Shown: positions 1-64,000 of the stretch, piece by piece
How positions within the stretch are numbered: the first letter of the stretch is position 1
How the letters are laid out: every line of letters begins with the position of its first letter
NCBI RefSeq assembly: GCF_009763255.1
Contig: NZ_WSJB01000021.1
Coordinates: forward strand, 62,001-126,000
Direction of reading: 5' to 3'
DNA length: 64,000 nucleotides
From: Bordetella sp. 02P26C-1
GTDB taxonomy: Bacteria > Pseudomonadota > Gammaproteobacteria > Burkholderiales > Burkholderiaceae_B
Notes under the pieces: generated by a model
What the model was told of the DNA's origin: nothing
What the model saw: only the letters and a program-made list of their open reading frames with translations
The model's database searches: none
Made by a program: the position numbers and the translations under genes

Positions 1-190
1 AGGCCCCGCGTTTGGTCAGCGTCAACCCCAGCAGGCGCGCGCCGCGTTCGGCGTCTTCATAGAACATCTCATAGAAGTCTCCCATGCGGTAGAACAGCAA
101 CAGCGGCCCCGCCTCGGCTTTGAGGCGCAGGTACTGCTGCATCATGGGGGTATGGCCGGCGAGACTGGGTTCGATAGACGTTGAATTCAC
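1..190 (-). CDS. mutS: DNA mismatch repair protein MutS (5' end only)
   Basis: Partial gene: the first 63 codons of MutS, the ATPase that recognises mispaired bases and recruits MutL; the rest lies left of the window. The translation shows the N-terminal mismatch-binding domain signature [14 protein letters not shown], then [17 protein letters not shown] and LTLTKRG. In characterised MutS proteins the Phe of the GDFYE block stacks on the mismatch. GTG at 190-188 is chosen as start because it gives the usual short variable tail; the first in-frame ATG falls inside the conserved HTPMMQQY block and would be too late. Only a poor Shine-Dalgarno is visible. The gene follows the Lrp-type regulator on the same strand after about 240 bp. 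Family assignment is near certain from the motif run; nothing can be said about the downstream domains. Confidence 0.95.
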
Positions 191-313
191 TTGATATTTC
201 TATACGGTTCGGCGGTGTACGAAGACGATGAATGTCGAGCCGGGTGCTCGGGACACCGCATCGTACGCCTTACTACTCATAGGCCTTAGTGTAGTTTTTT
301 TGGACAGGCCGAT

Positions 314-342
314 TAAAACCGTCCTCACGGACGAGCCGGTTT
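314..342 (-). terminator. Possible hairpin after the Lrp-type regulator
   Basis: Read on the minus strand, an AAACC/GGTTT outer pair encloses an inner GTCC-GTGA-GGAC hairpin followed by TTTAAT. It lies between the regulator's stop and the mutS start, so it could end the regulator transcript. The stem is interrupted and the T-tract is short, so this is weak. Confidence 0.3.
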
Positions 343-428
343 GCGACTTCAGGGGCGTTCAAGCCTTGGGGCGGCGATGGGTTTTAAGACTTGTCCGAGC
401 GCGTGCATCGGCTGTCGCCCGACGTATT

Positions 429-902
429 TCAGCGCCAGTTGGCCAGCGGCAGCATGCTATCCCGATTTTTTACCTTACGCATGACGATATGCGAGCAAAG
501 GTTGCGCACGCCGGGAAGCTTGCTGAGTTTATCCTCGACAAAGTTCGAAAACGCCGACAAATTACGCGTGCGTACCCGGAGGATATAGTTGGACGCGCCA
601 GTGACGATGCTGGCCTCGGTGATTTCGTCGTGCAGCGCGATGCACGCCAGGAATTCCTCGTGCCAGCCGGCGCGCGACTGGTCCAGCGACACGTGCACGA
701 TCGCCTCGAGATCAAAGCCTAGCTTCTCGGCGTCCAATACCGCGCGATAAGCGCGAATGAGCCCCGCTTCTTCCAGCGCACGCACGCGTCGCAGGCATGC
801 CGAGGGGGATAGCGCGACTTGATCGGCCAAGTCCTGGTTGCTGAGGCTACCGTCTTCTTGCAAACGGGCAAGGATTCGTTGGTCGATGGTGTCAATTTGC
901 AT
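429..902 (-). CDS. Lrp/AsnC family transcriptional regulator, probable kynurenine-pathway regulator (KynR-like)
   Basis: 157 residues, the standard length for the Lrp/AsnC family of small ligand-responsive DNA-binding proteins. The N-terminal winged helix-turn-helix is clear (DTIDQRILARLQEDGSLSNQ, LADQVALSPSACLRRVRALE), followed by the RAM ligand-binding/oligomerisation domain from about residue 65 (IVTGASNYILRVRT, LPGVRNLCSHIVM). It is transcribed away from kynureninase across a 138-bp shared control region. In Pseudomonas and relatives an Lrp-type protein (KynR) in this position activates the kyn genes in response to kynurenine. The family call is solid from sequence; the KynR role is inferred from the divergent arrangement with kynU. 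Confidence 0.9.
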   Translation of the reverse strand: MQIDTIDQRILARLQEDGSLSNQDLADQVALSPSACLRRVRALEEAGLIRAYRAVLDAEKLGFDLEAIVHVSLDQSRAGWHEEFLACIALHDEITEASIVTGASNYILRVRTRNLSAFSNFVEDKLSKLPGVRNLCSHIVMRKVKNRDSMLPLANWR

Positions 903-1040
903 TCCGCAATCTCGTTCTTATCAAAGCAGCTTGACGCAATTAAATTCGAAAAACTAGGGTCAGTCACGAACGACTTTGCAACTTTTTTGCGTGCTCGCGC
1001 TGATAGTATCTATTTAGCAACTCGTTAGAAGGAATGGACT
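903..1040. promoter_or_regulatory. Shared divergent control region of the Lrp-type regulator and kynU
   Basis: 138 bp separate two divergent start codons, AT-richer than either gene. Both promoters and the Lrp-type operator should lie here. I could not pick out a convincing palindromic Lrp site by eye. The kynU ribosome binding site AAGGA lies at about 1030, shortly before the ATG at 1041. Confidence 0.5.
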
Positions 1041-2291
1041 ATGAACACTCGCGAAGCCTGCGTCGCCGCCGATCGTCAGGATCCCCTGGCGCACCTCAAG
1101 GACCAATTCGATTTGCCCGAAGGGGTGGTGTATATGGATGGCAATTCTCTGGGCGTGCTGCCCAAGACTGCCGCCGCACGCGCCGCCCAGGTGATCAATG
1201 AGGAATGGGGTACGGGCCTTATCCGCAGTTGGAATTCGGCCGGATGGTTCGATCTGCCGGCGCGCCTGGGCGACAAGCTTGGGCGTCTGCTGGGCGCGCG
1301 CGAGGGCGAATTGGTCATTACCGACACGACTTCGCTGAACATCTTCAAGGCTTTGGCCGCCGCGCTGCGCATTCAGCAGCACAAGCATCCCACGCGGCGA
1401 GTCATCCTGTCCGAGCGGGACAACTTCCCGACCGATCTGTACATGATTCAGGGCATGATCGACCTGCTCCAACAGGGCTACGAAATGCGGCTGATTGATG
1501 ATGATCTGCCTTTGGACGAGGCACTGGACGAATCGGTGGCCGTGGTGCTGCTGTCGCACGTCAACTACCGTAGCGGCCGGATGTACGACATGGCAGCGGT
1601 TACCGCTCAGGCGCATCGCCAAGGCGCGCTGACAATCTGGGACCTGGCGCACGCAGCCGGGGCCGTACCCGTGGATTTAAATGGTGCCAACGCTGACTTC
1701 GCGGTGGGCTGCACCTATAAGTATTTGAACGGCGGTCCTGGCTCGCCCGCGTTTATCTGGGTTGCTCCGCATCATACCCAAGACTTTTGGCAGCCGCTGT
1801 CGGGTTGGTGGGGGCATAGCCGTCCCTTTGATATGGCGGTGGCTTATGAGCCGGCGGGTGGCGTACGGCGCTATCTGTGCGGCACGCAGCCGATCGTGTC
1901 GATGTCCTTGATCGAATGCGGCTTAGACGTGGCGCATGCCGCCGGCATGGAGGAGGTCCGCAAGAAATCGTTGGCGCTGGGTGACCTGTTCATCGAACTG
2001 GTCGAATCCCGCTGTGCTGGCCATCCGCTGACGCTGGTAACGCCGCGCGCGCATGCCGAGCGCGGCAGTCATGTGAGTTTCCGGCATCCCCATGGCTTCG
2101 AGGTGATGCAGGCACTGATCGCACGCGGCGTGATCGGCGACTACCGCGAGCCGGAAGTGCTGCGCTTCGGCCTGACGCCGCTGTATTTTGGGTACGCCGA
2201 TGTCTGGGATGCGGTGGAGATCTTGAAGGACGTGCTGGATAACCGTAGCTGGGACAAGCCCGAGTTCAAGCAGCGGACTGCGGTGACCTGA
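1041..2291 (+). CDS. kynU: Kynureninase
   Basis: 416 residues, the usual length. Kynureninase is a PLP-dependent cytoplasmic hydrolase converting L-kynurenine to anthranilate and alanine in tryptophan catabolism. Evidence: [12 protein letters not shown] near the N-terminus, [16 protein letters not shown] (phosphate-binding), the Asp in [13 protein letters not shown], and the PLP-lysine segment [14 protein letters not shown] with the Schiff-base Lys at about residue 227. The C-terminal small domain ends with [22 protein letters not shown]. It starts at ATG with AAGGA at suitable spacing. It is the only kyn structural gene seen; tryptophan dioxygenase (kynA) and formamidase (kynB) are not adjacent. 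Regulation by the divergent Lrp-type gene is likely. Confidence 0.96.
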
Positions 2292-2319
2292 TTGCGAGCG
2301 ATCTTTTAACTCGACGTCC

Positions 2320-2355
2320 AAAAAAAATCCCACTCGATACAGGTATCGAGTGGGA
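2320..2355 (-). terminator. Rho-independent terminator of the Hint-domain gene (possibly bidirectional)
   Basis: A perfect 13-bp stem (TCCCACTCGATAC with GTATCGAGTGGGA, arms 2328-2340 and 2343-2355) is preceded on the plus strand by an A-run at 2320-2327, which is a T-run after the hairpin when read on the minus strand. It sits between the convergent stops of kynU and the Hint-domain gene. Confidence 0.9.
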
Positions 2356-2404
2356 AGCCGCTTCACTTCGCAAGTGCCGCGGGTATCAGTGGCGCTGGCC
2401 CAAA

Positions 2405-3646
2405 TTAGGCGCAGGCGACCTTCAGCTCAGTGGCGCTGTCTTGTTCCAGCACCTCGGCGCGAGCGGCGTAGGTCGCTTGCAGGCGTTGGATTTCGGCTTT
2501 GTTGCGCACGACCGTGAAGCCGGGGCGGTCGGCCAGACGGCGCTGACGATCTTCCGGACGCAGGGCGGTGACGTCGGCGTTTTGGAAGTAGTCGCGGTTA
2601 CCACCATCGGCCCAGGACTCGGACATGATGCCGTGGGCGCTGATCACATCGAACTGATCCAGTTCAACGTGGAAGTACTCGTAGCTGATGTGATGCGTTT
2701 CCTGGTAGATGGTCTTGCCGTTGACCAGGTCCTTGGCGCGGACCAGCTTGCCTTCCACGTAGAGGTGATGGCCGGGCGAAACCACAATGTCCTTGCTCGG
2801 CACGTTTTCAGCGATGGCATCGCGTACGATACGGATCGGCATATGCTCGGCACGGCGGTCTGCCGGGATCTGCTTGGTGAACGTCTTGCGGAAACCGACC
2901 CACTTCACGGTGCGTTCGCCGGACTTGCCGATAACGACATCGCCAGCAACCAGATCTTCCACGGCAACTTCGCCTTTGGTGGTCTGGATCATGGTGCCAC
3001 GCAGGAAGCACACGGGGGATACGAACGCGCCGATATTCGAGGTGCCGTACTGTTGCACCATGGCATCGTAGTCGGCTTGCGAAATGTTCTGGATTTGGAA
3101 GCGGACGGCTTCCAAACCAGTCGAGAGGTTACCGTTGTAGTTCAAGGTGGCGGTCTGCGTGTCGGAATTATAGCTGAGCGTGCCGTTGCTGCGACCTTCG
3201 ACCCATAAGGAATCGCCGACCGCCATGCTGTTGACCGTGAATGTGGTGGGAGTCGCCAGCGATAGCGCTGCGGGATCATAGACGAACGCCCCCCCGCCGT
3301 TGCCAGTGAACGTAATGTTGTTGTTGGCAACAATACCGACCGCAAGAGTGGCAGCGTCCACCGTGATCGAGGAACCATCGCCAATCTCGTAGTTGACGCC
3401 GGTCAGGGCTGAAACGTTGGCGAGGCCATAGTTCAATGAGAGGCTGCCACCATTAATAACGGCGAATGTCGGCGTCCCAATGGCCTGCACGCTCACCAGC
3501 ATGTTAGCCACCGCGTCGACACCGTCAACGGTCAGCGTATTACTTCCCAGCACATTTAACTGCAGGGTATCTCCTGCATCGGCGTCGTAGTTCGACGAGT
3601 TAATTACCTGATTACTGGATCCAATATCTATACCGATAACCGCCAT
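2405..3646 (-). CDS. Hint-domain (hedgehog/intein-type) protein with beta-rich N-terminal region
   Basis: 413 residues from the ATG at 3646; a TTG six codons upstream is also open, but GGGAGG sits just before the ATG. Residues 1-200 are rich in G, S, T, N and V with short repeating beta-strand-like phrases (DTLQLNVLGSNTLTVDG, NNNITFTGNGGGAFVYD), as in bacterial adhesins. From Cys213 (CFLRGTMIQTTKGEVAVEDL) to about residue 345 it matches the Hint_2 module of self-processing hedgehog/intein-like proteins: the N-terminal nucleophile Cys, block SPGHHLYVEGKLVRAKDLVNG (His293/His294), then HVELDQFDVISAHGIMSESW. There is no classical signal peptide. It is monocistronic, ended by a strong hairpin. 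Autoprocessing at Cys213 is inferred from the family, and the function of the N-terminal half is unknown. Confidence 0.75.
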   Translation of the reverse strand: MAVIGIDIGSSNQVINSSNYDADAGDTLQLNVLGSNTLTVDGVDAVANMLVSVQAIGTPTFAVINGGSLSLNYGLANVSALTGVNYEIGDGSSITVDAATLAVGIVANNNITFTGNGGGAFVYDPAALSLATPTTFTVNSMAVGDSLWVEGRSNGTLSYNSDTQTATLNYNGNLSTGLEAVRFQIQNISQADYDAMVQQYGTSNIGAFVSPVCFLRGTMIQTTKGEVAVEDLVAGDVVIGKSGERTVKWVGFRKTFTKQIPADRRAEHMPIRIVRDAIAENVPSKDIVVSPGHHLYVEGKLVRAKDLVNGKTIYQETHHISYEYFHVELDQFDVISAHGIMSESWADGGNRDYFQNADVTALRPEDRQRRLADRPGFTVVRNKAEIQRLQATYAARAEVLEQDSATELKVACA

Positions 3647-4109
3647 GGAAGCCTCCCATTGCAAAAATTAGCAATAAATGTAATCCGCAAGGTCGGTCCC
3701 GCGGATTTTTCAAATAATACAGGACTTTCGATCCAGTGAGCAGAAGTTTCGTCTAAGAACACGCTGCTATTTCCGTGTAAAAGTTCCGAAATTCACGTAA
3801 TTACATCTAAGTTCAGCAATTAATTTGATGGAATTATTATTTTTTGCAGCGATTTGCAATGATTGCCCGGAATATGTAGGTATTAACTACTGGTAATTCC
3901 TAATACTAAAAATATGTACTTATTTGGTTTACGTATAAAGCGGCCGGATTAATTCGGTCAGTCCCAATACTTCTCAAAATGTGAGGAGGCCGCCAGAAAG
4001 TCTCATGACCAACATTCCCGAGTTGCCTCGGGGCCCTGATCAGGCGCGCTCGCGCCGCGCGGGTATGCAACTTGCGGAGTTCCGCGCTCTACTTTTCAGG
4101 AGGTCGTCC
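3647..4109. other. AT-rich intergenic region between Hint-domain gene and dodecin
   Basis: About 460 bp without a credible gene, clearly AT-richer than the flanking genes. It must hold the divergent promoters of the Hint-domain gene and the dodecin gene. AGGAGG at about 4098-4103 serves the dodecin ATG. No repeat, tRNA or strong terminator was seen. Confidence 0.6.
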
Positions 4110-4328
4110 ATGTCCGATAACCACATTTACAAGCAGATTGAACTGGTCGGCTCATCGACCACGTCTTCCGACGACGCGGTCGCGCAGGCTATCGCGCGCG
4201 CCTCGGAGACGCTGCGCAATCTCGACTGGTTCGAGGTGACCGAGGTGCGTGGCCATATCAGGGACGGCAAGATCGCGCATTGGCAGGTTGGACTGAAGAT
4301 CGGGATGCGCCTGGAAGACGAGGATTAG
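4110..4328 (+). CDS. Dodecin (flavin-binding/storage protein)
   Basis: 72 residues, exactly the dodecin size. Dodecins form hollow dodecamers that bind flavins and may buffer free FMN/riboflavin in the cytoplasm. The motif run is typical: IYKQIELVGSSTTS, SDDAVAQAIARASETLRNLDW (helix with the conserved Trp that sandwiches the isoalloxazine ring), FEVTEVRGHI, and the terminal strand WQVGLKIGMRLED. The frame is open further upstream, but the strong AGGAGG placed seven bases before the ATG at 4110 decides the start. It is monocistronic. Confidence 0.95.
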   Translation: MSDNHIYKQIELVGSSTTSSDDAVAQAIARASETLRNLDWFEVTEVRGHIRDGKIAHWQVGLKIGMRLEDED

Positions 4329-4406
4329 GGCGAGCGCACGAGTCGAATCGCTGGTCAATATTTGATCGGCGCTTCTAACTGCTTGGATTTGCAGCCCTTT
4401 TTTGCC

Positions 4407-4453
4407 TTGTCCGAAACCTGTTCAGTAGGTTTTCCACAACGGCGGGGGATAAG
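4407..4453 (+). repeat. DnaA-box-like repeat, copy 1 of 3
   Basis: The unit begins TTGTCCGAAACCTGTTCAG, continues to TTTTCCACA (4430-4438, which fits the relaxed DnaA box TTWTNCACA) and ends GGGGATAA (4445-4452, the complement of TTATCCCC). The two boxes face each other. Closely similar copies follow at 4610 and 4823. Confidence 0.75.
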
Positions 4454-4609
4454 CCTGCAGGTTTTCCCCTGTTCCGGAATTTGGACTGGTGGTTTGCGCG
4501 GATCAGGGCGTTGATTCGATACGCGTAAGCGCATGTGCGCCAGATATCGCTGGATGCGCAAATTTTCACCGGGATGTGCAGGTTATTGTTATTCAAGGAT
4601 GTTTTGCGC

Positions 4610-4656
4610 TTGTCCGAAACCTGTCAAAGGGTTTGTCCACATTCCTGGGGGATAAG
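4610..4656 (+). repeat. DnaA-box-like repeat, copy 2 of 3
   Basis: Same layout as copy 1: TTGTCCGAAACCTG, then TTGTCCACA (4633-4641) and GGGGATAA (4648-4655), 203 bp downstream of copy 1. One base is missing in the left part relative to the other copies. TTGTCCACA differs from the DnaA consensus at one position. Confidence 0.75.
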
Positions 4657-4822
4657 CGTACAGGTTGTGAATATCCGGGCTCAGAGATCCGTATCAGGTA
4701 TGGCGCGGGCCCTGATGAACGCGTGATCGGGGCTTCCGGCGAGCGATTTTGTCACTCCTTCGCCTCGTGCCCATTTTTTGAGCACTGTCTACAAGTCTTT
4801 GTTTGGAAAGAAAAAATCTCGC

Positions 4823-4869
4823 TTGTCCGAAAGCTGTTCAGCGGCTTGTCCACATCGACAGGGGATAAC
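4823..4869 (+). repeat. DnaA-box-like repeat, copy 3 of 3
   Basis: TTGTCCGAAAGCTGTTCAG, TTGTCCACA (4846-4854), GGGGATAA (4861-4868), 213 bp downstream of copy 2. The whole 4329-4935 stretch has no plausible gene; short open frames across it show no family resemblance and simply run through the repeats. Confidence 0.75.
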
Positions 4870-4935
4870 AGCCGCGAAAGCCACTGCGCTATCCGCGACA
4901 GCGCGGCCGACTGTTGAGATCGGCCGCCGCAAAGC

Positions 4936-5490
4936 TCAGTTTTTGAATTTATTTACCCAGGCGACGTAGCCTTCCAGCCAACCCTGCAGGAACTGCCGAG
5001 TTCCTTCGTTGGTGATCTGGTAATCGTCGTCAATCAAGCCTTCCTTATATTGCAGAAAGACTTCTGGCACGGTAAAGATGTTCACGCCTTCGGCCGCCAG
5101 GATATTGCGCAGATGCTGCTGCGCCATGCCCGTACCAGCGGCGCTGGGGGAGGCACCCACGATTCCACCGGCTTTACCGGTCCAAGAGTTCTGACCCCAA
5201 GGGCGTGAACCCCAGTCAATGGCGTTTTTCAGGGCGGCGGGAATGGAGCGATTGTGCTCGGGCGTGACGAACAGCAGGCCGTCAGCGTCGGCGACCAATT
5301 GCTTGATCGTGGCTGCCGGCGCGGGCAGGTCCATTTCATGGTCTTGGTTGTACAGGGGCACATCGCCCAGACTGGCGTATTGAAACGCTACACCTTCGGG
5401 AACCAGCTTTTCCAGCGCACGAGCAAGGCGCAGGTTGATAGAGGCAGCACGCAGGCTGCCCACGAAGACAGCGATGTTGAGTTGGCTCAT
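4936..5490 (-). CDS. NADPH-dependent FMN reductase / quinone reductase family flavoprotein
   Basis: 184 residues, matching the small flavodoxin-fold reductases (ChrR/YieF/SsuE-like) that reduce FMN, quinones or chromate with NAD(P)H in the cytoplasm. Diagnostic stretches: the N-terminal FMN phosphate loop FVGSLRAASINLRLA (GS-R--S pattern), LPAPAATIKQLVADADGLLF, and the signature TPEHNRSIPAALKNAIDWGS. The start at 5490 is preferred over further upstream codons because the homologous domain begins there and a GGAG lies upstream. It is divergent from the ABM-domain membrane protein. The physiological substrate cannot be read from sequence. Confidence 0.9.
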   Translation of the reverse strand: MSQLNIAVFVGSLRAASINLRLARALEKLVPEGVAFQYASLGDVPLYNQDHEMDLPAPAATIKQLVADADGLLFVTPEHNRSIPAALKNAIDWGSRPWGQNSWTGKAGGIVGASPSAAGTGMAQQHLRNILAAEGVNIFTVPEVFLQYKEGLIDDDYQITNEGTRQFLQGWLEGYVAWVNKFKN

Positions 5491-5593
5491 GAGCGAAGCT
5501 CCAGGGGATAGGGAGCAATTAGTGTAGACGTCCGGGTGGGCGCTCTCAAGCAAACTCCTGCAACCGACGGAGGGTCTATTCTGGCCTATGCTT

Positions 5594-5610
5594 TGCACCG
5601 ATATGGTGCA
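5594..5610. promoter_or_regulatory. NtrC-type enhancer site (TGCACC-N5-GGTGCA)
   Basis: A perfect palindrome TGCACC-GATAT-GGTGCA, identical in form to the established NtrC binding consensus. Its centre is roughly 125 bp upstream of the start point expected from the sigma-54 motif at 5701-5717, a normal enhancer distance. A second dyad (GCGGTGC paired with GCACCGC, enclosing GCTGCA-T-TGCAGC) follows a few tens of bases downstream. Confidence 0.6.
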
Positions 5611-5700
5611 GGGCTAGGTGATTTCCCTAATGCGGTGCAGCGATGCTGCATTGCAGCACCGCAGATGCATGTAAATACCGGCTCGCTCCCAAGAGAAAAG

Positions 5701-5717
5701 TTGGCATGCACTTTGCT
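5701..5717 (+). promoter_or_regulatory. Sigma-54 (RpoN) -24/-12 promoter
   Basis: TTGGCATG-CACT-TTGCT matches the consensus YTGGCACG-N4-TTGCW at all but one position, with GG and GC exactly 12 nt apart. It points at the ABM-domain gene whose ATG lies 67 bp downstream. Confidence 0.7.
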
Positions 5718-5783
5718 AGGGTAATCACTAGGTAGCGGGGATTGAGCCCTCGCGCCGCTAGCCCAGCTGTATGGAGTCATCAA

Positions 5784-6332
5784 ATGTCTGCCCATTCTGT
5801 TTCCGCCCCGGTCACTATGTTTGTCACGCGCCATATCGCGCCCGAGAAATACAGCGATTTTCTGAAGTGGATGCGACAGGGCGAATTGCTGGCCGCTGGC
5901 TTTCCCGGCTTTCTGGGTTCAGGCGTGTTGCAACCGCCGGAGGGCGGCGACGAGTACCAGATCGTGCTGCGTTTCGAAGATCCGGAAAGCCTCGCCCGCT
6001 GGGAAAACTCCTTGCCGCGCAAAATGTGGCTGGAGCGTGGGGCCAGCCTGGTGCGCGAAAGCCGCGTGCATCGGGTCAGCGGTCTGAACGCGTGGTTTTC
6101 TACTGGCAACGGAACGCCGCCGCGCTGGAAGCAGGCCATCAGCGTCTGGCTGGCCTACTTTCCGATGTTGCTACTCTTTAGCATCCTGGCCAATGATATT
6201 TTGAGCACGCTGCCGATCTTCTGGCGGGTATTCGTCACGACGGTCTGCATGACGCCGGTGCTGTCTTATATCTGTATCCCCGTCATCACGAAGGTATTGC
6301 GCCGCTGGCTGCACCCAACGACATCGCACTAG
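5784..6332 (+). CDS. ABM-domain (antibiotic biosynthesis monooxygenase-like) protein with two C-terminal membrane helices
   Basis: 182 residues. Residues 10-100 form a ferredoxin-like ABM domain (VTMFVTRHIAPEKYSDFLKW, GFLGSGVLQPPEGGDEYQIV, LRFEDPESLARWENS), and residues about 115-175 hold two hydrophobic helices (ISVWLAYFPMLLLFSILAND and FVTTVCMTPVLSYICIPVIT). This membrane-anchored ABM architecture recurs in proteobacteria, but its substrate is not known to me. The ATG at 5784 is preceded by GGAG at normal spacing; an open frame extends upstream without homology. A sigma-54 promoter and an NtrC-type palindrome lie upstream, so nitrogen limitation is a likely signal. Confidence 0.75.
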   Translation: MSAHSVSAPVTMFVTRHIAPEKYSDFLKWMRQGELLAAGFPGFLGSGVLQPPEGGDEYQIVLRFEDPESLARWENSLPRKMWLERGASLVRESRVHRVSGLNAWFSTGNGTPPRWKQAISVWLAYFPMLLLFSILANDILSTLPIFWRVFVTTVCMTPVLSYICIPVITKVLRRWLHPTTSH

Positions 6333-6414
6333 CCGTGCGGCTGGTCCCAGCCACGCTGCCATGGCGCCGGACGCTGGGACATTTTCCAAAAAGCATCCCA
6401 GGGGCTGAACCTTA

Positions 6415-6433
6415 AACGAAAATTGTTTACACT
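6415..6433. promoter_or_regulatory. Candidate degenerate Fur box upstream of the imelysin operon
   Basis: The 19-mer beginning AACGAAAATTG and ending TTTACACT agrees with the Fur consensus at 12 of 18 defined positions. It lies about 75 bp before the first operon ATG in an AT-rich patch, where a promoter is expected. The match is modest; it is listed because imelysin operons are commonly iron-regulated. Confidence 0.3.
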
Positions 6434-6508
6434 TGCGTTCGTTCATTTGAGTGTCAGAAATGCGTGAAGACGTTACACGCCTTCGCTCAGTCCAAGGAGA
6501 ATGTTTCG

Positions 6509-7807
6509 ATGCGCAAGTTGCTCTATGGCGCGATGCTGGTGGCGGCTCTGGTTGGCGGCACGGCCCAAGCGGCGGCCGAACCCAAGGCTGTGGTGCAGAC
6601 CTATTCCGATATCGCGCTGGCAGGCTACGAAGATTCGCTCGCCACAGCCAAAGCGCTGCGCACCGCCATCGATGCGTTGATCGCGAACCCCAGCGCTGAC
6701 ACTCTCAAGGCTGCCCGTCAGGCCTGGCTGGCGGCGCGTGTACCTTACCAGCAGACCGAGGCATTTCGCTTTGGTAATCCCATCGTGGACGATTGGGAAG
6801 GCAGCGTGAACGCATGGCCGCTGGACGAGGGGCTGATCGACTATGTGGACGCCTCGTATGGCACCGATAACGATGAAAACGCGTTTTACGCGGTCAACGT
6901 GATCGCCAATTCGAAGATCAATGTCGGCGGTAAAACCATCGATGCGACCAATATCACGCCCGAGCTGCTGGCCGATCTGCTGCACGAGGCCGATGGCAAC
7001 GAGGCCAACGTCGCTACCGGTTATCACGCGATTGAATTCCTGCTGTGGGGCCAAGACTTGAACGGGACCGGCCCCGCGCCGGCCGACCGTACCGGCACCC
7101 CGCAGGAGCGCCATGCCGGCAATCGCCCGCATACGGATTTCGACCCGAAGAACTGCACCGGCGGCAACTGCGAGCGCCGCATTCAATATCTGAAAGCCGC
7201 CACCGACTTGCTGGTATCCGATCTGGAAACCATGGTCGCAAACTGGAAAGGCGACGGCCCGGCGCGCAAGGCCGTGTCCGAAGACCCCAAGGCTGGCCTC
7301 ATCGCGATGGTCACCGGCCTGGGTAGCCTGTCTTATGGTGAACTCGCCGGCGAGCGCATGAAGCTGGGCCTGATGCTCAACGATCCGGAAGAAGAACACG
7401 ATTGCTTCTCCGACAATACGCACAACTCGCACTACTACGATCAAATCGGTATTCGTAACGTTTACCTGGGCGAATACCAGCGCACCGATGGCCAGACGGT
7501 CAAGGGTGCGAGTTTGTCCGACCTGGTGAAAGCGCGCGATCCCAAGCTAGACGCGGAAATGCGCGCGAAACTCGACGCGACGGTGGCGGCGATGCAGGCC
7601 ATGCGCGACCGAGCCGAGAAAGTGGAAACTTACGATCAGATGATTGCCGCCGGCAACGCCGAAGGCAATGCGGTGGTGCAAGCCGCCATCGATGCGCTGA
7701 TCGATCAGACGCGCAGTCTGGAACGCGTGATTGCCGTGCTGGATCTTGGCGACGTCGCGCTTGAGGGTTCGGATAGTCTCGATAAGCCGGAAGCGGTATT
7801 TCAGTGA
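6509..7807 (+). CDS. Imelysin-family periplasmic protein (IrpA/ICMP-like, M75)
   Basis: 432 residues with a signal peptide (MRKLLYGAMLVAALVGGTAQAAA). Imelysin proteins are helical-bundle periplasmic or outer-membrane proteins tied to iron uptake; the founder ICMP was described as a peptidase. The family signature GYHAIEFLLWGQDLNG (H-x-x-E) is present at about residues 172-187, and the first repeat has the W-x-x-AR-PY-Q-TEAFRFG block. The mature part contains a CTGGNCERRIQYL segment with a Cys pair. Start at 6509 follows AAGGAG; 15 upstream codons are also open but would bury the signal peptide. First gene of a four-gene operon, overlapping the next by 4 bp (GTGA). Confidence 0.92.
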   Translation: MRKLLYGAMLVAALVGGTAQAAAEPKAVVQTYSDIALAGYEDSLATAKALRTAIDALIANPSADTLKAARQAWLAARVPYQQTEAFRFGNPIVDDWEGSVNAWPLDEGLIDYVDASYGTDNDENAFYAVNVIANSKINVGGKTIDATNITPELLADLLHEADGNEANVATGYHAIEFLLWGQDLNGTGPAPADRTGTPQERHAGNRPHTDFDPKNCTGGNCERRIQYLKAATDLLVSDLETMVANWKGDGPARKAVSEDPKAGLIAMVTGLGSLSYGELAGERMKLGLMLNDPEEEHDCFSDNTHNSHYYDQIGIRNVYLGEYQRTDGQTVKGASLSDLVKARDPKLDAEMRAKLDATVAAMQAMRDRAEKVETYDQMIAAGNAEGNAVVQAAIDALIDQTRSLERVIAVLDLGDVALEGSDSLDKPEAVFQ

Positions 7808-9312
7808 ACTTTCGTGTTGTTGCTTTGCTAGCGGCGCTGATGACTGTCAGCGCCGTCGGCGCTTCTGCGGGTCGTGACGATCTGTCCGACGAAGATCGCG
7901 CGCGCGTGGCGAAAGTCACGGCGCCTACCAGCGATTTCAGTAAATCCGAGCCGTTCGAATCGCTGCAGGCGGGCGCGGGTACGACGCGCAAGCTGGTTAA
8001 TGCCGATATATTTTCTCAGCCGTCGGCGAACCTGACGTTCGAGGGGCGCCAGCAGTTTCTGGTGGGCAACGGCCTGTTTAGAAAAGACTGGGTATCGGCG
8101 CCGTCGTCCACGCAAGCCTCCGACGGTCTGGGACCGCTCTTTAATGCGCGCTCGTGTCAGGGATGTCATACCAAGGACGGTCGGGGATCGGTGCCCGGGT
8201 TCGATCCGATGGAGCGCTCGGATACTGTCGCGCTACTGTTGCGTCTGTCCGTGCCACCCAGCACGGACCTGGAGCGCGAAAAGCTCGCCTCCGGCCATTG
8301 GCCTTTCGTGCCCGAGCCGGTGTACGGCGTGCAATTGCAGAATTTCTCGGTGGCGGGCCTGCCGGCAGAGGGACGGCTGGAGATCGACTATGAGCCGATC
8401 ACCGTCGCGCTCAATGGCGGCGAGACCGCTACCCTGATGAAGCCGACCTACCGCATCGAGAATCTCGGGTATGGCCCGATGCGCGAGGATGTCCAGATCT
8501 CGCCACGCTTGGCGCAGCCCATGATCGGTCTGGGTCTGCTCGAGGCGATTCATCCGGACGACATTCTGGCCAACGCGGCCAAAGATCACGGCGACGGTAT
8601 TCGTGGCAGGCCAAACTGGACCCGCGATGCGCGCACCGGCGAACGCGTGCTGGGCCGATTCAACTGGAAGGCCAGTCAGCCGAGCGTGGAGCAGCAAAGC
8701 GCGGCCGCGTTCTCGAACGACATGGGCTTGTCCACGCCGCTCTTTCCCAGCCATTATGGCGACTGCACGAAAGCGCAGGATGAGTGCCTCAAAATGCCGC
8801 ACGGCGCGCAGCCGCATCTGGGCGAACACGAAGTACCGGGCGAGCTGCTGGATTTCGTGACCACCTATGCACTGAATCTGGCCGTGCCGCAACGGCGCGA
8901 TGTGGACGATGCTCGCGTGCTCGCCGGCAAGAAGCTTTTTTATGAAGCCAATTGCGTGGCGTGTCATGTGCCTAAATACGTGACGCGGCGTGACGCCGCA
9001 CGCCCGGAACATCGCTTTCAGCTAATCTGGCCCTACACCGATATGCTGTTGCACGACATGGGCGAAGGCCTCGCGGACAAGGTGTCCGAGGACGGCGCCA
9101 GCGGCAGCGAATGGCGCACGCCACCGTTATGGGGTATTGGCTTGACTCGCACCGTCAATCCGCATGCCACTTGGCTGCACGACGGCCGCGCCCGCACGCT
9201 GCTCGAAGCTATCCTGTGGCATGGCGGTCAAGCGCAAGCGGCGCGCGATCGTGTCGTGGCCATGACACCCGAGCAACGCGCAGACCTGATTCGATTCCTG
9301 GAGTCGCTGTAA
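7804..9312 (+). CDS. Di-haem c-type cytochrome, DUF1111 thiol oxidoreductase-like
   Basis: 502 residues, GTG start overlapping the previous stop. An N-terminal signal peptide (VVALLAALMTVSAVGASA) is followed by two c-type haem sites: CQGCH near residue 117 and CVACH near residue 383, as in the MauG/di-haem peroxidase-related DUF1111 family. The C-terminal GEGLADK and TPPLWGIGLT stretches are typical. It should be periplasmic and use haems attached by the Ccm system. In conserved operons it is sandwiched between two imelysin genes, as here, which suggests an oxidoreductase step (for example on iron or a metal-binding partner) carried out with them. The actual substrate is unknown. Confidence 0.9.
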   Translation: MNFRVVALLAALMTVSAVGASAGRDDLSDEDRARVAKVTAPTSDFSKSEPFESLQAGAGTTRKLVNADIFSQPSANLTFEGRQQFLVGNGLFRKDWVSAPSSTQASDGLGPLFNARSCQGCHTKDGRGSVPGFDPMERSDTVALLLRLSVPPSTDLEREKLASGHWPFVPEPVYGVQLQNFSVAGLPAEGRLEIDYEPITVALNGGETATLMKPTYRIENLGYGPMREDVQISPRLAQPMIGLGLLEAIHPDDILANAAKDHGDGIRGRPNWTRDARTGERVLGRFNWKASQPSVEQQSAAAFSNDMGLSTPLFPSHYGDCTKAQDECLKMPHGAQPHLGEHEVPGELLDFVTTYALNLAVPQRRDVDDARVLAGKKLFYEANCVACHVPKYVTRRDAARPEHRFQLIWPYTDMLLHDMGEGLADKVSEDGASGSEWRTPPLWGIGLTRTVNPHATWLHDGRARTLLEAILWHGGQAQAARDRVVAMTPEQRADLIRFLESL

Positions 9313-9333
9313 GCGAACCCCAGAGGAGCCAAA

Positions 9334-10404
9334 ATGAAGCTTAAGCAATGGATGGTCGTGGCCATGGTGGCAACGGCCCCGTGGCCCGCGTTGGCGCAGG
9401 TGCCCGCCGATATTGGGCAGCGTCTGGCCCAAGGCTATGCACGACCGGCGACGGTCGCGCTCGCCAATCGGGCAGCAGGCTTGGAAACCGCGCTAAAGAC
9501 ATGGTGCGATGACAAGGGGCGTGGTGATGCCAATGCGGTGCGCGAAGCCTTCGCCGATACCGTCAAGGCTTGGGCGGCGGTGGAGTTCTTGCGGTTTGGC
9601 CCGCTCGTGCAGAGCAATCGTTATGAAAAGCTGGCGTTTTGGCCCGATACGCGCGGCGTGATGCCACGCCAGGTTCGCACGTTGCTGGCGGCCGAAGACC
9701 CCGCTCTACTCGCGCCCGGTGCGCTGGCCTCGCGCAGTGTCGCCACGCAAGGGCTGCCTGCTTTGGAATTCGTGCTGTACGACAGTCCGGGGCTGGTCAA
9801 ATCGCCCAAGGGTGAGTTCAATGGGTACGCATGCGCTTACGCCGTCGCGGTCGCGGCGAATGTCGCCACAGTGGCCGGCGAGTTGCGACAGGCGTGGAGC
9901 GCGCAAGGTGATTTCGGCAAACAGTTCGTCGCGCCGGGCGCGCATAGCGATCTCTATCGCAACAAACAGGAAGTCGCCGCTGAAGCCATCAAGGCGCTAT
10001 CCACCGGATTGCAATCGGCCCGCGATATCAAACTGATGCCGATGCTGGGCGCTTCGCCGCAACAGACACGCGAATCGCGCGGCGCTTTCTGGCGCAGTGG
10101 CCTGACCGTGCCGGCGCTGGCGGCCGGCGTAAAGGGCATGCACGACTTCTATAGCGCGGCGGCGTTCCAATACCCCGATGAAGAAGCATGGATAGGGCCG
10201 GCGGTCGGTGGCGAACTGGCGCGTGGTGCGCAGGCCTTGGATAAGATCGATGCCCCTCTGGCCACCGTGCTCGACAGCGAGAACGGCTGGCGACAGCTGT
10301 CATTGGCGGGCCTGATATTGAAAAACGCGAAAGATATCGTCGACCAGAATCTGGCGCCGGCCTTGGGTATCACCATAGGATTCAATGCGTTAGATGGAGA
10401 TTGA
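9334..10404 (+). CDS. Second imelysin-family periplasmic protein
   Basis: 356 residues with a signal peptide (MKLKQWMVVAMVATAPWPALA). It is an imelysin paralogue of the shorter type: VKAWAAVEFLRFGPL, a GLPALEFVLYD segment in place of the GxHxxE signature (GLPALE: the His is replaced by Pro), and the C-terminal ENGWRQLSLAGLILKNAKDIV. Loss of the His argues against metallopeptidase activity here. GAGGAG before the ATG at 9334 supports the start. It overlaps the following DUF1513 gene by 11 bp, so the two are surely co-translated. Confidence 0.88.
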   Translation: MKLKQWMVVAMVATAPWPALAQVPADIGQRLAQGYARPATVALANRAAGLETALKTWCDDKGRGDANAVREAFADTVKAWAAVEFLRFGPLVQSNRYEKLAFWPDTRGVMPRQVRTLLAAEDPALLAPGALASRSVATQGLPALEFVLYDSPGLVKSPKGEFNGYACAYAVAVAANVATVAGELRQAWSAQGDFGKQFVAPGAHSDLYRNKQEVAAEAIKALSTGLQSARDIKLMPMLGASPQQTRESRGAFWRSGLTVPALAAGVKGMHDFYSAAAFQYPDEEAWIGPAVGGELARGAQALDKIDAPLATVLDSENGWRQLSLAGLILKNAKDIVDQNLAPALGITIGFNALDGD

Positions 10405-11551
10405 TCGTCGACGCTTTCTGACCTGGGCCGCGTTGACGGCATCCGGGTCGATGGGTTTGGCCGCAACGTCGGCGTGGGCGCAAGTGCAAGGAGCGAGCGC
10501 GGACACGCGTTCGGGCGTGCAGGCTCCGGAGACAGGCCGGCTGTATCTGGCTGCGCGCAAAGCGTATGGTCGGTACGAGGCAGTGGTACTGGATGCCCAG
10601 GGGCGCGATCAGTACGTGGTGCCCATGCCTGCGCGTGGGCATAGTTTCGCGCTCGATCCACAGCGTGGTCGCGCTGTGGTGTTCGGGCGGCAGCCTGGGT
10701 TTTTTGCCGTGGGATTCAGCACCAATGGCTCGGCAGAACCCCAGGCCATCGCTGCGGCCGAAGGGCGGCACTTTTTCGGTCATGGCGTCTATTTGCCTGA
10801 TGGCCAGCTCATGCTGGCCACCGAAAACGATTACGAGGCAGGGCAGGGCGTTTTAGGGATTTACGACGCCTCGCCGGGCGGCGCCTATCGCCGGATCGGC
10901 GAATTCTCCACCGGCGGCATCGGGCCGCATGAGGTCGTGCTGCTGCCCGATGGCAAGACCTTGTGCGTGGCCAATGGAGGCATTCTGACGCATCCGGATT
11001 ACGGCAAGCTCGAGCTGAATTTGGACACGATGCAGCCCTCGCTCGCTTATATCGATGCGGGCAATGGGCAGCTGCTCGAACGCATAGCCTTGCCACCGTC
11101 ACTGCATCAACTGTCGATCCGCCATCTCGCCTTGGCTGCCGATGGCACGGTTTGGTTTGGCTGTCAGCATATGGGCCCCGCCAGCGAGCGACCGCCGCTC
11201 GTGGGGCGACATCGGCGCGGCCAGACGCCGGAACTCTTCACCGGCCCGGACGAAGTATTGCGCAACTGTCGTAATTACATAGGTTCGGTGGCGGCCGACC
11301 CCACGGGCGAGGTCATCGCCACCAGCAGCCCGGTCGGCAACCAGGTGCTGTATTGGAATGCGGCCGATGGGACATTGAAGGGCGTTACGCTCTTGGCCGA
11401 CGGCTGCGGAGTCGCGCCTTTGGCGCCTGCGCGTTTTCTGGTCAACAGCGGTATGGGCGAACTGGTGCAGGCCGGACCCGAGCAAGAGGCCGCTTCAATT
11501 TTGACGCGATCGAGTGATCTGTCCTGGGACAATCATTTCCGGCGTTTGTGA
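10394..11551 (+). CDS. DUF1513 beta-propeller protein with Tat signal
   Basis: 385 residues. The N-terminus DRRRFLTWAALTA is a twin-arginine signal, so the folded protein is exported to the periplasm. The body has repeated strands of a WD-like/beta-propeller fold with the DUF1513 hallmarks RGHSFALDPQRGRAVVFGRQPG, HFFGHGVYLPDGQLMLATEND, GIGPHEVVLLPDGKTLCVANGG and RNYIGSVAADPTG. DUF1513 proteins occur almost always as the last member of imelysin/DUF1111 operons, and the order here is standard. No enzymatic function is established for the family. The Tat route suggests a cofactor or pre-folding requirement. Confidence 0.9.
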   Translation: MEIDRRRFLTWAALTASGSMGLAATSAWAQVQGASADTRSGVQAPETGRLYLAARKAYGRYEAVVLDAQGRDQYVVPMPARGHSFALDPQRGRAVVFGRQPGFFAVGFSTNGSAEPQAIAAAEGRHFFGHGVYLPDGQLMLATENDYEAGQGVLGIYDASPGGAYRRIGEFSTGGIGPHEVVLLPDGKTLCVANGGILTHPDYGKLELNLDTMQPSLAYIDAGNGQLLERIALPPSLHQLSIRHLALAADGTVWFGCQHMGPASERPPLVGRHRRGQTPELFTGPDEVLRNCRNYIGSVAADPTGEVIATSSPVGNQVLYWNAADGTLKGVTLLADGCGVAPLAPARFLVNSGMGELVQAGPEQEAASILTRSSDLSWDNHFRRL

Positions 11552-11654
11552 TCCCCGCGTATCGCTACGCGCCGTCATCCAGGTCTGATACATTCACTGC
11601 CTATTCATTTTTCAGGGCGCACAGACGCGCCTATCTTGAGTCATAGGGCTTGGT

Positions 11655-12491
11655 ATGGATGATTATTTAATCGGCTTGGAAGCAGTGGTGCCACGCTTGG
11701 CCGACGGCGTCGTGAACGTTGCCACGGCTTTGCTAATACTAATTGTGGGATGGTGGGTGTCGTCGCTGCTGGGCAGCTGGGTGCGCCGGGTGGCGACCCG
11801 CTCGCCACGCATCGACGCCACTATCGTGCCGATGTTTCATACGGTGGTGGTGTGGGCCGTGCGCATCTTCACCGTGATTGCGGTGTTGGCGCGATTTGGC
11901 GTACAGACGGCGAGCCTCATCGCCGTGCTGGGCGCGGCTGGTCTGGCGGTGGGTCTGGCGCTGCAGAACACGCTGCAGAATATCGCCGCGGGCATCATGC
12001 TGATTATTCTGCGTCCGCTGCGCACGGGGGAATACGTGGCGCTCAGCACCGGGACAGAAGGCACGGTCGTCGAAGTCGGCCTGTTTTTAACCCGTCTGGT
12101 CCAAGGCGATGGCATCTATATCACGCTGCCCAATAGCGTGGTGTGGAACGCCACGATCACCAACTACAGCCGCAATACGACGCGCCGGCTGGATCTGCCG
12201 GTCACGGTGCACTATGCCGATGATCTGGATGCCGCGATCGCTTGCCTGACGCAGATCGTGCAGGACCATCCCCTGGTGCTGAAGGACCCCGCGCCGCTGG
12301 TCAAAGTCACGGAATACAAGGACAACGGCACGGTCGTGAATATCCGTATGTGGAGCGCCACCTCGCAGTATTGGGAACTGCGTTGGGGCCTGTTCCATCA
12401 GATTCGCCAGAGCTTGGCCGCGGCGGGTTTCAAACCGCCCGTCCCCGTGCGCGAGATTCAGGCGCCAGGCAAGGAAGACATTGCTGCATAA
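11655..12491 (+). CDS. Small-conductance mechanosensitive channel, MscS family
   Basis: 278 residues, the size of E. coli MscS. These inner-membrane heptamers open under membrane tension and release solutes on hypo-osmotic shock. Three N-terminal helices (about residues 18-40, 60-82, 85-115) are seen; the third is the pore helix with the Gly/Ala pattern VLGAAGLAVGLALQNTLQNI and the kink before IMLIILRPLRTGEYV. The beta domain (TEGTVVEVGLFLTRL, YITLPNSVVWNATITNYSRN) and alpha-beta vestibule (YADDLDAAIACL) follow. ATG at 11655 with AGGG upstream. It stands alone, with a convergent IclR gene downstream. Confidence 0.93.
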   Translation: MDDYLIGLEAVVPRLADGVVNVATALLILIVGWWVSSLLGSWVRRVATRSPRIDATIVPMFHTVVVWAVRIFTVIAVLARFGVQTASLIAVLGAAGLAVGLALQNTLQNIAAGIMLIILRPLRTGEYVALSTGTEGTVVEVGLFLTRLVQGDGIYITLPNSVVWNATITNYSRNTTRRLDLPVTVHYADDLDAAIACLTQIVQDHPLVLKDPAPLVKVTEYKDNGTVVNIRMWSATSQYWELRWGLFHQIRQSLAAAGFKPPVPVREIQAPGKEDIAA

Positions 12492-12517
12492 GACGACGGC
12501 ACGACCCGATCGCTGTT

Positions 12518-12549
12518 AATCAGGCCGCCTGGCGACGGGCGGCCTGATT
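12518..12549. terminator. Hairpin between convergent mscS-type and iclR-type genes
   Basis: A 12-bp perfect stem, AATCAGGCCGCC with GGCGGCCTGATT, and an 8-nt loop lies between the two facing stop codons. T-tracts on either side are weak, so it may act in both directions with Rho or by RNA stability. Confidence 0.55.
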
Positions 12550-12562
12550 GCTTTCGCTGCCG

Positions 12563-13324
12563 TTATAAGTTGCGCAGCGACAGGCGCGCGAGTTCCGCCT
12601 GTATCCATCCCGCGATTTCGCGCTGGCGCGGTGCCGGCATGCGGTCGATGATAGCGGTTACGCTAATCGCCAATAGCGGAGCGCCCTGCGGATCCAGCAG
12701 CGCACAGCCCACGCCGAGCGCGCCGCGCACCGCATGGTTTCCGACTACTGCATACCCGCGTGAACGGGTGTTTTCGATGAGACGCAACATCTCATGTGTT
12801 GTCATTCCGCCATACTCGTCTAAATACCCCGAGTTGCGCTGCACAATGCCGTGCGCCACCGCATCCGGCAATGCCGCGAGGATCGCCATGCCGCCCGAGC
12901 CGACGCCCAGCGGCTGACGTTTCCCAGCATAAGTCGCCAGGATCTGCACCGGATAGCCGCCGATTTCGCGGTGCAGACTGACCGATTCATCGCCCTCGCG
13001 CACCACCAAAAACACCGCATCTCCGGTGCGTTCTGCCAGCCGTTTCAAGCTGGGCATGGCTTGCGCGACGCGCGGGTCGGGATGCGCCGCCTCTGGGACT
13101 TTGGCCCATTGGGCGCGGTATTTCTTGGTGCCCGGTATCGGTAGCACCAGTCCCGCATCCATCAGGGCTGCCAGCAATCGGTACACCGTTGGGCGCTGAA
13201 TCGCGGTTAATCGCGCAATATCGGTGACGCTTAGCCCGCCGGGGCCGTGATCCCTCAATGTGGCCAGTACAGCGAGACCGCGCCGCAGCGTGCGTGGGCC
13301 AGAAGAACTCTCGGAACTCGACAT
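12563..13324 (-). CDS. IclR family transcriptional regulator
   Basis: 253 residues. The N-terminal winged helix (LRRGLAVLATLRDHGPGGLS, VTDIARLTAIQRPTVYRLL) and C-terminal GAF-like effector domain (AVFLVVREGDESVSLHREIG, RQPLGVGSGGMAILAALPD, RGYAVVGNHAVRGALGVGCA) are typical of IclR regulators of aromatic or carboxylate catabolism. The open frame continues far upstream to about 14008, but that extension crosses the divergent gene and has no homology; ATG at 13324 begins just before the HTH. A 15-codon-longer start is possible. Divergent transcription with the Bug binding protein suggests it controls that gene. Confidence 0.9.
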   Translation of the reverse strand: MSSSESSSGPRTLRRGLAVLATLRDHGPGGLSVTDIARLTAIQRPTVYRLLAALMDAGLVLPIPGTKKYRAQWAKVPEAAHPDPRVAQAMPSLKRLAERTGDAVFLVVREGDESVSLHREIGGYPVQILATYAGKRQPLGVGSGGMAILAALPDAVAHGIVQRNSGYLDEYGGMTTHEMLRLIENTRSRGYAVVGNHAVRGALGVGCALLDPQGAPLLAISVTAIIDRMPAPRQREIAGWIQAELARLSLRNL

Positions 13325-13492
13325 CAGGTACTCAAAAATGTTGCACTGCAATGGAGCGTCGTGCCCCATATTAGCGCATCTATTCGTCCATAGGGTGGAC
13401 TGTACCTTGCTGGGATGCACCTGGCTAGTACAATTGCCCCGATTCTGCCGATCACAGTGTCCGTCACATGGACGCTTTACAGGAGACACGAC
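13325..13492. promoter_or_regulatory. Divergent control region, iclR-type gene / Bug binding protein
   Basis: 168 bp between divergent starts. It should contain both promoters and an IclR operator; no clear long palindrome stood out. The Bug gene's Shine-Dalgarno AGGAGA is at about 13481-13486. Confidence 0.4.
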
Positions 13493-14485
13493 ATGACAAA
13501 ATGTCAAAAACCCCGTTTTATTCGCCACGCCGTTACCCTGCTCGCTGGTGTCTTTGGCTCGCTGGCTATCGCCGCCAGTGCTCACGCGGACTACCCCGAT
13601 AAGCCCGTCAATATCGTTGTCGGCTTTTCCGCAGGTGGCACTACCGATGTCGTTGCGCGCATCATGGCCAAGGAACTGACTCAGGAATTGGGTCAAACCT
13701 TTGTGGTGGAAAATAAGCCGGGCGCTGGCAGCAACATTGCGACGGACTACGTGCGCCGCGCGAAACCCGATGGCTACACGCTGCTGTTTGTGGCGGTGAC
13801 CAGTGCAATCAACCAGACGCTTTATCGCAACGTGTCGTTCGACCTGACCAAGGATTTCGAGGCGGTCGCGCTGGGCGCCAAGGTGCCGAACATTCTCGTG
13901 GTCAACCCGGGCGTGCCGGTCAACTCGGTGCAAGAGTTGGTTGAATACGGCAAAGCGAATCCCGGCGTTTTGGCCTTCGCCTCGTCTGGTAGCGGTACGT
14001 CCATCCACATGGCCGGCGAGCTATTCAAGATGCGCACGGGCCTGGATGTCCTGCATGTGCCGTACAAGGGCAGCGCCCCGGCCGTGACCGATCTGATCGG
14101 CGGTCAAGTGCAATTCATGTTCGACAACATGCCCGCCTCGTGGCCGCACGTGAAGGGCGGCAAGCTCAAGGCGCTGGCCGTCACCACGGCGAACCGCTCC
14201 CCGTCGGCTCCGGACCTGCCCACGATGCAAGAACTGGGCTTTGAAAACTTCGACGTGTCGTCGTGGTTCGGTCTGATCGCCCCGGCTGGTACACCGCGCG
14301 AAGTGATCGAAAAGCTCAACGCCGCGATGGTCAAGGCGCAGGACAATCCCGAGGTGAAGAAGGCGTTTGAAAGCCTGGGCGCCGTCGGTGAAAAGACCAC
14401 GCCGGAAGAATTCGCTGCATTCATCAAGTCCGAGGTCGAGAGCTGGGCTCCCGTCGTCAAGGGCTCGGGCGCGCAAGTCGACTAA
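13493..14485 (+). CDS. Tripartite tricarboxylate transporter substrate-binding protein (Bug/TctC family)
   Basis: 330 residues with a signal peptide ending ...AASAHA. Bug proteins are periplasmic solute receptors, hugely expanded in Bordetella and relatives, for carboxylates and other small acids. The family pattern is complete: YPDKPVNIVVGFSAGGTTDV, VENKPGAGSNIATDYV, PDGYTLLF, GSGTSIHMAGELFKM, HVPYKGSAPAVTDLIGGQVQ, and SWFGLIAPAGTPREVIEKLN. ATG 13493 follows AGGAGA at good spacing. No tctA/tctB membrane partners lie nearby, so it is an orphan receptor as is common in this group. Control by the divergent IclR protein is likely. Confidence 0.95.
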   Translation: MTKCQKPRFIRHAVTLLAGVFGSLAIAASAHADYPDKPVNIVVGFSAGGTTDVVARIMAKELTQELGQTFVVENKPGAGSNIATDYVRRAKPDGYTLLFVAVTSAINQTLYRNVSFDLTKDFEAVALGAKVPNILVVNPGVPVNSVQELVEYGKANPGVLAFASSGSGTSIHMAGELFKMRTGLDVLHVPYKGSAPAVTDLIGGQVQFMFDNMPASWPHVKGGKLKALAVTTANRSPSAPDLPTMQELGFENFDVSSWFGLIAPAGTPREVIEKLNAAMVKAQDNPEVKKAFESLGAVGEKTTPEEFAAFIKSEVESWAPVVKGSGAQVD

Positions 14486-14527
14486 CTCGAGCGCGGCGCG
14501 ATTTATCGCGTTCTCGGTGTGAATCAG

Positions 14528-14557
14528 CAGGCGGGCGTCAAGCCCGCCTGTTTTTTT
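14528..14557 (+). terminator. Rho-independent terminator after the Bug binding protein
   Basis: A 9-bp GC stem CAGGCGGGC / GCCCGCCTG with a 5-nt loop, followed directly by seven T (14551-14557). Confidence 0.93.
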
Positions 14558-14659
14558 GCCTGGTTGCTTCCGCGGATCGCGTGGTGATTCGAGAAGACCG
14601 AAGTACGAGCGCGCAAAGGCGTCCGCCTGCGCGCAGCCAGCCGGGCGGGTGCCTACCGT

Positions 14660-15442
14660 CTATTTGGTGGCGCCACGTGCCTTGCGCAGCATGGCGGTAC
14701 AGACGCCTCTGAGCATGTCGACTTCGTCGCGCGTCAGACCGCTGCGGCTAAACAGATGTCGCATGCGGGGCATCAGTTTTTTGGGATGCGCCGGGTCCAG
14801 AAAATCCACCTCGATCAGTGCTTCTTCCCAATGCTTCAAAAACGCCTGCACCGCGGCGCTGGTGGCGGGGGCGGCGCCGGGGTCGGCTTGCTGCGCAGAC
14901 GAACTCGGCAGCAGAGGCGCGCCTTGCCCGATGAGCAACGCATAACGCATTTCCCACGCGGCCAGCTGCAGGGCTTGCGCGACATTGAGCGAGCTGTACT
15001 CCGGATTCGCCGGGATGTGGCAGATACGATGGCACAGCGCGATCTGCGCATTGGTCAACCCCGCGCGTTCGGTGCCCAACACCACTGCCGCGTGGCCAGT
15101 GTCGGGACTGGCCAAGTGTTCACGCGTCAGTTCAGCCGCCTGGCGAATATCGCAGGGTGGGGGACCCAGGTCGCGCACGCGCGCGGTCAGCGCGAAACCG
15201 AGCGTGACGGGCTCCAGGGCTTCCTCCAGCGTGGCGCAGATGCGGGCGCGATCCAGCACGTCCACCGCGCCGCTGGCCAGCGCGATGGCCTCGGGCTGGC
15301 TCGTCATGTCGGGGAATTTTGGCTCGACCAGGACCAGATCCTGAAAGCCCATGGTCTTGATGGCACGCGCCGCCGACCCGACATTTCCGGGGTGGCTGGG
15401 CTGTACCATGATGAACTGAACGCGTGAAAATGCTTGAGTCAT
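14660..15442 (-). CDS. trmJ: tRNA (cytidine/uridine-2'-O-)-methyltransferase TrmJ
   Basis: 260 residues. TrmJ is a SPOUT-class enzyme methylating the ribose of nucleotide 32 in several tRNAs. SPOUT knot motifs are plain: [20 protein letters not shown] (motif 1), [20 protein letters not shown] (motif 2, SAM loop) and [20 protein letters not shown] (motif 3). The C-terminal helical extension ([20 protein letters not shown]) is characteristic of TrmJ rather than TrmL. It is divergent from suhB, a pairing common in beta-proteobacteria. ATG at 15442. Confidence 0.92.
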
Positions 15443-15592
15443 TTAAAATACCCGGTTTGGCCTAGTGCCATCCTGATTTTTTCGGGGCTTTGCCGAGCGG
15501 AATTGGCAGGGCCGCCCCCTGTTTTCGCTCAAAGGGAACTGCCGGAATTCCGGTATTTCCTTTTCTGCTTTACTGCATACGTACGGAATTTT

Positions 15593-16375
15593 ATGCACCC
15601 GATGCTCAATATCGCCATCAAGGCGGCCCGGCGTGCCGGCACCATCATTAATCGTGCCAGCCTGGATCTGGATCGAATCAGCGTAGCGCGCAAAGGACCG
15701 CGCGATTATGTCACGGATGTGGATCGCGCCGTCGAAGAGGCGATCGTCGAGACCCTGCAAACCGCCTATCCCGATCACGCCGTGCTCGGCGAGGAATTCG
15801 GTCTGCAGGGCCCCGATCAAGCCGAATTCCAGTGGATTATTGATCCGTTGGACGGCACGACCAACTTTATCCACGGACTGCCGAACTACGCCGTGTCCAT
15901 CGCGCTGACGCAGCGCGGTCAGGTCACGCAAGCCGTGGTCTACGATCCGTCGCGCAACGAATTGTTCACCGCCAGCCGTGGTAGCGGCACCTTCCTGAAC
16001 GACCGCCGCGTGCGCGTGGCGAGCCGTACCCGCTATAGCGAGGCGTTGCTGGGCGCTCACTGGCCGCGTTCGACCGATGCCGACGCCGGCGGTGGCCGCT
16101 TCCGTCAAATGACCGAGCATTGCAGCGGTGTGCGCCGCCTGGGTTCGACCGTGTTGGACCTAGCTTACGTGGCCACGGGCCGCTTGGACGGTTTTTGCGG
16201 CCTGAAGCTCAAGCCTTGGGACCTCGCCGCAGGCAGCTTGCTGGTGCAAGAAGCCGGTGGTCTGGTTGCCGACCTCGACGGCGAACAAGGCTGGATGGAT
16301 TCGGGCAACGTTCTTGCTGCCAGCCCGAAGATCTTTGCTCAGATGCTCGCGCATCTACAGCCCAAGCAGGATTAA
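15593..16375 (+). CDS. suhB: Inositol-1-monophosphatase SuhB
   Basis: 260 residues. SuhB hydrolyses inositol monophosphate and also binds RNA polymerase/Nus factors in rRNA antitermination. Metal-site motifs are all present: GEEFG (about residue 66), the central [20 protein letters not shown], and the C-terminal [17 protein letters not shown]. The frame is open about 50 codons further upstream, but the family begins at [16 protein letters not shown], so ATG 15593 is used. The context with trmJ fits the usual suhB location. Confidence 0.93.
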
Positions 16376-16386
16376 GGGCAGGCCAG

Positions 16387-16409
16387 CCAGCGGGTGATTG
16401 ACCCGCTGG
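16387..16409 (+). terminator. Hairpin after suhB
   Basis: Perfect 9-bp inverted repeat CCAGCGGGT / ACCCGCTGG around a 5-nt loop, 11 bp after the suhB stop; flanking CCAG/CTGG may extend it. The following T-tract is short. Confidence 0.5.
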
Positions 16410-16522
16410 AGGCTGGATTTCGGGGGTATGGCAGGGATTTTCCCCCGATTTGCCGCGATGTCCCCGGCAAAATGCTGTATTTCCATGTACGATTGGCGGT
16501 TCCTTAACTTCCGGAGCACTTG

Positions 16523-18109
16523 ATGGAGTGGCTGCAGGACCCCGCCGCGTGGGTCGGCCTGCTGACCCTGGTCGTATTAGAAATCGTCCTGGGGATCGAC
16601 AACCTACTTTTTATTGCCATTCTGGCTGACAAGCTGCCGCCTGCGCAGCGCGATCGCGCGCGTATCGTCGGACTAAGCCTCGCCCTGGTCATGCGACTGG
16701 GTCTCTTGTCAGTGATGTCATGGCTGGTCACTCTCACTGCTCCGCTGTTCTCCGTTGGGCCCGTGACTTTCTCCGGTCGGGATTTGATCCTGATGATCGG
16801 AGGCCTGTTCCTGCTCTTCAAGGGCACGCTCGAACTTCACGAACGTATCGAAGGCAAGGCCGCACTTGTGGCCGGCCCGCGTGTGTACGCGAGCTTCTGG
16901 GTCATCGTGACGCAGATTGTCGTGCTCGATGCAGTGTTCTCGCTGGACTCGGTGATTACCGCGGTTGGGATGGTGGACCATCTGGCCATCATGATGATGG
17001 CTGTCACGATCGCCATCGGCGTGATGCTGATCGCGTCCAAACCGTTGACCAAGTTCGTCAACGCCCACCCCACGGTCGTGGTGTTGTGTTTGGGCTTTTT
17101 GCTGATGATTGGCTTCTCGCTATTGGCGGAGAGCTTTGGCTTTAAGGTGCCCAAGGGCTATCTGTACGCCGCCATTGGCTTCTCGGTCGCTATCGAGGCG
17201 TTGAATCAGGTCGCTCGCCGCAACATCCTGCGTCTGGACGCCTCGCGCCCTATGCGGGACCGCACGGCCAGCGCGGTGCTGCGCATGCTGGGCAAACGCC
17301 CTCCTGTGGATGTCGAGGACGCCACCGTGCCGGGGCAGCAGCAGGCCGAGGTCGAAGCCTTCGGGGTGGAAGAGCGCAACATGGTTAGCGGTGTATTGAC
17401 CCTGGCCGAACGCTCTATCCATTCCGTCATGACGCCGCGCACCGATGTGTCCTGGATCAATATCGACGAAGAGCCCGATGTCATCCGCGAGCAGCTGATG
17501 GGTACGCCCCACAGTTTCTTCCCGGTGTGCCGGGGTTCGCTGGACGAAGTCATCGGTATCGGCCGCGCCAAGGACCTGGTGGCGGACTTGATCTCGGAAC
17601 GTCGCATCCGCCGCGATCGTTTGCGCGATCCGATCATCGTGCATGAATCGATCGGCATCCTGCGTCTGATGGACACGCTGAAACGTTCAAAGGGCCAGTT
17701 GGTGCTGGTGGCCGATGAATTCGGCGCCATCGAGGGGCTCGTGACACCCATCGACGTGTTTGAAGCCATCGCGGGCGAATTCCCGGACGAGGACGAACAG
17801 CCTGACATTTCTCCCATTGAGGACAACATCTGGAAAATCGACGGTGCAGCGGATCTGCATCATGTCGAACAGGTATTGGAAACCGAAGGGCTGGTGGATG
17901 AAGCACAGGAATATTCCACGCTGGCCGGTTACCTCCTTGCGCGTTTCGGGCAATTGCCCAAGCCGGGCGATCGCTGCGACAGCGAGGACCTGCATCATCG
18001 TTTCCATTTCGAGGTGCTCGAATTAGCCGGCCGTCGCATTGCGTCGGTGCGTGTTGAGCGCACGCCTCTGACGCCCTCGGATGCCGATGCCGATGGCGAT
18101 AGCCATTAA
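16523..18109 (+). CDS. TerC-family membrane protein with CBS pair and CorC/HlyC domain
   Basis: 528 residues in three parts. Residues 1-240 are a seven-helix TerC/YegH-type membrane domain carrying the metal-binding-like acidic pairs in [16 protein letters not shown] and [18 protein letters not shown]. Residues about 300-420 are a CBS pair ([28 protein letters not shown]-type segment [20 protein letters not shown]), and the C-terminal 80 residues are a CorC/HlyC transporter-associated domain ([18 protein letters not shown]). Related proteins are linked to manganese or other cation efflux and tellurite resistance. GGAG precedes ATG 16523; a TTG immediately upstream is also open. The transported ion is inferred only from family. 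Confidence 0.9.
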
Positions 18110-18127
18110 CCCCACCGCGCGCATATT

Positions 18128-18994
18128 GTGACTGAAAGCACTATTTATCTGATCAAGGCCTTCTTCCTGGGCATTATCGAGGGGCTGACAGAGTTCATTC
18201 CGGTGTCCAGCACCGGGCATCTGATCATTCTGGGCGACTTGATTTCGTTCGATTCGGGTTCCGGCAAGGTCTTTGAAGTCGTGATCCAGCTGGGTTCGAT
18301 TCTGGCCGTGATGTGGATATTTCGGGCGCGACTATGGCAGTTGATTCGGGGCACGCTCACGGGCAATGCCACCGAGATGGCGTTTACGCGCAATCTCCTG
18401 CTGGCGTTTTTCCCGGCGGCGGTGATCGGGGCGATCTTCATCAAGACGATCAAAGGCGTGTTCTATCACCCCGGCGTTGTCGCCGTGACGCTGGTGCTGG
18501 GCGGCCTGATCATGCTGTGGGTCGAACGCAAGACGCACCACACGCCGGGCGACAAGCCGGGCGCGGCGGATGATGCCGCATCGGATGAGCGTGCTACGGC
18601 CTATACGCTGGAACAGATCTCCTGGAAACAGGCGCTGGGCGTGGGCGTGGCGCAGTGTGTGGCCATGATTCCCGGTGTGTCGCGCTCAGGCGCCACGATC
18701 ATCGGCGGCATGATCGCCGGCATCCAGCGCAAGACGGCGACCGAGTTCTCGTTTTTCCTCGCCATGCCGACGATGCTGGGCGCGGCGGTATACGACATGT
18801 ACCGCAACATGGATGTGCTCAGCAGCAATGACCTCTCTGGCATCGCCGTGGGGTTCGTCGCGGCATTCCTGAGCGCGCTGGTCGTCGTGCGCGCCGTATT
18901 GCGCTTTGTCGCCAATCACACCTATCGGGTATTTGCCTGGTACCGCATCGCATTGGGTATCGTGGTCGCAATCTGGCTGACAACCAAGATGTAG
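18128..18994 (+). CDS. uppP: Undecaprenyl-diphosphatase UppP (BacA)
   Basis: 288 residues, an inner-membrane enzyme that recycles undecaprenyl pyrophosphate to the monophosphate carrier of peptidoglycan and O-antigen synthesis and gives bacitracin tolerance. The two catalytic motifs are intact: [20 protein letters not shown] near the N-terminus (E-rich box) and [19 protein letters not shown] in the middle (PGxSRSG). About eight membrane helices follow the usual pattern. GTG start 18128, 18 bp after the preceding stop, so probably cotranscribed with the TerC-CBS gene. Confidence 0.96.
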
Positions 18995-19074
18995 CGGTAA
19001 ATAGATGAGGAGGGTGGGAGCGTATCGCAGGCCGCGCGCTCGCCTTATTGGACGGATACTCGTCCGATGCCAAT

Positions 19075-19116
19075 AAAAAACGCTGGGTTGCTTTGTCGCA
19101 ATCCAGCGTTTTTTTT
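19075..19116. terminator. Bidirectional terminator between uppP and lpxH
   Basis: AAAAAACGCTGG and CCAGCGTTTTTTTT form a stem that extends inward (GTTGC/GCAAT with one wobble), with an A-run on one side and a T-run on the other. The two flanking genes converge on it. Confidence 0.93.
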
Positions 19117-19133
19117 GGGACTTGCATCAGCCG

Positions 19134-19904
19134 TCAGGCCAGATCCAGATCGTATGGCGCCAGTCCTTCACGATCGATCACCAGCCAACCGCCGCGCGGC
19201 GGATTGGCATGGTCGCATTCCCAATCGGGTAGCACCCAGCGTTCGCGCCGGCGTCCGTCGACTTCCAGCACGTGCCGGTCAGGGCGATGGGTGTGTCCAT
19301 GCACCATGATGTCGACGTCGGCGTCCCTGAACGCCTGTTCAACTGCCTGCGCGTTGACATCCATGATCTCGGCGGATTTCATCTGGTTTGCCGACTGGCT
19401 CTCGCCACGCGCCTGCTGCGCCATCGCCATCCTTTCCGGGATGCTCATGGCGAGGAACTGCGCCTGCCACTCGGGATTACGCACCATCGTTCGAAACTGC
19501 TGATACGCCGTATCGTCCGTACAGTACTCGTCGCCGTGAGAAAGCAGAATGCGGCCAAAGTCCGTCTCCAGAATCGCGACGTCCGGCAGCATTTTCGCGC
19601 CTAGTGCTCCGGCCAGCTCATCGCCCATCAGGAAATCGCGGTTGCCGCGTCCCAGGTACAACGGAATGCGGCTGGCCGTGCGCTGCAATGCCTGCAGCGC
19701 GCTCGCCAGCCAGGGCGGGGCAACCTTGATGACGTCATCGCCGATCCAGGCGTCGAAAATATCGCCCGGCAGCAGCAGGGCCGCGGCTTCGTCCGCGGCC
19801 GCGTCCAGGAATCCCGTGAACGCTTCGGCCGTGGCCGGCGTCGCGGGACCCAGATGCACATCCGAAGCGACCCAGATCGGGCCCTGCAGTGTCACCTTAT
19901 TCAA
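19134..19904 (-). CDS. lpxH: UDP-2,3-diacylglucosamine diphosphatase LpxH
   Basis: 256 residues. LpxH is the peripheral inner-membrane metallophosphoesterase cleaving UDP-2,3-diacylglucosamine to lipid X in lipid A synthesis. Di-metal motifs appear in order: DVHLGP (D-x-H), [13 protein letters not shown] (GD), [10 protein letters not shown] (GNRD), [10 protein letters not shown], and the C-terminal [10 protein letters not shown] (GHTH). It overlaps the start end of ppiB by 8 bp and is the last gene of a three-gene minus-strand operon (TPR, ppi, lpxH). Confidence 0.95.
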
Positions 19905-20538
19905 CGATTTCGGCCTTTTCGATGATCACATCTTCGGTCGGGACATTCTGGTGAAAACCGCTGTTGCCGGTCTTCACGCCCTTGATCTTGTCCACGACGT
20001 CGGTGCCCTCGGTCACCTTGCCAAATACGGCGTAGCCCCAGCCATTCGGCGTGGGTGCGGTGAAGTTCAGGAAATCGTTGTCGGCTACGTTGACGAAGAA
20101 CTGCGCCGTGGCCGAATGCGGGTCGCTGGTGCGAGCCATGGCGAGCGTGTACTTGTCGTTCTTCAGGCCGTTGTTAGCCTCGTTTTCGATCGGAGCCTGC
20201 GTGGGCTTTTGCTTCAGGCCCGGTTCGAAACCGCCGCCTTGGATCATGAAGCCATCGATCACGCGATGGAAGATCGTGCCGTTATAGAAACCATTCTTGA
20301 CGTAGCTCAGGAAGTTTTCCACGGTCTTGGGCGCTTTTTCCGCATCCAGGGTGATCACGATGTCGCCCTGATTGGTCTGCAGTTTTACGCGGGAAGAGGT
20401 GCTCATGGGTGTAGTGCCTTCTGTGGAGGGTGTGGAAGAGGCTGCCGACTGGGCGCTCGCCGCGACCGGCACGATCGCCAGCGCAACACCGCAAGCCGCG
20501 ATACGCAGCAAATGAAGAGGAGAGTAGCGCGAAATCAT
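19897..20538 (-). CDS. ppiB: Cyclophilin-type peptidyl-prolyl isomerase, exported form
   Basis: 213 residues: signal peptide ([19 protein letters not shown]), a Ser/Thr-rich linker, then a full cyclophilin domain from about residue 50. Core motifs [38 protein letters not shown] (catalytic Arg in FHRVI), [20 protein letters not shown] and [13 protein letters not shown] are intact. It should fold proline-containing proteins in the periplasm. An internal ATG at 20406 ([10 protein letters not shown]) lies exactly at the domain start and could yield a cytoplasmic PpiB, though no clear Shine-Dalgarno precedes it. It overlaps the TPR gene by 4 bp and lpxH by 8 bp. Confidence 0.92.
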
Positions 20539-21224
20539 CTGTGTTGACTTTCCTTCAGCATGTTTTCGATTTCACGTGCCTTGGTGTTCGTCCCGGGCAC
20601 GCCTTGTTTTGCCGCATTCTGGTAAGTACGCAGCGCCAGCATGAGCTGGATATCGCCCATGTTGGCGCGGGCTTCGGCGTACTGCGGATCCGCCTGCAGC
20701 GCCATTTCGAGGGCGCTTTGAGCCTGATCCAATTCGCCTTGCTGCGCATAAAGGACCGCTAGATTGTTCCAGGGTTCCGGCAATTCCGGAAATCGCGTTG
20801 TCATGTCGCGGTATATGTCCATCGCCTCAGGCACGCGGTCCAGCGCCGCCAACGCGCGCGCGTGCTGAAACATCAGCTGCACATCCGTGCCGCGCTGCCC
20901 CTTGATGGCGGCCTCGCGCTTTTCGATCATTTCCAGCGCTTCTTGCGTCTTGCCGGCGTTGAGCAGGCGCTCGATATGCGCGGCGATCTGCGAGGGTGTG
21001 GGGTCCAGGCGCGTATCCACGCCGGGCTTGAGCGCTTCGAGCAGATTGGCCAGCGCCTTCCAGCCGCCCTCGGGGCGCGGCTCGTCGAGCTTGGTGCGCG
21101 TCTCGGTGTCGCTATAGGGCAGATTGCCGCCGCCGCCCATGGACTGTCCCAGCGCGCCGCCAACCGGTAGGGCGGCCAGGGCCGCGATGATCAGCGAGGG
21201 TCGAAGAAGGCGGTTCAAGGTCAC
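20535..21224 (-). CDS. Exported tetratricopeptide-repeat protein
   Basis: 229 residues from a GTG at 21224, which places a signal peptide ([21 protein letters not shown]) at the N-terminus; longer open sequence upstream lacks homology. The C-terminal half has TPR motifs ([29 protein letters not shown]; then [20 protein letters not shown] and [20 protein letters not shown] in tandem). TPR proteins scaffold complexes; the partner here is unknown. It heads the TPR-ppiB-lpxH operon and is divergent from cysS, an arrangement seen in Bordetella relatives. Confidence 0.85.
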
Positions 21225-21386
21225 GTGGGGTTCCGTTGAAAAAGGGCAGACCGGCGCGTGGCGAGGCCACTTGCTATACTTGACGACCACCATTTTAGCC
21301 CCGGTTGCGTCCACGGTTATTTCGCCGCTGTTACGCCACCCGGCGCAGACTGTACCCCGCTACCCATCGAGGCCTGTTCAAGCGTC

Positions 21387-22850
21387 ATGCTGCACATCTA
21401 CAACACGTTATCGCGTACGAAAGAACCCTTCAAGCCGGCCCAGCCCGGCCAGGTGCGCATGTACGTCTGCGGCATGACGGTCTACGACTATTGTCATTTG
21501 GGTCATGCCCGGATGCTGGTGGCTTTCGATGTCGTGCAGCGCTGGCTGCGCGCCAGCGGCTATGCCGTGGATTACGTGCGCAACATCACGGACATCGACG
21601 ACAAAATCATCCGCCGGGCCGTGGAAACGAACCGTCGCATCGGCGAGGTCACCGAGTACTACATCGCCGCCATGCACGCCGACGAGCGCGCCTTGGGCGT
21701 GCAGCCGCCCGATCGCGAGCCGCGCGCCACGCAATACGTGGGCGACATGCTGGATATCATCAGCAAGCTCGAGGAAAACGGCCTGGCCTATCGCGCCGAC
21801 GATGGCGACGTGAACTATTCCGTGCGCGGCTTCCCCGGCTATGGCAAGCTCTCCGGCAAGGCGCTGGATGACCTGCGTGCCGGCGAACGCGTGGCGGTCG
21901 GCTCGGCCAAGCGGGATCCGCTCGATTTCGTGCTGTGGAAAGCCGCCAAGCCCGAGGAACCCGAAGACACCAAATGGCCATCGGCCTATGGCCTTGGCCG
22001 TCCCGGCTGGCACATCGAATGCTCCGCCATGAGCCGCGCGCTGCTGGGTCTACCGCTCGATATCCACGGTGGTGGTCCGGATTTGAAGTTTCCTCATCAC
22101 GAGAACGAAATCGCCCAGACCGAGGGCGCCTTCGGCGGGGTGCTGGCCAATGTCTGGATGCACTGCGGCCCGCTCATGGTCGACTCGGACAAGATGTCCA
22201 AGTCGCTCGGCAATTTCCGCACGATCCGCCAGACCATCGCCCAGGGCGAACCGGCCGCGAATCAGTCCGATTATGCGGTGAATCCGCGCGAAGCCGAGAT
22301 GCTGCGCTTTTTCATCGTGCGCAACCACTATCGCAGCCCGCAGAACTACACCCCCGACAATCTCGTCGATGCGCAAAACGCGCTCGACCGCTTGTATCAG
22401 GCCTTGCTCAACGTCGCGCCCGACGAGAGCGCCGTCGATTGGGAGTCGCCGCAAGCGCAGGCCTTCAAGGCCGCGATGGATGACGATTTCAATACCTCGG
22501 GTGCGTTGGCAGCCTTGTTCGAACTCGCCACCGAAGCCAACCGCAGCCGTAGCGCCGCAGCAGCCGGGCAGCTCAAGGCCCTGGCTGGTGTTTTGGGTCT
22601 GTTGCAACAGGACCCGGCCGATTATTTCCGCTGCGCGACCCGCTATTCCGCCGCCAGTCTCGGCCAAGGTGCGTCTGCCGCTGGCGGTGCGCTGGACGAT
22701 GCGGAGATCGACGCCCTGGTCGCCGCGAGGTCGGCGGCGAAACAGGCGAAAAATTTCGCCGAGGCGGACCGTATCCGCGCTCAGTTGCGCGACGCTGGGA
22801 TCGAACTCGATGACAAGCCGGGCGGCATCACGCAATGGCGTCGCGCCTGA
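21387..22850 (+). CDS. cysS: Cysteinyl-tRNA synthetase
   Basis: 487 residues. Class I synthetase charging tRNA-Cys in the cytoplasm. Zinc-site Cys in [10 protein letters not shown], the HIGH-type motif HLGHAR, zinc-ligand region GWHIECSAM and [12 protein letters not shown], and the KMSKS loop [10 protein letters not shown] all occur in order, followed by a DALR anticodon-binding domain. The C-terminal [19 protein letters not shown] is also typical. The frame extends 43 codons upstream, but homology begins at [15 protein letters not shown], so ATG 21387 is used. First of the cysS-alkA-accA-tilS run. Confidence 0.97.
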
Positions 22851-22865
22851 GGACGCTGGACCATC

Positions 22866-23510
22866 ATGCCTAGTCCAGAAGTCGTTGTCGCCAAACCCGA
22901 TTATTGGGAAGAGGCCGTCGCACATCTGATGCGACGTGACCGCATTCTCAAGAAAATCATCCCGCAGCATGGCGACACCTGGTTGACCAAGCGCAGCACG
23001 CCGTTCGTCACCCTGGCGCGTGCCATCTTGGGACAGCAGATTTCCACAAAGGCGGCGGATTCGCTCTGGGAGCGATTCCTGGACACCGTCGGCCGTCGCC
23101 CTACGCCGGCTGGCGTGCTGGACGTCGGCTTGGCGGGATTACGCGAGGCAGGCTTGCCTCAGCGTAAATGTGAGTACGTACAAGATCTGGCCACGCATTT
23201 CGCCGAGCGTCGGGTCCACCCCGAGAAGTGGACCTCGATGGACGACGAGAGCGTGGTCTCTGAATTGGTCGCCATTCGTGGCATCGGCCGGTGGACGGCC
23301 GAAATGTTTCTGATCTTTCATCTGCAGCGACCCGACGTGCTGCCGTTGGATGATCTGGGCCTGCTTAAGGCAATCTCGTTACACTACTTCAGCGGCGAGC
23401 CCGTTTCGCGGTTCGAGGCCAGAGAGGTCTCGTCCGCGTGGCAGCCTTGGCGTACCGTGGCGACCTGGTACCTGTGGCGCAGCCTCGAATCGAACCCGGT
23501 TCAGGACTGA
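22866..23510 (+). CDS. DNA-3-methyladenine glycosylase II family (HhH-GPD)
   Basis: 214 residues. AlkA-type base-excision enzyme removing alkylated purines. The helix-hairpin-helix is seen at ELVAIRGIGRWTAEMFLIF and the catalytic Asp in VLPLDDLGLLKAI (second Asp of the LDD pair by family alignment). FVTLARAILGQQISTKAA is the conserved N-terminal core. The protein is shorter than E. coli AlkA (282) because it lacks the N-terminal beta domain, as in many beta-proteobacterial and yeast MAG-like enzymes. It starts 15 bp after cysS. Confidence 0.92.
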   Translation: MPSPEVVVAKPDYWEEAVAHLMRRDRILKKIIPQHGDTWLTKRSTPFVTLARAILGQQISTKAADSLWERFLDTVGRRPTPAGVLDVGLAGLREAGLPQRKCEYVQDLATHFAERRVHPEKWTSMDDESVVSELVAIRGIGRWTAEMFLIFHLQRPDVLPLDDLGLLKAISLHYFSGEPVSRFEAREVSSAWQPWRTVATWYLWRSLESNPVQD

Positions 23511-23546
23511 CGCATCACCCGGCACCCCATATCGGAACCCTACTTC

Positions 23547-24512
23547 ATGCGCAATACTTTCCTTGAATTTGAACAACCGCTGGCTGAGCTCGAGAACAAA
23601 ATCGAGCAGTTGCGTTATGTGCAGGCTGACTCCGCCGTCGACATTTCCGACGAAATCAGCCGCCTGCAACAGAAAAGCCAAACGCTGGCCAAGGAAATCT
23701 ACGGCAAGCTGACGCCGTGGCAGACCGCTCTGGTGGCCCGTCATCCGCAGCGCCCTTACACCCTGGATTACGTTCGCGAGATCTTTACCGATTACCACGA
23801 ACTGCATGGTGATCGTCAGTACGCCGACGATCAGTCGATCGTGGGCGGCTTGGCCCGTTTCAACGGCGAGTCCTGCATGGTCATCGGCCACCAAAAGGGT
23901 CGCGACACCAAGGAACGCGCTGCGCGCAACTTTGGCATGCCGCGTCCCGAGGGTTATCGGAAGGCCCTGCGCCTGATGCGTTTGGCGGAAAAGTTCAAGC
24001 TGCCGATCTTCACCTTTGTCGACACCCCGGGCGCGTATCCCGGCGTGGGCGCCGAAGAGCGCGGTCAGTCGGAAGCGATCGGGCACAACATCTATGCCAT
24101 GGCCGAACTCAAGGTGCCCATCATTACCACGATCATCGGCGAGGGTGGCTCTGGTGGCGCGCTCGCGATCGCCGTGGGGAATGCGGTGTTGATGTTGCAA
24201 TACGCGACCTACTCGGTGATATCGCCCGAGGGCTGCGCCTCGATCTTGTGGCGTAGCGCTGATAAGGCCTCGGAGGCTGCCGAGGCCTTGGCCATCACCG
24301 CGCCGCGCTTAAAGGACCTCGGTCTTATTGACCGCGTGGTCAATGAGCCTGTCGGTGGCGCACATCGCGACCCGCGCGTGATGGCGCGCCTGCTGCGTCG
24401 AGCGTTGGGAGACGCCTTGCGTCAGTTCCACGGTATGACGCCTGAACAGTTGGTCGAACAGCGCGTGCAGCGCCTGTTGTCCTACGGCAAATTCCAAGAA
24501 GTCCGCGCCTGA
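23547..24512 (+). CDS. accA: Acetyl-CoA carboxylase carboxyltransferase subunit alpha
   Basis: 321 residues, standard length. AccA with AccD transfers the carboxyl group from biotin to acetyl-CoA, giving malonyl-CoA for fatty-acid synthesis. Diagnostic blocks: [77 protein letters not shown] and [20 protein letters not shown]. It sits in the canonical location upstream of tilS, 7 bp from its GTG. Confidence 0.98.
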
Positions 24513-24519
24513 GGCGGCA

Positions 24520-25578
24520 GTGTTTCCTCAACCGGATTTAATCGCAGCCTTGCGCCGTGGGTGGCCAGGCGCGGTTAAATCTGCGGGGGAGAAGTCCACA
24601 CTGCATCTTGCTGCTGATTCGATTCCGTCGGGTGAATGTGTCGCCGTTGCCACCAGCGGAGGAGCCGATTCCGCCATGCTGGCCGCGCATGCCAGCCTCA
24701 TCGCACGCGAACGCGGCGCGCCGATCATCTTGTTCCATGTCCACCACGGTTTGCAGGTGGCTGCAGATGGCTGGGCCGATCATGTGCAGGCATTGGGCAA
24801 GACACTCGGTGTGCGGGTGGCCACCGCTTATGCTCAAGTCGAAAACGATTCTGGGCTGGGCATAGAAGCCGCCGCCCGGGATGCGCGTTATTCGGCGTTA
24901 AGCGAATTGGCGCAGCGCCATGACGTTCGCCATATTCTTCTCGCCCACCATCAGAACGATCAGGCAGAAACCGTGCTGTTGCGCCTGCTGCGAGGCACCG
25001 GGCCGGAGGGGATGGCCGCTATGGCACCCTCTATGCAGCGCGATGGCATTACTTACCATCGCCCTTGGTTGGATCAAAGTCGCGCGCGCATTTTGCAGGC
25101 CGCGCAGGCCTTTGCTCAACAATATCTGTGGCACGCCGTTCAAGATCCTACCAACGCGGACCCGCGATATACACGCGCGGCGGTGCGTGAATTGCTTACG
25201 CCCGTGTTGGATGTACGGTGGCCTGGCTGGCAGAAGCGCTTGTCCAGCCACGCTCGTCATGCCGCGGAATCGAACAGCATTCTCGACGAAGTCGCGCAAA
25301 GCGATTTCGCAGGCCTGCAGCCATCGCCGGATGGCATCAGTTTTTCCCTGGCACAGTGGCGCAGCCTGTCGCCTGCACGGCAGTCGTTGGCGCTGCGTTA
25401 TTGGCTGCGCCGCAATGGCGCGCGCATGCCGACCGAGGCGCGCCTGGCAGACTTGTTGCGCCAGCTACGGCAGCTCCATAGCCTTGGTCACGACCGGCAC
25501 ATGAAAGTCGCTCATGGCGACCATGTCGTGCAGTGTCATCGCGGACGTGTCTGGATTGAGCCTCGCACCGACGCTTGA
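24520..25578 (+). CDS. tilS: tRNA(Ile)-lysidine synthase
   Basis: 352 residues. TilS modifies C34 of the minor tRNA-Ile(CAU) to lysidine, switching it to AUA decoding. The PP-loop SGGADSAM (about residues 44-51) and LAHHQNDQAETVLLRLLRGTGP are unmistakable; RPWLDQSRARIL and DPTNADPRYTRAAVRELL complete the N-terminal ATPase core. It is shorter than E. coli TilS (432), lacking most of the C-terminal domain, which is common in this order. GTG start 7 bp after accA. Confidence 0.95.
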   Translation: MFPQPDLIAALRRGWPGAVKSAGEKSTLHLAADSIPSGECVAVATSGGADSAMLAAHASLIARERGAPIILFHVHHGLQVAADGWADHVQALGKTLGVRVATAYAQVENDSGLGIEAAARDARYSALSELAQRHDVRHILLAHHQNDQAETVLLRLLRGTGPEGMAAMAPSMQRDGITYHRPWLDQSRARILQAAQAFAQQYLWHAVQDPTNADPRYTRAAVRELLTPVLDVRWPGWQKRLSSHARHAAESNSILDEVAQSDFAGLQPSPDGISFSLAQWRSLSPARQSLALRYWLRRNGARMPTEARLADLLRQLRQLHSLGHDRHMKVAHGDHVVQCHRGRVWIEPRTDA

Positions 25579-25823
25579 GCGTTAGCGCCCTCGGCGCGAG
25601 CCTGCATTGCGGGCGGGAGTAGGGCGGGCCAGCGCTAGTGTGCGGTCTCCGGCATCTGGGCAGTTGTCCGATATTTGACAAGAACTACTTGGGTGGGGAT
25701 CGCTTGCCGCTTCACGCCGTTAATCTCGCTGCTCCTCCCATTGATTGGCCTCGCGCCGCGCCTTGTGGTCGGTAGAGCCCCTTCGATGAATCTCCTTGTC
25801 AGCCTTGAGCACCGGAATCAGTG

Positions 25824-26135
25824 ATGCGCGAGCTTAGCCTGCAACAGATGTCCTTGATTGGCGGTGGATTTACCTTGAGTGTGATGGCGGCGGTCGTCGG
25901 CGCCGCGAGTTCGGTTCTTGGCTATGCCGCCCGGACCGCATTGCTTGGGACATATAGCTATGAAAAAGCGGTCGGTGTGGGTCTAAGCGGATGGACACTG
26001 CCGGTGGCTGTGGATGCGTTCGCCGCTTATCGCGGCGACATGTCCGAAGAACGCGTGGGCCTCGCAGCCATCATCGGTGTCATCTGGGGCATGCTGGCGT
26101 CCCCTTCCAACTCGAACGCTTCCCGATCGGATTAG
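25824..26135 (+). CDS. Double-glycine-leader peptide 1 (bacteriocin-like precursor)
   Basis: 103 residues. The first 15 residues, MRELSLQQMSLIGGG, fit the double-glycine leader consensus: with cleavage after Gly15, L and S fall at -12/-11, Q and M at -8/-7, I at -4 and GG at -2/-1. Such leaders direct cleavage and export by C39-peptidase ABC transporters (colicin V/class II bacteriocin type). The mature part is hydrophobic and rich in Gly/Ala/Ser with helix-packing GxxxG-like spacings (FTLSVMAAVVGAASSVLGYA; GLAAIIGVIWGMLA), suggesting a membrane-active peptide. GTG immediately upstream is an alternative start. No transporter or immunity gene was recognised nearby. Neighbours tilS and lysC are housekeeping genes, so this looks like an insertion. 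Confidence 0.65.
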   Translation: MRELSLQQMSLIGGGFTLSVMAAVVGAASSVLGYAARTALLGTYSYEKAVGVGLSGWTLPVAVDAFAAYRGDMSEERVGLAAIIGVIWGMLASPSNSNASRSD

Positions 26136-26159
26136 GGCAGGGCCGTCAGCTTACCCGTC

Positions 26160-26285
26160 ATGTTAGGCAGTATCCGCAACCGGATTGTCAACGTTGGCGG
26201 CCGCTTTGCCGTGAGCACCTCGACTGCCGTGGTGAACCACCACTTCACTGTTTCAAGAACCATTATTGGAGCTGTATGCGAGTAA
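26160..26285 (+). CDS. Possible decayed third double-glycine peptide (41 aa)
   Basis: A short open frame between the two peptides. Around residues 12-25 it reads VGGRFAVSTSTAVV, which lines up with the processing region of peptide 1 (IGGGFTLSVMAAVV) at GG, F, S and AVV. Its own leader part (MLGSIRNRIVN) does not fit the double-glycine consensus well and it ends abruptly inside the start of the next gene, so it may be a truncated or frameshifted paralogue. It could also be chance; no good ribosome binding site is visible. Confidence 0.3.
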   Translation: MLGSIRNRIVNVGGRFAVSTSTAVVNHHFTVSRTIIGAVCE

Positions 26286-26638
26286 TCAATCTTTCGGAGA
26301 CCGGCGCTGTCGTGGGTGGCGGCGGCCTAGGCGTTCATGTCGCGGCGGCAGCATTTGGGGGTGCGACGAGTGCGGTGGCCTATGCGGTCGGGGCTCACAT
26401 GGCTCGGCGGTACAACGCCGAGGAAATGATAAGTTTGGCCCCGGCAAGCACGCTTATGGCGATGATTGTCGATATCGGGATTTCCTTTGTGGACGATAAC
26501 GTTGCAGCGCGGTTGGCAATGGCCGCCTTGTTGGGTATGACCATCGGCCTTATCCATGTGTCGCCTACCGAGCGTGCGCCATCGGCCCCTTGTCCGCCGT
26601 GTCCGCCCTGTCCGTTCGGCAACTTTACCCTGACCTAG
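26276..26638 (+). CDS. Double-glycine-leader peptide 2 (bacteriocin-like precursor)
   Basis: 120 residues starting MRVINLSETGAVVGGGG; with cleavage after Gly15, I, E and V fall at -12, -8 and -4, so the leader fits less well than peptide 1 but in the same register. The body (HVAAAAFGGATSAVAYAVGA; then STLMAMIVDIGISFVDDNVA and LAMAALLGMTIGLIHV) has two or three hydrophobic segments, and the tail carries a Pro-Cys run (APCPPCPPCPFG). TTGGAG precedes the ATG at 26276. The same span in another frame is open but featureless. Together with peptide 1 this resembles a two-peptide bacteriocin pair, though immunity protein or small membrane protein are alternatives. Confidence 0.6.
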   Translation: MRVINLSETGAVVGGGGLGVHVAAAAFGGATSAVAYAVGAHMARRYNAEEMISLAPASTLMAMIVDIGISFVDDNVAARLAMAALLGMTIGLIHVSPTERAPSAPCPPCPPCPFGNFTLT

Positions 26639-26726
26639 CGGACCTCGCCTGCGCAAATCTTCACCACGCGCTAAAATACTCAGCTTTGCCTGCCCAGCCG
26701 GGGCGGGTTTCCAGCCAGAGTACGAG

Positions 26727-27992
26727 ATGTCCCTTATCGTTCACAAATATGGCGGTACTTCGATGGGCTCGGTCGAGCGCATCCGCAATGTCGCGCGTCG
26801 TGTCGCGAAATGGCATGCCGCTGGCCATCAAGTCGTTGTTGTGCCGTCGGCCATGGCCGGCGAAACCAACCGTCTGTTGGGCTTGGCCCGCGAGATTTCA
26901 ACCCAGCCCGATCCGCGCGAACTGGACATGATCGCGGCGACGGGCGAGCAGGCCAGTAGCGGTCTGTTGGCCCTGGCCCTGCAGGCCGAAGGCGTGGCTG
27001 CTCGCAGTTATGCCGGTTGGCAGGTGCCGGTGCGCACGGATTCGGCCTTTACCAAGGCACGTATCACGTCTATCGACGATGCTCGCATCCGCGCCGACCT
27101 CGACGCCGGTCGCGTTGTCATCGTGACTGGTTTCCAGGGTATCGATCCCGACGGTCACGTCACGACGCTTGGTCGTGGTGGTTCCGACACCTCCGCCGTC
27201 GCCGTTGCCGCGGCGCTCAAAGCCGACGAGTGCTTGATTTATACCGACGTCGATGGCGTCTACACCACCGACCCCCGCGTGGTGCCGCAAGCGCGCCGCA
27301 TGTCGGTCGTGTCGTTCGAAGAAATGCTCGAAATGGCCTCGCTGGGCTCCAAGGTGCTGCAGATTCGCTCGGTCGAATTCGCAGGCAAATACCGTGTCCC
27401 CACGCGTGTGCTGTCCTCGCTGACCGACCCGCTCATTCCGCTCGAAGAAGAAATGTCTTCGGGCACGCTGATTACTTTTGAGGAAGACGAAAAAATGGAA
27501 GCCGCCGTTGTCTCCGGCATCGCCTTCAGCCGCGACGAAGCCAAGATCACCTTGCTGGCCGTGCCCGACACCCCGGGGGTTGCCTACTCGATTCTCGGCC
27601 CCGTGGCCGCCGCCAATATCGACGTCGACATGATCGTGCAGAACCAGTCCGTGGCTGGCACGACCGACTTCTCGTTCACGGTCAACCGCAACGAATTCCA
27701 GCGCACCATCGAACTGCTGCGCCGCGAAGTCGTGCCCGCCGTCAAGGCGCGCGAACTGGTTACCGACGACAAGGTTGCCAAGGTGTCGATCGTTGGCATT
27801 GGCATGCGCTCGCATGTGGGCGTGGCCAGCTTGATGTTCCAAACGCTATCGCAAGAGGGCATCAACATCCAGATGATCAGCACCAGCGAGATCAAGACTT
27901 CGGTCGTGATCGAAGACAAGTACATGGAGCTGGCAGTGCGCTCGCTGCACAAGGCTTTTGGCCTGGACCAGGCGCCTGCTGAAAAAGCTTAA
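26727..27992 (+). CDS. lysC: Aspartate kinase
   Basis: 421 residues. Phosphorylates aspartate at the entry of lysine, threonine and methionine synthesis. N-terminal [17 protein letters not shown] is the kinase signature; [20 protein letters not shown] and [19 protein letters not shown] follow. The C-terminal regulatory part has two ACT domains ([58 protein letters not shown]). This is the stand-alone, lysine/threonine-feedback type. It is followed by tRNA-Ser, the usual order in Bordetella relatives. No lysine riboswitch was seen upstream. Confidence 0.97.
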
Positions 27993-28006
27993 ATTCTGCA
28001 TAAAAA

Positions 28007-28034
28007 TTTGTGGCGTAGTGAGCTACGCCACAAA
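28007..28034. terminator. Hairpin between lysC and tRNA-Ser
   Basis: A perfect 12-bp stem (TTTGTGGCGTAG / CTACGCCACAAA) with a TGAG loop. On the plus strand it is followed by A rather than T residues, so it may be a processing or attenuation hairpin rather than a classic terminator. Confidence 0.55.
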
Positions 28035-28061
28035 AAATAGTGCTAGAATTGCAAGTTCTGC

Positions 28062-28154
28062 GGAGACGTGGCCGAGTGGTTGAAGGTACTCCCCTGCTAA
28101 GGGAGCATGCGGCTTAAAACTGCATCGAGGGTTCGAATCCCTCCGTCTCCGCCA
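28062..28154 (+). tRNA. tRNA-Ser (anticodon GCU)
   Basis: 93 nt with encoded CCA. Acceptor GGAGACG pairs with CGTCTCC; the anticodon loop CTGCTAA sits between CTCCC and GGGAG, giving anticodon GCT at 28096-28098 (reads AGC/AGU). A long class II variable arm and GGTTCGAATCC T-loop complete it. Confidence 0.97.
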
Positions 28155-28164
28155 GAGTAGAAAA

Positions 28165-28192
28165 AGCCCTTGATATTCAAGGGCTTTTTTAT
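28165..28192 (+). terminator. Rho-independent terminator after tRNA-Ser
   Basis: AGCCCTTGA / TCAAGGGCT with a 3-nt loop, A-run before and TTTTTTATTTT after. Confidence 0.92.
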
Positions 28193-28432
28193 TTTCGTCA
28201 GCTACTGCCTCACAGTCCTAGACGAGGGTGGGCCTTAACAGCTCATCGAACTTTTCCCTCGGGCCCGTGCACAGCGATCAAGCGCTTATCGCTCAGAGTG
28301 TTTCGTCAATCTGCCCATCGACTCACACGTCAACATCCAGAGGTCCAACGAATAAAAGTCGTGGAGGTTTTCTCTTAGCTGGTTTATCGTCGCCTCACTG
28401 TCGCGATCAAGAACCATAGTCAGGAGAGAATA

Positions 28433-29101
28433 ATGGGGTTACAGCGAGTGATGGCTTCGGTGGTATTGGCGGGCACGTTCGTGCTGGCAGGCTGCGCATC
28501 AAAGGTGCCTACCGCAAATCAATACTCTGGCTTTCTGGGCGACTATACGGATCTGCACCAGACCGTATCGGCATCGGGTGCGCCGGTGTTACGGTGGGTA
28601 GAGCCGGGTTTTGATCCACGGAAATACAAAGCGTTGGTGTATGAGCCCGTGCGGTTTTACCCTCGGCCCGAGCCCAACGGCCAGGTCAGTCAGCAGGCCT
28701 TGGATGGACTGTTGACCTATACCAATGCACAACTACGCGAGGCGGCGGCAAAACGGTTGCCTCTGGTCAACTCACCGGGGGAGGGCGTGTTGATCTTTCG
28801 TGGGGCGATCACAGCGGTCAATACCAGTGATCGCGATTTAAAGCCGCGTGAGTTGATCCCGGTCGCATTGGTGATTGCCGGAACCCGTGCCGCCGCGGGC
28901 ATGCGGCCCAAGGACACCAATCTCTATTTCGAAGGCGAGTTGCTTGACGGCGTTACGAAAAAGCCTGTCTTGAAGGTCGTACGCAAGGGGCAAGGAAAGC
29001 AAGTCGACAACTCAGAACAGCAGGTCACGCTCGAGGATCTGAAAGGTGTGATCGATGGCCTGGCAGCCGACGCCGCTATGTTCGATGTTGTGAAAAAATA
29101 G
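28433..29101 (+). CDS. DUF3313-type lipoprotein
   Basis: 222 residues with lipobox LAGC after a hydrophobic signal (VMASVVLAGTFVLAGC), so it should be lipid-anchored in the envelope. The mature start SGFLGDYTDLHQ and RWVEPGFDPRKYKALVYEPV are the pattern of DUF3313 proteins, a family of unknown function; the conserved FRGAITAVNTSD and ELIPVALVIAGTRAAAGMRP stretches are also present. CAGGAG precedes the ATG. It stands alone, followed by a hairpin at 29109. Confidence 0.82.
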   Translation: MGLQRVMASVVLAGTFVLAGCASKVPTANQYSGFLGDYTDLHQTVSASGAPVLRWVEPGFDPRKYKALVYEPVRFYPRPEPNGQVSQQALDGLLTYTNAQLREAAAKRLPLVNSPGEGVLIFRGAITAVNTSDRDLKPRELIPVALVIAGTRAAAGMRPKDTNLYFEGELLDGVTKKPVLKVVRKGQGKQVDNSEQQVTLEDLKGVIDGLAADAAMFDVVKK

Positions 29102-29108
29102 CGACGTG

Positions 29109-29136
29109 GGACAGGACTTCCGGCACAGTCCTGTCC
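29109..29136 (+). terminator. Hairpin after the DUF3313 lipoprotein
   Basis: 10-bp stem GGACAGGACT / AGTCCTGTCC with an 8-nt loop just after the stop codon; only a short AT-rich tail follows. Confidence 0.55.
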
Positions 29137-29218
29137 TATATTCCAGGTCAGCTCTTAGCGGCTTCTGCTGAAAGCATTTTCTCGAAATACCAATCACAAG
29201 GTAGCGGTACCCCAGCGT

Positions 29219-29944
29219 ATGAAACGTCTGAATCCGGCACATGCCCGGAAAATAATCAACGCGTTAAACGTGCTGGCAGTGATCGCGTCCGTATGCCTTG
29301 TGGTGAGCGTTTCGCTGGAAGCATTCAGCGATCAGCCGTTCACCGCGAGAACGGTGTATTTCGACGTGGAGTTCTGGATCTGCCTCTATTTCATCGTCGA
29401 TTTTTTTCTACAGCTTTTACTTGCCGAGCGCAGGTGGCGCTTTTTCAGGCGCTACTTTGTCATATTGCTGCTGTCGATTCCGTACCTGTCGCTCATCGGT
29501 GACGCGTATTTTCATTTGAGCGCCGAGCAAATATATATTTTGCGGTTGATACCCTTGGCGCGAGGCGCGGCGGCGCTGGTGCTTATTGTCTCCATCATCG
29601 TGCGGCACAATACGACAGCGCTTTTTATCTCGTATTTGATCTTTCTTATCTCCGTTGTCTATTTCATCACGCTCATCTTTTACGTCGTCGAGCGGGGCGT
29701 GAATGGCGAGATTAAGACTTACGCGGATTCGCTTTGGTGGGCGGCGATGACTGTGACGACGGTAGGCTCCACTATCCAACCGGTGACCGTTGCGGGAAAG
29801 ATCATCACCACCATATTGGCGATGCTGGGGATGACGATATTTCCCATCTTTACCGCATACATTACGACGATCATCAATCGAATCAGTCAGCGTGAAATCA
29901 CGGCCCGCGCCCACTCGGCCAATCTGTCGAATTCCCCGCACTGA
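29219..29944 (+). CDS. Ion channel of the voltage-gated-like/two-pore (Ion_trans_2) type
   Basis: 241 residues with six hydrophobic segments in the voltage-gated-channel arrangement: helices at about 13-34, 46-70, 80-100, 105-125, 135-160, a pore loop, then 195-220. The pore reads SLWWAAMTVTTVGSTIQPVT: the TVG of the K+ filter is retained, but the canonical GYG is replaced by GST. An S4-like segment (LRLIPLARGAAALVLIVSII) has few positive charges, so voltage sensing is doubtful. Ion selectivity is uncertain. Its 3' end overlaps the convergent LysR gene by 47 bp. Codon use is AT-richer than the neighbours. Confidence 0.8.
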   Translation: MKRLNPAHARKIINALNVLAVIASVCLVVSVSLEAFSDQPFTARTVYFDVEFWICLYFIVDFFLQLLLAERRWRFFRRYFVILLLSIPYLSLIGDAYFHLSAEQIYILRLIPLARGAAALVLIVSIIVRHNTTALFISYLIFLISVVYFITLIFYVVERGVNGEIKTYADSLWWAAMTVTTVGSTIQPVTVAGKIITTILAMLGMTIFPIFTAYITTIINRISQREITARAHSANLSNSPH

Positions 29945-30809
29945 AACGCGCTTTGGCCGCTTCGATAAACGCCCGCACGTTTGGATGGTCCTGGCGTCCA
30001 CCCTGGAACAGCAATGACACGGGTATGGCGGGCCCGGCATCGGTGATCAGGTGCTCCAGGACGCCTGATTTCAGTTCGTCGACAATCTGATACGAGAGCG
30101 CCCGCACGACACCGAGTCCCGCCACCGCGGCAGCGATCGCGGCCTCCACATTGTTGACGGACAGTCGCGCGGTCGGGCCCAGGCGGCGCGCATCGTCCAA
30201 CCCCCAGCCGTGATTGAGTCCATATTCGTCCTCGGTCCATATCAGCGCGTGGGTGCTCAACTCGTTAATCGATCGCGGCCGGCCATGACGCAGGAGATAG
30301 TTGGGGCTGGCGGCAAAAACGCGCCGCACCTCCGCCACGGGCAGTGTATGCATCGAGCTATCGGGCAGGTGCGCGATCCGCACCGCGATATCGATGCCCT
30401 CATCGACCAGATTGACCACCCGATCCAGTAATAACAGTCTGATCCGCAGGTCCGGATACCGTTCCAGCAGTTCCACCACGATAGGCTGAATGTGCCGCCT
30501 GCCGAACAACACGGGCGCGGTCACTGTTAACAGTCCGCTCGGTGCCGTGGCACGCCCGCGCACGACATCAAAGGCGCGATCGATCTCCGCGATACCCGCC
30601 CGACACCTTTCCAGAAACAAGGTGCCTTCTTCGGTCAGACGCACGCTGCGGGTGGTGCGTCGTAGCAACTGCACGCCCAGACGTCCCTCCAGCGCTGCGA
30701 TAGTGCGCGACACGGTCGTAGGCGACAGGTGCATCTGCCGGCCGGCCTCGGCAAAGCTGGCGTGCTCCGCCACACTGACAAAAAGCCGCAAGGTACGCAG
30801 TCGATCCAT
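29898..30809 (-). CDS. LysR family transcriptional regulator
   Basis: 303 residues. N-terminal HTH (MDRLRTLRLFVSVAEHASFA, GRQMHLSPTTVSRTIAALEG, RLGVQLLRRTTRSVRLTEEG) followed by the periplasmic-binding-like effector domain. The sequence is of the subgroup close to those regulating GST or drug/aromatic detoxification genes (FERRVNLVDEG-like segment LLLDRVVNLVDEGIDIAVRI). It is divergent from the GST gene with 119 bp between starts, so GST and VOC control is likely. The 3' end runs into the ion-channel gene. Confidence 0.93.
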   Translation of the reverse strand: MDRLRTLRLFVSVAEHASFAEAGRQMHLSPTTVSRTIAALEGRLGVQLLRRTTRSVRLTEEGTLFLERCRAGIAEIDRAFDVVRGRATAPSGLLTVTAPVLFGRRHIQPIVVELLERYPDLRIRLLLLDRVVNLVDEGIDIAVRIAHLPDSSMHTLPVAEVRRVFAASPNYLLRHGRPRSINELSTHALIWTEDEYGLNHGWGLDDARRLGPTARLSVNNVEAAIAAAVAGLGVVRALSYQIVDELKSGVLEHLITDAGPAIPVSLLFQGGRQDHPNVRAFIEAAKARFSAGNSTDWPSGRGP

Positions 30810-30928
30810 GGGTGAACGTCCGGGATGATTGATAGCAAATATCGCAATAGTGAAATGCGTTCTTGCCTGATTGTGCCAGTTTCACGCCAAGTTCAGAATG
30901 GATTCCTCTTCAACCGGAGCAGACTGTC

Positions 30929-31543
30929 GTGAAACTCTACTTCCATCCTCTATCCGGGCACGCCCACCGCGCGGCTCTGTTCTTGTCGCTGTTGAGTGTT
31001 CCTCACACGCTGAACCCCGTGGATCTGGCCGCGGGCGAGCATAAGCGTCCTGACTATCTCGCCATCAACGCTTTTGGCGAAGTGCCCGTGCTCGATGACG
31101 ATGGTGTCATCATCGCGGACTCGCTGGCGATATTGGTTTATCTCGCGCGCAAATTCGGTTCTGCGCATTGGCTGCCCACGGACCCGGTCGCCGAGGCGCA
31201 TGTACAGCGATGGTTATCGGTCGCGGCGGGCAAAGTGGCTTATGGAGCTTGCGCGGCCAGACTGATCACCGTGTTTGGCGCGTCTTTCAACGCGGAGGAA
31301 GTCATCGCGCGCGCGCATGCAACGCTGGCGGTCATGGAAACCACGTTGGCGACACAGCGTTGGCTCGCAGGCGACTCGACACCTACGATCGCGGACATCG
31401 CCCTTTATAGCTATACCGAGCGCGCACCCGAAGGCAATGTTGATCTGTCGGCGTACCCCAACGTCCAGCGTTGGCTGCGTCAGGTGGAAGCCTTACCAGG
31501 GTTTCTGCCTTTTCAGCGCACCCGTGCTGGCCTCGAAGCTTGA
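30929..31543 (+). CDS. Glutathione S-transferase family protein
   Basis: 204 residues from a GTG preceded by GGAG. The thioredoxin-like N-terminal domain ([40 protein letters not shown] with the cis-Pro and the GSH gamma-glutamyl contact in DSLAI) and all-helical C-domain ([35 protein letters not shown]) are standard. The putative catalytic Ser/Tyr position carries Ser in HPLSGH. It lies 31 bp before a VOC-fold gene and is divergent from a LysR gene, suggesting a small detoxification unit. Substrate unknown. Confidence 0.92.
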
Positions 31544-31574
31544 TGACGAATCCACACTCCTTCAGGAAATCTCC

Positions 31575-31985
31575 ATGAACTTTAATTCTTTACGTCTAGA
31601 TCATTTCGGTATTCGTGTCACGGATCTGGCGAGAGCGGAAGCGTTTTATGCAAAGCTCGGGTTTATACGCGACCCGGCCGAATATGCCCCGCAAGCACAT
31701 GCCTGTGGTCTTGTGCATCCCACTGGCTTGCGAATCCATTTGATTTTCAACGGCATCGGCGCGGAGGAAGGCAATGTTTTGCTGGATGCCGCCGTCAAAC
31801 GTCCGGGCTATACACATGCCGCCTTCATCGTGGAAAGCATGAACGATCTGGTGGAGTGGCTCGCCCGAGAGAACATCCGGATCAGCGAGGGCCCGGTGAT
31901 CATGGGACATGGTCGGCGCAACGTATGTTTTATCCGCGACCCGGATTTGAACGTGCTGGAATTCAACGAGATTTTGGCCCATTGA
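31575..31985 (+). CDS. VOC superfamily (glyoxalase/bleomycin-resistance fold) protein
   Basis: 136 residues. Paired beta-alpha-beta-beta-beta modules with the metal-ligand positions of the fold: LRLDHFGIRVTDLARAEAFY (His), the paired HAAFIVESMNDLVEWLARE (His), and the C-terminal FIRDPDLNVLEFNEI (Glu). Glyoxalase-type or dioxygenase activities are both possible. AGGA lies before the ATG; it follows the GST gene closely and is likely cotranscribed. Confidence 0.9.
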   Translation: MNFNSLRLDHFGIRVTDLARAEAFYAKLGFIRDPAEYAPQAHACGLVHPTGLRIHLIFNGIGAEEGNVLLDAAVKRPGYTHAAFIVESMNDLVEWLARENIRISEGPVIMGHGRRNVCFIRDPDLNVLEFNEILAH

Positions 31986-32010
31986 AGCGCGGCTTTCCCG
32001 GCGTTGTCTC

Positions 32011-32715
32011 TCAAACTGTCGGGGCGCGGTACAGCAGGTAGCGCACCCCTTCGCCTGCCGGCAAGTCGAGCGCCAGCAAACGCGCCGACTCATCGTGGTC
32101 ATTTCGGATATCTACGTCGGCGCCACGAAATAGGAGCGCCTTGCAGCATTCATAGTGCTTGTTCTTCATGGCCAGCAGCATCGGGGTGTTGCCTTCATGG
32201 TCCCGCGCGTTTACGACCATGTGCCACAGCGTGTCCAGCGCGTCTTGTCGTTCAAAGTCGCAATCGTAGACGATTTTCATATCGATCAGCGCATCGCTGG
32301 CCTCGTCCACAGACAGGTGCTCCAGGCTATCCAGCCATGCGGTCAGCCGGCACTTCAGCATGGGCAGGATGGCGTCGTGATTATTCTCCATGGCCAACAT
32401 CAACGGTGTGCGTCCGGTATCGCGTGTGCGCAGGTTCCAGACCTCAAAGGGTAAATTGTCTACGCACACCTCCAATGCTTTGTACTTGCCGTGTTCGGCG
32501 GCGTAATGCAGCGGTGAGCGGTCGGCGTCTGGGAGGGCCGCCAGGATGCGCGCGCGTTCATCGCTGTCGGTGAGCAGAGCCGTGAGGGCTGTCACGTCAT
32601 CCTGGTCGATGTAGGCTATCAGTTTTTGTATCACGGCGTGCTGTCGGACGGGTTCGCTATCGGGCCACAGGCTGGAGAGCAGGTTGCCGGCGGATGCAAG
32701 TACGTTGGGGATCAT
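32011..32715 (-). CDS. Ankyrin-repeat protein
   Basis: 234 residues. Several ankyrin units are readable: RSPLHYAAEHGKYKALEVCV, GRTPLMLAMENNHDAILPML, GNTPMLLAMKNKHYECCKAL and FRGADVDIRNDHDESARLLA. No signal peptide or membrane helix; probably cytoplasmic or an effector-type interaction protein. It is a single gene, with no neighbour suggesting a partner. Some bacterial ankyrin proteins protect against oxidants or are immunity proteins, but nothing here decides. Confidence 0.85.
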   Translation of the reverse strand: MIPNVLASAGNLLSSLWPDSEPVRQHAVIQKLIAYIDQDDVTALTALLTDSDERARILAALPDADRSPLHYAAEHGKYKALEVCVDNLPFEVWNLRTRDTGRTPLMLAMENNHDAILPMLKCRLTAWLDSLEHLSVDEASDALIDMKIVYDCDFERQDALDTLWHMVVNARDHEGNTPMLLAMKNKHYECCKALLFRGADVDIRNDHDESARLLALDLPAGEGVRYLLYRAPTV

Positions 32716-32911
32716 CTAGGCATATCGCATTGAATGGGTGGATCGGATGAGCGGCGCGCGCACGGACAGGATTTCCGCCCGTGCTTTGCGCTTGCAATTG
32801 CAATACACCCACCGCCAAGAATCTGCGGTGAACATGTTCGACATGTACAAAAATAGGACTGGACCGAGGGAATGCCGCTGCTCGCGGCGATCACGCCGTG
32901 CAAATCTCGAT

Positions 32912-32940
32912 TTGCGCACACAAAGAAATGTGTGTTATAT
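32912..32940 (+). promoter_or_regulatory. Sigma-70 promoter of tRNA-Arg copy 1
   Basis: TTGCGC (-35, 32912-32917), 17-bp spacer, TTATAT (-10, 32935-32940); transcription would start about 7 bp before the tRNA. Confidence 0.65.
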
Positions 32941-32953
32941 TCTTTTTCTTGCA

Positions 32954-33030
32954 GCGCCCGTAGCTCAGTTGGATAGAGTACTTGGCTACGAACCAAGGGG
33001 TCGTGGGTTCGAATCCTGCCGGGCGCGCCA
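32954..33030 (+). tRNA. tRNA-Arg (anticodon ACG), copy 1
   Basis: 77 nt with encoded CCA. GCGCCCG pairs with CGGGCGC; the anticodon stem CTTGG/CCAAG encloses CTACGAA (anticodon ACG). Identical to the copy at 35438. Confidence 0.97.
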
Positions 33031-33036
33031 AAAATT

Positions 33037-33069
33037 AAAAAGGGGTCTCCATTTGGGGACCCCTTTTTT
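33037..33069. terminator. Bidirectional terminator between tRNA-Arg copy 1 and the AraC gene
   Basis: AAAAAGGGGTCTCC / GGGGACCCCTTTTTT hairpin, with A-run and T-run on opposite sides, separating the plus-strand tRNA from the convergent minus-strand AraC gene. Confidence 0.92.
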
Positions 33070-33875
33070 CATGTGCCGGATGTTCGCAGGAAAGCCTGCG
33101 GAGATTTTCCCAGCGCGCGGCGAAACATCGCGGTGAAGGCGCTGGGACTGCGATAGCCCAGTTCTGCCGCCACCCGTGCGACAGCTTGTCCGAGAGACAG
33201 GCGGTTCACCGCATCGGCCAGGCGTACCTGCTGCACCCACTGCCGATAATTCAAGCCCAATTCTGACTGAAACAGACGGATCAGCGTGCGTCCGCTTGCG
33301 CCTACTTCTTCGCCCCATTCATGAACGGTGCGATTCAGATCGGGTTGCAGCAGGATGGTCCGGCAGACGGTCTGCAGCCGACGGTCGCGCGGCCACGGTA
33401 TGCGAATAGGGATACGTGGGGCGTCGTGTAGTTCGGTCAGCAACAGCGCAGCGATCTGCCCCCCGCGGCCCTCTACCGCGTATTCCTGCGGCTGAGCCGC
33501 CAGCGCCAGAATCAGCTCTCGCAATAGCCCGGATACCTCGATTACCTGGCAATGACGCCACAACGTCGCCGCGGCTGCACCATGCAGGTAGAGGCTGCGC
33601 ATCTGTACGGCGCCCATCATCTCAATACCGTGCGTGACGCCGGGCGGCACCCATAAGGCGCGCAACGGTGGCAGGGTCCAGACGCCGTCCGGCGTGGTGA
33701 CACGCATGACACCCTCGATGGCATAGATCAGTTGCCCTTCCTCGTGACTGTGCGCGCCGGTCGTCTGGCTAGGCGAGTACGCTTTCGCCAGGGCGGTTAC
33801 CGGGCGCAAGACGGTGGATGCGGGCTCGATATGAACCAAAGGCGGCAGCGCCTGGGATGGGACGGCAGGTGGCAT
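33069..33875 (-). CDS. AraC family transcriptional regulator (NimR-like)
   Basis: 268 residues. N-terminal cupin sensor (TGAHSHEEGQLIYAIEGVMR, LPPLRALWVPPGVTHGIEMM) and C-terminal double HTH (VGASGRTLIRLFQSELGLN, YRQWVQQVRLADAVNRLSLG, ELGYRSPSAFTAMFRRALGK). This pattern matches the NimR/YdeO group that controls adjacent efflux pumps. It is divergent from an MFS transporter, fitting that role. A GTG one codon upstream could also start it. Confidence 0.92.
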   Translation of the reverse strand: MPPAVPSQALPPLVHIEPASTVLRPVTALAKAYSPSQTTGAHSHEEGQLIYAIEGVMRVTTPDGVWTLPPLRALWVPPGVTHGIEMMGAVQMRSLYLHGAAAATLWRHCQVIEVSGLLRELILALAAQPQEYAVEGRGGQIAALLLTELHDAPRIPIRIPWPRDRRLQTVCRTILLQPDLNRTVHEWGEEVGASGRTLIRLFQSELGLNYRQWVQQVRLADAVNRLSLGQAVARVAAELGYRSPSAFTAMFRRALGKSPQAFLRTSGT

Positions 33876-34034
33876 CACTATGTCACTTAGGCGATAGAAA
33901 ATGGCACCTCAGTGCGAGAGAGACTTTATACACTGTTTGTTCGCACCCGCCCCGGTTGCCTATTCCGCTCTGTCGTTTGCGAGATGGGTTGCCGGCCTCG
34001 ATCCAAAACTCCCCGGTTGCCCGGTTAGCTTGCC

Positions 34035-35381
34035 ATGACCACTGTTCCTTCTGCTTCGACCGGTGCTAATGCCGCGACGATTCCCGTTGCTGGCGTTGCG
34101 CGGGCAGGTTCCACTAGTTCCATGGTGTCTGATCCGTCAGTGCCCACACCCTCGGGCGGCCCAGCAATGGATGCTTCGGCGGCTAATGTGCCGCAGGCGA
34201 TGCCTGCGACTTCGTTCAAGGTTCTGGGCGCGATCAGTGTCGCGCACATGATGAACGACATGATCCAGTCGATCCTGTTGGCGATCTATCCGATGCTGAA
34301 GGATTCGTTTGATCTCAGCTTTGCCCAAATCGGGATGCTGACGTTGACGTATCAGCTCGCCGCGTCGCTGTTGCAGCCTGGCATTGGCTTGTACACGGAT
34401 AAACGGCCCATTCCCTATTCGCTGGCGGTGGGCATGGGCTTCACGCTGGTGGGTTTGCTGCTTCTCGCCTATGCACCGTCGTTTCCGTATCTGCTGACCG
34501 CGGCGGCGCTGGTCGGAACCGGATCCTCGATTTTTCACCCCGAGTCGTCCCGAGTGGCCCGCATGGCCTCGGGCGGGCGTCATGGTCTGGCACAGTCCTT
34601 ATTCCAGGTCGGCGGAAATGTGGGCTCCGCGCTTGGGCCATTGCTGGCCGCGTTGATTATTATTCCGCACGGGCAGGGTAGTGTTGCGTGGTTTTCCTGG
34701 GCCGCGCTTTTCGGCATCATCGTCCTGATCGGCATCGGGCGTTGGTATGCCGCTAACCGTGCACTGCTCAAGCCACGCGCGCGCAGTGGTGGCCATGTCG
34801 TCACATTGAGCCGCAACAAGGTCCTGGGCGCGTTAGGCGTGCTGGCGCTGCTAATTTTCTCGAAATACTTTTACCTCGCCAGTTTGAACAGCTATTTCAC
34901 GTTTTATTTGATGGACAAGTTCGATGTGTCCATGCGTTCGGCGCAGCTGTACCTGTTCCTGTTCCTGGCGGCTGTCGCGGTCGGCACGCTGGCCGGCGGG
35001 CCCGTGGGCGATCGCATCGGTCGCAAGATCGTGATTTGGGTATCTATTCTGGGTGTGACGCCGTTCACGATGATGTTGCCGCATGCAAATCTGTTTTGGA
35101 CTGGGGTGCTTGTGGTCATCATCGGCGTCATCCTGGCCTCCGCATTTTCCGCCATCGTGGTCTACGCGCAGGAACTTGTGCCAGGGAAGGTCGGAATGAT
35201 CGCGGGGCTCTTCTTTGGGTTCGCCTTCGGGATGGGCGGACTAGGCGCCGCTGCACTGGGTAGACTCGCCGACGCGACCAGCATTGGATACGTTTATCAG
35301 GTGTGTGCTTATCTGCCGCTGCTGGGGCTGGTCGCGTTCTGGTTGCCCGATATCGAGGGAAGGAAGAAAAAAGCAGCCTGA
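34035..35381 (+). CDS. MFS transporter, fosmidomycin-resistance (Fsr) type
   Basis: 448 residues with 12 membrane helices. Fsr-family landmarks: FKVLGAISVAHMMNDMIQSI, LLAIYPMLKDSFDLSFAQIG, GTGSSIFHPESSRVARMASG (conserved HPE), GLAQSLFQVGGNVGSALGPL and DRIGRKIVIW. The family exports drugs such as fosmidomycin. The first 60 residues are Ala/Ser/Pro/Thr-rich and unlike the family, so the true start may be a later ATG (34167 or 34200). No convincing Shine-Dalgarno precedes 34035. It is divergent from the AraC regulator. Confidence 0.88.
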   Translation: MTTVPSASTGANAATIPVAGVARAGSTSSMVSDPSVPTPSGGPAMDASAANVPQAMPATSFKVLGAISVAHMMNDMIQSILLAIYPMLKDSFDLSFAQIGMLTLTYQLAASLLQPGIGLYTDKRPIPYSLAVGMGFTLVGLLLLAYAPSFPYLLTAAALVGTGSSIFHPESSRVARMASGGRHGLAQSLFQVGGNVGSALGPLLAALIIIPHGQGSVAWFSWAALFGIIVLIGIGRWYAANRALLKPRARSGGHVVTLSRNKVLGALGVLALLIFSKYFYLASLNSYFTFYLMDKFDVSMRSAQLYLFLFLAAVAVGTLAGGPVGDRIGRKIVIWVSILGVTPFTMMLPHANLFWTGVLVVIIGVILASAFSAIVVYAQELVPGKVGMIAGLFFGFAFGMGGLGAAALGRLADATSIGYVYQVCAYLPLLGLVAFWLPDIEGRKKKAA

Positions 35382-35392
35382 AACTCCGCCGC

Positions 35393-35420
35393 TGGACAAG
35401 TTAAAAAAATCAGTTATAAT
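35393..35420 (+). promoter_or_regulatory. Sigma-70 promoter of tRNA-Arg copy 2
   Basis: TGGACA (35393-35398), 16-bp spacer, perfect TATAAT (35415-35420), about 18 bp before the tRNA. Confidence 0.75.
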
Positions 35421-35437
35421 TTCGCCTCTTCATCAGC

Positions 35438-35514
35438 GCGCCCGTAGCTCAGTTGGATAGAGTACTTGGCTACGAACCAAGGGGTCGTGGGTTCGAATCC
35501 TGCCGGGCGCGCCA
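35438..35514 (+). tRNA. tRNA-Arg (anticodon ACG), copy 2
   Basis: 77 nt, base-for-base the same as the copy at 32954, with its own promoter and terminator. The two copies are direct repeats bracketing the AraC and MFS genes. Confidence 0.97.
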
Positions 35515-35527
35515 CTCAGTATTGCAA

Positions 35528-35561
35528 AAAATGGCACTTCTTTGGAAGTGCCATTTTTTTT
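35528..35561 (+). terminator. Rho-independent terminator after tRNA-Arg copy 2
   Basis: 10-bp stem ATGGCACTTC / GAAGTGCCAT with TTTG loop, A-run before and eight T after. Confidence 0.93.
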
Positions 35562-35664
35562 CTGATGCGGATATCGATAGTCTCGCCGACATCGGCGCCG
35601 CTGATCCCGGTGCTGCCGCGCACCGTGTAGTCGTGCGGTCAGGGTTGACCGCGCACGGAGACGA

Positions 35665-36006
35665 TCACTCTTTTTTGCGGAAAACTCTCACGATCGTCAT
35701 CAGGATTCCCGGGATAAAAAGCAGCACGCCCGGCACCCCCAACACCAATGCGGGGAACCAATGCCATCCCCATACTTTCCATGCGCCAAGAAAGGCGCCC
35801 ACGCCCAAGGGAAAGGCAAACCGGCCCAACGCCAGCACGATTGCGCCGATAGCCCATCCTTTACCGAACTCGTATGAGATCCCTTCGTAACCCGCAATCG
35901 CGACCGTGATCAGGTACCCAATCAGAACGACCAGGCCCACTACCCCTAGTAATAGCTTCACCTTGCTACTCGCACTCCACCGTATTGTGATTGCATTTTG
36001 ACACAT
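35665..36006 (-). CDS. Small membrane protein, unknown
   Basis: 113 residues, mostly hydrophobic: helices at about 19-40 (LLLGVVGLVVLIGYLITVAI), 52-72 (AIGAIVLALGRFAFPLGVGA) and 80-105 (WFPALVLGVPGVLLFIPGIL), ending in a basic RVFRKKE tail. No family recognised. The start is uncertain: ATG 36006 or a GTG inside SSKVKLLLG. It lies 35 bp downstream of the thiolase stop and could be the last gene of the beta-oxidation operon. Confidence 0.55.
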   Translation of the reverse strand: MCQNAITIRWSASSKVKLLLGVVGLVVLIGYLITVAIAGYEGISYEFGKGWAIGAIVLALGRFAFPLGVGAFLGAWKVWGWHWFPALVLGVPGVLLFIPGILMTIVRVFRKKE

Positions 36007-36041
36007 ATGTGGGTGGAAGGACGGTGGTGGGCGCGGGTGGG

Positions 36042-37238
36042 TTACAACGCCTCGAACACCCCGGCGGCTCCCATGCCTGTGCCGACGCACATGGTGACCA
36101 TGCCGTACTTGCCACCGGTGCGTCGCAGCCCATGTACTAGCGTGGCGGTGCGTATGGCTCCGCTGGCGCCGAGTGGGTGCCCTAGCGCGATGGCACCGCC
36201 AAGAGGGTTGACCTTTTCAGGGTCTAGTCCCAGGTCGCGGATGACGGCAAGTGATTGCGCGGCAAAAGCCTCGTTCAGTTCGATCCAGCTCAGGTCGTCT
36301 TGCGAGATACCGCTCTGGGCTAGGGCTTTGGGGATTGCGAACTTGGGGCCTATTCCCATGATTTCCGGCGGAACACCCGCGACCGAGAATCCTACGAAAC
36401 GTGCCAGCGGTGCGAGATTGAGTTCGCGTACGATGCGCTCGGACACCAGCACAATGGCTGCCGCGCCGTCGGACATCTGCGAGCTGTTGCCCGCCGTGAC
36501 CGTGCCACGCGCGGCAAATGCCGGCCGAAGCTTGGCCAGCGCTTCGGCGCTGGTGTCGGGGCGTGGGCCTTCATCGCGATCGACCAGGCGTTCAACCACA
36601 CGCAGGGTGCCGTTTTCACCCGGCAGGTGGTGTTCCACCCGATAGGGGGTGATTTCCGCATCGAAATACCCGGCTGATATCGCGGCGCAGGCCTTTCGAT
36701 GCGAGGCCAGCGCAAACGCGTCCTGATCCTCGCGCGAGACTTTCCATTGCGCGGCGACTTTCTCGCCAGTCAGGCCCATGCCGTAGGCCATGCCCAGATT
36801 GGCATCATCGGCAAAGATCGCGGGGTTGATCGCCACCTTGTTGCCCATGATTTGGGGCATGGCGCTCATGGACTCGGTGCCGGCGGCGATCATGACGTCT
36901 GCCATGCCCAGTCGAATCCGCGCGGCGGCATCGGCCACGGCTTGCAAGCCGGATGCGCAGAAACGATTGAGGGTGACGCCGGGCACATTGTCGGGAAGGC
37001 CGGCTAACAACAAGCTCATGCGGGCGACATTCATGCCTTGCTCGGCCTCGGGCATGGCGCAGCCGGCGATCACGTCTTCGACCCGGGCAGGGTCCAGGGC
37101 GGGGACTTGCGCCAGCACGGCGCGTAGCGCGGCGGCCAGCATGTCGTCCGGGCGGGTGGTGGCGTAGACGCCGTTGCGCTTGCCCACGGGCAGTCGCGTG
37201 GCGGCGACGATAAAAGCATCCTGAATTGCGTGGCTCAT
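36042..37238 (-). CDS. Acetyl-CoA C-acyltransferase (3-ketoacyl-CoA thiolase)
   Basis: 398 residues. Last step of beta-oxidation: thiolytic cleavage of 3-ketoacyl-CoA. Catalytic Cys in TLNRFCASGLQAVADAA, the His in IALGHPLGASGAIRTATLVH and the Cys in MVTMCVGTGMGAAGVFEAL are present; WIELNEAFAAQSLAVIRDLG is the thiolase NEAF block. Open sequence extends upstream but the ATG at 37238 follows a good GGAG and starts at the family boundary (HAIQDAFIVAATRLPVGKRN). It lies 64 bp after the FadB-like gene on the same strand and forms its thiolase partner. Confidence 0.95.
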   Translation of the reverse strand: MSHAIQDAFIVAATRLPVGKRNGVYATTRPDDMLAAALRAVLAQVPALDPARVEDVIAGCAMPEAEQGMNVARMSLLLAGLPDNVPGVTLNRFCASGLQAVADAAARIRLGMADVMIAAGTESMSAMPQIMGNKVAINPAIFADDANLGMAYGMGLTGEKVAAQWKVSREDQDAFALASHRKACAAISAGYFDAEITPYRVEHHLPGENGTLRVVERLVDRDEGPRPDTSAEALAKLRPAFAARGTVTAGNSSQMSDGAAAIVLVSERIVRELNLAPLARFVGFSVAGVPPEIMGIGPKFAIPKALAQSGISQDDLSWIELNEAFAAQSLAVIRDLGLDPEKVNPLGGAIALGHPLGASGAIRTATLVHGLRRTGGKYGMVTMCVGTGMGAAGVFEAL

Positions 37239-37302
37239 AGCGGACTCCAATCTTGTCTTGAACAAAGGCGGACGATGGCCGTGACGTGTCACGGGCTGTG
37301 CC

Positions 37303-39696
37303 TTAGTTACGCAGCGGTTTACCCGTTTTGAGGGTGTGTTCGATCCGAGCCTGTGTCTCGGGGGTACGCAGCAGCGCGACGAATTCCCGCCGTTCCACAG
37401 CGAGCAGCCATTCCTCGTCCACGTGGGTGCCGGCATCGACTTCGCCGCCGCACAATGCGACCGCCGCGCTGCGGGCCACGCGGTAATCGTGCGCGCTGAT
37501 CATGCCGCCTTCCCGCATGTTGACGAGCATCATTTCCAGATTGGCGATGCCCGTGCGGCCGGCGACAGGGATGTTGGTGACGGGCAACGGGGGCGCATAG
37601 CCGGCGTCGGCCGCGGCACGGGCCTGGCGGATTGCCACCCACAACAACTCATCGGGATGGAACACCACCGGATCATGGGCTCGCGCGTACCCCATCTCGA
37701 TCGCTTGCAAGGCGCTCTTGGAAACCTGCGCCGTCGCGATTTGCTGGAATACCGGCTGTATGAACGGGAAAACCTCGTTAGGCGTCGCCGTGTGGGCCGC
37801 CAATTCCGCCGCGCGCGCGGCCAGTGCCTTGCTGCCGCCCCCTGCTGGCACCAGGCCAACGCCGGCTTCGACCAGCCCGACATAGCTCTCCAACGCCAGC
37901 ACACGATGGCTGCAATGCATGAGAAATTCGCATCCTCCCCCCAGCGCCATGCCTTGCACGGCGGCGACCGTGGGCACGCGCGCGCGCTGCAATGACAACG
38001 AGGCACGCTGGAATTTCGCGACGGTGGCTTCGAGGACATCGAATTGTCCGGCGGCGCACGCTTGCACGACTTGCGACAGATTCGCACCCACCGCGAAGGG
38101 CGCCTCGTGCCAGATGACGAGCGCATCCAGATGGCGTTCGCTATGTTCGACCGCGTGCATGACACCGTCGAGCACTTCGTCGCCGATGGTATGCATCTTC
38201 GATGTGAATGAAAGAATGCCTATGCCCGCGTCCACCTCGGGTAGATGCCACAGTCGTACGCCGGCGTTCTCCCACAGCGTGATGCCGCGGTCGCTCGCCG
38301 TCTCGCCGATCAGACGTTCTGGGAAAAGCTGCCGCTGGTACACGGCAAGAGACGGGCGAGGATGCTGCTTGCCATCGCGTGCGGAATACGATCCCGCCGC
38401 GTCATGTACACCGGAGCGATCAGCCGCCCGTACCCAATCGGGAAGCGGCGCATCGCTCATTGCCGTGCCGGCTGCGATGTCTTCGGCGATCGCATCCGCA
38501 ATACCCTGCCAGCCGGCCGCTTGCCAAGTTTCAAAGGGTCCTTGCGCCCAACCGAATCCCCAACGCATGGCGAGATCCACATCGCGCGCGTTATCAGCAA
38601 TGTGTTCAAGCTGCTTCGCGCTGTAGTGGAATATGTCGCGAAACAGGCTCCACAGGAACTGCGCCTGCGGATGGGTGCTGGCGCGCAGGGACGCAAAACG
38701 TTGAGCGGGATCGCGCTGCTTTAAGATCGCCTCGACCTCGTCGGCGACCGTACCGGCGGCAGGCCGATAGTCGCGCGCGGCGAGATCCAGGACCTGGATT
38801 TCTTTGCCTTGCTTGCGATAGACACCGATCCCGGTCTTTTGCCCCAAAGCGCCTTTCTCGATCAGGGCGTTCAACCACGCGGGCAGCTGAAAATAGCGGT
38901 GCCAGGGGTCATCGGGCAAATTGTCACGCAAGGTCGATACCACGTGTGCCAGCGTGTCCAAGCCCACCACGTCGGCCGTGCGATACGTCGCGCTTTTAGG
39001 GCGGCCGATTTTCGGGCCGGTTAAGGCATCCACCTCGTCAAAACCCAGTCCCCGACGTTCGGTGTGATGCATGGCGGCCAGGATAGCGAAGACGCCGATA
39101 CGGTTTCCGATGAAGTTCGGCGTATCCTGCGCGCGGATGACGCCTTTGCCCAGCCGGCTTGTCAACCAACTTTCCAAATGATCCAGCACGACTGGCTCGG
39201 TATAGGGAGTCGCGATCAGTTCGACCAGACGCATATAGCGCGGGGGGTTGAAGAAATGTACGCCGCAGAAGCGGGTACGCAACGACTCCGGCAGCGACTT
39301 GGCCAGCTCGCCGATGGACAGGCCCGAGGTATTGGACGCCAGAATCGCATCCGGCGACACGTGCGGCGCGATACGAGTGTAGAGCGCCGTCTTCCAGTCC
39401 ATGCGCTCGGCAATCGCCTCGATCACCAGATCGCAGTTGCGCAACTGATCCAGATGGTCGTCGTAGTTCGCGGGGGTGATCAGGGCCAGACGCGAAGGGC
39501 TCGCCAGGGGGGCAGGCTCCAGTTTCTTCAGGCCCGCCAACGCTTTTTTGGCGATCCCGTCGCGATCGCCTTCCTTGGCCGTCAAGTCGAAGAGGGTGAC
39601 GGCGATGCCAGCGTTGGCGAGATGAGCGGCGATCTGCGCGCCCATGACACCGGCTCCTAGGACGGCGGCGTGCTTGACGATAAATCTATTGTTCAA
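37303..39696 (-). CDS. 3-hydroxyacyl-CoA dehydrogenase / enoyl-CoA hydratase, FadN-type
   Basis: 797 residues, TTG start with a strong AGGAG upstream. Domain order is dehydrogenase first: NAD-binding Rossmann (AAVLGAGVMGAQIAAHLANA), LASNTSGLSIGELAKSLPES, FCGVHFFNPPRYMRLVELI and FIGNRIGVFAILAAMHHTE (about residues 1-300), then a second 3HCDH helical module and a C-terminal crotonase/enoyl-CoA hydratase domain (VAAVQGMALGGGCEFLMHCS; GLVEAGVGLVPAGGGSKALA, about 530-700). This is the reverse of E. coli FadB and matches FadN-type enzymes. It forms a beta-oxidation pair with the thiolase. Confidence 0.93.
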   Translation of the reverse strand: MNNRFIVKHAAVLGAGVMGAQIAAHLANAGIAVTLFDLTAKEGDRDGIAKKALAGLKKLEPAPLASPSRLALITPANYDDHLDQLRNCDLVIEAIAERMDWKTALYTRIAPHVSPDAILASNTSGLSIGELAKSLPESLRTRFCGVHFFNPPRYMRLVELIATPYTEPVVLDHLESWLTSRLGKGVIRAQDTPNFIGNRIGVFAILAAMHHTERRGLGFDEVDALTGPKIGRPKSATYRTADVVGLDTLAHVVSTLRDNLPDDPWHRYFQLPAWLNALIEKGALGQKTGIGVYRKQGKEIQVLDLAARDYRPAAGTVADEVEAILKQRDPAQRFASLRASTHPQAQFLWSLFRDIFHYSAKQLEHIADNARDVDLAMRWGFGWAQGPFETWQAAGWQGIADAIAEDIAAGTAMSDAPLPDWVRAADRSGVHDAAGSYSARDGKQHPRPSLAVYQRQLFPERLIGETASDRGITLWENAGVRLWHLPEVDAGIGILSFTSKMHTIGDEVLDGVMHAVEHSERHLDALVIWHEAPFAVGANLSQVVQACAAGQFDVLEATVAKFQRASLSLQRARVPTVAAVQGMALGGGCEFLMHCSHRVLALESYVGLVEAGVGLVPAGGGSKALAARAAELAAHTATPNEVFPFIQPVFQQIATAQVSKSALQAIEMGYARAHDPVVFHPDELLWVAIRQARAAADAGYAPPLPVTNIPVAGRTGIANLEMMLVNMREGGMISAHDYRVARSAAVALCGGEVDAGTHVDEEWLLAVERREFVALLRTPETQARIEHTLKTGKPLRN

Positions 39697-39969
39697 AGCG
39701 GTCTCCTGTATCTGCGGCGTCGGGCCAGGTGTGGGCCGCTCGCATGCGTGCGTCTACCATGCGCGCGGAACAGGGGCGAGGTTTACTACCCCTGCGCGAC
39801 CTGCCGGGTCGCTCGGCAACGGTTGCACCTGACCCATTCTACCGTTCGCGACCGACGCCCGTACGGGAGGCGATACCCAGCCCCACGGCGACGAGGATTG
39901 CCGGAACCGCCGGTGTGTTGATGTTACTCAGCATTAGCGTGTTATCTCAAATTTCACTAAAGAAATCCC

Positions 39970-41751
39970 ATGCCTTTCTCAGTTTCCAACCTGACTCAGA
40001 ACACCCACCGGCAGCTCGAGGGAGCGTCCTTGCCCTTCGGGCTGACCGAAGTGCGAGAGAAGCGCGTCTGCGTCAACCTTGCCGCCCATTTTCTGCAGGA
40101 TGGCGAGAAACTCACGTTCACCGGATTTGATGGACCGCCGTCACCTTACTTGGAGATAGACACCGAGGCATCCTTCGAAAACCAAGGCCGTACTCTGTTA
40201 GCTTATCTAAGCTGGCATGTAGCCACGGCATTGATTAAGGATAAGAATTTAGAGATACAGAACCCGGCAGTCGTGACGGCAGCGCGCGAGGTGGCGGCGC
40301 AAATCGGCACGCCCGCGTTCCATGATCTGCTGGACGATGTCGTCGCCCGCGCTGGAATCAAAGTCCAGGGCGAACCCCGGCATGCCACGGAAGTCATTGC
40401 GTTGGGCGAGGGGCGGGTCGAGATACGTCGTAGCATTCAGTGGGACAACGCGAGCGCTGATGGCACGGACTTGGGGAAGTTCAAAGCGCTGTGGGCGATG
40501 AATTGCGGCCTCAATGACAGCAATCCGGATCGCATCCAGCTGGCTGGGGGAGTAAGTCAGGCCGGCGTATTCATCCTCGACGATCCACATGGCTTGCGAG
40601 GTGACGCGCTTGCGTCCAAGCTCAAGGCTCCCACGTTGTTTTCGCAGTTCCTAGGTGCGTTTACCCAGGGGATTGCATACCGTCTCGATCAGGGTGGCCT
40701 GAAAAATATAGACGTACGTTTGGACTACGCGACCTATGTGGCGGAGCCGCAAGAGCAGGGCGAGGCGGCTGGCGCGTTGCAGTGGCGAGGATGGGTGGCA
40801 TCGGGGGAGGCTCCAGAAGCGCACTTTACACTTCCGGCTTCCACAAATGTTCTGCCTTCGCCCGAAGCGGGCGCGCCGCAGCCCCTGGAGCTTCCCGAGA
40901 GAAGTGTGTTCTATCTGGCCAATAAGTTCGAGTTCGAATATAGCGCTGAGGGGCTGAGCGAGAAGCAAAAGCTGATAGAGGAAGATCAGCACGCGTTGAC
41001 GGTGTTGCAATCCGAGGAGACCGCGGCCACAGTCAAATTTGTGGGAGAGTCGCTGGCCACCCGGTTGGAACAGATGTTCTCCGGCGATGATCGCGAGCTT
41101 TTCTTTGACAGGTATAAGGACAGCTTAAAGAGCTCGATGTTCAGCTATCCCATTCCCATAGAAAGGCCAGCTTCGTTTGACGCCTTCGTCGACATGCTGA
41201 GAACGCACGACGACCCCATAATCTTGCTGTCGATGATCTGGCCGGTGTTCATGGCGGGTCGAGGTGGAGATGGGGAGCCCATGATCGATGCCATATATGC
41301 TCACTTGATCGCACCGACAAAGGAGTACTGGCAGGATGAGGAGAAGGCGTCGCGGCCACTTAACCAGTACGCATTTGGGAACAGCAAGACCATTGAATCG
41401 GAATTGTTTTCCACCAAGAGATTTCTCCCTTTTGTGAGAGACATCGACTACAAGCGGCCCAATGTCTATTACAGCAACAAGACAATGGGAAAGATGTGGG
41501 ACAAGAGGCTGCCCTATGTGGCGGGCGTGTCGGGAATGGCCAATCTGACGTGCAAGGTGCTCGATGTGTTGAACCTGCACCCATTTTCGCCGCAGGGCAA
41601 GAAATTCTGTGGAGCCATGGCGGCGTTCATTGTGGGCAGTGGTATGCACTCGTACTACGAAGCGAATAAGGCGTTTAACTTTTATGCCCGGGTTCTGACG
41701 GCGTCGTCGACAATGGATGCGTACACCACGTTCTCTGATCGTATGGCGTGA
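39970..41751 (+). CDS. Large protein of unknown family (593 aa)
   Basis: 593 residues with no signature I recognise. There is no signal peptide. The first 30 residues (MPFSVSNLTQNTHRQLEGAS) are Ser/Thr/Asn/Gln-rich and lack a hydrophobic run, as in some type III effector N-termini. The middle (about 330-400) is acidic and helical (LSEKQKLIEEDQHALTVLQS). The C-terminus has a hydrophobic/Cys-containing run (VSGMANLTCKVLDVLNLHPF, FCGAMAAFIVGSGMHSYYEA). Base composition seems AT-richer than the neighbours, and only a weak AAAGAAA lies before the ATG. It stands alone between the fad pair and cysE. An effector, a surface or a toxin-like protein are all possible; none is shown. Confidence 0.6.
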   Translation: MPFSVSNLTQNTHRQLEGASLPFGLTEVREKRVCVNLAAHFLQDGEKLTFTGFDGPPSPYLEIDTEASFENQGRTLLAYLSWHVATALIKDKNLEIQNPAVVTAAREVAAQIGTPAFHDLLDDVVARAGIKVQGEPRHATEVIALGEGRVEIRRSIQWDNASADGTDLGKFKALWAMNCGLNDSNPDRIQLAGGVSQAGVFILDDPHGLRGDALASKLKAPTLFSQFLGAFTQGIAYRLDQGGLKNIDVRLDYATYVAEPQEQGEAAGALQWRGWVASGEAPEAHFTLPASTNVLPSPEAGAPQPLELPERSVFYLANKFEFEYSAEGLSEKQKLIEEDQHALTVLQSEETAATVKFVGESLATRLEQMFSGDDRELFFDRYKDSLKSSMFSYPIPIERPASFDAFVDMLRTHDDPIILLSMIWPVFMAGRGGDGEPMIDAIYAHLIAPTKEYWQDEEKASRPLNQYAFGNSKTIESELFSTKRFLPFVRDIDYKRPNVYYSNKTMGKMWDKRLPYVAGVSGMANLTCKVLDVLNLHPFSPQGKKFCGAMAAFIVGSGMHSYYEANKAFNFYARVLTASSTMDAYTTFSDRMA

Positions 41752-41965
41752 ACGGGCCGTTGCGGGCGATCTCTCGGCCTCCCGACGTGGGATAGCGGAA
41801 TGGGGACGCTGCCTAAAACCGCGTTGGGAATTGGGTCGTCCAGGTAAAGATTCCGGCTTGGCGTTACAGTAGCCCGGTATCGCGTCGGATTCAGGCCGGC
41901 GCAGTTAATACCGAGGTTTCCATGTTAGATCGCATACCGGCAACACTTGCCAAAGGACGGGCACA

Positions 41966-42913
41966 ATGAGCGATACGCCCGCCGCCCACTGGAATCTAGA
42001 TCAAATCGTCTCCGGCTTACGCGCCGCGCGCGTGGATTGGCGTGGCCCGCGCGGACGGCTGCGCGAGAATGCCGGCGATCGCGAATTCCCTTCACAGGAA
42101 AGTCTGCGAGCCATTTTGCGCCAATTGTGTGGCGCGTTGTTCCCGATGCGCTTGGGCCCCATCGATCTGCGCGCCGAAGTCGAGGACTTTTACGTTGGCC
42201 ATACGATAGGCGCCGCCTTGGATGCGTTGCTGCATCAAGTCTGTCTGGAGTTGCACCACATGGGCAGGCTGGTGGGCGATGTCGAGCCGGACGAGGTGCT
42301 CCATACGCGCGCCGTGCAGATCGTGCGGCAGTTCGGCGCGGCCTTGCCCTCGGTGCGGCGGGCGTTGGATCTGGATGTGATGGCGGCCTATCAGGGAGAC
42401 CCGGCCGCGCAAAGCGTGGACGAGGTGCTGCTGTGCTACCCGGGCGTAAGCGCGATGATCCATCATCGTCTGGCCAGCGTGCTGTATAAGCTGGGCGTTC
42501 CGATGCTCGCGCGTATCGTGGCCGAGATCGCGCACGCGGATACCGGTATCGATATTCACCCTGGCGCCACCATTGGCAAGAGCTTTTTCATCGACCACGG
42601 CACGGGTGTGGTGATCGGCGAGACGGCGATCATTGGCGACCGTGTGCGGCTCTATCAGATGGTGACCTTGGGCGCGAAACGCTTCCCGCCCGGCGAGAAT
42701 GGCGAGCTGAAAAAAGGGCTGCCGCGTCACCCGATCATCGAAGACGATGTGGTGATCTATTCGGGCGCAACCATTCTGGGCCGCGTGACGATCGGTCACG
42801 GTTCGGTGATCGGCGGTAATGTCTGGCTCACGCGCAGTGTGCCGCCTGGCAGCAACGTCACGCAGGCGAGTCTGGTTAACAACATGCCCAATTGCGGGCT
42901 CGGCAATCCGTGA
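41966..42913 (+). CDS. Serine O-acetyltransferase (EpsC/CysE-type)
   Basis: 315 residues. Transfers acetyl from acetyl-CoA to serine, giving O-acetylserine for cysteine synthesis. The left-handed beta-helix of hexapeptide repeats is clear: ADTGIDIHPGATIGKSFFID, HGTGVVIGETAIIGDRVRLY, LPRHPIIEDDVVIYSGATIL and GRVTIGHGSVIGGNVWLT; the catalytic DIHPG and HGTGVVIGE elements are intact. The N-terminal helical part is longer than in E. coli CysE (273), as in EpsC forms. The stop overlaps the sirtuin GTG by 4 bp, so they are co-translated. Confidence 0.93.
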   Translation: MSDTPAAHWNLDQIVSGLRAARVDWRGPRGRLRENAGDREFPSQESLRAILRQLCGALFPMRLGPIDLRAEVEDFYVGHTIGAALDALLHQVCLELHHMGRLVGDVEPDEVLHTRAVQIVRQFGAALPSVRRALDLDVMAAYQGDPAAQSVDEVLLCYPGVSAMIHHRLASVLYKLGVPMLARIVAEIAHADTGIDIHPGATIGKSFFIDHGTGVVIGETAIIGDRVRLYQMVTLGAKRFPPGENGELKKGLPRHPIIEDDVVIYSGATILGRVTIGHGSVIGGNVWLTRSVPPGSNVTQASLVNNMPNCGLGNP

Positions 42914-43758
42914 CAGCGGCCGCGTCGGATCTGCAAGCGCTGGGGCAATTCATCGACGGGCACGAGCGGCTGTTCGTGCTGACCGGTGCTGGCTGCAGCA
43001 TCGGGTCGGGGATACCGACCTATCGCGATGAGAACGGTCACTGGACCCGTAGCCCGCCCATCGACTATCAGCCCTTTATGAGTCACGCGTCGATGCGGGC
43101 GCGATACTGGGCGCGCAGTATGGTGGGGTGGCGCCGCTTTGGCTATGCGCATCCGAACGCGGCACATCGCGCGCTGGCATTGCTCGAACAGCAGGGCAAG
43201 GTGGAGCTGTTGTTGACGCAAAACGTCGACGGCCTGCACCAGGCCGCCGGCAGCCGCCGGGTCATCGATCTGCATGGACGCTTAGACGAGGTGCGTTGTA
43301 TGCGTTGCGACTGGCGTCAGTCGCGCGGTGAGTGGCAGGCCACTCTGGACGCGCGCAATCCGGCGTGGATAGAGCTGGACGCCGCGGATGCGCCCGATGG
43401 CGATGCCGATCTGGAAGGCGTGGACTTTTCACAGTTCGATGTGCCGGATTGTCCGGTCTGTGGCGGCATCGTCAAGCCGGACGTGGTGTTTTTCGGGGAA
43501 GTGATTCCCCCCGAACGCGGCGAGCGCGCACGCGAGGCCCTGCGAAACGCTGATGCAATGCTGGTGGTTGGCTCGTCGCTAATGGTGCATTCGGGCTACC
43601 GCTACGTGCGTAGCGCCTTTGAGAACGGCATGCCGATCGCGGCGCTCAATCTGGGCCGCACGCGAGCGGACGCCATGTTCCAGCTGAAGGTGACCGCCCC
43701 CTGCGCCGAGGCACTAGATCAACTGTATGGACCTTTTGAAACTGCGGCTGCGAGTTGA
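42910..43758 (+). CDS. SIR2 family NAD-dependent protein deacylase (class II sirtuin)
   Basis: 282 residues. Sirtuins remove acyl groups from lysines using NAD. Motifs in order: FVLTGAGCSIGSGIPTYRDE (NAD loop), LTQNVDGLHQAAGS, catalytic His in VIDLHGRLDEVRCMRC, two zinc Cys pairs (CMRC, CPVCG), VKPDVVFFGEVIPPE and VGSSLMVHSGYRYV. The TYR in place of FR and the insert around residues 150-175 point to class II (SIRT4-like). GTG start overlapping the cysE stop. Confidence 0.93.
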   Translation: MTAAASDLQALGQFIDGHERLFVLTGAGCSIGSGIPTYRDENGHWTRSPPIDYQPFMSHASMRARYWARSMVGWRRFGYAHPNAAHRALALLEQQGKVELLLTQNVDGLHQAAGSRRVIDLHGRLDEVRCMRCDWRQSRGEWQATLDARNPAWIELDAADAPDGDADLEGVDFSQFDVPDCPVCGGIVKPDVVFFGEVIPPERGERAREALRNADAMLVVGSSLMVHSGYRYVRSAFENGMPIAALNLGRTRADAMFQLKVTAPCAEALDQLYGPFETAAAS

Positions 43759-43821
43759 CCCGGCATGGTTGTGCTGAGCAGTTCGCATCGCGGATTTGTA
43801 AGGCATTGAAATCGCTGAAGG

Positions 43822-43877
43822 TTGTCCTAATGACCCCAGGCTTTCCAGAGGGTTGTCCACAGAAACTGGGGATAACC
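43822..43877 (+). repeat. Isolated fourth copy of the TTGTCC...TTGTCCACA...GGGGATAA element
   Basis: TTGTCC at 43822, TTGTCCACA at 43853-43861 and GGGGATAA at 43868-43875 reproduce the order and box spacing of the three copies at 4407-4869, with a different left-hand filler. It lies between the facing sirtuin and phosphatase genes. Confidence 0.6.
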
Positions 43878-43898
43878 CTGAGGGCTCGCCGGCCTTGC

Positions 43899-44747
43899 CT
43901 ACACTGCCGGGAAATCCTCTCCGAGCAATGCGCGCCGGGTTGCATGCCAGCTGCCCACATCCGGGGCGTACAGCAGGCCGCCCGTACGATGCGTCGGTTT
44001 ATACGGGCTGGCGTCGAAGTGCGCGGAGAATCCGCCAGCTTCGCGATGCAGCAGCCACCCGGCCGCATGGTCCCAGGGATCGAGCTTGTTGTAGAGCAGC
44101 ACTTGGCAATGTCCGCTGGCCGCGAGCCGGTATTCGTGCGCGGCGCAGCGTAGCGACGCCGTCGAGCCCAATGACCCCAGATTCGCATTGACGATGCCGC
44201 GCAAGGGGGGCGGCAAAAACTCCGTGCTGATCATGCCGTCCATGTCTTCGGGCGGCGCGGGCTGCCCGACTTTCAAGGGCGATTGCGTGCCGTCGCCCGA
44301 TTCCAGCCACGCGCCTTCGCCGCGTACCGCCATGGCCCAATCGTGGCCTACCGGGTCGTAGATCACACCCGCCAGCACATCGCCGCGATGACAGACCGCC
44401 ACCATCATGCCAAATAGCGGCAAGCCCGCAACAAAGTTGCGCGTGCCATCGATAGGATCGATCAAGAATGCCAGATCGGCATCCACCAGCATGTTAAGCA
44501 GCGCCGGATTGCGTGCCGTGGCCTCTTCGCCCACCATGGTGGCGCCGGGGTAGAGCTTGCTCAGCCGCGAGATGATGAAGCGCTCGGCGGCTTCGTCCGC
44601 GTCTGTGACCAGATCGCGCGGCGATGTTTTGGTATGCACCGCCTCGGCCGACAGGCGGCGAAAGCGCGGCATGACTTCGACCTGCGCGGCTTCGGCCAGG
44701 ATAGCGCCAATACGGCGGATGTCTTCTCGGGTAAAGGAACGGCTCAT
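43899..44747 (-). CDS. Inositol monophosphatase family protein
   Basis: 282 residues, same fold as suhB at 15.6 kb but a distinct branch. Metal-binding motifs: DLVTDADEAAERFI, VGEEAT, IDPIDGTRNFVAGLPLFGMM, and the C-terminal NKLDPWDHAAGWLLHREAGG. Members of this branch include histidinol-phosphatase (HisN), CysQ-like (PAP) and generic phosphatases; the sequence does not decide. Proximity to the cysE-like gene makes a sulfur-metabolism PAP phosphatase role conceivable but unproven. Single gene. Confidence 0.88.
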   Translation of the reverse strand: MSRSFTREDIRRIGAILAEAAQVEVMPRFRRLSAEAVHTKTSPRDLVTDADEAAERFIISRLSKLYPGATMVGEEATARNPALLNMLVDADLAFLIDPIDGTRNFVAGLPLFGMMVAVCHRGDVLAGVIYDPVGHDWAMAVRGEGAWLESGDGTQSPLKVGQPAPPEDMDGMISTEFLPPPLRGIVNANLGSLGSTASLRCAAHEYRLAASGHCQVLLYNKLDPWDHAAGWLLHREAGGFSAHFDASPYKPTHRTGGLLYAPDVGSWHATRRALLGEDFPAV

Positions 44748-44958
44748 AGAGGACTTTGCTTAATGATTCCGAAATCTAGCACGTTTAAAAGTGAGGTTTT
44801 TGTGACTCAGGGCTTCCCCCTATGCTGCGTAGAGATTCAGGTTGATGTCAGGCAACACTGATTTGATGGCTGAGCTAGATCCGTGATGAGCAGTGTTCTG
44901 AAAACCATCTTGCGCCCGTCTTTGTAGGCCAGCGCGATAACGATTCGGAGACAACAGC

Positions 44959-46620
44959 ATGACATGGCAGCAGATCTACGACCCGTTTAGCAATATGCTG
45001 ATTTCCACCACGCTTGCGGCCTTGCCCGTCGTGGTGATGTTGGCGGCGCTGGGGTTTTTTCATATCAAAGCGCATATCGCCGCCGGCATGGGCTTGATCA
45101 CGGCGTTACTGGTGGCGATCTTTGCCTACGGGATGCCCGCCGACATGGCCGGCCGCGCGGCGGTGTTCGGTGGGTTCACCGGTCTGCTGCCGATTGGCTG
45201 GATTGTGCTCAATATTATTTTCCTGCATCAACTGACCGAGCAGAACGGCAGCTTCCGGGTCTTGCAGGATTCGCTCTCTGGCATTACCGAGGACCGGCGC
45301 ATTCAGCTGTTGTTGATCGCGTTCAGTTTCGGCGCGTTCTTTGAGGGCGCGGCTGGCTTTGGGACCCCTGTGGCGGTGACGGCGGCGATCTTGATTGGCT
45401 TGGGGTTCTCGCCCTTGGCCGCGTCCGGTTTGTCATTGATCGCCAATACCGCACCAGTGGCGTTCGGGGCGTTGGGTACACCGGTCATTACTTTGGCGAA
45501 GGTGCATGGCTACGACCTGGAGCTCGTCACGGCGATGATCGGGCGTCAGTTGCCATTCTTCTCGGTCCTCGTGCCGTTTTGGCTGATATGGGCGTTCGCC
45601 GGGCGCAAAGGCATGTGGGAAATCTGGCCCGCTATCCTGGTCACGGGCGCATCGTTCGCCATTCCGCAGTATTTGGTCTCGAACTTCATGGGCCCCGAAC
45701 TGGTGGATATCATCGCCGCGCTGGTGTCGATGGCCTGCCTGGTCGCCTTTTTGCGCGTCTGGCAGCCCAAGCAGATCTGGACCTCGGCCTCGCTGCGTGG
45801 CAAGGATTTGAGCGCCGAGGAAGCCAAGCCTGCCCAGCCGCCGGTGCGCCATAGCCGCGAGGCCTTGATTGCCGCGTGGACGCCGTGGGTCATCCTTTCT
45901 GTCGTGGTGTTTATCTGGGGCCTGCCGCCGGTCAAGGGATGGCTCAACAGCTTGTTTGCGCCGGCCTATCCCATGCCGGGCTTGCACAATCTGGTCATGA
46001 AGGTGCCGCCCGTGGTGCCCAGCGTGCATCCGGAGGCCGCGGTCTATACGCTGAATCTACTGTCGGCTACAGGGACGGCGATTTTGTTGGCGGCCGTGAT
46101 CAGCGCCTTTGTGATGCGCTATGGGCCCGTGGCGATTGTTCGTACGTTCTTCAAGACCGTGTGGTTGGTGAAGTACTCGCTGCTCACCATCGTGTTGATG
46201 TTGGCGTTGGGCACATTGACGCGCTATTCCGGGACCGACACCACGCTGGGCCTGGCGTTCGCCAATACCGGCGTACTGTATCCGTTCTTTGGTACCTTGA
46301 TGGGATGGCTGGGCGTGGCGCTGACCGGCTCGGATACCGCGTCTAACGTCCTGTTTGGCGGCATGCAGAAAGTCGCGGCGGATCAATTGGGCTTGTCGCC
46401 GAACTTGATGGGAGCGGCCAATAGCTCGGGCGGTGTGATGGGCAAGATGATCGATGCGCAATCCATTGTCGTGGCCTCGACCGCGACGCGCTGGTTCAAT
46501 CATGAGGGCGACATTCTGCGTTATGTGTTTTTCCACTCCATCGCGCTGGCCTGCTTGATGGGCATCCTGGTGACCTTGCAGGCGTATGTGTGGCCATTCT
46601 CGGCGATGGTGGTGCGTTGA
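44959..46620 (+). CDS. lldP: L-lactate permease (LctP/GlcA family)
   Basis: 553 residues, about 12-14 membrane helices. LctP-family proton symporters import L-lactate and glycolate. Signature stretches: WQQIYDPFSNMLISTTLAAL, FGAFFEGAAGFGTPVAVTAA, LLSATGTAILLAAVISAFVM, LGTLTRYSGTDTTLGLAFAN and GVALTGSDTASNVLFGGMQK. GGAG precedes the ATG at 44959. No lactate dehydrogenase gene is adjacent in the window. Confidence 0.94.
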   Translation: MTWQQIYDPFSNMLISTTLAALPVVVMLAALGFFHIKAHIAAGMGLITALLVAIFAYGMPADMAGRAAVFGGFTGLLPIGWIVLNIIFLHQLTEQNGSFRVLQDSLSGITEDRRIQLLLIAFSFGAFFEGAAGFGTPVAVTAAILIGLGFSPLAASGLSLIANTAPVAFGALGTPVITLAKVHGYDLELVTAMIGRQLPFFSVLVPFWLIWAFAGRKGMWEIWPAILVTGASFAIPQYLVSNFMGPELVDIIAALVSMACLVAFLRVWQPKQIWTSASLRGKDLSAEEAKPAQPPVRHSREALIAAWTPWVILSVVVFIWGLPPVKGWLNSLFAPAYPMPGLHNLVMKVPPVVPSVHPEAAVYTLNLLSATGTAILLAAVISAFVMRYGPVAIVRTFFKTVWLVKYSLLTIVLMLALGTLTRYSGTDTTLGLAFANTGVLYPFFGTLMGWLGVALTGSDTASNVLFGGMQKVAADQLGLSPNLMGAANSSGGVMGKMIDAQSIVVASTATRWFNHEGDILRYVFFHSIALACLMGILVTLQAYVWPFSAMVVR

Positions 46621-46640
46621 TCGGGCGATGCTCCGGTGAC

Positions 46641-46667
46641 ACGGCGATGGCTTGTTTGCATCGCCGT
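46641..46667. terminator. Hairpin between convergent lldP and DUF72 gene
   Basis: 9-bp stem ACGGCGATG / CATCGCCGT with a 9-nt loop between facing stop codons; no strong T-run. Confidence 0.45.
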
Positions 46668-46682
46668 CGCCGCGCCGCGATG

Positions 46683-47585
46683 CTAGGGCAGGGCGGGAGT
46701 GTTACGTAACGCGGCGGCGAGCCCTGCCGCGTTGCGCATGCCCTGGTCTTGATAATTGGTGTTGAGCACGACATGAGTATTGCGCACGCGCTCAGCCAGC
46801 CGTTTGATGCTTTGTGCGAGTTCGGCCAGCTCTTCGGGCGAATACTCATATTGGAACCGGCCGGACGAAGCGCCGGTGTTGTTCCCCCAAGCGTCGGCAT
46901 TGCGACCGTGCAATCGTACGACGGCGAGGTCTGGATGCGTAGCGTCCCACAAGGCTGGCACCGTATTGTCGAATCCTTTCGGGGCATCGACCACCGTATG
47001 CACCATGTTGGCCTCACGCAAAACATCCAGCGTCCAAGCCGATGCCGTCTTTGTCGAAAACCAGCTGCGGTGGCGAAACTCCACGCTCATCACGTGTTCA
47101 TCCATATAGCGCTGGCACTCGCGTAGCAACGCCATGCCGCGCGCGCCGCGCTGAATCCATGGCGCGAATTGAAAGTGAATAGCGTGCAGTTTGCCCGCCA
47201 GCCGTAGCGGTTCCAGCGCAATGAGGAATCGTCGCCATAGCTCCTCCTGCAACTCGCGAGGCAGTTGGTGATAGAACAGCTTCGTCTGCCCAGCGAGCTC
47301 CTGCTGTATATCGCCAGGCAGATCCTGGGTCGGGGCGGGGTGCCCGGTAAACAGGCGATGGGCTTTAACGTGGAATGCGAAATCCTCGGGCGTACGTTGT
47401 GCCCATGCGTGCGCGGCGCGCGCGTCTGGCAAACGATAATAGGTGGCATCCACCTCGAGCAGATTGAATTGCGTGGCGTAATAGCGCAGCCGTGCTTCGG
47501 GCGTGCGCACGTCTCGGGGGTAGAAACGGCCGCAGGCTAACAGCGTGGGATCTGTCCAAGAAGCGGTGCCGGTCAGAATATGCAT
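46683..47585 (-). CDS. DUF72 family (YecE-like) protein
   Basis: 300 residues. DUF72/YecE proteins have a TIM-barrel fold and an unsettled role. The N-terminal GTASWTDPTLLACGRFYPRD, YATQFNLLEVDATYYRLPDA and FAFHVKAHRLFTGHPAPT are diagnostic, as is the C-terminal LHGRNADAWG and HVVLNTNYQDQGMRNAAGL. It is divergent from the helicase gene and shares the 149-bp control region with the LexA box, so it too may be damage-inducible. Confidence 0.9.
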   Translation of the reverse strand: MHILTGTASWTDPTLLACGRFYPRDVRTPEARLRYYATQFNLLEVDATYYRLPDARAAHAWAQRTPEDFAFHVKAHRLFTGHPAPTQDLPGDIQQELAGQTKLFYHQLPRELQEELWRRFLIALEPLRLAGKLHAIHFQFAPWIQRGARGMALLRECQRYMDEHVMSVEFRHRSWFSTKTASAWTLDVLREANMVHTVVDAPKGFDNTVPALWDATHPDLAVVRLHGRNADAWGNNTGASSGRFQYEYSPEELAELAQSIKRLAERVRNTHVVLNTNYQDQGMRNAAGLAAALRNTPALP

Positions 47586-47638
47586 GGTGACAAGGCGGCC
47601 TGCCGCTGCGAGCAGGCGGCCAGCAGTTCCGTTATGAT

Positions 47639-47654
47639 CTGTATGAATATACAG
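47639..47654. promoter_or_regulatory. LexA (SOS) box
   Basis: CTGTATGAATATACAG: the CTGT-N8-ACAG LexA palindrome, with an AT-rich centre as in strong sites. It lies between the starts of the DUF72 gene and the UvrD-like helicase, 81 bp before the latter. Confidence 0.8.
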
Positions 47655-47734
47655 TTAATTTGACTTGTGCCGCGTAGGCCTGCTCGGTGAATTGCCGGGC
47701 ACGCTGTTTCGCTCATCCTTCCAATTTCTACCGC

Positions 47735-49813
47735 ATGTCCGCCGACCTCGACTACCTGTCCGACCTCAATCCGGCCCAGCGCGAAGCCGCGACGTACGGC
47801 ACAGGCTCGCCCGACGCGCCCGCCTTGCTCGTGATTGCTGGCGCGGGTTCGGGCAAAACCAGCACGCTGGCGCACCGCGTCGCGCATCTGGTGTTGAACG
47901 GCGCAGACCCGCAACGGATGCTGCTGCTGACCTTTTCGCGTCGCGCCGCGCTAGAAATGGAACGCCGTGTTGGCAAGGTCTTGCAGCGCGTGATGAAACT
48001 GCACTCCAGCCAGAAGGCGCCGTCCTTGCCATGGGCGGGTACGTTTCATAGCATCGGTGCGCGGCTACTGCGCGACTGCGCGGGACGCATCGGCCTGTCT
48101 GAGAATTTCACCATACACGATCGCGGCGATGCCGAAGACCTGATGGGCATGGTGCGCCATGAGTTGGGATTCTCGGCCACGGCGGAACGTTTTCCGCTGA
48201 AAGGCACGTGCCTGGCCATCTACTCGCGCGTCATCAATAGCCAGTCCCCGGTGGGCGAGGTGCTCAAACACGCGTTTCCGTGGTGCACCCAATGGGAAGA
48301 CGCCCTCAAACGCCTGTTCGCCGCGTATGTAGAGGCAAAGCAGGATCAACAGGTTCTCGATTACGACGACCTGCTGCTTTATTGGTCAGAGATGATGCAA
48401 GACGACGACCTTGCACGCGATGTCGGCGCACGCTTTGATCATGTGCTGGTCGATGAGTATCAGGATACCAATCGCTTGCAATCCGCCATCTTGCTGGCCA
48501 TGAAACCCGATGGCCGCGGGTTGACCGTCGTGGGCGATGACGCGCAATCGATTTATTCGTTTCGCGCAGCCACCGTGCGCAATATTCTCGACTTCCCTTC
48601 GCAGTTCACGCCACCCGCACACATCATTACGCTCGAACGCAACTACCGCTCGACGCAACCCATCCTGGACGCCTCCAATGCGGTCATCGGTCTGGCGCGC
48701 GAGCGTTACACCAAGAATCTTTGGACGGACCGAGCCTCCGATATCCGCCCTGCGCTCGTGACGGTCAGTGACGAGGCGGGGCAGGCGCGATGGGTGGCCG
48801 ATCAGGTGCTGGCGCAACGCGAGACGGGCGCAACGCTGAAGTCGCAGGCCGCGCTCTTTCGCGCGGCGAGCCATAGCGCGGCGCTCGAACTCGAACTGAC
48901 ACGGCGCAATATTCCCTTCGTGAAATTCGGAGGCTTGAAGTTTCTGGAGGCCGCGCATATCAAGGACGTGCTCTCGCTGTTGCGGTGGGCCGAGAATCCC
49001 CGCAGCCGACTGGCGGGTTTTCGGGTCGCGCAGCTTTTGCCGGGTGTCGGGCCGGCGATCGCGGGCCGTTTGATGGATGCGCTTGCCGAGGCGGCCGAGC
49101 CGATGCATGTGCTCGAATCTTTCAAGCCAGGCAACGCATCCAAATCGGATTGGAATGGCTTGATAGACGCCTATACGGCATTGCGCGATTCCGGTCAGCG
49201 CTGGCCCGCGGATCTGGATATCGCCATTGGCTGGTATGCGCCGCAACTCGAGCGTCTCTATGACGATGCCCGTGTGCGTCGCGCGGACCTGGACCAGCTG
49301 GCGCGCATCGGCGCGGGCTATGCGAGTCGCGAACGGTTTCTCACCGAACTGACGCTGGACCCTCCCGATGCCACCAGCGCCGAGGCCGGGCCGCCGTTGC
49401 GCGATGAAGACTACATGATTCTGTCCACTATCCATTCCGCGAAGGGTCAGGAATGGAAATCCGTCTATGTGCTCAATGTGGTGGATGGATGTATTCCTTC
49501 GGACATGAGTACCGGCACGGCCGATGAAATCGAAGAAGAGCGTCGCCTGCTGTATGTCGCGATGACCCGCGCTAAAGAGCGCCTGCACCTGATTGTCCCG
49601 CAGCGGTTCTATGTGCATCAGCAGAGCGGCATGGGCGACCGTCATGTCTACGGCAACCGCACGCGCTTTATTCCGGAACCCTTATTGCCGTTATTCGAGG
49701 CATTGCCCCCGCCTCCCACTTTGGCGGATTTGCCATTTCGCCGTGGTCAGGCCGCGCCCGCATCCAAGCCGTCCATCGACGTCGGTCAGCGTGTTCGCAA
49801 GCTTTTTAGCTAG
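47735..49813 (+). CDS. UvrD/Rep-type superfamily 1 ATP-dependent DNA helicase
   Basis: 692 residues. Helicase motifs are all present: Q-motif LNPAQREA, Walker A VIAGAGSGKTSTLAHR, Ib GTFHSIGARLLRD, Walker B LVDEYQDTNRLQ, III VGDDAQSIYSFRAA, IV RNYRSTQPILDAS, V TIHSAKGQEWKSVYVLNVVD and VI RRLLYVAMTRAKERLHL. It unwinds DNA 3'-5' in repair or restart. The ATG at 47735 begins shortly before the Q-motif; upstream codons lack homology. It carries a LexA box in its promoter region, and E. coli uvrD is also SOS-regulated. Whether this is the main UvrD or a paralogue cannot be told from the window. Confidence 0.93.
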   Translation: MSADLDYLSDLNPAQREAATYGTGSPDAPALLVIAGAGSGKTSTLAHRVAHLVLNGADPQRMLLLTFSRRAALEMERRVGKVLQRVMKLHSSQKAPSLPWAGTFHSIGARLLRDCAGRIGLSENFTIHDRGDAEDLMGMVRHELGFSATAERFPLKGTCLAIYSRVINSQSPVGEVLKHAFPWCTQWEDALKRLFAAYVEAKQDQQVLDYDDLLLYWSEMMQDDDLARDVGARFDHVLVDEYQDTNRLQSAILLAMKPDGRGLTVVGDDAQSIYSFRAATVRNILDFPSQFTPPAHIITLERNYRSTQPILDASNAVIGLARERYTKNLWTDRASDIRPALVTVSDEAGQARWVADQVLAQRETGATLKSQAALFRAASHSAALELELTRRNIPFVKFGGLKFLEAAHIKDVLSLLRWAENPRSRLAGFRVAQLLPGVGPAIAGRLMDALAEAAEPMHVLESFKPGNASKSDWNGLIDAYTALRDSGQRWPADLDIAIGWYAPQLERLYDDARVRRADLDQLARIGAGYASRERFLTELTLDPPDATSAEAGPPLRDEDYMILSTIHSAKGQEWKSVYVLNVVDGCIPSDMSTGTADEIEEERRLLYVAMTRAKERLHLIVPQRFYVHQQSGMGDRHVYGNRTRFIPEPLLPLFEALPPPPTLADLPFRRGQAAPASKPSIDVGQRVRKLFS

Positions 49814-49878
49814 GCTATGATGCTCAGCATTACTAGGTTGGCATGATTGCTATCCTGGTGGGTCAATGCGGAGGTGGC

Positions 49879-50883
49879 ATGTCGCAGCAGGAGACCATTT
49901 CCCCGTCTTTTCCAGATGGGCTGGTGGCATCGGTGGCTTATGTACGCGGGCAACGCTTCCGCGATGTGCCGCTGGACGAGATCAAGTCGCACACCATCGC
50001 GGACGAACACCTGCTGTGGATCGGATTACGCAACCCCGATGCGTCGCTGTTGGAACGTGTGTTGGAAGACCTCGGCATCCAGCCCAAGGCTCGCGAGGAA
50101 ATGCTCGAGGTGCATCGCCGCCCCAAAGTCATCGATTTCGGGCATTGTGTGCTGGTCGTCGGCATAACTGTGGAGGTGGGTCAGGGCAGACCGAGCTTTG
50201 GCGAAACCCAGATCGTGATTGGCGATGGCTATCTGGTCACGGTGCGGCGAGGGGCGACCGCCAATCACAGCGGCTTGCGCGAGCGACTGGAGTCGGCGCC
50301 AGACCTTTTGCGGCGGGGCAGCGACTATGTCGCGTCGGAGTTGCTGGATTTGTTGGTCGACCGCTATGTCGAGGCGGCCGCCAAACTGGAAGCCGTGGTC
50401 GAAGGCGCCGAGCAGAAGCTGATGATTCGCGGCGCGAAGGACGCGGACATTCGAACGATCTATCGCCAGCGGCGCGACCTGCTGCGGGTCCACACGGTGA
50501 TTTCGCCTTTGGCCGAGATCTGTCGTCGACTGGCTACGCTGGAGATGACCAATATCGATCCTGAGGCGCGTCCGTATTTTTCGATCGTGGCGGATCGGGT
50601 CAAGCGGGTGGACGAATTGGTCAGCGGCCTGCGGGAAACGCTGGCTTTCGCGTTCGAGGCGAGCCTGATGATGGCGCAGACCCAGCAGAATGACATCATG
50701 CGCAGGCTAGCCGCGTGGGCGGCCATCCTCGCAGTGCCCACCGCGGTGGCGGGGATTTACGGCATGAACTTCGAATTCATGCCGGGCCTGCAGACGCCGT
50801 GGGGGTTTCCGCTGACCTTAGCCGGGATCGGCGCGGTGTGTGGTTGCCTGTATTGGCGATTCCGAAAGGCGGGCTGGCTCTAG
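49879..50883 (+). CDS. CorA family magnesium/zinc transport protein
   Basis: 334 residues. Large N-terminal cytoplasmic domain, then two C-terminal helices with the CorA signature GIYGMNFEFMPGL between them. The sequence around EMLEVHRRPKVIDFGHCVLV and TNIDPEARPYFSIVADRVKR resembles the CorA/ZntB family. Two ATGs are possible; 49879 has GGAGG ahead at normal spacing, 49843 has none. Conducts Mg2+ (or Co2+/Ni2+/Zn2+) as a pentamer; the preferred ion is not evident. Confidence 0.92.
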   Translation: MSQQETISPSFPDGLVASVAYVRGQRFRDVPLDEIKSHTIADEHLLWIGLRNPDASLLERVLEDLGIQPKAREEMLEVHRRPKVIDFGHCVLVVGITVEVGQGRPSFGETQIVIGDGYLVTVRRGATANHSGLRERLESAPDLLRRGSDYVASELLDLLVDRYVEAAAKLEAVVEGAEQKLMIRGAKDADIRTIYRQRRDLLRVHTVISPLAEICRRLATLEMTNIDPEARPYFSIVADRVKRVDELVSGLRETLAFAFEASLMMAQTQQNDIMRRLAAWAAILAVPTAVAGIYGMNFEFMPGLQTPWGFPLTLAGIGAVCGCLYWRFRKAGWL

Positions 50884-51021
50884 CCGATTGCGCCGTTTCA
50901 GTCGCGAGCACCTCTGATTACAACCAGGTCCATAACGGCGCTGCTCAGTTGATCATGCCAGTTCGACCGTAATATATAGCGGTTGTGGCAAACTGTAAGC
51001 CAGCGTTTTTTAAGGAATAAT

Positions 51022-51723
51022 TTGATTTTGCGTAGACGGTCGTCGCGCGGTCGCCCCGGCCGCAATCTGAGAATCGGGCTAGGGCTGGCCATTGCCGCAC
51101 TGGCGCTTTGGTGGGCGCAGGGCCCGGACTTCCACTCCACCCGCGAGCCGGATATCGCGCGGTCGACGCAGCAACCAGCGGCTCCGCAAGAATCCGCGGC
51201 GCAGACATCGCCGTCGCCGGCCGTCTTGCGAGTGGGGGCCTCGCCTGCGGGGAAGTACACGCTGAACGGTGTGGTCAGCAAAGTCGCCGATGGAGACACC
51301 GTGACCATCACTGTCAGTGGCAAGTCGCGCCGTGTACGGCTCGACAGTATCGACGCGCCGGAAATCGGCCATAGCGAAACCGAACCCGGGCAGCCCTATG
51401 CCGAGGCATCCCAACGCTATCTCGAGGGTCTGGTTGGCGGCAAGCGCATCACGGCGCAGTGCTATGAAAAGGATCAGTACAACCGTGAACTCTGTGCCCT
51501 GGTGCTCCCAGATGGCGACTCGGTCAACCGTTTGATGGTCGCGAATGGCTTCGCCTGGGCCTATACCGCGCGGCGGGGCGAATATTTGCGCGACACCGCG
51601 CTGCGCAGTCTGCAAGAGCAAGCACGCGAGGCGGGGCGCGGCCTGTGGGCGCAAGGCGGTCCGACCGAGCCGTGGAAATGGCGCTACGACTGCTGGCGCA
51701 ACCAGCGTTGCGAGCATCCCTGA
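51022..51723 (+). CDS. Thermonuclease (staphylococcal-nuclease-like) family protein, membrane-anchored or secreted
   Basis: 233 residues from a TTG with AAGGA five bases before it; a longer open frame from a TTG at 50983 has no ribosome site. Residues 15-36 are a hydrophobic segment (LRIGLGLAIAALALWWA) acting as signal/anchor, followed by a Pro/Ala/Ser linker and an SNase OB-fold: KVADGDTVTITVSGKSRRVR, LDSIDAPEIGHSETEPGQPY, CYEKDQYNRELCALVLPDGD and GFAWAYTARRGEYLRDTALR. Catalytic Arg and Glu positions are present. Periplasmic degradation of nucleic acid is likely. The gene ends in a hairpin. Confidence 0.87.
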   Translation: MILRRRSSRGRPGRNLRIGLGLAIAALALWWAQGPDFHSTREPDIARSTQQPAAPQESAAQTSPSPAVLRVGASPAGKYTLNGVVSKVADGDTVTITVSGKSRRVRLDSIDAPEIGHSETEPGQPYAEASQRYLEGLVGGKRITAQCYEKDQYNRELCALVLPDGDSVNRLMVANGFAWAYTARRGEYLRDTALRSLQEQAREAGRGLWAQGGPTEPWKWRYDCWRNQRCEHP

Positions 51724-51749
51724 TCGATTTCGCCCGGCGGTTCACAGCG

Positions 51750-51771
51750 AGGGGGCCCTATCGGGCCCCCT
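51750..51771 (+). terminator. GC-rich hairpin after the nuclease gene
   Basis: Perfect 9-bp stem AGGGGGCCC / GGGCCCCCT with a 4-nt loop; T-tract weak. Confidence 0.6.
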
Positions 51772-51833
51772 AATCGTTGTAGCTTTGCTATGCTTTGCCC
51801 AGCTTGAAACCGGTTACTACACGGAAACATTGT

Positions 51834-54095
51834 ATGGGCGAATGGTTGAAACGGACGTGGATCGTCGTGCTGGTCTCGCTGGCGGCAGCCCTGGCTGGCT
51901 GCTCCCGGGATCCGATCAATAGCCCCTATGAAACTGGCGCGATGTCCGAAAACGCCTTGTATACGGCGTTCGTCAGGCAATCGCCCAAGTACCTCGATCC
52001 CGCGCTTTCCTATTCCAGCGACGAGACGCCATTTACCTACAATATTTACGAGCCGCTGTATCAGTATCACTACCTCAAGCGGCCCTACGAATTAATCCCT
52101 CGCGCGGCGGCGCAGATCGCGCCGCCGCGCTATCTGGATGCGCAAGGCAATGTCTTGCCGGAGGACGCACCGGGCGAACAAATCGCGCAAAGCGTCTACG
52201 ACATTCCGATCCAAAAAGATATCCTGTTCCAGCCGCATCCCGCCTTCGCGCGCGATGCACAGGGTGGCTATACCTACTATCCGCTCAAGCCCGGCGACAT
52301 CGATGGCAAGTACTACCTGACAGACTTCAAGGAAACAGGCACGCGCGCGCTCACGGCCGCCGATTATGTATATGGGATCCGCCGCCTCGCCAGCCCGCGC
52401 GTGGCCTCGCCGATTTATTCGCTGTTGGCCGAATATATAGTCGGGATGCGCGAATATGGCGAACGCTTGAAAGCGCGCGATCAGGCCTTGCGTAAAGGCT
52501 TGCCGGCCGGCGAGCGCGATCTCCCCTGGCTGGATCTACGTGAATCCGATGGATTCGACGGCGTCCAGGCCCTGGATGACCACACCTTGCGCATTCGTAT
52601 TCGTGGCAAGTATCCGCAGTTCAAATACTGGCTTGCCATGACGTTTACCGCGCCTATCCCATGGGAAGCCGATCGGTTCTATAGCCAACCCGGGATGGCG
52701 GCACACAATCTGTCACTCAACACCTGGCCGGCCGGCACTGGGCCCTACATGCTGGTGGAGTCCTTGCAGAATCGGCGACATGTGCTGGCGCGCAATCCCA
52801 ATTTCCGTGGCGAACCCTATCCCTGCGAAGGCGAGCCCGGCGATCGCGCGGCGGGTCTGTTGGCCGATTGCGGCAAGCTCACGCCGTTCATGGACACCAT
52901 CGTCTTCAACATCGAGAAAGAGGCGTTCCCCTTAAGCGGCAAGTTCATGCAGGGCTATTACGATATCCCGCAAGTCGAACGCGGAGACTTCGGCGTGGCC
53001 ATGCGCGTGGCTGCCAGCGATTCGCCGGAAAAGGCAGAAACCTACCGCGAACACGGGATCCAGTTGCCGACGACGGTCGAGACGTCCATCTGGTATCTCG
53101 GCTTTAACTGGCTGGACCCCGTGGTAGGGCAGGGCGATACGCCCGAGCAGCAGGAAAAGAATCGCAAGCTGCGTCTGGCCATCAGTATCGCGTTTAATTG
53201 GGAAGAATATATCGCCGTCTTCCAGGACGATCAGGCGGTGTCCGCCTATGGGCCGGTGCCGCCTGGCGTATTGGGCTATCGCCCGCCACCCGAAGGCATC
53301 AACCCCGAGGTCTACGACCTCGTCGATGGCAAACCCAAGCGTAAATCGTTGGAGGTCGCCAAACAGCTGCTCGCCGAGGCAGGCTATCCCGATGGCCGCG
53401 ATGCCAAGACCGGTGCGCCGCTGGTGCTGCACTACGACGCGATGACGGGCGGGGGCAGCAATCCGCAATTCGACTGGATGCGTCGGCAGTTGGCGCAGCT
53501 GGGCATCCAACTGGATGTGCGATCCACCGACTATGGCCGTTTCCAGGACAAGATGCGGCGCGGCGCGGCGCAGATGTTCATGTGGGGCTGGTTGGCCGAC
53601 TATCCCGATGCGGAAAACTTTTTGTTCCTGCTATATGGGCCTAACGGCAAGGTCGAGCACGGTGGCGAGAACGCCGCCAACTACAACAGCCCCAAATTCA
53701 ATCAGTTGTTCGAGCAACTTAAATACCTGGACGATGGCCCAGAGAAAGTCGCGCTGATCGATCGCATGCAGGCCATCGTGCAACACGATGCGCCGTGGAT
53801 GTTCGGCTATTTCCCTATGTCGGGTGGCGCCTATCAACAATGGGTAGGCAATGCCAAGCCTACCCAGATGGTGCGCAACACGCTGCAGTACATCAAGCTC
53901 GATCCCGAGTTGCGTGTCGAAAAAGTCAAGGAATGGAATACCCCCCGTTGGTGGCCGCTGTGGCTGGTCGCGCTCGCCATTGCATTGGCGATCTGGCCGT
54001 CATATCGAGCGTTAAAGCGCCGCGAACGGCAAACCGCGTTCGATACGAGCGTGGATAGTCCGGGTGCCTCGCCGTCTCAGGAGTCGCAATCATGA
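51834..54095 (+). CDS. ABC transporter solute-binding lipoprotein, peptide/nickel (SBP_bac_5) family
   Basis: 753 residues: signal with lipobox (VVLVSLAAALAGCSRD), then a class II cluster C solute-binding fold (Dpp/Opp/Nik type) with KYLDPALSYSSDETPFTYNI near the start, ALTAADYVYGIRRLASPRVA, GTGPYMLVESLQNRRHVLAR, and the C-terminal YGRFQDKMRRGAAQMFMWGW. It is larger than the usual 500-600 residues and ends in an extra hydrophobic segment (WPLWLVALAIALAIWPSY) followed by a basic/polar tail, an unusual double-anchor arrangement. It is the first gene of a four-gene importer operon; substrate is probably an oligopeptide. Confidence 0.9.
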   Translation: MGEWLKRTWIVVLVSLAAALAGCSRDPINSPYETGAMSENALYTAFVRQSPKYLDPALSYSSDETPFTYNIYEPLYQYHYLKRPYELIPRAAAQIAPPRYLDAQGNVLPEDAPGEQIAQSVYDIPIQKDILFQPHPAFARDAQGGYTYYPLKPGDIDGKYYLTDFKETGTRALTAADYVYGIRRLASPRVASPIYSLLAEYIVGMREYGERLKARDQALRKGLPAGERDLPWLDLRESDGFDGVQALDDHTLRIRIRGKYPQFKYWLAMTFTAPIPWEADRFYSQPGMAAHNLSLNTWPAGTGPYMLVESLQNRRHVLARNPNFRGEPYPCEGEPGDRAAGLLADCGKLTPFMDTIVFNIEKEAFPLSGKFMQGYYDIPQVERGDFGVAMRVAASDSPEKAETYREHGIQLPTTVETSIWYLGFNWLDPVVGQGDTPEQQEKNRKLRLAISIAFNWEEYIAVFQDDQAVSAYGPVPPGVLGYRPPPEGINPEVYDLVDGKPKRKSLEVAKQLLAEAGYPDGRDAKTGAPLVLHYDAMTGGGSNPQFDWMRRQLAQLGIQLDVRSTDYGRFQDKMRRGAAQMFMWGWLADYPDAENFLFLLYGPNGKVEHGGENAANYNSPKFNQLFEQLKYLDDGPEKVALIDRMQAIVQHDAPWMFGYFPMSGGAYQQWVGNAKPTQMVRNTLQYIKLDPELRVEKVKEWNTPRWWPLWLVALAIALAIWPSYRALKRRERQTAFDTSVDSPGASPSQESQS

Positions 54096-55069
54096 TCGGT
54101 TATGTTATTCGCCGCCTGCTATACGGCGTCCTGATCTTGATCGGGGTGAATCTATTGACCTTCATCCTGTTCTTTGCCGTCAATACGCCCGACGATATGG
54201 CGCGCCTGGCGATCGGTGGGCAACGTGTCAGCCAAGAGGCGATTGATCGCTGGAAAACAGAACATGGTTATGACAAGCCGCTGTTCTTTAACACCAAGGC
54301 CGAGGGCACGGATCGCGTCACGGACACGGTGTTCTATCAACGTTCGGTGCCGCTATTGACGATGGACTTTGGTTTATCCGACGGGGGGCGCGATATCAGT
54401 CGGGAGATCAAGCTGCGAATGGGTCCGAGCCTCGCTTTGGCTATACCGACGTTCCTGCTGGGCCTTTTTGCAAGCGTCATATTTTCGCTGACCCTCGTGT
54501 ATTTTCGCGCCACGAAACTCGACTTCTGGGGCGTGGTGATATGCGTGATACTGCTTTCGATATCGAGTCTTTTCTACATCATCGCAGGACAATGGTTGTT
54601 CGCGAAGATGCTGCGTCTCGTGCCGTATTCGGGCTATGTGAGTGGTATTGATATGGTCAAGTTCCTGGCCCTGCCGGTGCTCGTGGGTATTGTTGCGCGT
54701 CTGGGGCCGGAGGCGCGGTTTTATCGGGCGCTGTTTCTCGAAGAGGTGGGTAAGGACTATGTGCGTACCGCGCGCGCCAAGGGCCTGACCGAACGCGTGG
54801 TGCTGCTACGCCATGTGCTGCGCAACGCCATGCTGCCGATTTTGACCGGCACGGTCTCGGCCATTCCGTTGCTGTTCATGGGAAGCCTGATTGCCGAATC
54901 GTTCTTTGGCATTCCGGGGTTGGGTAGCTACACCATCGACGCCATCAACGCACAGGACTTCTCTATCGTGCGCGCGATGGTGTTCCTGGGCGCTGCCCTC
55001 TATATCGTCGGGCTGATTTTGGCGGATCTTTCCTACACCTTGGCTGACCCGCGCGTGCGTTTTGAGTGA
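54092..55069 (+). CDS. ABC transporter permease, DppB/OppB type
   Basis: 325 residues, six membrane helices. N-terminal MIGYVIRRLLYGVLILIGVN is typical of OppB/DppB permeases, with the EAA loop YVRTARAKGLTERVVLLRHV. An additional periplasmic stretch (KPLFFNTKAEGTDRVTD) is present between helices 1 and 2. It overlaps the lipoprotein gene by 4 bp (ATGA) and its stop overlaps the next GTG. Confidence 0.93.
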   Translation: MIGYVIRRLLYGVLILIGVNLLTFILFFAVNTPDDMARLAIGGQRVSQEAIDRWKTEHGYDKPLFFNTKAEGTDRVTDTVFYQRSVPLLTMDFGLSDGGRDISREIKLRMGPSLALAIPTFLLGLFASVIFSLTLVYFRATKLDFWGVVICVILLSISSLFYIIAGQWLFAKMLRLVPYSGYVSGIDMVKFLALPVLVGIVARLGPEARFYRALFLEEVGKDYVRTARAKGLTERVVLLRHVLRNAMLPILTGTVSAIPLLFMGSLIAESFFGIPGLGSYTIDAINAQDFSIVRAMVFLGAALYIVGLILADLSYTLADPRVRFE

Positions 55070-56547
55070 CCGACATGCCTAAACTTGTATTTCTGTGGAC
55101 GGATATTGCGCTCTTCTTGCTGGTGGCCGCCGTGCTTTGGTATGCGTGGCGCGTCAGTCGCAGTGTGAACCTGCGCGCGACGTGGGGGCGCGTGGCGCGC
55201 GACGCTTCGGCGATGAGCGCAACGGTGGTGCTGCTGGCCTTTGTAGCGGTGGGGTTGCTCGATTCGATTCATTATCGTCCGCAATTGCCGCCGGCGGCTG
55301 GAGCAGCGGCGGATGCTCCGCCCGTGTACGCGCCGGCCGTGAAATCCTTGCTCGACCGTCTGTTGGACGATACGGTGTTGACCAAGCCCGAGAGGACCTA
55401 CTCTGCGCCATTGGCGGCGCATCAGTTCACCAAGGCGACAGAGCTTATCGATGGCCACCCCGTGCGCGACTATCCGCGCCTGCGTAGCGGCGGCGCGCAT
55501 CTCGGTGATCCCGAAGCCGAGCTCAGCGCTGACGTGTTGCGGCGACTGTCGTGGGGCTTGGCGGGTGGCGCCATCGTCGCTGTACTTGGGGTTCTCCTAT
55601 TGGCCTGCTCACTGCGCAAATGCCACGGGGGCATGGCGGTCGCGTTGACCGCCATCGCGCGCGCTCGCACCGAATTGCCCTGGCGGGCAATGGCTATCAC
55701 CTTTGTGGTGTTAAGCCTTGTGGGCGGCGCGGTCGTGGGCTTGGCTAGCGGATATCACGTATTCGGCACCGACCGCACTGGCAACGATGTGTTATGGCAA
55801 GCCTTGAAAAGCATACGCACGGCGCTAGTGATCGGCAGCCTGACCACCGTGGCGATGCTGCCGCCGGCGATCGGGTTCGGGCTCGCGGCCGGTTATTTCA
55901 AGGGCAAGGTCGACGATGCGATCCAGTACATCTACACCACGCTGACTTCGATTCCGGGCGTGCTGCTGGTGGCGGCCTGCGCGCTGATGATGCAGGTCTA
56001 CATCGATACGCATCCCGACCTCTTCGATACCTCCGCCGCGCGCGCGGATTTGCGTTTATTCATGCTGTGCATGATTCTGGGGCTCACAGGTTGGTCGGGA
56101 TTATGCCGCCTACTGCGCGCCGAGGTGTTGAAGCTACGCGAGCTGGAATACGTGCAGGCCGCACGCGCATTCGGCGTCTCGCATTGGCGCATCATGCGCA
56201 GGCATCTCTTGCCGAATGTGATGCACCTGGTGCTGATCACCATGGCGTTGGAATTTTCTGGCTTGGTACTGTATGAGGCCGTGCTGTCGTATCTGGGGAT
56301 AGGCGTGGACCCTGGCATGAATTCGTTCGGTTCCATGATCGACAGTGCCCGTTTCGAGATGTCGCGCGATCCTATGGTGTGGTGGAATCTGTTGACGGCG
56401 TTCATCTTCATGCTGGCTCTGGTGCTATCGGCCAATCTATTTGCCGATGCCGTGCGCGAGGCTTTCGACCCACGCACGCGACGTTATCGGGTCAAACTAG
56501 GCTCCACGAAAGCGGTGGCGTCTTCCAACAAAGGGGCGGCAGCATGA
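55066..56547 (+). CDS. ABC transporter permease, DppC/OppC type, with long N-terminal extension
   Basis: 493 residues, about 200 longer than DppC. The N-terminal 215 residues hold extra helices (LFLWTDIALFLLVAAVLWYA; GATVVLLAFVAVGLLD-type segment near residue 50) and a Pro/Ala-rich periplasmic loop. The permease core follows: YHVFGTDRTGNDVLWQALKS, EAA loop VQAARAFGVSHWRIMRRHLL and ALEFSGLVLYEAVLSYLGIG. GTG start overlaps the previous stop by 4 bp; ATG 55075 is an alternative. It overlaps the ATPase gene by 4 bp. Confidence 0.9.
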   Translation: MTDMPKLVFLWTDIALFLLVAAVLWYAWRVSRSVNLRATWGRVARDASAMSATVVLLAFVAVGLLDSIHYRPQLPPAAGAAADAPPVYAPAVKSLLDRLLDDTVLTKPERTYSAPLAAHQFTKATELIDGHPVRDYPRLRSGGAHLGDPEAELSADVLRRLSWGLAGGAIVAVLGVLLLACSLRKCHGGMAVALTAIARARTELPWRAMAITFVVLSLVGGAVVGLASGYHVFGTDRTGNDVLWQALKSIRTALVIGSLTTVAMLPPAIGFGLAAGYFKGKVDDAIQYIYTTLTSIPGVLLVAACALMMQVYIDTHPDLFDTSAARADLRLFMLCMILGLTGWSGLCRLLRAEVLKLRELEYVQAARAFGVSHWRIMRRHLLPNVMHLVLITMALEFSGLVLYEAVLSYLGIGVDPGMNSFGSMIDSARFEMSRDPMVWWNLLTAFIFMLALVLSANLFADAVREAFDPRTRRYRVKLGSTKAVASSNKGAAA

Positions 56548-58262
56548 ATGCCTCATCGCCATCACTGCTCTCGATCGACGGACTGGAAGTCGCCATCGCT
56601 GGTGAACAAGGGCTGACGCATGCGGTGAAACGGTTGCAGCTTGCCATCGAACGGGGCGAGACCTTTGCGTTAGTGGGTGAGTCGGGATGCGGCAAGAGCA
56701 TGACCGCCATGGCCTTGTTGCGCTTGTTGCCCGACGCGGCCCGCATTGTCGCCGGTCAAGTCGCGCTGGAAGGGTTGGATCTGAATCGTTTGCCAGAAAG
56801 TCAGATGCGCGGCGTGCGTGGCGGGCGTATCGGCATTATTTTCCAGGAGCCTTCGACCAGCCTGAATCCCGTGATGCGCGTAGGCGATCAGATCATGGAG
56901 ACCCTGCTTGCGCATACACCGCTACGCGGTAACGCGGCCCGCGCGCGAGCCATCGAGTGGTTGCGTCGAGTAGGCATCCCCGAACCCGAACGCCGTATTG
57001 ACGATTTTCCCTTTCAGTTCTCCGGCGGGCAAAAGCAGCGCATCATGATCGCTATCGCGTTGGCGGCGGAGCCTGCGTTGTTGATTGCCGATGAGCCGAC
57101 CACCGCGCTCGATGTCACCGTACAGGCGCAGGTGCTGGATCTGCTGGCCGAGATACAGCGCGAAATGGGCATGGCGATTCTGTTGATCACCCACGACCTG
57201 GCCGTGGTGCGTCATGTCGCTCAACACGTTGCGTTGATGCGCGCGGGCGAGATCGTCGAAAGCGCGGCGGCCGATGAGTTCTTTGCCAATCCCAAACATC
57301 CCTACGCCCGCGAGCTTTTCGCGGCGATACCGACGTACGAGAAGCGAGGGCGGCCGTTGTCGGCTGTGTCTGTCACCCCTGCTGCCGTGGTAGCGACGAC
57401 GCAGCAGAACAATGACGCTATATCTCAGGATACGACTGCATCGCGCGCTGCCGGCGACCACGGCGTTGGCGAAATCATCCTTGAAGTGCAGGACTTGCTC
57501 GTCCATTATCCTGTGCGCAAAGGATTGCTGCGGCGCATTGACTCCTGGGTTCAGGCCGTCAATAGCGTCACCTTTGATCTGCGTGCGGGCGAGACGCTGG
57601 CACTCTTGGGCGAATCAGGCTGCGGCAAGACGACCACGGGCAAAGCACTGCTGCGCCTCATCAGCGGCGCCAAGATCACCGGACGAGCGCTACTTAACGG
57701 ACAAGACCTGCTGAGCGCTGGCCCGGGTGAGTTGCGGCGTTTGCGGCAGGACATACAGATCGTTTTTCAAGATCCATTCGCTTCGCTCAATCCACGCATG
57801 CGCGTAGGCGAAATTCTCGATGAAGGCATCGCCTCGCTGCGCCCCGATATGTCGCCAGCGGCACGGGCGGCACGGACGCAGCGGTTGCTACAACGCGTGG
57901 GCTTGCCCGCCAATGCTCATCAACGTTACCCCCATGAGTTCTCTGGTGGGCAGCGGCAACGCATCGCCATCGCGCGTGCGTTGGCGGTGGAGCCCAAGGT
58001 ACTGATTTGCGATGAGCCTACATCGGCCCTCGATGTTTCGGTACAAGCGCAGATTCTCGACCTCTTACGCGAATTGCAGGCCGAGCTGGGCATCGCGTAT
58101 CTGTTTATCACGCACAACTTTGGCGTAGTCGAATATCTCGCCGACCGGATTGCCATTATGCATGGCGGTCGCATCGTCGAATCGGGATCGGCGGATGCCG
58201 TTCTGCACGCGCCGCAGCATGACATGACTCGCCGATTGCTTGCGGCGGTGCCGCGGCTCTGA
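56544..58262 (+). CDS. ABC transporter ATP-binding protein with two fused ATPase domains (DppD-DppF type)
   Basis: 572 residues: two complete nucleotide-binding domains in one chain, as in YejF/GsiA. Domain 1 (about 8-260) has Walker A GESGCGKSMTAM, signature FSGGQKQRIMIAIAL and Walker B LLIADEPTTALD; domain 2 (about 310-570) has GESGCGKTTTGK, FSGGQRQRIAIARAL and LICDEPTSALD. Both C-terminal oligopeptide-family tails (HPYARELFAAIP; APQHDMTRRLLAAVPRL) are present. It energises the importer encoded just upstream. Overlaps the permease stop by 4 bp. Confidence 0.95.
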   Translation: MNASSPSLLSIDGLEVAIAGEQGLTHAVKRLQLAIERGETFALVGESGCGKSMTAMALLRLLPDAARIVAGQVALEGLDLNRLPESQMRGVRGGRIGIIFQEPSTSLNPVMRVGDQIMETLLAHTPLRGNAARARAIEWLRRVGIPEPERRIDDFPFQFSGGQKQRIMIAIALAAEPALLIADEPTTALDVTVQAQVLDLLAEIQREMGMAILLITHDLAVVRHVAQHVALMRAGEIVESAAADEFFANPKHPYARELFAAIPTYEKRGRPLSAVSVTPAAVVATTQQNNDAISQDTTASRAAGDHGVGEIILEVQDLLVHYPVRKGLLRRIDSWVQAVNSVTFDLRAGETLALLGESGCGKTTTGKALLRLISGAKITGRALLNGQDLLSAGPGELRRLRQDIQIVFQDPFASLNPRMRVGEILDEGIASLRPDMSPAARAARTQRLLQRVGLPANAHQRYPHEFSGGQRQRIAIARALAVEPKVLICDEPTSALDVSVQAQILDLLRELQAELGIAYLFITHNFGVVEYLADRIAIMHGGRIVESGSADAVLHAPQHDMTRRLLAAVPRL

Positions 58263-58693
58263 ATATTCGGATAATCCGCCGAATAATTCGCAAATGTTTC
58301 GCAGGTTTTATGTGTATCTTCGCGCCTAATGGTATTTACTAATTGTTGAATCTATTGCGATATTAGCTAATACATTCATGCGTACTTTGTAGCGAGAATA
58401 TGCTACCGAAACTTTTAGTGTCGGATGTCAATGCATATATCCGTTAGTTGCGCATATGCAACGAGTATTAAAGATTTTTAACGTGGAAGCTTTTTTACCT
58501 AAAGTAAAAAACGTACAATTTGATAACGTTAATATCGGCAGAATTCATCACGTTCGGACACATTTGACGCCAGGTGCGCCAGCTCCTTCTACCCCAGTCA
58601 CGGGGGTGCTCAAGCGAGCGGTTGCACCGAGTTCTCCCAAAGATGCTGCTGTCTCTAGCGGATCCCAGCGCGAGGTGGGTAGGGTCGGTGGCT

Positions 58694-58786
58694 ATGGTTG
58701 GCAAACGTGTTCTAGGTAAGAGGTCGCTTCCGGTCGCCGCGGTGTTCATTGCTGGCGCAGGGATGAGTTGTGTTTGCTTGATTTGA
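58694..58786 (+). CDS. Possible 30-residue membrane peptide
   Basis: Start MVGKRVLGKRSLPVAAVFIA, ending GAGMSCVCLI: a basic N-terminus and a hydrophobic segment with two Cys, followed five bases after its stop by a 7-bp hairpin (GGCAGCG/CGCTGCC). GGTGG lies before the ATG. It could be a small membrane peptide or chance. Confidence 0.25.
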   Translation: MVGKRVLGKRSLPVAAVFIAGAGMSCVCLI

Positions 58787-58790
58787 ATAT

Positions 58791-58809
58791 GGCAGCGTTA
58801 TTCGCTGCC
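58791..58809 (+). terminator. Small hairpin upstream of the flp leader
   Basis: GGCAGCG / CGCTGCC with a 5-nt loop; no T-run. It may end any transcript entering from the AT-rich stretch. Confidence 0.35.
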
Positions 58810-58818
58810 GTATGAGTG

Positions 58819-58909
58819 CTTCGGTGGGCACGTTTCGGTGCACGCCGAAGTGTACGAATCCGACGCGTTGTCTCGCGACAACGCGCTGGCGAGTCCCCGG
58901 TATTCCGGG
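58819..58909 (+). promoter_or_regulatory. Structured leader upstream of flp: three consecutive hairpins
   Basis: Hairpin 1: CTTCGGTGGGCAC with GTGCACGCCGAAG (58819-58850, two mismatches). Hairpin 2: CGCGTTGTC with GACAACGCG, loop TCGC (58864-58885, perfect). Hairpin 3: CCCGG with CCGGG, loop TATT (58896-58909). They lie 74-165 bp before the flp ATG and would form a folded 5' leader if transcription starts upstream. Confidence 0.5.
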
Positions 58910-58982
58910 AGGGTACGGGCTGATGTGCCTATGGCGGTGTCAGTCTGTGGGTTTGTGCGTGCATGAGCATTGGAGATAGCAA

Positions 58983-59144
58983 ATGAAAGAGCAACTGCTG
59001 AAGTTTTGGAATGACGAAGAGGGCGTGACCACGTTGGAATACGCCATTCTGGCTGCTGTGTTGGTGATTGGGGTGTACGGTGCCATTCAGGCGTTCGGTG
59101 TCAGTCTGACCGCCCTCTTTAATGACCTCGCAAGCAAAGTGTAG
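58983..59144 (+). CDS. flp: Flp family type IVb pilin
   Basis: 53 residues, the pilin subunit of tad/Flp pili. Short leader KEQLLKFWNDEEG, then the type IVb pilin segment VTTLEYAILAAVLVIGVYGA with the conserved Glu at +5 (G|VTTLE) and hydrophobic helix; the prepilin peptidase gene downstream would cleave after that Gly. GGAG precedes the ATG at 58983. It is followed by two intercistronic hairpins before cpaA, and heads the tad locus. Confidence 0.95.
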   Translation: MKEQLLKFWNDEEGVTTLEYAILAAVLVIGVYGAIQAFGVSLTALFNDLASKV

Positions 59145-59157
59145 TAACGCACTTACT

Positions 59158-59253
59158 AGCAGGGTGTGGGTTCAGCACTCATGATGTGCTTGCTGAGTGC
59201 ACCTGCTTCAGCACCGCGCCCCCCCGCCTGCAACCAGCGGCGCACGCCGCTGG
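59158..59253 (+). promoter_or_regulatory. Two hairpins between flp and the prepilin peptidase gene
   Basis: The first is a compound hairpin (TCAGCA/TGCTGA with outer GCAGG/CCTGC, about 59158-59206); the second is the perfect stem CCAGCGGC / GCCGCTGG with loop GCAC (59234-59253). In tad operons such structures are expected to raise flp mRNA over the downstream genes; that role is inferred here. Confidence 0.45.
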
Positions 59254-59292
59254 CCAGCGGCACATCGTCAAGGTAAACATAGGGGTCCAGCA

Positions 59293-59775
59293 TTGTCAGT
59301 AGGAGATTGGTTGTGGTGGCTGTTATTCGTGCTGTGGAATCTCTCCGTCACGTTCTCCGATTGGCATCGTCGAAAAATTCCAAATCCTTTGATCGTGGTG
59401 GCAGCAGGCTTGCAGTTGTTGTGGGCCGGCAGCGCCATGCTCGATATCGGCTGGCGATTTCCACCGTTGTGGCCCGGCTGGACCATGAGCATGCTGGGGA
59501 TGTTGGCTGCATTCCTGTTTCTGCCGCTATGGACGCGCCGGGTAATGGGCGCGGGCGACATCAAGCTCATGGCCGTCTACGGTCTGATGTTTGGCCCCAT
59601 CGGTCTGGCATGGATCATCGCGGCGGGGAGCCTGCTCGCAGGCTTGCACGGCGTGCTATTTATCACTATCAGCCGTGTTTGGACTCTGCCCGAAAAACTT
59701 CGGCACATCCCGTATGGCGCCTATCTGGCGCTCGGCGCCATGAGCGTGGCGCCTACGTGCTTGAGTTCGCTCTGA
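59293..59775 (+). CDS. cpaA: Prepilin peptidase, TadV/CpaA family (A24)
   Basis: 160 residues from a TTG at 59293 with AGGGG ahead; a second TTG at 59311 with AGGAG ahead is equally likely. Aspartate protease motifs of the A24 family: FSDWHRRKIPNPL (first Asp) and MGAGDIKLMAVYGL (GxGD). Four to five membrane helices. It processes Flp and the TadE-like pseudopilins. Its 3' end overlaps the next gene's reading frame. Confidence 0.92.
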   Translation: MSVGDWLWWLLFVLWNLSVTFSDWHRRKIPNPLIVVAAGLQLLWAGSAMLDIGWRFPPLWPGWTMSMLGMLAAFLFLPLWTRRVMGAGDIKLMAVYGLMFGPIGLAWIIAAGSLLAGLHGVLFITISRVWTLPEKLRHIPYGAYLALGAMSVAPTCLSSL

Positions 59776-60209
59776 CCTTCATGGCGTTGTTCTTCGTGCT
59801 CTATTTGGGCGTGACCTATGGCTTGATCATGATGGCGCAGCAGTCCTTGAACCTTGCCGCGCACGATGGCGCGCGCAAGGCGTTGCAGTGGCAAGGCGGT
59901 GCCAATCATATGCAGTTGCGTGCCAATGAGGCATTGGCAACGGTACAGGCGCACGCCGACTGGATCCGCGACGTATCGGGCGCGCCTTTGGATGTCGTCG
60001 TATGCGGTAAAGACGGCAGACTGAGTTCGGCCGGAGACCTTACGTGCAGTGGCGAGACGCCAGCTTCCGATGAGCTGGTGGTTCTGGTGCGTTATCGATA
60101 TGGCGCGCACCCCTTGGCGCCAAAGCTGGCATTCATCGCCGACGCTTTGCTCCCCGCTACTCTGACCGCACGCGTGCCGGTGCGCTTGAGCGACCTGGGG
60201 GCCAGCTAG
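59679..60209 (+). CDS. TadE/TadG-family pseudopilin, first copy
   Basis: 176 residues as drawn. The key segment ERGAYVLEFALTFMALFFVL has the type III/IVb prepilin cleavage layout (Gly, then Glu at +5) and a hydrophobic helix; VTYGLIMMAQQSLNLAAHDG and ARKALQWQGG fit TadE. The start is uncertain: TTG 59679 keeps the basic region before the cleavage site and overlaps cpaA by 97 bp; GTG 59757 would remove it and is less likely. No good Shine-Dalgarno is visible, so translational coupling to cpaA is probable. Confidence 0.8.
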   Translation: MDSARKTSAHPVWRLSGARRHERGAYVLEFALTFMALFFVLYLGVTYGLIMMAQQSLNLAAHDGARKALQWQGGANHMQLRANEALATVQAHADWIRDVSGAPLDVVVCGKDGRLSSAGDLTCSGETPASDELVVLVRYRYGAHPLAPKLAFIADALLPATLTARVPVRLSDLGAS

Positions 60210-60210
60210 G

Positions 60211-60702
60211 GTGCAGCATTTGCCTTCGTATTTGCATCGACCCTGTAGACGGTCCCAACGTGGCGTGGCCGCCATGGAATTTGCCCTGGTGGTGACCACG
60301 CTCGTCCTCATCGTGACGGCACTCATAGGATATGGCGCGCTCTTCTGGGCAAAACAGCATTTGTCGGCAGCGGCAGGCGAGGGCGCGCGGGCCGGACTGC
60401 ATGCCAGCTATTCGGGCCGAGACAACGTGCAGGCCGCTTCATGCGAGGTGGCAGCCAACGTTTTCGGCACAGCATCGGCGGTTCAATGCACGGCGACGCC
60501 GCAGCCATGTCAGTGGCTTGGTGCCGGTGGCATGGTGGCCGAGTGCATCGCGGTCGCGTTGAGCTATGACGTCGCACAGTGGCCCATGCTGGAATCATTC
60601 AAGCAGTTGTTGAGGTTCGCCGCCGGTGAACACGCCGAATCATGGATTCCTTCTCGACTAGTCGCCCGCGCGATCATTCAAATTAAACAGGACCCCCTAT
60701 GA
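60211..60702 (+). CDS. TadE/TadG-family pseudopilin, second copy
   Basis: 163 residues, GTG start one base after the previous stop. RSQRGVAAMEFALVVTTLVL has Gly then Glu at +5, the TadE cleavage layout, followed by a membrane helix (VLIVTALIGYGALFWAKQHL). The mature part has Cys residues (ASCEVAANVF; VQCTATPQPCQW) that may form disulfides in the periplasm. It overlaps cpaB by 4 bp. A minor pilin of the Flp system. Confidence 0.9.
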   Translation: MQHLPSYLHRPCRRSQRGVAAMEFALVVTTLVLIVTALIGYGALFWAKQHLSAAAGEGARAGLHASYSGRDNVQAASCEVAANVFGTASAVQCTATPQPCQWLGAGGMVAECIAVALSYDVAQWPMLESFKQLLRFAAGEHAESWIPSRLVARAIIQIKQDPL

Positions 60703-61670
60703 CTGGTGTCAGCAGAATCTTTGCGGCAATTTTATTGATAGCAGGTGTTGTCCTTGCAGCCCTGGCTTATTACCTCGTGCGTCGTCCCGCGCCGCCTCCC
60801 GTCGCCGCGCCGGCACCCGTGGCACAGGCCGCAGCGGCTCCGGTAGAGCCGCCCGTACCGCAAGCGAAGTATCCCGTCGTATTGGCCGCCACCGACATCC
60901 AGGCCGGCACACGACTGGAGCCGGATATGTTAAAGGTCGAACAGTGGCCCGTAGCATTGTCCCAAGGTTATGCGCAGCCCGAAGCGTTGGCCGGCGAAGT
61001 CGCAAGGCTGGATATTGCCGCCGGCGAGCCCGTGACCAATCAGTTGTTGGCCCAGGGTCTGTCCAAGCAGCTGCGTTCCGGAGAGCGCGCGGTAGCCGTG
61101 CCAGTCGACGAAGTCTCCGGCGCGGGCAATCGCGTGATGCCCGGCGATCTCGTGGACGTCTTCTTTGCGTTGAAGAAAAGCGACGAGGTAGCCGGCTCAC
61201 AAGTTCGCTTACTGCAGTCCCGTGTGCGCGTGCTGGCGTATGGCGCGCAGACTGTGGACGGCCCGCCCGCCACGGATGCCAAGTCGCAGCAGCGCGGCGC
61301 ACAGACGCAAACCCAAACCCAGGCCCGCTCGGCGATCCTGGCCGTACCGGTCAGTGACGTCAATGAACTGATGCTGGCCAGTAAATCGGGCCAGTTGCAG
61401 CTGGCGCTGCGATCCCCCGTAGACGACGAGGTTCCGGATCGCCAGTTGTTCGTTGCCCGCCAACCCGTCATGCCTACGGTGGCAGGTCTGACAGCCGAGC
61501 AGCGTGACCAGCTAAACAGCGGTGTGAACCGCGCATACGCCGGCGAAAGCCTGGCGCAGCTGGATCGCCCCGCTGAGGAACCCGCGAAACGCCAGGCGGC
61601 GCGTAGCGGTGGCACGGGACGAACGATAGAAATCGTGCGCGGCGACAGCACTCAGCATGTGCGGTACTGA
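60699..61670 (+). CDS. cpaB: Flp pilus assembly protein CpaB/RcpC
   Basis: 323 residues. N-terminal membrane segment (FAAILLIAGVVLAALAYYLV), Pro/Ala-rich linker, then two SAF/beta-clip motifs (YPVVLAATDIQAGTRLEPDM; RAVAVPVDEVSGAGNRVMPG) and the SAF-RcpC region DLVDVFFALKKSDEVAGSQV. RcpC/CpaB helps assemble the secretin and may interact with peptidoglycan. ATG overlaps the previous stop by 4 bp. Confidence 0.93.
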   Translation: MTGVSRIFAAILLIAGVVLAALAYYLVRRPAPPPVAAPAPVAQAAAAPVEPPVPQAKYPVVLAATDIQAGTRLEPDMLKVEQWPVALSQGYAQPEALAGEVARLDIAAGEPVTNQLLAQGLSKQLRSGERAVAVPVDEVSGAGNRVMPGDLVDVFFALKKSDEVAGSQVRLLQSRVRVLAYGAQTVDGPPATDAKSQQRGAQTQTQTQARSAILAVPVSDVNELMLASKSGQLQLALRSPVDDEVPDRQLFVARQPVMPTVAGLTAEQRDQLNSGVNRAYAGESLAQLDRPAEEPAKRQAARSGGTGRTIEIVRGDSTQHVRY

Positions 61671-61719
61671 TCAGTTTCCCTTCCGACTCTCTGCAATATC
61701 CATCTCCAGGTTGATTCGA

Positions 61720-63090
61720 ATGAAACGCGGCGCGCAGTTTTTGGTAGTTTGTTCGATGCTAAGTGCAGCAGGCACTCTTTTTGCCGACGCGGCGCACGCG
61801 CAGAGTTCACCCACGACCACGGCGGTGGCCGCCGCATCTAACGATATCGCGGTGCCCTTAAAGGGTCAGCATCTGCTGCCCTTGCAAGGACGACCCACCC
61901 GTATCGCCGTGGCCGATCCTAGTGTGGCCGATGTAAAAATCCTGCCCGCCTCGGCCGGCCGTCCCGCAGCCGTCTTGTTGATCGGCAAACAGCCCGGTAC
62001 AACGCAAGTCCAAATATGGGCAGCCAATAGCCGTGAGGCCTTGAAATGGACCGTACGCGTAGGCGGCGCCGTGCAAAGCGCGATGTCCACGCGCGGGGTG
62101 GCAACGGATACACATATCGACGTTGCGGGCCAGCATGCGCTAGTGTCGGGGCATGCCGAGTCCGCCTTGGATCATCAGCGCGCCGTGAAGGCGGCCGGCG
62201 CCACGGTGGGCGATGCGAATGTCGTTGACGTGGCAACAATAGGTACGGGCGGCGTCGTGCAGGTCGAGGTGAAAGTCGTCGAGGTATCCCGCACCGCGTT
62301 GAAACAGGTCGGTCTTAGCATGTCGGGCACGGCAGGGGGATGGAGTCTGGGATCGTCTACTGCACCGGATAATATGGCGCTCGCCGGATCGTTAGCCAGC
62401 GGTATCGGCAGTGGTTTCAGCGCCATGTTCAACTCCAACCATTTTTCTTCGTCGCTGCGTCTACTGCAAAGCAACGGCATGGCGCGCGTACTAGCGGAGC
62501 CCACCCTAGTGGCCCTAAGCGGCCAGAGCGCGAGCTTTCTTGCTGGCGGCGAGATCCCTATCCCGGTGGCAGCAGGCCTGGGTACCCAGACCGTGGAGTT
62601 CAAGCCATTCGGGATAGGCCTGAGCGTCACGCCGACTGTGCTATCCAAAGACCGCATTGCGTTGAAAGTGGCTCCTGAGGCCAGCGAACTGGACTATGGC
62701 AACGGCATTGCGATCATGAACGATTCGGGGTCTACGCTGATCCCCGCGATCCGTACGCGCCGTGCCGACACGATGGTCGAATTGGGCGACGGGGAAAGCT
62801 TTCTCATCAGCGGATTGGTATCTCGCCAAACCAAGGCCGCGGTAAACAAGGTGCCTTTCCTCGGGGAACTGCCCATCATCGGCGCGTTCTTCCGCGGCAT
62901 GGAGTATTCGCAAGAAGAGCGCGAGCTCGTGATCCTGGTCACGCCGCGTCTGGTCAGACCGATAGCGCGAGGCGTCAATCTGCCATTGCCCGGTGAACAG
63001 CAAGAGCGGCCGGACACGATGACTAACGCGTGGGGCTATTACATGCTGGGGCCCGTTAGCGGCCAACAGGCACCAGGATTCTCGCGCTAA
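61720..63090 (+). CDS. cpaC: Type II/IV secretion secretin RcpA/CpaC
   Basis: 456 residues with a signal peptide (FLVVCSMLSAAGTLFADAAHA-like, ending AHAQ). N-terminal PilQ/secretin N0-like domain (LPLQGRPTRIAVADPSVADV), a BON/N1 region, and the secretin core (SNGMARVLAEPTLVALSGQS, SFLAGGEIPIPVAAGLGTQT, VEFKPFGIGLSVTPTVLS, VPFLGELPIIGAFFRGMEYS, ERELVILVTPRLVRPI). It forms the outer-membrane pore of the Flp pilus. ATG 61720 with AGG upstream; 49 bp after cpaB. Confidence 0.95.
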   Translation: MKRGAQFLVVCSMLSAAGTLFADAAHAQSSPTTTAVAAASNDIAVPLKGQHLLPLQGRPTRIAVADPSVADVKILPASAGRPAAVLLIGKQPGTTQVQIWAANSREALKWTVRVGGAVQSAMSTRGVATDTHIDVAGQHALVSGHAESALDHQRAVKAAGATVGDANVVDVATIGTGGVVQVEVKVVEVSRTALKQVGLSMSGTAGGWSLGSSTAPDNMALAGSLASGIGSGFSAMFNSNHFSSSLRLLQSNGMARVLAEPTLVALSGQSASFLAGGEIPIPVAAGLGTQTVEFKPFGIGLSVTPTVLSKDRIALKVAPEASELDYGNGIAIMNDSGSTLIPAIRTRRADTMVELGDGESFLISGLVSRQTKAAVNKVPFLGELPIIGAFFRGMEYSQEERELVILVTPRLVRPIARGVNLPLPGEQQERPDTMTNAWGYYMLGPVSGQQAPGFSR

Positions 63091-63108
63091 GTTTGCGGCG
63101 AAATAGTG

Positions 63109-64000
63109 ATGACCAACGGCTTAGACGCGACAAACCCCATGCAGCGGCATTCGCCAGCGGACGCGGGCTCGGTGAACGGCGATCAGCTTCTCTTTTTCTC
63201 GGATAACCGTGATCTGGCCCACGCGCTTGCCCGGGCCCTGGACGGACTGGGGGCCTTGATTCGAGAGGCGCCGTCCAGAGACGATGTGGCGCGCGTGATC
63301 GCGCAATCGCGGCCACGACTCCTGTTTTTGGACTTCGCCTGCGACCGGGGCGATACTGACAAATGGACGCGGGCCGCCGAATTGGCGCGTACGCTCGCGC
63401 AGATCGCGCCCGACGTGCCTCGCATCGCCGTTGGCTCATTGTCTCGGCCCGAGGGTGCCATCGCGGCATTGCGTGCCGGTGTGGCGGACTTTGTTGACCC
63501 GCTAGCCGCGCCGCAAGAAGTCCGGGACGCCGCTGAGTGCTTGCTGAAAACGTCGTCCTCTGCCGACAGAGCAGGAAAGACTTGCCGCGATGTGCTGCTG
63601 TTGGGCGCACGTCCGGGCGTGGGTGTGAGCACCCTGGCTGCGCATCTGTCGGCCTTGGTACAAGCCAGCCACACGCAGGCAGTCCGAAAGCAGAAGAGCG
63701 ATGGAGCGCAAGACGGTGATCCGCCTGCCGCAACGACGCTGCATTCGAGCACTGCTTTGTTGGATCTGGGATGGCCGATTGGCGACGCACAACTCTATGT
63801 GAACGTGACAGGCGGATTTGATTTCGCCGAAGCGGTGCGTAATCTGCAGCGCTTGGACGCGACCTTGCTTAGTTCTGCCATGGCGCATACGAATGATGGG
63901 CTCAGCGTCATGGCCTTGCCGCCTGACCCTATGCAAATGAATCCGCTGTCCCAAACGGATTCGCTGCGAGCCTTCGAACGTCTGCAACAGCATTTCGACG
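63109..64000 (+). CDS. cpaE: CpaE/TadZ-like pilus localisation ATPase (3' end beyond window)
   Basis: Partial: 297 codons, open to the right edge. N-terminal receiver-like domain (LLFFSDNRDLAHALARALDG; PRIAVGSLSRPEGAIAALRA), then a ParA/MinD-like ATPase beginning LLGARPGVGVSTLAAHLSAL at about residue 163. The Walker A is atypical: P replaces the first Gly of GGVG and S replaces the catalytic-site Lys/Thr pattern seen in MinD, as in many CpaE/TadZ pseudo-ATPases. It directs pilus assembly to a cell pole. GTG 63106 directly upstream is an alternative start. tadA and the rest of the locus should follow. Confidence 0.9.
   Translation, partial: MTNGLDATNPMQRHSPADAGSVNGDQLLFFSDNRDLAHALARALDGLGALIREAPSRDDVARVIAQSRPRLLFLDFACDRGDTDKWTRAAELARTLAQIAPDVPRIAVGSLSRPEGAIAALRAGVADFVDPLAAPQEVRDAAECLLKTSSSADRAGKTCRDVLLLGARPGVGVSTLAAHLSALVQASHTQAVRKQKSDGAQDGDPPAATTLHSSTALLDLGWPIGDAQLYVNVTGGFDFAEAVRNLQRLDATLLSSAMAHTNDGLSVMALPPDPMQMNPLSQTDSLRAFERLQQHFD

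Follow-up and report, generated by a model that had tools for sequence, protein, structure and literature searches.

Two adjacent genes lying between tilS and lysC, P1 and P2, encode hydrophobic precursors with double-glycine leaders and belong to a diversified set of fifteen leader-bearing precursors, encoded at four loci of the same genome (G000), where a single C39-type transporter is found on another contig. Judging from these sequences, P1 and P2 are very probably cleaved and exported by this distant type I system. The reading that we consider best as a whole, in which the peptides would leave through the C39 system, attack competitors in the manner of microcin V and be controlled as one regulon, is rather probable; an action of P1 and P2 against bacteria, taken by itself, is slightly favoured. 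The leaders, the cores, the transporter and a common upstream element are read directly in the DNA, and from them we infer cleavage, export, co-regulation and antibacterial action. The window referred to below is the whole stretch of 64,000 nucleotides that was analysed.

The P1 and P2 genes and their leaders

P1 (25824..26135, + strand, ATG start) encodes a double-glycine-leader precursor of 103 residues, of which residues 1-15 form the leader MRELSLQQMSLIGGG and the predicted mature part comprises 88 residues (8.95 kDa); a GTG codon is also found in frame, one codon 5′ of the ATG, at 25821. P2 (26276..26638, + strand, with GGAG preceding its ATG start) encodes a second such precursor of 120 residues, with MRVINLSETGAVVGG as leader 1-15 and a predicted mature part of 105 residues (10.58 kDa) that ends in a Pro-Cys tail. 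Both ORFs, which an initial annotation of this DNA had described as small ORFs with double-glycine N-termini, are present and intact, and the base composition by codon position across them is weakly coding-like. When G14-G15 are counted as -2/-1, P1 carries L-12, S-11, Q-8, M-7 and I-4, the close fit to the double-glycine consensus that had been claimed for the first peptide. P2 carries I-12, N-11, E-8, T-7 and V-4 in an identical 15-residue register, which is weaker at -11 (Asn) and -7 (Thr). The Pro-Cys tail, rightly pointed out as unusual, is seen in P2 only and is absent, as judged by eye, from the other 21 peptides of the family. Both peptides are hydrophobic (68-71%), their glycine content is 11.4% in P1 and 9.5% in P2, and they match each other in BLASTP with an E-value of only 0.049. 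As a side observation, a 215-aa open frame (25991-26638, + strand) overlaps P1 out of frame and ends as P2, and automatic gene callers may choose this wrong start for P2, thereby hiding its leader.

The rarity of such N-termini was measured with a leader rule (LIVM at position 4, DEQ at 8, IVLA at 12, G at 14 and GAS at 15) that was modelled on the consensus and drawn up after the peptides had been seen. It is satisfied by 3 of the 2,426 start codons in the window that open at least 60 aa, namely P1, P2 and one start within a longer frame at 37977(-), and by 2 of 10,992 starts in 13 other loci that served as control. Small hydrophobic ORFs are frequent in GC-rich DNA, and on this ground P1 and P2 might be taken for chance ORFs with leader-like N-termini. 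Such an explanation is hardly credible in view of the control count and of the homology among the peptides, and it is contradicted by the family profile matches and the leave-one-out results on the cores, which are described below.

Searches against known families returned little for these peptides. No match above cut-off was obtained with the Pfam bacteriocin families for P1, P2 or any other of the 22 peptides, nor with the NCBIfam bacteriocin families for the 20 of 22 that were searched. Regarding the Pfam MccV family (PF17508), P1 and P2 are without match, and one of the 22 peptides, g2_C4 from a related genome (G002), matches at E 0.0013, its 19.7 bits falling short of the cut-off of 27. 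Two weak matches of P2 to sugar-phosphate isomerase models, TIGR00689 (E 0.00055, with 19.9 bits where 88.3 would be needed) and LacAB_rpiB (E 0.035), lie far below their cut-offs and were rejected. A plasmid collection searched with P1 gave no match at E 0.01, and the profile, when compared with solved structures, reached nothing better than E 0.08, with matches to four entries' worth of an engineered tandem-repeat protein. The structure predicted for P1 from the P1-P2 alignment has four helices and is too poor for use (mean pLDDT 48.2, pTM 0.27).

The segment between tilS and lysC

The neighbours of the two genes, both identified by family models, are tilS on the left (24520..25578, + strand) and lysC, coding for aspartate kinase, on the right (26727..27992, + strand). 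The spacer between them measures 1,148 nt here, 149 nt in G001, 110, 119, 238, 247 and 85 nt in five other relatives, and 438 or 465 nt, according to the chosen lysC start, in G002, where the profile finds no peptide match in the spacer. The stretch without counterpart in the measured relatives (25579..26647) runs from the tilS stop codon to a conserved block preceding lysC, its right edge being set by eye, and the peptide-bearing segment is absent from all 7 relatives measured (of eight, G008 being left out), in agreement with the proposal that the peptides were inserted at this place. Its GC content (60.4%) is close to that of the window (60.1%), and the best DNA similarity between the insert and seven other loci has an E-value of 0.036. 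In the G002 spacer (L104), long inverted repeats, recognised by eye, stand in place of the peptide genes.

An immunity gene was looked for in the P1-P2 unit and none was found: apart from P1 and P2, the ORFs of 50 aa or more between 25579 and 26650 all overlap these two, out of frame, in an extension of a frame or antisense. Nor does the list of surrounding ORFs contain a transporter, as the first description had stated. A terminator and a sigma-70-like site on the + strand were looked for at P1-P2 and none was found, and nothing reached the gathering score in Rfam.

A family of leader-bearing peptides

A profile (A1) built from 14 peptides and run on nine genomes of the genus gave 15 matches at four places in G000 (two in the window, five on C24, six on C1 and two on C8) and 7 at four places in G002 (four on C21 and one each on C4, C6 and C2). 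Eight of these matches, 2 in G000 and 6 in G002, lie outside the training set, with E-values from 1.1e-7 to 0.019. When P1 alone is used as a query in its own genome, P2 is found at E 3.4e-5 and three C24 places at 1.5e-4, 0.004 and 0.2; identity to P1 among the family peptides is 14-27%. Across the 22 peptides, the leader columns hold G at -2 in 22/22, L/I/V at -12 in 22/22, V/I/A at -4 in 22/22, E/D/Q at -8 in 19/22, L/I/M at -7 in 20/22 and G/A/S at -1 in 21/22, residue -1 being G in 16 and A in 4. At the DNA level, the alignments between peptide loci are short (53 nt between C4 and C2 of G002, 33 nt between C6 and C24, 26 nt between C2 and C24), and one further short alignment falls inside the C21 cluster of G002. 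It was also observed that the five-peptide C24 cluster has in its middle, on the opposite strand, a gene for a 700-aa autotransporter-type protein (L008:10179-12281, - strand; TIGR01414 barrel, 5.8e-56).

The cores were compared after removal of the leaders, with leave-one-out profiles run against 1,788 background segments. Under these conditions, 17 of 19 cores rank first, the failures being C1_d (rank 3) and g2_C21b (rank 20). Of the 15 leader-bearing precursors of G000, 13 were treated in the alignment as core-type, and all but one of them (12 of 13, P1 and P2 included) pass the test. A profile trained on the six G002 cores only places P1 at rank 2 and P2 at rank 5, both above all background; with it, 6/13 G000 cores beat all background, and in the reverse direction 4/6 do so. 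Three of the 22 leader-bearing ORFs are without the shared core (C24_a at rank 87, C1_c at rank 458 and g2_C21a at rank 173).

These results bear on the possibility that P1 and P2 are decaying or unexpressed copies that remained after the family had dispersed, an idea in keeping with a position found in none of the 7 measured relatives, with the failure to find a terminator or a + strand sigma-70-like site, and with the lack of an upstream element belonging to P2 itself. We give it little credence, as the ORFs are intact with leaders in register, their codon-position composition is weakly coding-like, and their cores are recognised by the profile from another species. A stronger version, according to which the ORFs would be what is left of a larger, unrelated gene after its decay, had been named beforehand as an outcome that would refute the proposal; it is contradicted by the leaders in 15 precursors and by the leave-one-out result for 12 of 13 cores.

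The arrangement of the family is also relevant to the initial annotation's suggestion of a two-peptide, class IIb bacteriocin. Two adjacent leader-bearing genes and hydrophobic cores would suit such a system, which we nevertheless regard as very unlikely: P1 and P2 are 2 of 15 peptides, of which the four loci in G000 hold two, five, six and two, G002 has single genes (3 of its 7), so that members stand alone or in groups of 2, 4, 5 or 6, and the shared immunity gene expected in the operon was not found. The mature P1 and P2, with 88 and 105 residues, are moreover long for class IIb peptides. The earlier interpretation is thus retained for the double-glycine export signal and for a C39 transporter encoded elsewhere, and given up for the pairing.

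The C39 transporter operon

The export machine had been expected elsewhere in the genome, and the lack of any C39 transporter had been named as an argument against the whole proposal. In fact, the C39 peptidase family gives one match in the genome (5.2e-35), on another contig (C1), which together with the leader register supports the view of the leaders as export signals. At this locus (L009), genes for an HlyD-type adaptor, a C39-ABC transporter and a TolC-type channel follow one another on one strand, and behind them lie six small ORFs, all of which start with leader-like N-termini and are separated by gaps of just 46-128 nt. The catalytic triad of the transporter is intact (C45, H118 and D134), with spacings of 73 and 16 that are identical to those of the C32/H105/D121 triad reported for CvaB of the microcin V system (PMC9746304). 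Solved relatives include 4s0f (1.5e-97) and 6v9z (9.5e-97), which go by the name PCAT1 (PMC8277102). A scan of genome contigs with the transporter gave three loci that are 29-30% identical over about 200 residues. NCBIfam assigns the HlyD, transporter and TolC proteins to families of type I secretion, in each case with a score below the curated cut-off; for instance, the NHLP bacteriocin export transporter model (TIGR03796) is matched with 519 bits and its cut-off of 853.3 is not reached.

The transporter locus has the same position in both G000 and G002, close to the same 637-aa protein and to genes that we take to be rplU and rpmA. In G003 (L121), the stretch behind the 637-aa protein has a tRNA-Pro and no HlyD gene, which suggests that the place is an insertion spot. 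Near the TolC gene, both genomes also carry an acidic leader-bearing ORF (L009:4660-4902 and L060:9252-9551, both - strand), which has a single strongly hydrophobic segment towards its C-terminus and lacks the family core; a common partner or a protection factor is possible.

A shared upstream element

Ten upstream regions were compared, eight of peptide genes (P1, C24_a, C24_b, C24_d, C8_a and the three G002 single genes) and two of the transporter operons. The best 12-mer common to them includes GTCYKATTTT or a near form and begins 132-191 nt 5′ of the peptide starts and 234-240 nt 5′ of the HlyD starts. Its score of 156.6 was equalled in 0/40 control sets drawn from 122 other upstream regions (mean 131.3, highest 139.5) and in 0/40 Markov sets (highest 138.2). 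When the P2 region is added, the score is 165.0, where ten shuffles reach 143.0 at most; this region has no convincing element of its own. The copy of P1, GTCCGATATTT (25666..25676, + strand), begins 158 nt before its ATG, and the copy of C8_a departs from the consensus. Shared descent of the upstream regions could explain part of the common element, because two of the G002 loci have a 53-nt stretch in common. A second block is not claimed: the downstream 8-mer scored 98.1 against 98.0 for the best shuffle, the downstream 12-mer fell under its best shuffle, and the upstream 12-mer, although it scored 113.8 where none of 15 shuffles went beyond 108.1, lies at scattered distances.

Distribution among genomes

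With one genome per species, P1 used as a query against 101 genomes at E 0.01 finds matches in no genome other than G000 and G002. Six of the nine genus genomes give no match to the peptide profile at E 0.05, and G001 gives one weak match (0.0047) that begins at profile position 9. The full-length transporter is likewise found in 2 of the 9 genus genomes, G000 and G002 (84% identical), the same two that have the peptides, a co-occurrence resting on two positive genomes; other transporter matches within the genus are partial and about 30% identical. To judge from the flanking genes that were seen, G000 and G002 have no scattered peptide position in common.

At the level of the bacterial family, the transporter is found at E 1e-120 or better in 21 of 268 genomes, the 19 beyond G000 and G002 being 47-53% identical save for G266 at 39%. 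The peptide profile at E 0.001 reaches only G000 and G002 among the 268, both of which were a source of its training rows, and at the 19 other transporter loci it gives one match under E 0.01 (0.0029 at L064). At 13 of these loci (L064-L068, L071-L073, L075-L078 and L080), a leader scan around the transporters picked up small ORFs, mostly of 40-61 aa, whose leader has VSGG or ISGG at its end; these are apparently other cargo families. In a sample of the order, 3 of 399 genomes match the profile, namely G000 and two outsiders in both of which the match adjoins an HlyD-type gene.

Proposed export and function

In the mechanism that we propose, the C39 peptidase domain of the transporter encoded on C1 would recognise residues 1-15 of each precursor and cleave behind residue 15; the mature hydrophobic peptides of 88 and 105 residues would exit through the HlyD-type adaptor and the TolC-type channel. 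The fifteen precursors at four loci would form one regulon through the common upstream element. PCAT substrates are described as having a leader with positions such as L(-12), E(-8) and L(-7) and an end in GG, GA or GS (PMC8277102); P1 and P2 have leaders of this type, weaker in P2 at -7 and -11, and a triad-bearing transporter is encoded in the genome.

As to the job of the mature peptides, a microcin-V-like attack on the membranes of competing bacteria appears likeliest, because the lengths of P1 match those of microcin V, both peptides are hydrophobic and one relative weakly matches MccV. P1 falls within the range of about 5-10 kDa used to define class II microcins and P2 lies slightly over; a PCAT, a membrane fusion protein and TolC are encoded in one operon, on the other contig, and no nearby cognate immunity protein was found. 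Class II microcins have an immunity gene, and P1 and P2 are not filed among them because none was found in the unit. This also counts against the microcin reading itself, as does a glycine content below the microcin average, given as 23.8% across 15 microcins (PMC10233263).

A less probable alternative is that the same transporter exports a co-regulated set of double-glycine peptides that do not kill and act as community or biofilm factors or in self-lysis. The failure to find an immunity gene in the unit, the narrow spacing of the C1 precursors, the many paralogues in one genome and the precedents of EbfG1-4/PteB in Synechococcus (PMC4997328) and NapABC in a Neisseria island (PMC11798529) all speak for such a role. 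On the other side, the sequence diversity of the family (14-27% identity to P1) is judged better suited to an arms race, and P1 has the size given for microcin V, 103/88 aa (PMC10233263). We also put forward, tentatively, a broader view, in which one transporter with many cargoes would serve a combinatorial secreted repertoire and not separate toxin-immunity pairs. About fifteen fast-diversifying, scattered peptides, mostly of about 90-110 residues, linked by the common upstream element and without individual immunity genes, might then act in self/non-self discrimination or community control.

According to a review of 2022, no more than 15 microcins had been confirmed, all of them from Enterobacteriaceae (PMC10233263); later papers widen the range of class II microcins inside Enterobacterales and describe screens of candidates from bacteria associated with plants. 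In the open-licence literature, no title among the matches listed concerns such a peptide family in this bacterial family. If the proposal is true, a large natural library of diversified precursors with one matching transporter would exist outside Enterobacteriaceae, the survival of a producer of many such peptides without dedicated immunity genes would become testable, and it would be seen how many peptides escape neighbourhood-based mining because their transporter is distant.

Comparison with known systems

The closest likeness is to microcin V (CvaC) with CvaA/CvaB/TolC, whose precursor of 103 aa and mature peptide of 88 aa (PMC10233263) are matched by P1, which also has a leader of the GG/GA-cut type; as in G000, that system consists of a C39 transporter, an HlyD-type adaptor and a TolC-type channel. 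By contrast, no adjoining immunity gene was found here, fifteen precursors lie at four loci, glycine is less abundant and the peptide core has no Pfam MccV match above cut-off. Double-glycine peptides with a C39 peptidase are also grouped in the acquired nap island of Neisseria (NapABC), which differs in its cationic peptides of 16-36 aa when mature, its FapF-type channel, its immunity-like gene and its link to autolysis (PMC11798529). The anti-Bacteroidales peptide toxins of Coyne et al. 2019 likewise combine a double-glycine motif with the lack of an immunity protein, as reviewed (PMC10233263), and come from another phylum than the host of P1 and P2. Two further systems are likened to P1 and P2 by description: EbfG1-4 and PteB of Synechococcus elongatus, a group of double-glycine proteins with one C39 transporter whose role is in biofilm formation (PMC4997328), and the colicin-V-like peptides of Xylella fastidiosa, which also have adjacent MccV-like genes, double-glycine signals and export machinery, with three adjacent genes where the present site has the P1-P2 pair (PMC10233263).
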